DNA of 10,565 nt from an uncultured Candidatus Saccharibacteria bacterium (lineage in GTDB: Bacteria; Patescibacteriota; Saccharimonadia; Saccharimonadales; UBA4665). Position 1 is the stretch's first letter. Each line of letters opens with the position of its first letter. Where the stretch lies: positions 1 to 10,565 of the forward strand of contig CALKHY010000113.1 in assembly GCA_937988795.1 (NCBI GenBank), in the 5' to 3' direction. A model generated the notes under the pieces. That model ran no database searches. It saw only the letters and a list, made by a program, of their open reading frames with translations, and had not been told where the DNA came from. Position numbers and translations under genes: made by a program. This document shows, piece after piece, positions 1-10,565 of the stretch.

Positions 1-22
1 CTACACGACGCTCTTCCGATCT
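1..22 (+). other. Illumina sequencing adapter at contig end (artefact)
   Basis: These bases equal the 3' end of the standard Illumina read-1 (P5 side) adapter; positions 7-22 read GACGCTCTTCCGATCT. Native sequence begins at 23, where the rsmH reading frame is intact on a codon boundary. This is untrimmed library sequence, not genome, and it marks the physical end of the contig. Confidence 0.97.
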
Positions 23-472
23 CGCCAGCTCTTCCTTAGAGTAGGTATTCACTACCTTCTCCGCAGTTAAACTTTGCGTTGTATCCATGCGCATGTCGAG
101 CGGCCCATCACTAGCGAATGAAAACCCACGACTCGCCTGGTTAAGGTGCGGTGACGACACGCCCAAGTCCGCCAATATCAAGTCAAAACGCTTGTTTTCG
201 CTCGCCAGCTCTTCACTGGCTAACAAAAAGTCCGCTTGCCTTACTTCTATACCTTGTTTCGCGAATCGTTCCTCTAGCGTTTTTATCGCTAAAGGATCCC
301 GATCTACGAGTACGGCTTTCTTAGGGGCTTTTGTTCTTTCCAGCACCACTGCCGCGTGTCCGCCGTATCCACCTGTCAGGTCGAGGTATGCTTCCCCTTC
401 CCGTGGGTTTAGATACTCGAGCACTTCGTTCAGCAGCACTGGTATGTGTTCTTGATATTGTGCTTGGGTCAT
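23..472 (-). CDS. rsmH: 16S rRNA (cytosine1402-N4)-methyltransferase RsmH, 3' end missing
   Basis: RsmH (MraW) uses SAM to methylate N4 of C1402 in the 16S rRNA P site and is normally the second gene of the dcw cluster. The visible 150 residues hold the family signatures: HIPVLLNEVL (9-18), a glycine-rich SAM loop LTGGYGGH (32-39), the acidic VDRDP (56-60), DLGVSS (102-107) and RGFSF...DGPLDMRMD (115-130). The start at 472 gives the normal family N-terminus. The frame runs unbroken to base 23 and is then replaced by adapter, so roughly the C-terminal half is lost at the contig end. There is no Shine-Dalgarno before the ATG. The gene follows mraZ on the same strand after a 342-nt structured gap, so it is either read through that RNA or started from a promoter right before the ATG. 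Confidence 0.96.
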
Positions 473-473
473 G

Positions 474-509
474 CTTGCAATTTTGTTTTGTTGTTTTTGT
501 TTTTGCAAG
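474..509 (-). promoter_or_regulatory. Hairpin abutting the rsmH start codon
   Basis: CTTGCAA (509-503) and TTGCAAG (480-474) form a perfect 7-bp stem with a 22-nt loop of only A and C. The stem ends one base before the rsmH ATG. It shares bases 508-509 with the outer end of the long helix of the upstream RNA, so the two compete slightly. It could modulate initiation on a message that lacks a Shine-Dalgarno; this role is inference. Confidence 0.4.
480..508 (-). promoter_or_regulatory. Possible leaderless promoter of rsmH
   Basis: On the minus strand, TTGCAA (508-503) and CAAAAT (485-480) are 17 nt apart, and the -10-like hexamer ends 7 nt before the rsmH ATG. Each hexamer matches the sigma-70 consensus at four of six positions, and the spacer is almost pure A with single C. 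The geometry equals that of the vapB promoter in this window. The match is weak and the A-rich composition makes chance matches likely. Confidence 0.35.
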
Positions 510-734
510 GTCACCTATTCAGCAGCCAACTTTTTGTTTTTGCAGTTTTTGTTTTTGTTTGATGGTCATTCATCTGGTGGTAGAGGCGAACCTCTAGCTG
601 GATGAATGCCCGTAAGTTGAGAGACTTATGTGTGAGGTGGAGTTTTGGGAGGTGTTCTTACGAACATGAAAGGTGCCAGGGTTTTGATCAGTGGTGCCCT
701 ATAAGCCACTGGTTGACTGCCGAATAGGTAACCT
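508..734 (-). ncRNA. Candidate structured RNA in the mraZ-rsmH gap (rsmH leader or independent RNA)
   Basis: Bases 712-734 and 508-530 form a 23-bp helix without a bulge. Three pairs (512/730, 521/721, 526/716) are G-U when read as minus-strand RNA and A-C on the plus strand, which assigns the RNA to minus. Inside, in transcript order, are: a 6-bp hairpin (706-711 with 689-694, 11-nt loop); a 5-bp hairpin with GUAA tetraloop (653-666); a 5-bp hairpin (613-628); and a compound arm (601-608 with 567-574, then 591-596 with 581-586 capped by UUCG). Linkers are A-rich with isolated C, as in unstructured RNA spacers. I see no long conserved reading frame across it. I find no RNase P, tmRNA, SRP or 6S signature. 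A named mraW RNA motif exists in the same position in Actinobacteria, but I cannot show relatedness. Confidence 0.65.
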
Positions 735-762
735 CGAGCCTTTGGCTGGGTTTTTCTATTCG
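721..762 (-). promoter_or_regulatory. Alternative hairpin competing with the long helix
   Basis: CGAATAG (762-756) pairs perfectly with CTATTCG (727-721), the latter being part of the 5' arm of the 23-bp helix. The enclosed segment contains a small AGCC-AAA-GGCT hairpin (747-737). The two foldings are mutually exclusive, as in a riboswitch or attenuator. The alternative stem is short (7 bp) beside 23 bp, so it would matter mainly before the 3' arm is transcribed. Confidence 0.35.
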
Positions 763-814
763 CGTTCCTTGCCGAATTGTTAAGGTGCCCTTTTTGGGTA
801 AGCAAATCAACGGA

Positions 815-1180
815 TTACGACGTGTCCGCCATAAGCCGCCAGTATTTGCCGACACGCACGGCCACGACCTCCTTTGTTATCCCTGCATAGTCCAGAAGAT
901 GCTGCTCCAGGGTAATGCGTCCTTGCTTGTCGTCAATGACGCCTTCCGTTTTCCCCATCCGGAACTGGACGTTCAGGTCGGCCGTCTTTTCGTCCAAGAT
1001 GTTACCCTGGAGCATCGGCTCGACCAGCTCATCCCATACCGACTTGGGGTACAGGTGCAGATACTTCTTGAACCCGCGGGTGATGACTACCCCGCTGGCA
1101 AACTCGTCGCGAAGTTCGGCCGGTATGGTCAACCGCCGTTTGTCGTCGAGCTTGCGCTGAAAGTAGTCCACCGTGGCCAT
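815..1180 (-). CDS. mraZ: Transcriptional regulator MraZ
   Basis: MraZ is a ring-forming DNA-binding protein with two SpoVT/AbrB-type half domains that heads and autoregulates the dcw cluster. This 121-aa protein shows both halves: DDKRRLTIPAELR near residues 12-24, LYPKSVWDEL near 43-52, and the second DDKQGRITL followed by a tail matching HLLDYAGITKEVVAVRVG. It is somewhat shorter than the usual length of about 140 residues because the C-terminal tail ends soon after the second repeat. The start at 1180 is supported by GAGGT a few bases upstream. Its promoter carries four phased boxes of the MraZ repeat type, so autorepression is expected. rsmH follows on the same strand. Confidence 0.95.
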   Translation of the reverse strand: MATVDYFQRKLDDKRRLTIPAELRDEFASGVVITRGFKKYLHLYPKSVWDELVEPMLQGNILDEKTADLNVQFRMGKTEGVIDDKQGRITLEQHLLDYAGITKEVVAVRVGKYWRLMADTS

Positions 1181-1238
1181 TCGTACCTCGTTAATTTGCT
1201 AGTGGTTTTTGTTTTTAATGGGTTTCCCTTTGTGGGTT

Positions 1239-1285
1239 ACCCACATTTACCCACTAACATGACTATACTACCCACCACTACCCAC
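1239..1285 (-). promoter_or_regulatory. MraZ-binding repeat array (four boxes)
   Basis: ACCCAC occurs at 1239-1244, 1249-1254, 1270-1275 and 1280-1285 on plus, that is GTGGGT on the transcribed strand. Start-to-start steps are 10, 21 and 10 bp, so all boxes lie near one face of the helix with one slot skipped. MraZ in other bacteria binds direct repeats of TGGG type with 5-nt spacers. An inverted copy at 1231-1237 makes TGTGGGT-T-ACCCACA a perfect dyad with the first box. Two boxes lie inside the -35/-10 spacer and two around or after the start of transcription, a geometry suited to repression. Confidence 0.85.
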
Positions 1286-1291
1286 TTACAA
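1262..1291 (-). promoter_or_regulatory. mraZ promoter
   Basis: TTGTAA (1291-1286) and TATAGT (1267-1262) on the minus strand are 18 nt apart. Transcription would start near 1255, giving a leader of about 75 nt before the mraZ ATG with its Shine-Dalgarno. The spacer contains two of the four MraZ boxes. Confidence 0.6.
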
Positions 1292-1327
1292 GTGGTTTAT
1301 GGGCCAAAACAGCGGTTCGAACGCAAG

Positions 1328-1365
1328 TTATCCACAGTTTTGTGCATGATCACAGGTTATCCACA
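1328..1365 (+). promoter_or_regulatory. Two perfect DnaA boxes upstream of mraZ
   Basis: TTATCCACA, the strict high-affinity DnaA box, occurs at 1328-1336 and 1357-1365 in the same orientation, 29 bp start to start. They lie about 35-100 bp upstream of the mraZ promoter, between it and the end of the 102-aa gene. There is no large box cluster, AT-rich unwinding region or dnaA/dnaN nearby, so a regulatory role for DnaA on the dcw cluster is more likely than a replication origin. Confidence 0.7.
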
Positions 1366-1370
1366 ACATA

Positions 1371-1405
1371 TAGCGCTAACCCTGTTCTTGTAAGCACTAG
1401 CGCTA
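1371..1405. repeat. Pair of TAGCGCTA palindromes
   Basis: The 8-bp perfect palindrome TAGCGCTA occurs at 1371-1378 and 1398-1405, 27 bp start to start, directly beside the DnaA boxes. The second copy includes the stop codon of the 102-aa gene. Two copies of an 8-mer within 35 bp suggest a protein-binding site, but the binder is unknown. Confidence 0.45.
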
Positions 1406-1711
1406 TTGCGACGCAGCCACAATTATTCGGGCGTGACTTGGCGTGTGCGACCTGTGGACAGTTTCATTCCGTAAATACGTACCCACCTTGCCGTAGCCGT
1501 GGTTGTACGCCTCGCGCAAAATGCCAAGTACCCTGCCATCACTTTTTTCCAAAGCCGCAGCCATCAGCAGCATCATCCCAAGCACGATAAACCGCTTGCG
1601 GAAGAAGTACTCCACCTTCAGGTGGAACGGGGTGTGGAGCACTGCTTCTATCTCGTGCTCGAATGCAATTATTTTTTCTGTGACCGTGTTTGTTTTGGTT
1701 TTTGTTTTCAT
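1403..1711 (-). CDS. Hypothetical protein, 102 aa, upstream of mraZ
   Basis: I do not recognise this protein. The N-terminus is lysine/threonine-rich (MKTKTKTNTVTEK). An amphipathic part and one hydrophobic stretch around RFIVLGMMLLMAAAL (roughly residues 40-54) follow, which could be a short membrane-associated helix. The C-terminal third is basic and polar and has no motif I know. Support for a real gene comes from a good promoter (TTGACT-17-TAATGT) ending 13 nt before the ATG and from its place between divergent radC and mraZ. The first codons resemble the A-rich linkers found elsewhere on this strand. The downstream end overlaps one of the TAGCGCTA palindromes. Confidence 0.6.
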   Translation of the reverse strand: MKTKTKTNTVTEKIIAFEHEIEAVLHTPFHLKVEYFFRKRFIVLGMMLLMAAALEKSDGRVLGILREAYNHGYGKVGTYLRNETVHRSHTPSHARIIVAASQ

Positions 1712-1724
1712 AGCTTACAAATAA

Positions 1725-1753
1725 ACATTAGCATAATGTTGCATGTAAGTCAA
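1725..1753 (-). promoter_or_regulatory. Promoter of the 102-aa gene
   Basis: On the minus strand TTGACT (1753-1748) and TAATGT (1730-1725) are separated by 17 nt, close to the sigma-70 consensus. Initiation near 1718 would leave a leader of only about 6 nt, too short for a Shine-Dalgarno. Confidence 0.65.
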
Positions 1754-1792
1754 TAATTTGATGAATAAAACAACCGCTCTGCTGGCAATGTT

Positions 1793-1801
1793 TGTTACAC
1801 T
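1793..1801 (+). promoter_or_regulatory. Possible extended -10 promoter of radC
   Basis: TGTTACACT is a TG-n extended -10 (TACACT, 1796-1801) that ends 7 nt before the ATG at 1809. No good -35 is visible. If active, the radC message would start at or next to the ATG. Confidence 0.35.
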
Positions 1802-1808
1802 ATTCGGC

Positions 1809-2468
1809 ATGAAGCGCATCCACGACCTTCCCCTTCCCGACCGCCCTCGCGAGAAACTGCAACGCAAAGGCGTAGCCGCCTTATCCGACTTTGAGCTACT
1901 GGAAGTCCTGATCGGCAGCGGCACCAAGGGTGCGGACGTGGGCCAGATTGCCAAGAAAATCCAAAAACTACTACAAAAAGGCGCAGACTCGCTGACATAT
2001 GATGCGTTGACCAATATTAAAGGCGTCAGCACTGCCACTGCCGGCAAACTGCTATCTGCACTCGAACTCGCCCGCCGGCATCTGGTGCGCGATGTCACGC
2101 CGCTTTTGACCGAAGCAGATATTCTGACGCGCCTGGGCGACCTGTGCACCAAAAAGCAGGAATACCTTGTCTGCCTGTCGCTCGACGGCGGCCAGCGGTT
2201 GATTGAGCAGCGTACTATCACCATCGGCACGCTCGAGACTGTGCTCGCCCATCCGCGTGAGGTGTTCGCCGATGCTGTCGCCGACCGCGCCGCCTGCGTG
2301 GTCGTCGCCCACAATCACCCTTCCGGCGACCCACAGCCAAGCCAGCAGGACATTAAACTCACTCAGCAGCTTGCTGCCGCCGGCGAACTACTGGGCATAC
2401 CGCTGGCCGATCATATTATTGTTGCCAAAACAAATCACTTCAGCTTCCGCAAAAACAGGCTGCTGTAA
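1809..2468 (+). CDS. radC: RadC family protein (JAB/MPN domain)
   Basis: RadC proteins join an N-terminal helix-hairpin-helix region to a zinc-binding JAB domain; the molecular role is unsettled, with DNA repair and competence links claimed. The start at 1809 gives the family N-terminus MKRIHDLPLPDRPREKL, followed by LSDFELLEVLIGSG. The frame is open upstream to 1758, but those residues do not fit the family. The JAMM motif is complete: H168-x-H170-x7-S178-x2-D181, with the acidic E151 in PREVF. Total length 219 aa is normal for the family. It is divergent from the 102-aa gene. No Shine-Dalgarno precedes 1809. The stop is TAA. Confidence 0.95.
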   Translation: MKRIHDLPLPDRPREKLQRKGVAALSDFELLEVLIGSGTKGADVGQIAKKIQKLLQKGADSLTYDALTNIKGVSTATAGKLLSALELARRHLVRDVTPLLTEADILTRLGDLCTKKQEYLVCLSLDGGQRLIEQRTITIGTLETVLAHPREVFADAVADRAACVVVAHNHPSGDPQPSQQDIKLTQQLAAAGELLGIPLADHIIVAKTNHFSFRKNRLL

Positions 2469-2469
2469 G

Positions 2470-2500
2470 AATAGGCGGATTGTTGTAATTTATGCCTATT
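2470..2500 (+). terminator. Weak hairpin after radC
   Basis: AATAGGC (2470-2476) pairs with GCCTATT (2494-2500) two bases after the radC stop. The loop is long (17 nt) and no clear U-run follows, so it is a poor intrinsic terminator. It may only slow or mark the 3' end. Confidence 0.25.
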
Positions 2501-2514
2501 TAATAATCCTTTAA

Positions 2515-2542
2515 TTTGTACCGGGGCAACTTGTGGTAAGAT
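2515..2542 (+). promoter_or_regulatory. Promoter of the 321-aa gene
   Basis: TTTGTA (2515-2520) and an extended -10 TGG-TAAGAT (2534-2542) have a 16-nt spacer. Transcription near 2549 would give a leader of about 33 nt that includes the Shine-Dalgarno. Confidence 0.5.
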
Positions 2543-2581
2543 GCCGCGCGAACAGCAACCAAATGAGAAATGAGGAAAGGC

Positions 2582-3544
2582 ATGATGAATGCACTGTATT
2601 TTGAGTTACGCAAACCGGCCGCCCGCGGCACCGACAGTCTTATTGCCGATGCCATGCGCCACCTAAACACGCGGCAACATTTGGGCAAAGCACTCGTGAT
2701 TTGCGACCAACCAGCCATCACACTGAGTGTCGCACGCAAACAATGGCTTAAACTGTCCCGCTCGCTGCAAAAACGCCGCTCTAGCACCCTCAACGCCGAC
2801 AAAATCCTTAAGTACACGCACGCCATCACCCGCATGCAGCGTATGTACTTTACCATCAAAACCCCGTCGGAGCGGCCCAACGGCGAGGTATTCTTTCTTA
2901 CCCGCGACACATTTGACATGCCGCCAGTAAACTGCTGGAGTGTCTACCTTATGGACCGACTCGACCCCAAAACCGCCCTCAATCTGATAAGTCGGCTACC
3001 CGAAGGCGCACTGATTATCGACTACAACTTATCTGCCCAGTGGTCCAGCTTGGGCCTGCAGCCCAAAAACGCATTGGAGTCGCAAGTAGGCAACGAATGG
3101 GAACGTTGCCACGAATACCTAGAGAGGCTTGGCATAGACGTCCGCGGGCTCATTGTCGACGGCATTACCGACCCCGAAGCCATGGACGATGCGCTCGACA
3201 CAGTACTCGGCGGCCACAGCCATGCATTCTTAGAACTCGCCAATAGCTTCCAGCGCGCCATGGAACTGGCTCGGCCACTCCGCCTCAAAAAACAGGTGCG
3301 CGATGCCTACGACTCTCTTATCTTGCTAGCCCATCGAGTGCAAGCACTCCGGCCCACAGCCTACAGCCAGCACTTCCTAGAAATGTACGACGAAGACGAC
3401 ACGTTCTTTCTCTACGATACAGCCAGCACCCGCAAGCACCTTATCGGCGCCGAGACCCTGGAGGAAGCCTACAACCGCCACGCCGCAGCCGGCCGCCACA
3501 ATCTGGCCCGCTCGCTCAAAGACCTGAAGGACACGGCACACTAA
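2582..3544 (+). CDS. Hypothetical protein, 321 aa
   Basis: I do not recognise this family. The protein is soluble-looking, with no signal peptide or membrane segment. It alternates basic helical stretches (QWLKLSRSLQKRRSS, early) with an acidic, aspartate-rich middle and C-terminus (MYDEDDTFFLYDTAS). A conserved-looking core lies around FFLTRDTFDMPPVNCWSVYL. The C-terminus is charged and alanine-rich. Start choice: GAGGAAAGG at 2572-2580 is a Shine-Dalgarno, so ATG 2582 or 2585 fits, and the ATG at 2570 that overlaps it does not. Codon use matches the neighbours. The stop TAA at 3542-3544 overlaps the terminal TAG of the convergent SRPBCC remnant. It may be lineage-specific. Confidence 0.85.
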   Translation: MMNALYFELRKPAARGTDSLIADAMRHLNTRQHLGKALVICDQPAITLSVARKQWLKLSRSLQKRRSSTLNADKILKYTHAITRMQRMYFTIKTPSERPNGEVFFLTRDTFDMPPVNCWSVYLMDRLDPKTALNLISRLPEGALIIDYNLSAQWSSLGLQPKNALESQVGNEWERCHEYLERLGIDVRGLIVDGITDPEAMDDALDTVLGGHSHAFLELANSFQRAMELARPLRLKKQVRDAYDSLILLAHRVQALRPTAYSQHFLEMYDEDDTFFLYDTASTRKHLIGAETLEEAYNRHAAAGRHNLARSLKDLKDTAH

Positions 3545-3910
3545 TTTTCTTCTACAAGTTGCTTGAGCTTCAGAAAAACGTCCTGATTGAACGGCGCACC
3601 CACCTCGCCCCGATCTTCCCATTCAACATATTCCAGTTCGGTCGCATCTTTACCCACTAGTCGCACGGTATATTACACATGGTAGCCGCCGTCCTTCCTG
3701 CTCAAGACGAACATCTTGTTGTGTTCGTACGCGGTTACCGTGCACTCCCTCCACTCCCCTTGCCCGTTGCGGTTGCGGTAGACAGTCCCCAGCCGGGCGG
3801 GCCATTCATTTGTTTCTTCCGCCTCAATCGAATCAATCCACCGCGGCGTATTCTGCGGATCCAGCACAAAAGCAAACACTGATAACGACGGTAATCCTGT
3901 TCTGTTTCAT
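3541..3910 (-). pseudogene. Decayed SRPBCC (START-like) family gene
   Basis: SRPBCC proteins are small ligand-binding beta-grip folds. ATG 3910 has AGGGAG upstream and lies 3 nt after the stop of the membrane-protein gene. It begins MKQNRITVVI, the usual first strand. Then one base (3880) shifts the frame, and the family sequence resumes as VFAFVLDPQNTPRWIDSI. About six residues of the usual AP-x-x-x-V turn are missing, consistent with a short deletion. After WPARLGTVYRN and DGGYHV an in-frame TAA (3675-3673) interrupts. The same frame continues as YTVRLVGKDATELEYVEWED to NQDVFLKLKQLVEEN and stops with TAG at 3541. Two lesions argue for a true pseudogene, although assembly error is possible. 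The terminal stop overlaps the convergent 321-aa gene. Confidence 0.8.
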
Positions 3911-3913
3911 AAA

Positions 3914-4513
3914 CTACAACTCCCTGAGTTCTGATGGCTCCCCTTTTGCTTTACGATGCGGACTAGCCAAAATGACGGCCGCCATCAGACTGTTGACTAT
4001 CACGATATACACCGGATAAGTGGCTGATGTAATACTCCACTCGGCGATAACTAGCAATGTCGGCGCGCCGCCCAGTGCGCTCAGTACAAAGGTTATCCAG
4101 GTTTCCTCATGCGGCTTCAGCCATGAGTGTTTAAGTGTTGGAATTGCCGCAATAAGGTCTATCGTTACGGTAGCAACCACCGCGACTGCTGGCGAATTAA
4201 ACGCTAACCATAACGCCAGGCCGACGAACGCCGCTATCTGACAAATAATGTCCGTCCTGTCAAACGTGCGGTCGCCATATTTAAAACCAAACACTACGAC
4301 CGACAAAACTTCTATCGTTGCCGCCAGCATCAAAAGGCCGGTTGCAATCTGGCCGTCGGTAAACGATGCCGCACTGGCAATGCCAGTCAACAGTGACCAC
4401 GTAAACCATGAAACAATCCGCGGCTTCGTTTTTCTCCGCACAACCTGCACAAGATATGGGATTATGGCTGCAATGGTAATAACACTACCGAGCGTGACAA
4501 GTATTGCGTCCAT
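3914..4513 (-). CDS. PQ-loop-like multi-pass membrane protein
   Basis: This 199-aa protein is mostly membrane: hydrophobic segments near residues 2-24, 33-51, 55-77, 88-104, 107-127, 136-156 and 162-183. Two similar half-motifs are visible: IPYLVQVVRRKTKPRIVSW and IPTLKHSWLKPHEETW. Each has a proline at the end of a helix, a basic loop with KP, then SW or TW, as in PQ-loop/SemiSWEET-type carriers. It is probably a small-solute transporter or membrane facilitator; the substrate is unknown. The start at 4513 is preferred over 4573 because a TTGAGT-17-TATACT promoter ends 7 nt before it, and the longer form would run through that promoter and the operator. It is divergent from the TrmB-like gene and is followed by the SRPBCC remnant as an operon. 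Confidence 0.75.
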   Translation of the reverse strand: MDAILVTLGSVITIAAIIPYLVQVVRRKTKPRIVSWFTWSLLTGIASAASFTDGQIATGLLMLAATIEVLSVVVFGFKYGDRTFDRTDIICQIAAFVGLALWLAFNSPAVAVVATVTIDLIAAIPTLKHSWLKPHEETWITFVLSALGGAPTLLVIAEWSITSATYPVYIVIVNSLMAAVILASPHRKAKGEPSELREL

Positions 4514-4520
4514 GGCGCAG

Positions 4521-4549
4521 AGTATATAGGAGTTCACGATGCAACTCAA
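4521..4549 (-). promoter_or_regulatory. Promoter of the membrane-protein gene
   Basis: TTGAGT (4549-4544) and TATACT (4526-4521) on minus have a 17-nt spacer. The -10 ends 7 nt before the ATG at 4513, predicting transcription start at or next to the A of the ATG. Confidence 0.65.
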
Positions 4550-4553
4550 AAAG

Positions 4554-4573
4554 TTGTCCAAAAATGCGGACAA
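4554..4573. promoter_or_regulatory. Palindromic operator between divergent genes
   Basis: TTGTCC (4554-4559) and GGACAA (4568-4573) are a perfect inverted repeat with an 8-nt spacer. The site covers the expected -35 region of the TrmB-like gene and lies just upstream of the -35 of the membrane-protein gene. It is a natural target for the TrmB-like regulator; the pairing of protein and site is inference. Confidence 0.6.
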
Positions 4574-4576
4574 GTG

Positions 4577-4585
4577 TGGTATGCT
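4577..4585 (+). promoter_or_regulatory. Extended -10 promoter of the TrmB-like gene
   Basis: TGG-TATGCT is an extended -10 ending 8 nt before the ATG at 4594. The -35 region coincides with the TTGTCC palindrome. Transcription would begin within about 2 nt of the start codon. Confidence 0.5.
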
Positions 4586-4593
4586 TCAGTAGT

Positions 4594-5370
4594 ATGGACC
4601 AATCGGCAATAATCAAAAAATATCTTGGTAAACTGGGTATCGAGACGGATGCGGTGGCAATATATTTAGAGCTGGTTAAACAGGGCTATTCCTCTGCCCT
4701 GCAGCTCTCCCGCGCCACTAAAATCAGCCGCACGCAGGTGTACCGCCATTTAGAGGCCTTGCAGCAGTACGGCCTGGCTAGTGCGGAACAGCTGAGTTAC
4801 GGCACGCTGTATCGGCCGATGCCCATCGAAAACATCGAGGGGTTGCTGGCCGCACGCGAGGCCGAAACCGCCGCCATCCGTAACAACCTCGATGCTATGG
4901 CCGCAGCACTCCAGGCAATTGCTGGCGGCAGCGGCCCCAAGGCCACCGTACAACATTACTACGGCCCGGCCGGGCTCAAGCAGGCGAACTGGAATATTAC
5001 CCGTGCCGACCATGAATTTAAGGTGTTCGAGGTCGCCCACATCTCGGTACACCACGACCTGGCTTTTGCCCGCCGCCACCGCGAGCGCGTAATTGAACGC
5101 GGCCTGACCAGCTATGACCTGACCAACGACACCATCGTCCGCGCGCAGGACATAGAACCCTACGAGCCTTCGCGCACCTTTTTCCGCCATATCGACCCCG
5201 AAATACTTACCATCAATTACGAAATTGTGCTGTACAACGACATCACCCTGCTAATCGACTACCACGCACAAATGGCTGTCGAGATGAAACACCCGGCCTT
5301 CAACCAAATGATGGCCCAGCTCTTTGACGCCATGTGGGCCCAAGCTACTCCGCTCGAGATAACACACTAG
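4594..5370 (+). CDS. TrmB-family transcriptional regulator
   Basis: TrmB-like regulators use an N-terminal winged helix, often for sugar uptake genes in archaea and CPR bacteria. Residues about 10-75 show the pattern: YLGKLGIETDAVAIYLEL, then ALQLSRATKISRTQVYRHL (recognition helix) and LQQYGL, followed by the wing. A helical linker (NIEGLLAAREAETAAI) leads to a C-terminal sensor domain with a YYGPAGL segment. The end of the sensor (IDPEILTINYEIVLYNDITL) resembles TrmB effector domains. The start at 4594 gives 258 aa and the normal family N-terminus. The 30-residue upstream extension crosses the operator and promoter and is rejected. Divergent placement from a membrane carrier with a shared palindrome suggests it controls both. 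The TAG stop overlaps the convergent vapC stop in CTAG. Confidence 0.88.
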   Translation: MDQSAIIKKYLGKLGIETDAVAIYLELVKQGYSSALQLSRATKISRTQVYRHLEALQQYGLASAEQLSYGTLYRPMPIENIEGLLAAREAETAAIRNNLDAMAAALQAIAGGSGPKATVQHYYGPAGLKQANWNITRADHEFKVFEVAHISVHHDLAFARRHRERVIERGLTSYDLTNDTIVRAQDIEPYEPSRTFFRHIDPEILTINYEIVLYNDITLLIDYHAQMAVEMKHPAFNQMMAQLFDAMWAQATPLEITH

Positions 5371-5771
5371 ACTAAGAGCTTCGCCGACCTGGCGCACTTT
5401 GCCAGTGTTTTATCGAACGTCCACAAGGGTGCTGCGCCGTTTAGCTCAGCATACGTAGTCAAGCAACAATCCTCAAACGACAAGCCGGGATTTTGTACAA
5501 ATAACGGCAGTGCTTTAGAAAACAATGCCCGATTGGCATTAATTTGCCCAAGCGACAGAAGCGCCTCGATCATTTCTGCAATTTGAGCGCGAGTTAATTC
5601 GTAATACCGCTCCAGCACGAATACAACCTCCACGATCGCCGTGTCCGCAACCGCAAGCTGGCTATCGATCTGCTCGTCAACCAGCCTTACGGCGGCAGCA
5701 TTTTGCTCGGGCACGTCGTTCAGTAGCAAGCGCAAAACAACATTGGCATCCAAAGAACCAGCAAACACCAT
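5367..5771 (-). CDS. vapC: VapC-type PIN-domain toxin
   Basis: PIN-domain toxins are Mg2+-dependent ribonucleases that cut specific RNAs when released from the antitoxin. This 134-aa protein has the four acidic positions: D8 in SLDANVVLR, E48 in AIVEVVFVLE, D101 in LSFEDCCL and D119 in LWTFDKTL. The start at 5771 has a strong GGAGGGG 9 nt upstream that lies inside the end of the antitoxin gene. It begins one base after the antitoxin stop, so the pair is translationally linked. The longer frame to 5810 overlaps the antitoxin and is not preferred. All key residues are present, so it is probably active. The stop overlaps the convergent regulator gene. Confidence 0.92.
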   Translation of the reverse strand: MVFAGSLDANVVLRLLLNDVPEQNAAAVRLVDEQIDSQLAVADTAIVEVVFVLERYYELTRAQIAEMIEALLSLGQINANRALFSKALPLFVQNPGLSFEDCCLTTYAELNGAAPLWTFDKTLAKCARSAKLLV

Positions 5772-5772
5772 A

Positions 5773-6027
5773 TTACAAATCCCCTCCTCGATGTTCCTGG
5801 TAGTAGGCATCGACGTCGGTCAAGGGCTTAATGCCTGGTTTTATATATTTGCTGAATTTCGCACTGAGCGCGGCAGCACTAACCGGCCTGCTAATCGTAA
5901 TTTCGCCCTTGCGCTCGTTAAAGCTAATTACCAACTTACCACCTTCTTTGGGTATGCCTAGCCTACGGCGCATCGCGGCCGGGATGGTTGTCTGCCCTTT
6001 TCGGGTGATGGTAATTACATCTTTCAT
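5773..6027 (-). CDS. vapB: VapB-type AbrB/SpoVT antitoxin
   Basis: The 84-aa protein has an N-terminal swapped-hairpin AbrB fold: ITRKGQTTIPAAMRRRLGI (about residues 7-25), then KLVISFNERKGEITISRP. The C-terminal half (LSAKFSKYIKPG to the acidic end DAYYQEHRGGDL) is the expected flexible toxin-binding tail. It is directly upstream of vapC with a 1-nt gap. Such antitoxins repress their own operon by binding palindromes; GCATTAC-N11-GTAATGC surrounds the -35. Its promoter ends 6 nt before the ATG, so the mRNA should be leaderless. Confidence 0.92.
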   Translation of the reverse strand: MKDVITITRKGQTTIPAAMRRRLGIPKEGGKLVISFNERKGEITISRPVSAAALSAKFSKYIKPGIKPLTDVDAYYQEHRGGDL

Positions 6028-6033
6028 ATCATT

Positions 6034-6062
6034 ACATTATCAAATCGCATTACTTTTTGCAA
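6034..6062 (-). promoter_or_regulatory. vapBC promoter
   Basis: TTGCAA (6062-6057) and TAATGT (6039-6034) on minus have a 17-nt spacer, and the -10 ends 6 nt before the vapB ATG. The promoter sits in the 47-nt gap after the helicase gene. Confidence 0.65.
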
Positions 6063-6071
6063 TGGTAATGC
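6047..6071. promoter_or_regulatory. vapBC operator palindrome
   Basis: GCATTAC (6047-6053) and GTAATGC (6065-6071) form a perfect 7-bp inverted repeat with an 11-nt spacer that contains the -35 hexamer. Further ATTAC copies lie at 6031-6035 and 6073-6077, the latter overlapping the helicase stop codon. Autorepression by VapB or VapBC is the likely role. Confidence 0.6.
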
Positions 6072-6074
6072 ATA

Positions 6075-7652
6075 TTACAAGCTACTTACTATCTGGATGA
6101 TATCCGCACCGTAGGTTTCGACCTTTTTAGGGCCGAAACCGGGAACATCGAGGAGCTCTTTGGTAGTTTTGGGTTTGAGGCCGGCGACGGCCTTGAGGTG
6201 CGAATCGTGGGCGATGATAAACGGCGCGGTCTCCTTCTCTTGCGCCAGCTTATAACGCCACTCGCGCAGTTTTTCGAAGAGCGCCGGGTCGGGCGTCGGG
6301 AGTTCGCGGGCGGCCGCGATGGCCGCAGCTTGCTCTGCCATTTGCTGTTCGTGCACGCCGCCGTCTTCGTCCAGCAGCCACTGTTTGATATGTGCGCCGT
6401 AGTCCTTGAGCGCTTGCTCGCTTTTAGTACGCAGCTCGGCGTCGATTTGTTTGGCAAGTGGGCTGACGCGCAGCGCCATGCCGTTGAGGCCATCCAAAAT
6501 AAGGTGCTTGAGGCTGCGGACGCGGCTGAGCGCCACATAGCCCATGCCCTCCACGAACGCGCGACTGAGGTCTATGCGGGCGGCGTCCAGCGTCATGCCC
6601 TGGCTTTTGTGCACGGTAATGGCCCAGGCGAGGCGCAGCGGCAATTGTACGAGGCTCGCGCGGCGCTTGTCGCCGTCCATCAGCTCCCAGCTTTCGGGTT
6701 TGATGGTGATGATGCGCCCGTTTACCAGCTCGACAATCGGCAGATCGCTCCCCTTCTCAAAATCAATGACTGTGCCCAAGCTGCCATTCACATACTTGCG
6801 GTCCGGCGCGTTCTTGATGCACATCACGGCTGCGCCGCGCTTCAAACGCAGCACTTCGGGCGCCAGGCAGGATTTTTTGAGCTGCTCGACATACTTTTTG
6901 GCACCGCTCGTTTCCATCTCGTATTCATACACTTCGCCATCCAGCTCTTCTAGCTGGGCGTGGTTGACATTATCGACATCCACGTTGATGGTGAGCAGCC
7001 GCGTACGCGTGGCGAACGGGTCGTCTATTGCTCGCGCACGCGCCCGCAAAGCCTCCAGCTGCCGGCGCGTTAAAAAGCCTTTACGGATACCATTCAGGAT
7101 ATCTGTATAGTCCTGGTCTTTGGCCTGACGGTACTGCTTTTCGAGATAACAGACTTCAAAGATATCCTGCTGCCAGACGTTTGACGAGATAATAAATCCG
7201 CCCTGACGGCTGTCCGGCCGGTTGACCGGCGGCAGCTGGAAGAAATCGCCACACAGCACAACCTGTAGCCCACCAAACGGCTTGTCGCTCTCCCGGGTCA
7301 AACGCAAAATATCGTCCACCATGTCCAAGCGGAAGTCGTGCAGCATGCTGATTTCGTCGATCACCAATATGTCGGCTTTGCGGATGAGTTCCTGCCTGCC
7401 CTTCCCGAGCTTGGCAACAGCATGCTTGTCCAAAAAGTCATGCACGCCAATGCCCGACCACGAGTGGATCGTCGTACCGTTTAGGTGCGTTGCAGCCAGG
7501 CCGGTCGTGGCCGTCACTGCCACATGCTTGCCTGCCCGTTTGGCCCGCCGGATAAATTTGTTCAATACAAACGTCTTACCCGTGCCGGCAGCACCGGTGA
7601 GCAAAACATTCGCACCAGACTCGAGAATAGCCAGCGCCTCGTCCTGCGTCAT
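6075..7652 (-). CDS. PIF1-family SF1B DNA helicase with C-terminal HRDC-like domain
   Basis: PIF1 helicases move 5' to 3' and act on G-quadruplexes, R-loops and stalled forks. This 525-aa protein has Walker A GAAGTGKT (20-27), motif Ia TATTGLAATHL (47-57), Walker B VIDEIS (97-102), motif III GDFFQLPPV (135-143), and the late motifs ITVHKSQGMTLD and YVALSRVRS. After the helicase core, a coiled alanine/glutamate-rich linker leads to an HRDC-like module, from LFEKLREWRYKLAQEK through FIIAHDSHLKAVA to LLDVPGFGPKKVETYG, as in RecQ and RNase D. The start at 7652 is used because MTQDEALAILESG is the typical N-terminus; 15 more in-frame codons upstream are hydrophobic and unlikely. TATACT ends 9 nt before the ATG. 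It is followed by vapBC with its own promoter. Confidence 0.93.
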   Translation of the reverse strand: MTQDEALAILESGANVLLTGAAGTGKTFVLNKFIRRAKRAGKHVAVTATTGLAATHLNGTTIHSWSGIGVHDFLDKHAVAKLGKGRQELIRKADILVIDEISMLHDFRLDMVDDILRLTRESDKPFGGLQVVLCGDFFQLPPVNRPDSRQGGFIISSNVWQQDIFEVCYLEKQYRQAKDQDYTDILNGIRKGFLTRRQLEALRARARAIDDPFATRTRLLTINVDVDNVNHAQLEELDGEVYEYEMETSGAKKYVEQLKKSCLAPEVLRLKRGAAVMCIKNAPDRKYVNGSLGTVIDFEKGSDLPIVELVNGRIITIKPESWELMDGDKRRASLVQLPLRLAWAITVHKSQGMTLDAARIDLSRAFVEGMGYVALSRVRSLKHLILDGLNGMALRVSPLAKQIDAELRTKSEQALKDYGAHIKQWLLDEDGGVHEQQMAEQAAAIAAARELPTPDPALFEKLREWRYKLAQEKETAPFIIAHDSHLKAVAGLKPKTTKELLDVPGFGPKKVETYGADIIQIVSSL

Positions 7653-7661
7653 AACTGGCTC

Positions 7662-7667
7662 AGTATA
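7662..7667 (-). promoter_or_regulatory. -10 element of the helicase gene
   Basis: TATACT on minus ends 9 nt before ATG 7652. No convincing -35 is seen at 16-18 nt. If used, the leader is about 2-3 nt. Confidence 0.4.
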
Positions 7668-7755
7668 GCGTTGGTTGGCCCAAAATGCCAGCAACACCAG
7701 CCCTCTTCCCTACGCCGTGTAAAAATCTTCCTATGCCAAGCACAAGCGGAACGGG

Positions 7756-7761
7756 CATAGT
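7756..7761 (+). promoter_or_regulatory. Possible -10 element of the 68-aa gene
   Basis: CATAGT ends 8 nt before ATG 7770, the same spacing as neighbouring genes. The -35 is not clear, so support is weak. Confidence 0.25.
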
Positions 7762-7769
7762 ACTCCATC

Positions 7770-7976
7770 ATGACCATCAAGACGCCCGGCGAATCAAACG
7801 AGCTGTCTAGGCCGCAAGTAGCGCGTGACGACTTGGGGACGGTTATTATCGCCCTGTCGGTTCTGGTGCATCGCATGTGGCCAATTGACGAGCGTACTGC
7901 TCCGCAATTCATTGATTATGACAGCGAAGTCTACATAGACTCGGAAACCAGGCGGATATATGAAAACCCCAACTAA
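7770..7976 (+). CDS. Small hypothetical protein, 68 aa
   Basis: I do not recognise it. The sequence is soluble and acidic: a short central hydrophobic stretch (GTVIIALSVLVHRMW) followed by DERTAPQFIDYDSEVYIDSE, with a C-terminus rich in tyrosine and acidic residues. It lies alone on plus between the divergent helicase gene and the convergent DUF4868 gene, in a gap otherwise too long for this genome. The TAA stop at 7974-7976 overlaps the DUF4868 TAG, as at two other junctions, which favours a true gene. No Shine-Dalgarno; a -10-like element is 8 nt upstream. Confidence 0.55.
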   Translation: MTIKTPGESNELSRPQVARDDLGTVIIALSVLVHRMWPIDERTAPQFIDYDSEVYIDSETRRIYENPN

Positions 7977-9037
7977 ATGCCGGCCATCATATCCTCGTCA
8001 GACGAGGCAGGCTTGAGCGGCTTTTTCTTGATGATTTCGTAGCGCTGGCCGGTAAGACTGGATTCCATGTAGTCGTCGTTGAGTAGGTTGACGAACTTGT
8101 TCATGTCTTTTTGGTTCATAATGATGATCGCGCCGTTTTCGTCGGCCATGAGGTCGACGCCCAGCTCTTCGGCGTGGTCGATCAGCTTCTCTTGCGTCAG
8201 TTCGCCGGTGATTTCGATGTTTTGCAGTTTGTTGATGAGCGACTTGTTGCCGGCCACCGCGCTTTGCAGGTCCAAGCCTTCGGCAAAGCTCAGGCGGTAG
8301 TGTTGTTCGATCTGGCGCACTTTCTTTTCGGCAATACTATTCTTCTTGCCGTCGTAGCTGAACAGGCGGTCCAGCTTGGACGGGTTAAAGACATATAGGT
8401 CTTGGTCGAGAATCAGCATGTGGGCTTCGTGTGGAATCTTGAGTGCCGCAGCTTCAAAGGGCTTAAACACCTTGCCGTTGACCATCCACGTGCCCTGCCC
8501 TTTGAGCATCTGGCCGCCGCTGATGGCCTTGATGATGTAAAAGGGTTTAGGCATGTTGGGGTGTGTCACGCGCACGATGGCACCCTTCAGACGCTTCAGA
8601 TCATGCTCTTCCTCGGTAAACAGCTCGATTTCACTCTCTTGCGTGCGAATCCAGTGCATAACCTCGCGCAGCTTCTCAACGCGCTTCCACTGAATGCGGT
8701 AAATAACACCCTTCTCGCCCTCGCCATCGGCGAAGTCGCGCACTGCCACGCCGTTTTCGGCCGCATCGAGCACCAACTCCAGCGTGTTGTCTATGAATAG
8801 CGGCTGCATCTGGTTCGCCAACGACTGGTCGATCTTGGTGCGGTATACCACGTTATTTTTATTTATCCAGAAGAGTTCGAGCACCAGCTCTTCTTTGTAC
8901 TCGAACAAATTGTTGGCCCAAGCGAATACATCGCTCTCGACATACTCCTCCTCGGGCGCGGCCAAGATGTCTGTTGGGGGCATGACGACACCTAAATCAT
9001 TTGCTGGCTTTTCTGTTTCTTGTGCTACGTCCGACAT
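7973..9037 (-). CDS. DUF4868 / KwaB-like protein
   Basis: KwaB of the Kiwa anti-phage system belongs to the DUF4868 family. This 354-aa protein has that layout as I recall it. A mixed N-terminal domain starts after a disordered acidic leader (to about residue 30). Next comes a strand set ending MVNGKVFKPFEAAALKIP, a hydrophobic MLILDQDLYVFNPSKLDRLF segment, a helical part (FAEGLDLQSAVAGNKSLINK), and the characteristic end KFVNLLNDDYMESSLTGQRY before a basic tail. The match is by pattern, not search. No KwaA-like membrane partner is beside it. ATG 9037 is chosen because TAGAAT ends 8 nt before it; the frame extends to 9067 only through a TTG. It is convergent with the 68-aa gene. Confidence 0.65.
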   Translation of the reverse strand: MSDVAQETEKPANDLGVVMPPTDILAAPEEEYVESDVFAWANNLFEYKEELVLELFWINKNNVVYRTKIDQSLANQMQPLFIDNTLELVLDAAENGVAVRDFADGEGEKGVIYRIQWKRVEKLREVMHWIRTQESEIELFTEEEHDLKRLKGAIVRVTHPNMPKPFYIIKAISGGQMLKGQGTWMVNGKVFKPFEAAALKIPHEAHMLILDQDLYVFNPSKLDRLFSYDGKKNSIAEKKVRQIEQHYRLSFAEGLDLQSAVAGNKSLINKLQNIEITGELTQEKLIDHAEELGVDLMADENGAIIIMNQKDMNKFVNLLNDDYMESSLTGQRYEIIKKKPLKPASSDEDMMAGI

Positions 9038-9045
9038 ACTTAAGC

Positions 9046-9068
9046 ATTCTACTGCAAATTCCTGCAAA
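9046..9068 (-). promoter_or_regulatory. Promoter region of the DUF4868 gene
   Basis: TAGAAT (9051-9046 on minus) ends 8 nt before the ATG. Immediately upstream, TTTGCAG occurs twice (9068-9062 and 9058-9052) exactly 10 bp apart, a phased direct repeat next to the -10. The -35 is weak. Confidence 0.4.
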
Positions 9069-9085
9069 AAACTGTTGTAAAAGAT

Positions 9086-9307
9086 CTAAACAATTTGTAT
9101 ACGCTTGGTGCGCGAGGTGCGGCCGTGTGTGATCACAACGCGCGATTTGGGCACGTCAAAGTGTTCGGCCAGTACCTTAATGACCGCTTCGTTCGCCTTG
9201 CCGTCAACCGCCCTCTCGCGCACGTAGACCACTAGGCCGCCTCGCCCGTCCGACTCAACAAGCGGCCCTTTCTTGCTGCCGGGTTTTACGATTACGGCGT
9301 AATCCAT
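9086..9307 (-). CDS. DUF167 (UPF0235/YggU) family protein
   Basis: A 73-aa member of the DUF167 family, small alpha/beta proteins of unknown function. Family features are clear: VKPGSKKGPLVE near the N-terminus, VYVRERAVDGKANEAVIKVLAEHF in the middle and SRVVITHGRTSRTKRIQI at the end. It is slightly shorter than typical members but complete. The DUF4868 gene starts 48 nt downstream on the same strand with its own -10. It is divergent from the Nudix gene, with overlapping -10 elements. Confidence 0.92.
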   Translation of the reverse strand: MDYAVIVKPGSKKGPLVESDGRGGLVVYVRERAVDGKANEAVIKVLAEHFDVPKSRVVITHGRTSRTKRIQIV

Positions 9308-9319
9308 AAGCCCTATGCT

Positions 9320-9327
9320 ACTATAAA
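9320..9327. promoter_or_regulatory. Overlapping divergent -10 elements
   Basis: TATAAA (9322-9327, plus) ends 6 nt before the Nudix ATG, and TATAGT (9325-9320, minus) ends 12 nt before the DUF167 ATG. The two share four bases, so polymerase can serve only one gene at a time. Neither has a strong -35. Confidence 0.45.
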
Positions 9328-9333
9328 TCTGTC

Positions 9334-9786
9334 ATGAAGCGAGAAATAAAAGTTAGGGGCATCGCAGTTTTAGACGGTAAGCTGCTGTGCGTGCAACTAA
9401 AGCCATATAACAACATAACTGCCGAAAAAGGCGCGTTCTGGTGCCTGCCGGGCGGCGGCGTGGACGAAAAAGAGGGCTTAGAGGATGCCATGCGCCGCGA
9501 ACTAATCGAAGAGCTAGGCATCGAACCCAAAGTCGGTCGCTTACTCTATGTGCAGCAGTTTGCGTACGGGGGCGTCGACTATCTGGAATTCTTCTTCCAC
9601 ATCGAAAACGCCGAAGACTACCGGGACGCCGATCCGTCCAAAACCCCGCACGGTCAAATGGAACTTGCGGCTGTAGATTTTGTCGACCCCAAAACATCCC
9701 ACATCCTGCCAGAATTTCTGACCACCGAAGACCTGCCAGCCTTCATCGCCAGCAACCAGCCACCGAAATTCTTTGCTCACTATTAA
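9334..9786 (+). CDS. Nudix hydrolase
   Basis: Nudix enzymes hydrolyse nucleoside diphosphates linked to another group, such as oxidised dNTPs or nucleotide sugars. The 150-aa protein has a complete Nudix box at residues 41-63: G41-x5-E47-x7-R55-E56-L57-x-E59-E60-x-G62-I63. The preceding FWCLPGGG is typical. The substrate cannot be read from sequence. The start at 9334 follows a TATAAA by 6 nt and no Shine-Dalgarno is present. It is convergent with the methyltransferase gene, 14 nt away. Confidence 0.95.
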   Translation: MKREIKVRGIAVLDGKLLCVQLKPYNNITAEKGAFWCLPGGGVDEKEGLEDAMRRELIEELGIEPKVGRLLYVQQFAYGGVDYLEFFFHIENAEDYRDADPSKTPHGQMELAAVDFVDPKTSHILPEFLTTEDLPAFIASNQPPKFFAHY

Positions 9787-9800
9787 AGTCAGGGCTTTGG

Positions 9801-10520
9801 CTACTTTCGCGCATAAATGGTGAACAGGAGCGGACTTGGGTTGTGCATATCCAGGTACTCCATCGGATCCCGGCTCGTGTCGAACAGGAACTCATGACCT
9901 TTGATCGAGGGCGTGTCCAGCACTCGTACATGTCTGACGCCGTGACTACCCAGCATATGGGCGATACTTGCAGTAACAGCCTGACGTTGGCGCTCCGCCC
10001 TTCTCCCGTCGTAATCCCCTTTCTCTTCTACCCATAGGTCCCGGTAATCAGGTACGATCTCTTTCATAAATAGCTGGCCACCCGGAGCCAGTACACGGGC
10101 GATCTCGCGGCTTAGCTGCCGGATCATGTCCGACCGGGACGTTCTGCGAGCCAAAGGATCAACTAGCATGTGCAACAGCTGGTTGGTGTGCACAAAATCG
10201 ATACTATTGTCTTTAAAGGGCAATTCCAGGCCGCTCGCACAGACAAATAGTCCATGTTTCAGCTTATCTTCCCCGTACTCCGGATCTACCACAATGGCCG
10301 TGTCTGCCCCGTATACGTCGTTCGCCAAACACACAAACGCGCGGGCCGAAAGCGCGGTTAATGCGCCGATCATCAGCGCTTTTGCCGGACCTTTGGCTTT
10401 GGTGCCATGCTCGTACATTGCCCACTTGTAGATAGGCCAATCAACGAGCGAATTGACACTGGCAACCCGCCCCTCCTCGACAATCGACTCAATCTCCGCC
10501 ATTGCCTGATGGCGTTCCAT
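9801..10520 (-). CDS. Class I SAM-dependent methyltransferase-like protein (may extend beyond window)
   Basis: The 239 residues from ATG 10520 have a Rossmann methyltransferase outline: a motif I region (about 48-59, LMIGALTALSA), the acidic end of strand 2 (VVDPE, D80), the LPFKDNSIDFVHTNQLLHML segment (101 on), and ARVLAPGGQLFMKEIVPD. Motif I lacks the usual G-x-G-x-G, so SAM binding may be altered. The substrate is unknown. The frame has no stop between 10520 and the window edge (15 codons, hydrophilic), and no Shine-Dalgarno or -10 stands before 10520, so the true start may lie outside. It is convergent with the Nudix gene. Confidence 0.8.
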   Translation of the reverse strand: MERHQAMAEIESIVEEGRVASVNSLVDWPIYKWAMYEHGTKAKGPAKALMIGALTALSARAFVCLANDVYGADTAIVVDPEYGEDKLKHGLFVCASGLELPFKDNSIDFVHTNQLLHMLVDPLARRTSRSDMIRQLSREIARVLAPGGQLFMKEIVPDYRDLWVEEKGDYDGRRAERQRQAVTASIAHMLGSHGVRHVRVLDTPSIKGHEFLFDTSRDPMEYLDMHNPSPLLFTIYARK

Positions 10521-10541
10521 CTGAGTACGAGAGAGGCTCCC

Positions 10542-10558
10542 CGCCCGTTCGTCGGGCG
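10542..10558. repeat. GC-rich inverted repeat near the window edge
   Basis: CGCCCG (10542-10547) and CGGGCG (10553-10558) form a perfect 6-bp stem with a 5-nt loop. It may be simple coding sequence of an extended methyltransferase or a terminator or leader element of the next gene; the window ends too soon to tell. Confidence 0.3.
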
Positions 10559-10565
10559 CCTGTTC

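Follow-up and report, generated by a model that had tools for sequence, protein, structure and literature searches.

The spacer between mraZ and rsmH in a 10,565-nt stretch of DNA from an uncultured Candidatus Saccharibacteria bacterium (this whole stretch is referred to as the window) contains a conserved structured RNA domain on the minus strand at 506-736. The domain spans 231 nt from one arm of its closing helix P1 to the other, has homologues in the mraZ-rsmH spacers of 75/75 relatives, and is represented by two covariance models, R1 and R2. It is a new RNA family that is uncatalogued in Rfam: no Rfam family matched at E<=1 in the whole window, and none matched at E<=0.1 in the loci of nine relatives. 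A structured RNA between the two genes had been proposed in an initial annotation of this DNA, and our analysis confirms it and finds it larger than first stated. As that annotation had also noted, there is no signature of RNase P, tmRNA, SRP or 6S RNA, and ARAGORN detected nothing in the window, tmRNA included. The literature on RNAs of Saccharibacteria, Patescibacteria and the CPR, and on mraZ, mraW and boxA, yielded no description of the RNA, although one in subscription journals or bioRxiv is possible.

Both flanking genes lie on the minus strand. mraZ occupies 815-1180 (PF02381, E 9.7e-16) and rsmH (mraW), the 3' part of which is truncated by the contig end, occupies 2-472 (PF01795, E 2.1e-42). 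With the rsmH ATG at 472-470 and the mraZ stop codon at 815-817, the spacer covers 473-814, bearing out the 342-nt gap first reported. Positions 1-22 of the window read CTACACGACGCTCTTCCGATCT, which we take to be the tail of an Illumina adapter, and the contig end together with the last rsmH residues is therefore an assembly artefact. Upstream of mraZ, at 1240-1284 on the minus strand, are four TGGG boxes arranged as two pairs with 10-nt spacing, presumably an MraZ operator, accompanied by a promoter-like TTGTAA-N18-TATAGT. Farther away, a gene pair for a PIN-domain protein and a MazE-like antitoxin is present at 5367-6027 on the minus strand.

Structure and conservation of the RNA domain

For comparison, 24 MraZ proteins were aligned and 80 genome loci were collected, the best 80 of 225. 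The 120 MraZ relatives listed are at least 82% identical and by name include a few Candidatus Saccharimonadales and one Nevskiaceae; the closest genome loci are titled mostly Candidatus Saccharibacteria. Among the best 80 of 225 loci, rsmH follows mraZ on the contig in 75, and in the remaining five the contig stops 67 to 475 nt past the mraZ stop codon. The spacers of these 75 relatives are all long (271-754 nt), and all contain P1 as an ungapped 25-mer helix with 21-25 pairs. Counts of 76 spacers or 76 loci refer to the 75 relatives plus the window.

In the window, the minus strand of the spacer folds at -91.5 kcal/mol compared to a shuffled mean of -64.9 (z -6.1) with 0/100 shuffles as stable, while the plus strand reaches a z of -2.4 with 3/100 shuffles as stable. 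The strand was earlier assigned from G-U pairs in the closing helix, and the relatives bear this out: among 1,900 P1 cells from 76 loci, there are 234 G-U and 15 A-C combinations when read on the mraZ strand. Reading the opposite strand would exchange these two numbers, so the mraZ strand is the RNA strand.

The long closing helix that had been described as 23 bp is indeed present, but its length is 25 bp, with a 5' arm at 712-736, a 3' arm at 506-530 and 25/25 pairs formed. It encloses 181 nt in the window and 164-310 nt among the 76 loci, giving P1-to-P1 folds of 214-360 nt. One P1 pair is a retained mismatch, in which the 3' base is G in 76/76 loci and the 5' base is G in 55, C in 11 and A in 10. 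Further stems lie inside P1, as anticipated, including the hairpin with a GUAA loop (653-666), which is absent from view in most relatives, and P3 (565-609), a variable long hairpin with a UUCG loop that is predicted by folding and differs among relatives. In addition, P2 is formed by CAGUGG (706-711) and CCACUG (689-694) and was scored as a helix in the covariation alignment, and AGGG (697-700), on the loop side, pairs with CCCU (678-681) in an H-type pseudoknot enclosed by P1 that is supported by covariation and by a swap test. Towards the 3' arm of P1 follow the M3 hairpin (613-628), with the loop CUCUCA, whose sequence AAGUCUCUC is invariant in the 22 rows of alignment A2 and altered in a few other loci, and a conserved A-rich linker with CAAAAAC repeats (531-561) that was compared across relatives. 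The pseudoknot, a boxA-like sequence at 775-788 and a nearly invariant unpaired core at 632-656 go beyond what was initially annotated.

Covariation supports this architecture. In a 22-row alignment, 94.2% of paired cells are complementary, compared to only 23-46% in controls with a slid alignment, and 21/33 scored pairs have changed on both sides, which 0/500 shuffles reach. By helix, these changes affect 15/24 pairs in P1, 2/5 in P2 and 3/3 in the main pseudoknot helix; one further, weak pseudoknot pair (43% paired) also changed on both sides. Compensatory change in the relatives is the opposite of the outcome that the initial annotation had named as speaking against a functional RNA. In swap tests, the P1 arms of the same locus form 23.3 of 25 pairs compared to 21.5 (sd 0.09) for swapped arms, with a maximum of 21.9 in 2,000 swaps, and the corresponding values for the pseudoknot are 11.2 and 10.0 (sd 0.22), with 0/300 swaps as high; in the latter test P2 was placed wrongly in some loci. 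We conclude that the domain has a conserved junction fold with covarying helices, as would be expected of a riboswitch.

The most conserved part is the unpaired core, AACACCUCCC-AAAA-CUCCACCUCAC, which consists of the motifs M1 (AACACCUCCC, 647-656) and M2 (ACUCCACCUCAC, 632-643). The sequence CACCTCCCAAAACTCCACCTCAC is exact in 70/76 spacers; of the other six, five differ in the length of the A-spacer and one by a substitution. Over the 23 nt compared, identity of the core is 95.6%, as against 32.7% at mraZ four-fold codon sites, where silent change is near saturation (2,485 pairs of 71 loci, five loci lacking an ungapped, near-full mraZ match having been left out). Nine deep loci (L126, L127, L129-L131, L133-L135, L137) have lost M1 and kept M2. 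Individual relatives elaborate on the region: L069 has an extra hairpin between M2 and the motif AUAAGUCUCUC, both of which are intact, and the RNAs of L224 and L225 contain three unpaired-looking motifs in series, UCCACCUC, UCCAUCUC and UUCCACC.

Distribution and gene neighbourhood

Class and phylum in the following counts are those of genome G001, the Saccharibacterium of locus L003, which we take to be Saccharimonadia and Patescibacteria, respectively. Allowing three mismatches, the core matched 120/392 class genomes and 7/379 phylum genomes, and the reversed core matched one genome in each set. The core is found at one site per genome in 119/120 of the matching class genomes and at two sites in the other. 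Of note, absence of a core match does not mean absence of the RNA. Among 30 sampled genomes from the 272 class genomes lacking a match, 20 have mraZ, at 21 loci; one of these loci (L136) ends at mraZ, and in 20/20 loci with sequence there, CTCCACCTCAC is present behind mraZ. These 20 loci escaped the core match by a different spacer length or, in nine loci, by loss of M1. Consistently, model R1, which was run on 286 + 23 genomes, identified the RNA in 22/23 class genomes, and R1 or R2 identified it in 34/37 class genomes within the phylum sample, all 379 genomes of which were searched with R2; G291, G322 and G357 gave no match to R1 or R2.

Outside the class, R2 matched 8/342 genomes and gave no match in the other 334 sampled. 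Three of the eight had been used to build the model (G028, G199, G237) and four are new (G135, G148, G064, G106); we reject the weak match in G302 as chance, since it lies in a stretch without mraZ, rsmH or the helix. In the four new genomes, the RNA lies 12-85 nt past the stop codon of an ORF, and Pfam identifies the ORF before the RNA as MraZ in 7/7 genuine outside-class genomes, at E 6e-37 or lower. Because R2 is blind to MraZ, and MraZ nevertheless precedes the RNA each time, the family extends to other branches of the phylum. At 51 rsmH loci outside the class, R2 matched only the two from which it was built and, weakly, L193 (E 1.2e-4). Inspection by eye identified an mraZ-like ORF just 2-77 nt from rsmH in at least eight of them. 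In L172, L181, L183 and L211, also outside the class, the gap ahead of rsmH was seen by eye to contain an inverted repeat resembling P1 plus CAAAAAC tracts or a loop with CACCUCC or ACCUCC; these gaps are possible distant relatives unmatched by R2. Viral contigs contained no relative as judged by mraZ or the exact core, and plasmids gave no match.

The RNA sits at the mraZ/dcw boundary in all loci read. The initial annotation had left open whether it is a cis-regulator of rsmH or an independent RNA; both possibilities are still to be weighed, but the RNA is not a leader of rsmH alone. In three outside-class genomes (G148, G064, G237), mraZ and the RNA are followed by a small ORF other than rsmH, rsmH is on another contig, and there is no RNA match (E<0.1) at the displaced rsmH; in G135 and G106, rsmH does come after the RNA. 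Conversely, eight loci come from class genomes in which no mraZ was matched; in 8/8 the RNA lies directly upstream of rsmH and no mraZ is present within the 3.5-4.2 kb read, with the reservation that these genomes may be incomplete. In 7/8 of these loci, the exception being L162, a raw pattern count identified a promoter-like TTGNNN-N17-TANNNT, in one case with N18 as the spacer, which precedes the RNA model match by 56-67 nt. Because the RNA persists without either neighbour, it belongs with the start of the dcw operon rather than with one adjacent gene. Two candidate assignments in this region were discarded: the label FtsL for the ORF after the RNA in L224, L225 and L170, which has at best a sub-threshold Pfam match or no family, and a terminator function for the hairpins that follow the RNA in L224 and L225, as they have no clean U run.

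The boxA-like sequence and the region towards rsmH

Between mraZ and P1, the window contains the boxA-like sequence GCACCUUAACAAUU (775-788, minus strand). The strict form of the published consensus, given as GYTCTTTAANA in the account of boxA consulted (PMC5725501), is found between the mraZ stop codon and P1 in 16/76 spacers (0.02 after block-shuffling) and a relaxed form in 54/76 (block-shuffled mean 0.17), while none of the 76 spacers has boxA between P1 and rsmH over a similar number of bases. The 22/76 spacers in which the relaxed pattern is missing mostly have apparent near-variants, and boxA is weak in the deepest lineages. Among the relatives' rRNA leaders, 4/11 (L138, L139, L140, L142) contain a boxA-like sequence at a distance of 120-213 nt ahead of the 16S mark; the other seven, one with unsettled orientation, have no match to the pattern. 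In the 1.0-Mb chromosome of one relative, a boxA pattern ending in AATT occurs four times, each time intergenic: in the 16S leader, at the RNA locus and at two other sites. A looser pattern also occurs four times in this chromosome, once inside a coding stretch. Of the two further boxA-like sites (L246:5140 and L277:19302), one precedes a gene for a secreted-protein-like product and the other lies ahead of a short intergenic segment whose end forms a hairpin with a run of Ts.

This organisation resembles that of an rrn unit. In pre-16S rRNA, boxA is described as preceding a closing helix that holds an RNase III site and for which a length of more than 17 bp is critical (PMC10250234, in its treatment of this helix). 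Here, too, boxA and then a long closing helix frame a domain, and the helix exceeds 17 bp, with 21-25 of 25 pairs in 76/76 loci; it differs in enclosing 181 nt instead of 16S rRNA and in lying in the dcw operon. The one relative checked has a gene for RNase III (TIGR02191). Because boxA and a closing helix exceeding 17 bp occur as in pre-16S rRNA and RNase III is encoded in a relative, we infer that the RNA may be made by Nus-assisted transcription and released by RNase III. The weak or missing boxA in 22/76 spacers, in the deepest lineages and in 7/11 rRNA leaders counts against this interpretation of boxA, and so does Rho, which one motif did not find in one relative. A boxA outside rRNA and ahead of a protein gene has a precedent in the suhB leader of gamma-proteobacteria, in which it mostly lies within 50 bp of the start (PMC5725501); in our case, by contrast, a fold of 214-360 nt comes after boxA, and the portion of that source dealing with suhB mentions no conserved RNA domain.

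The region between the RNA and rsmH has three lineage-specific arrangements, as might be found in the platform of a riboswitch. The 3' arm of P1 in the window contains AGGUGA (511-516), which in deep lineages is positioned as the Shine-Dalgarno sequence of rsmH. Specifically, six deep loci (L126, L127, L130, L131, L133, L134) have AGGUGA, AGGUAA or AGGUGG in this arm, with the AUG of rsmH in frame 7-8 nt beyond it; L130 has a second in-frame AUG further downstream. Because this Shine-Dalgarno sequence lies within the arm, P1 would mask it until the helix is cut or opened. In most class members the distance to the rsmH start is greater. Overall, this start lies from 11 to about 244 nt from AGGUGA, in scattered frames, arguing that hiding of the Shine-Dalgarno sequence is not general. 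Two groups of loci are characterised by a -10-like hexamer at the rsmH start. Such a hexamer (at least 5 of 6 positions) right before rsmH was identified in 28/100 loci, the four loci without a set start having been excluded, compared to a mean of 8.8 and a maximum of 17 in shuffles, and a perfect TATAAT precedes rsmH in 6/8 of the loci without mraZ. In others, including the window, an A-rich linker parts P1 from rsmH. Three further ideas about this region were not supported. A UUG or upstream-ORF start just after AGGUGA in P1 fails on scattered frames and intervening stop codons; an alternative pairing of CACCU in the core with AGGUG in the 3' arm of P1 is at odds with lineages that have AGGUAA or AGAUGA and retain the same M2; and pairing between the core and the Shine-Dalgarno sequence of mraZ is at odds with the lack of GAGGU upstream of mraZ in 74/76 loci, a rough count as some starts are mis-set.

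A varied output beside a constant domain looks like one of two things: a domain for sensing or processing whose output has varied, or an RNA that is independent of the output. Riboswitch leaders similarly have a conserved domain closed by P1, a pseudoknot, invariant unpaired residues and a variable output side, but the RNA matches no catalogued riboswitch class. Riboswitch P1 helices are usually far shorter than 25 bp. The mraW RNA motif is located upstream of mraW, and the initial annotation suggested that the RNA might be its analogue; the position upstream of rsmH is shared in 75/75 spacers, but there is no match to the covariance model of RF01746, the phylum is a different one, and the RNA also occurs without rsmH downstream. 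That motif, from Actinomycetales, appears in its original report as a structured RNA named for the mraW gene (Weinberg 2010, PMC2864571, entry for this motif).

Candidate functions of the RNA domain

Our tentative working hypothesis, based on sequence comparisons, is that the RNA domain is transcribed from the mraZ promoter under Nus antitermination, that RNase III likely cuts P1, and that the domain likely sets the output of the dcw operon in cis. Specifically, transcription from the mraZ promoter would run through the spacer into the domain, and the boxA-like site would load Nus factors and thereby bring about antitermination. RNase III would then cut P1 and release the domain as in pre-rRNA, and a factor binding the CACCUC core may decide the outcome. 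In this way, the RNA would act in cis to set the expression level of the division (dcw) operon downstream, and in the deep loci P1 would additionally control access to the rsmH ribosome-binding site by hiding it until the helix is cut or opened. Two observations count against regulation in cis. The -10-like hexamer at rsmH means that rsmH could bypass the RNA, and a 25-bp helix would probably be too stable for ordinary ligand switching.

Nearly as likely is a freestanding, trans-acting noncoding RNA that is probably co-transcribed with mraZ for supply only and released by RNase III at P1, with the core acting on a partner elsewhere. Such a function is consistent with the 95.6% identity of the core next to 32.7% at mraZ four-fold sites, with the occurrence of the RNA in the absence of mraZ behind a promoter-like site of its own in 7/8 such loci, with its persistence where rsmH has moved, and with its single place in 119/120 genomes with a core match. 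However, it occupies the same operon boundary in every locus read and, to our knowledge, trans-acting RNAs of such spread rarely stay at one operon boundary. The two possibilities, in cis and in trans, lie close together because the variety on the output side fits both.

It is improbable that the RNA mediates autoregulation by rRNA mimicry, in which M1 (ACACCUCCC) would likely imitate the 16S segment ACACCGCCC, so that RsmH binds its own message. This segment presumably contains the RsmH target C1402, and the best sense match of M1 across the whole 16S rRNA is CACACCGCCC (8/10) in 3/3 genomes. This match was spotted post hoc, however; moreover, M1 does not occur wherever the RNA does, having been lost in the nine deep loci that keep M2, and the RNA stays beside mraZ when rsmH is elsewhere.

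Still more improbable is an anti-Shine-Dalgarno small RNA in which several CU-rich loops block ribosome binding on many messages. Each RNA has two or three CU-rich motifs, and the M3 loop pairs over at least 7 consecutive positions, counting G-U, with 41 start regions compared to 8 control stretches among the 915 genes of one relative, although its own shuffles reach 43. The core is not enriched at starts in this test (M2, 7 vs 7; M1, 9 vs 4 with shuffles up to 10; AGGTG, 11 vs 11), while true Shine-Dalgarno words are (AGGAG, 95 vs 4); because shuffled 16S tails score like the real tail, only the position control is informative. Also, the 16S tail in the tested relative is UUACCUCC and not CACCUCC. 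The presence of UUACCUCC in 6/9 genomes read likewise weakens mimicry of the 16S 3' end as a candidate. At its 3' end, 16S rRNA has GGAUUACCUCC in L138-L140, L142, L144 and L145 and GGAUCACCUCC in L141, L143 and L146.

Finally, a DNA-level inverted repeat without RNA function, such as a mobile element or terminator, would account for an inverted repeat over 231 bp but is refuted by the strand-specific covariation (with 234 G-U vs 15 A-C in P1); the single place per genome and the lack of a terminator-like site in window positions 400-1450 also count against it.

A more general proposal, possible if doubtful on the present comparisons, is that the family would constitute a new class of large noncoding RNAs of bacteria, present in Saccharibacteria and other CPR branches. 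Such an RNA would be made in the manner of a miniature pre-rRNA, with boxA, a long helix and release by RNase III, at the entrance to the division operon, and would have kept its core nearly unchanged in the class. The RNA is found in nearly all sampled class genomes with a 23-nt core that is 96% identical, and yet it is missing from Rfam. It brings boxA into the dcw operon and, if the proposal is true, would link cell division in ultra-small symbionts to transcription control of the ribosomal type. The RNA may offer a handle on the control of division in Saccharibacteria and their relatives, and perhaps on its coupling to ribosome-type transcription.
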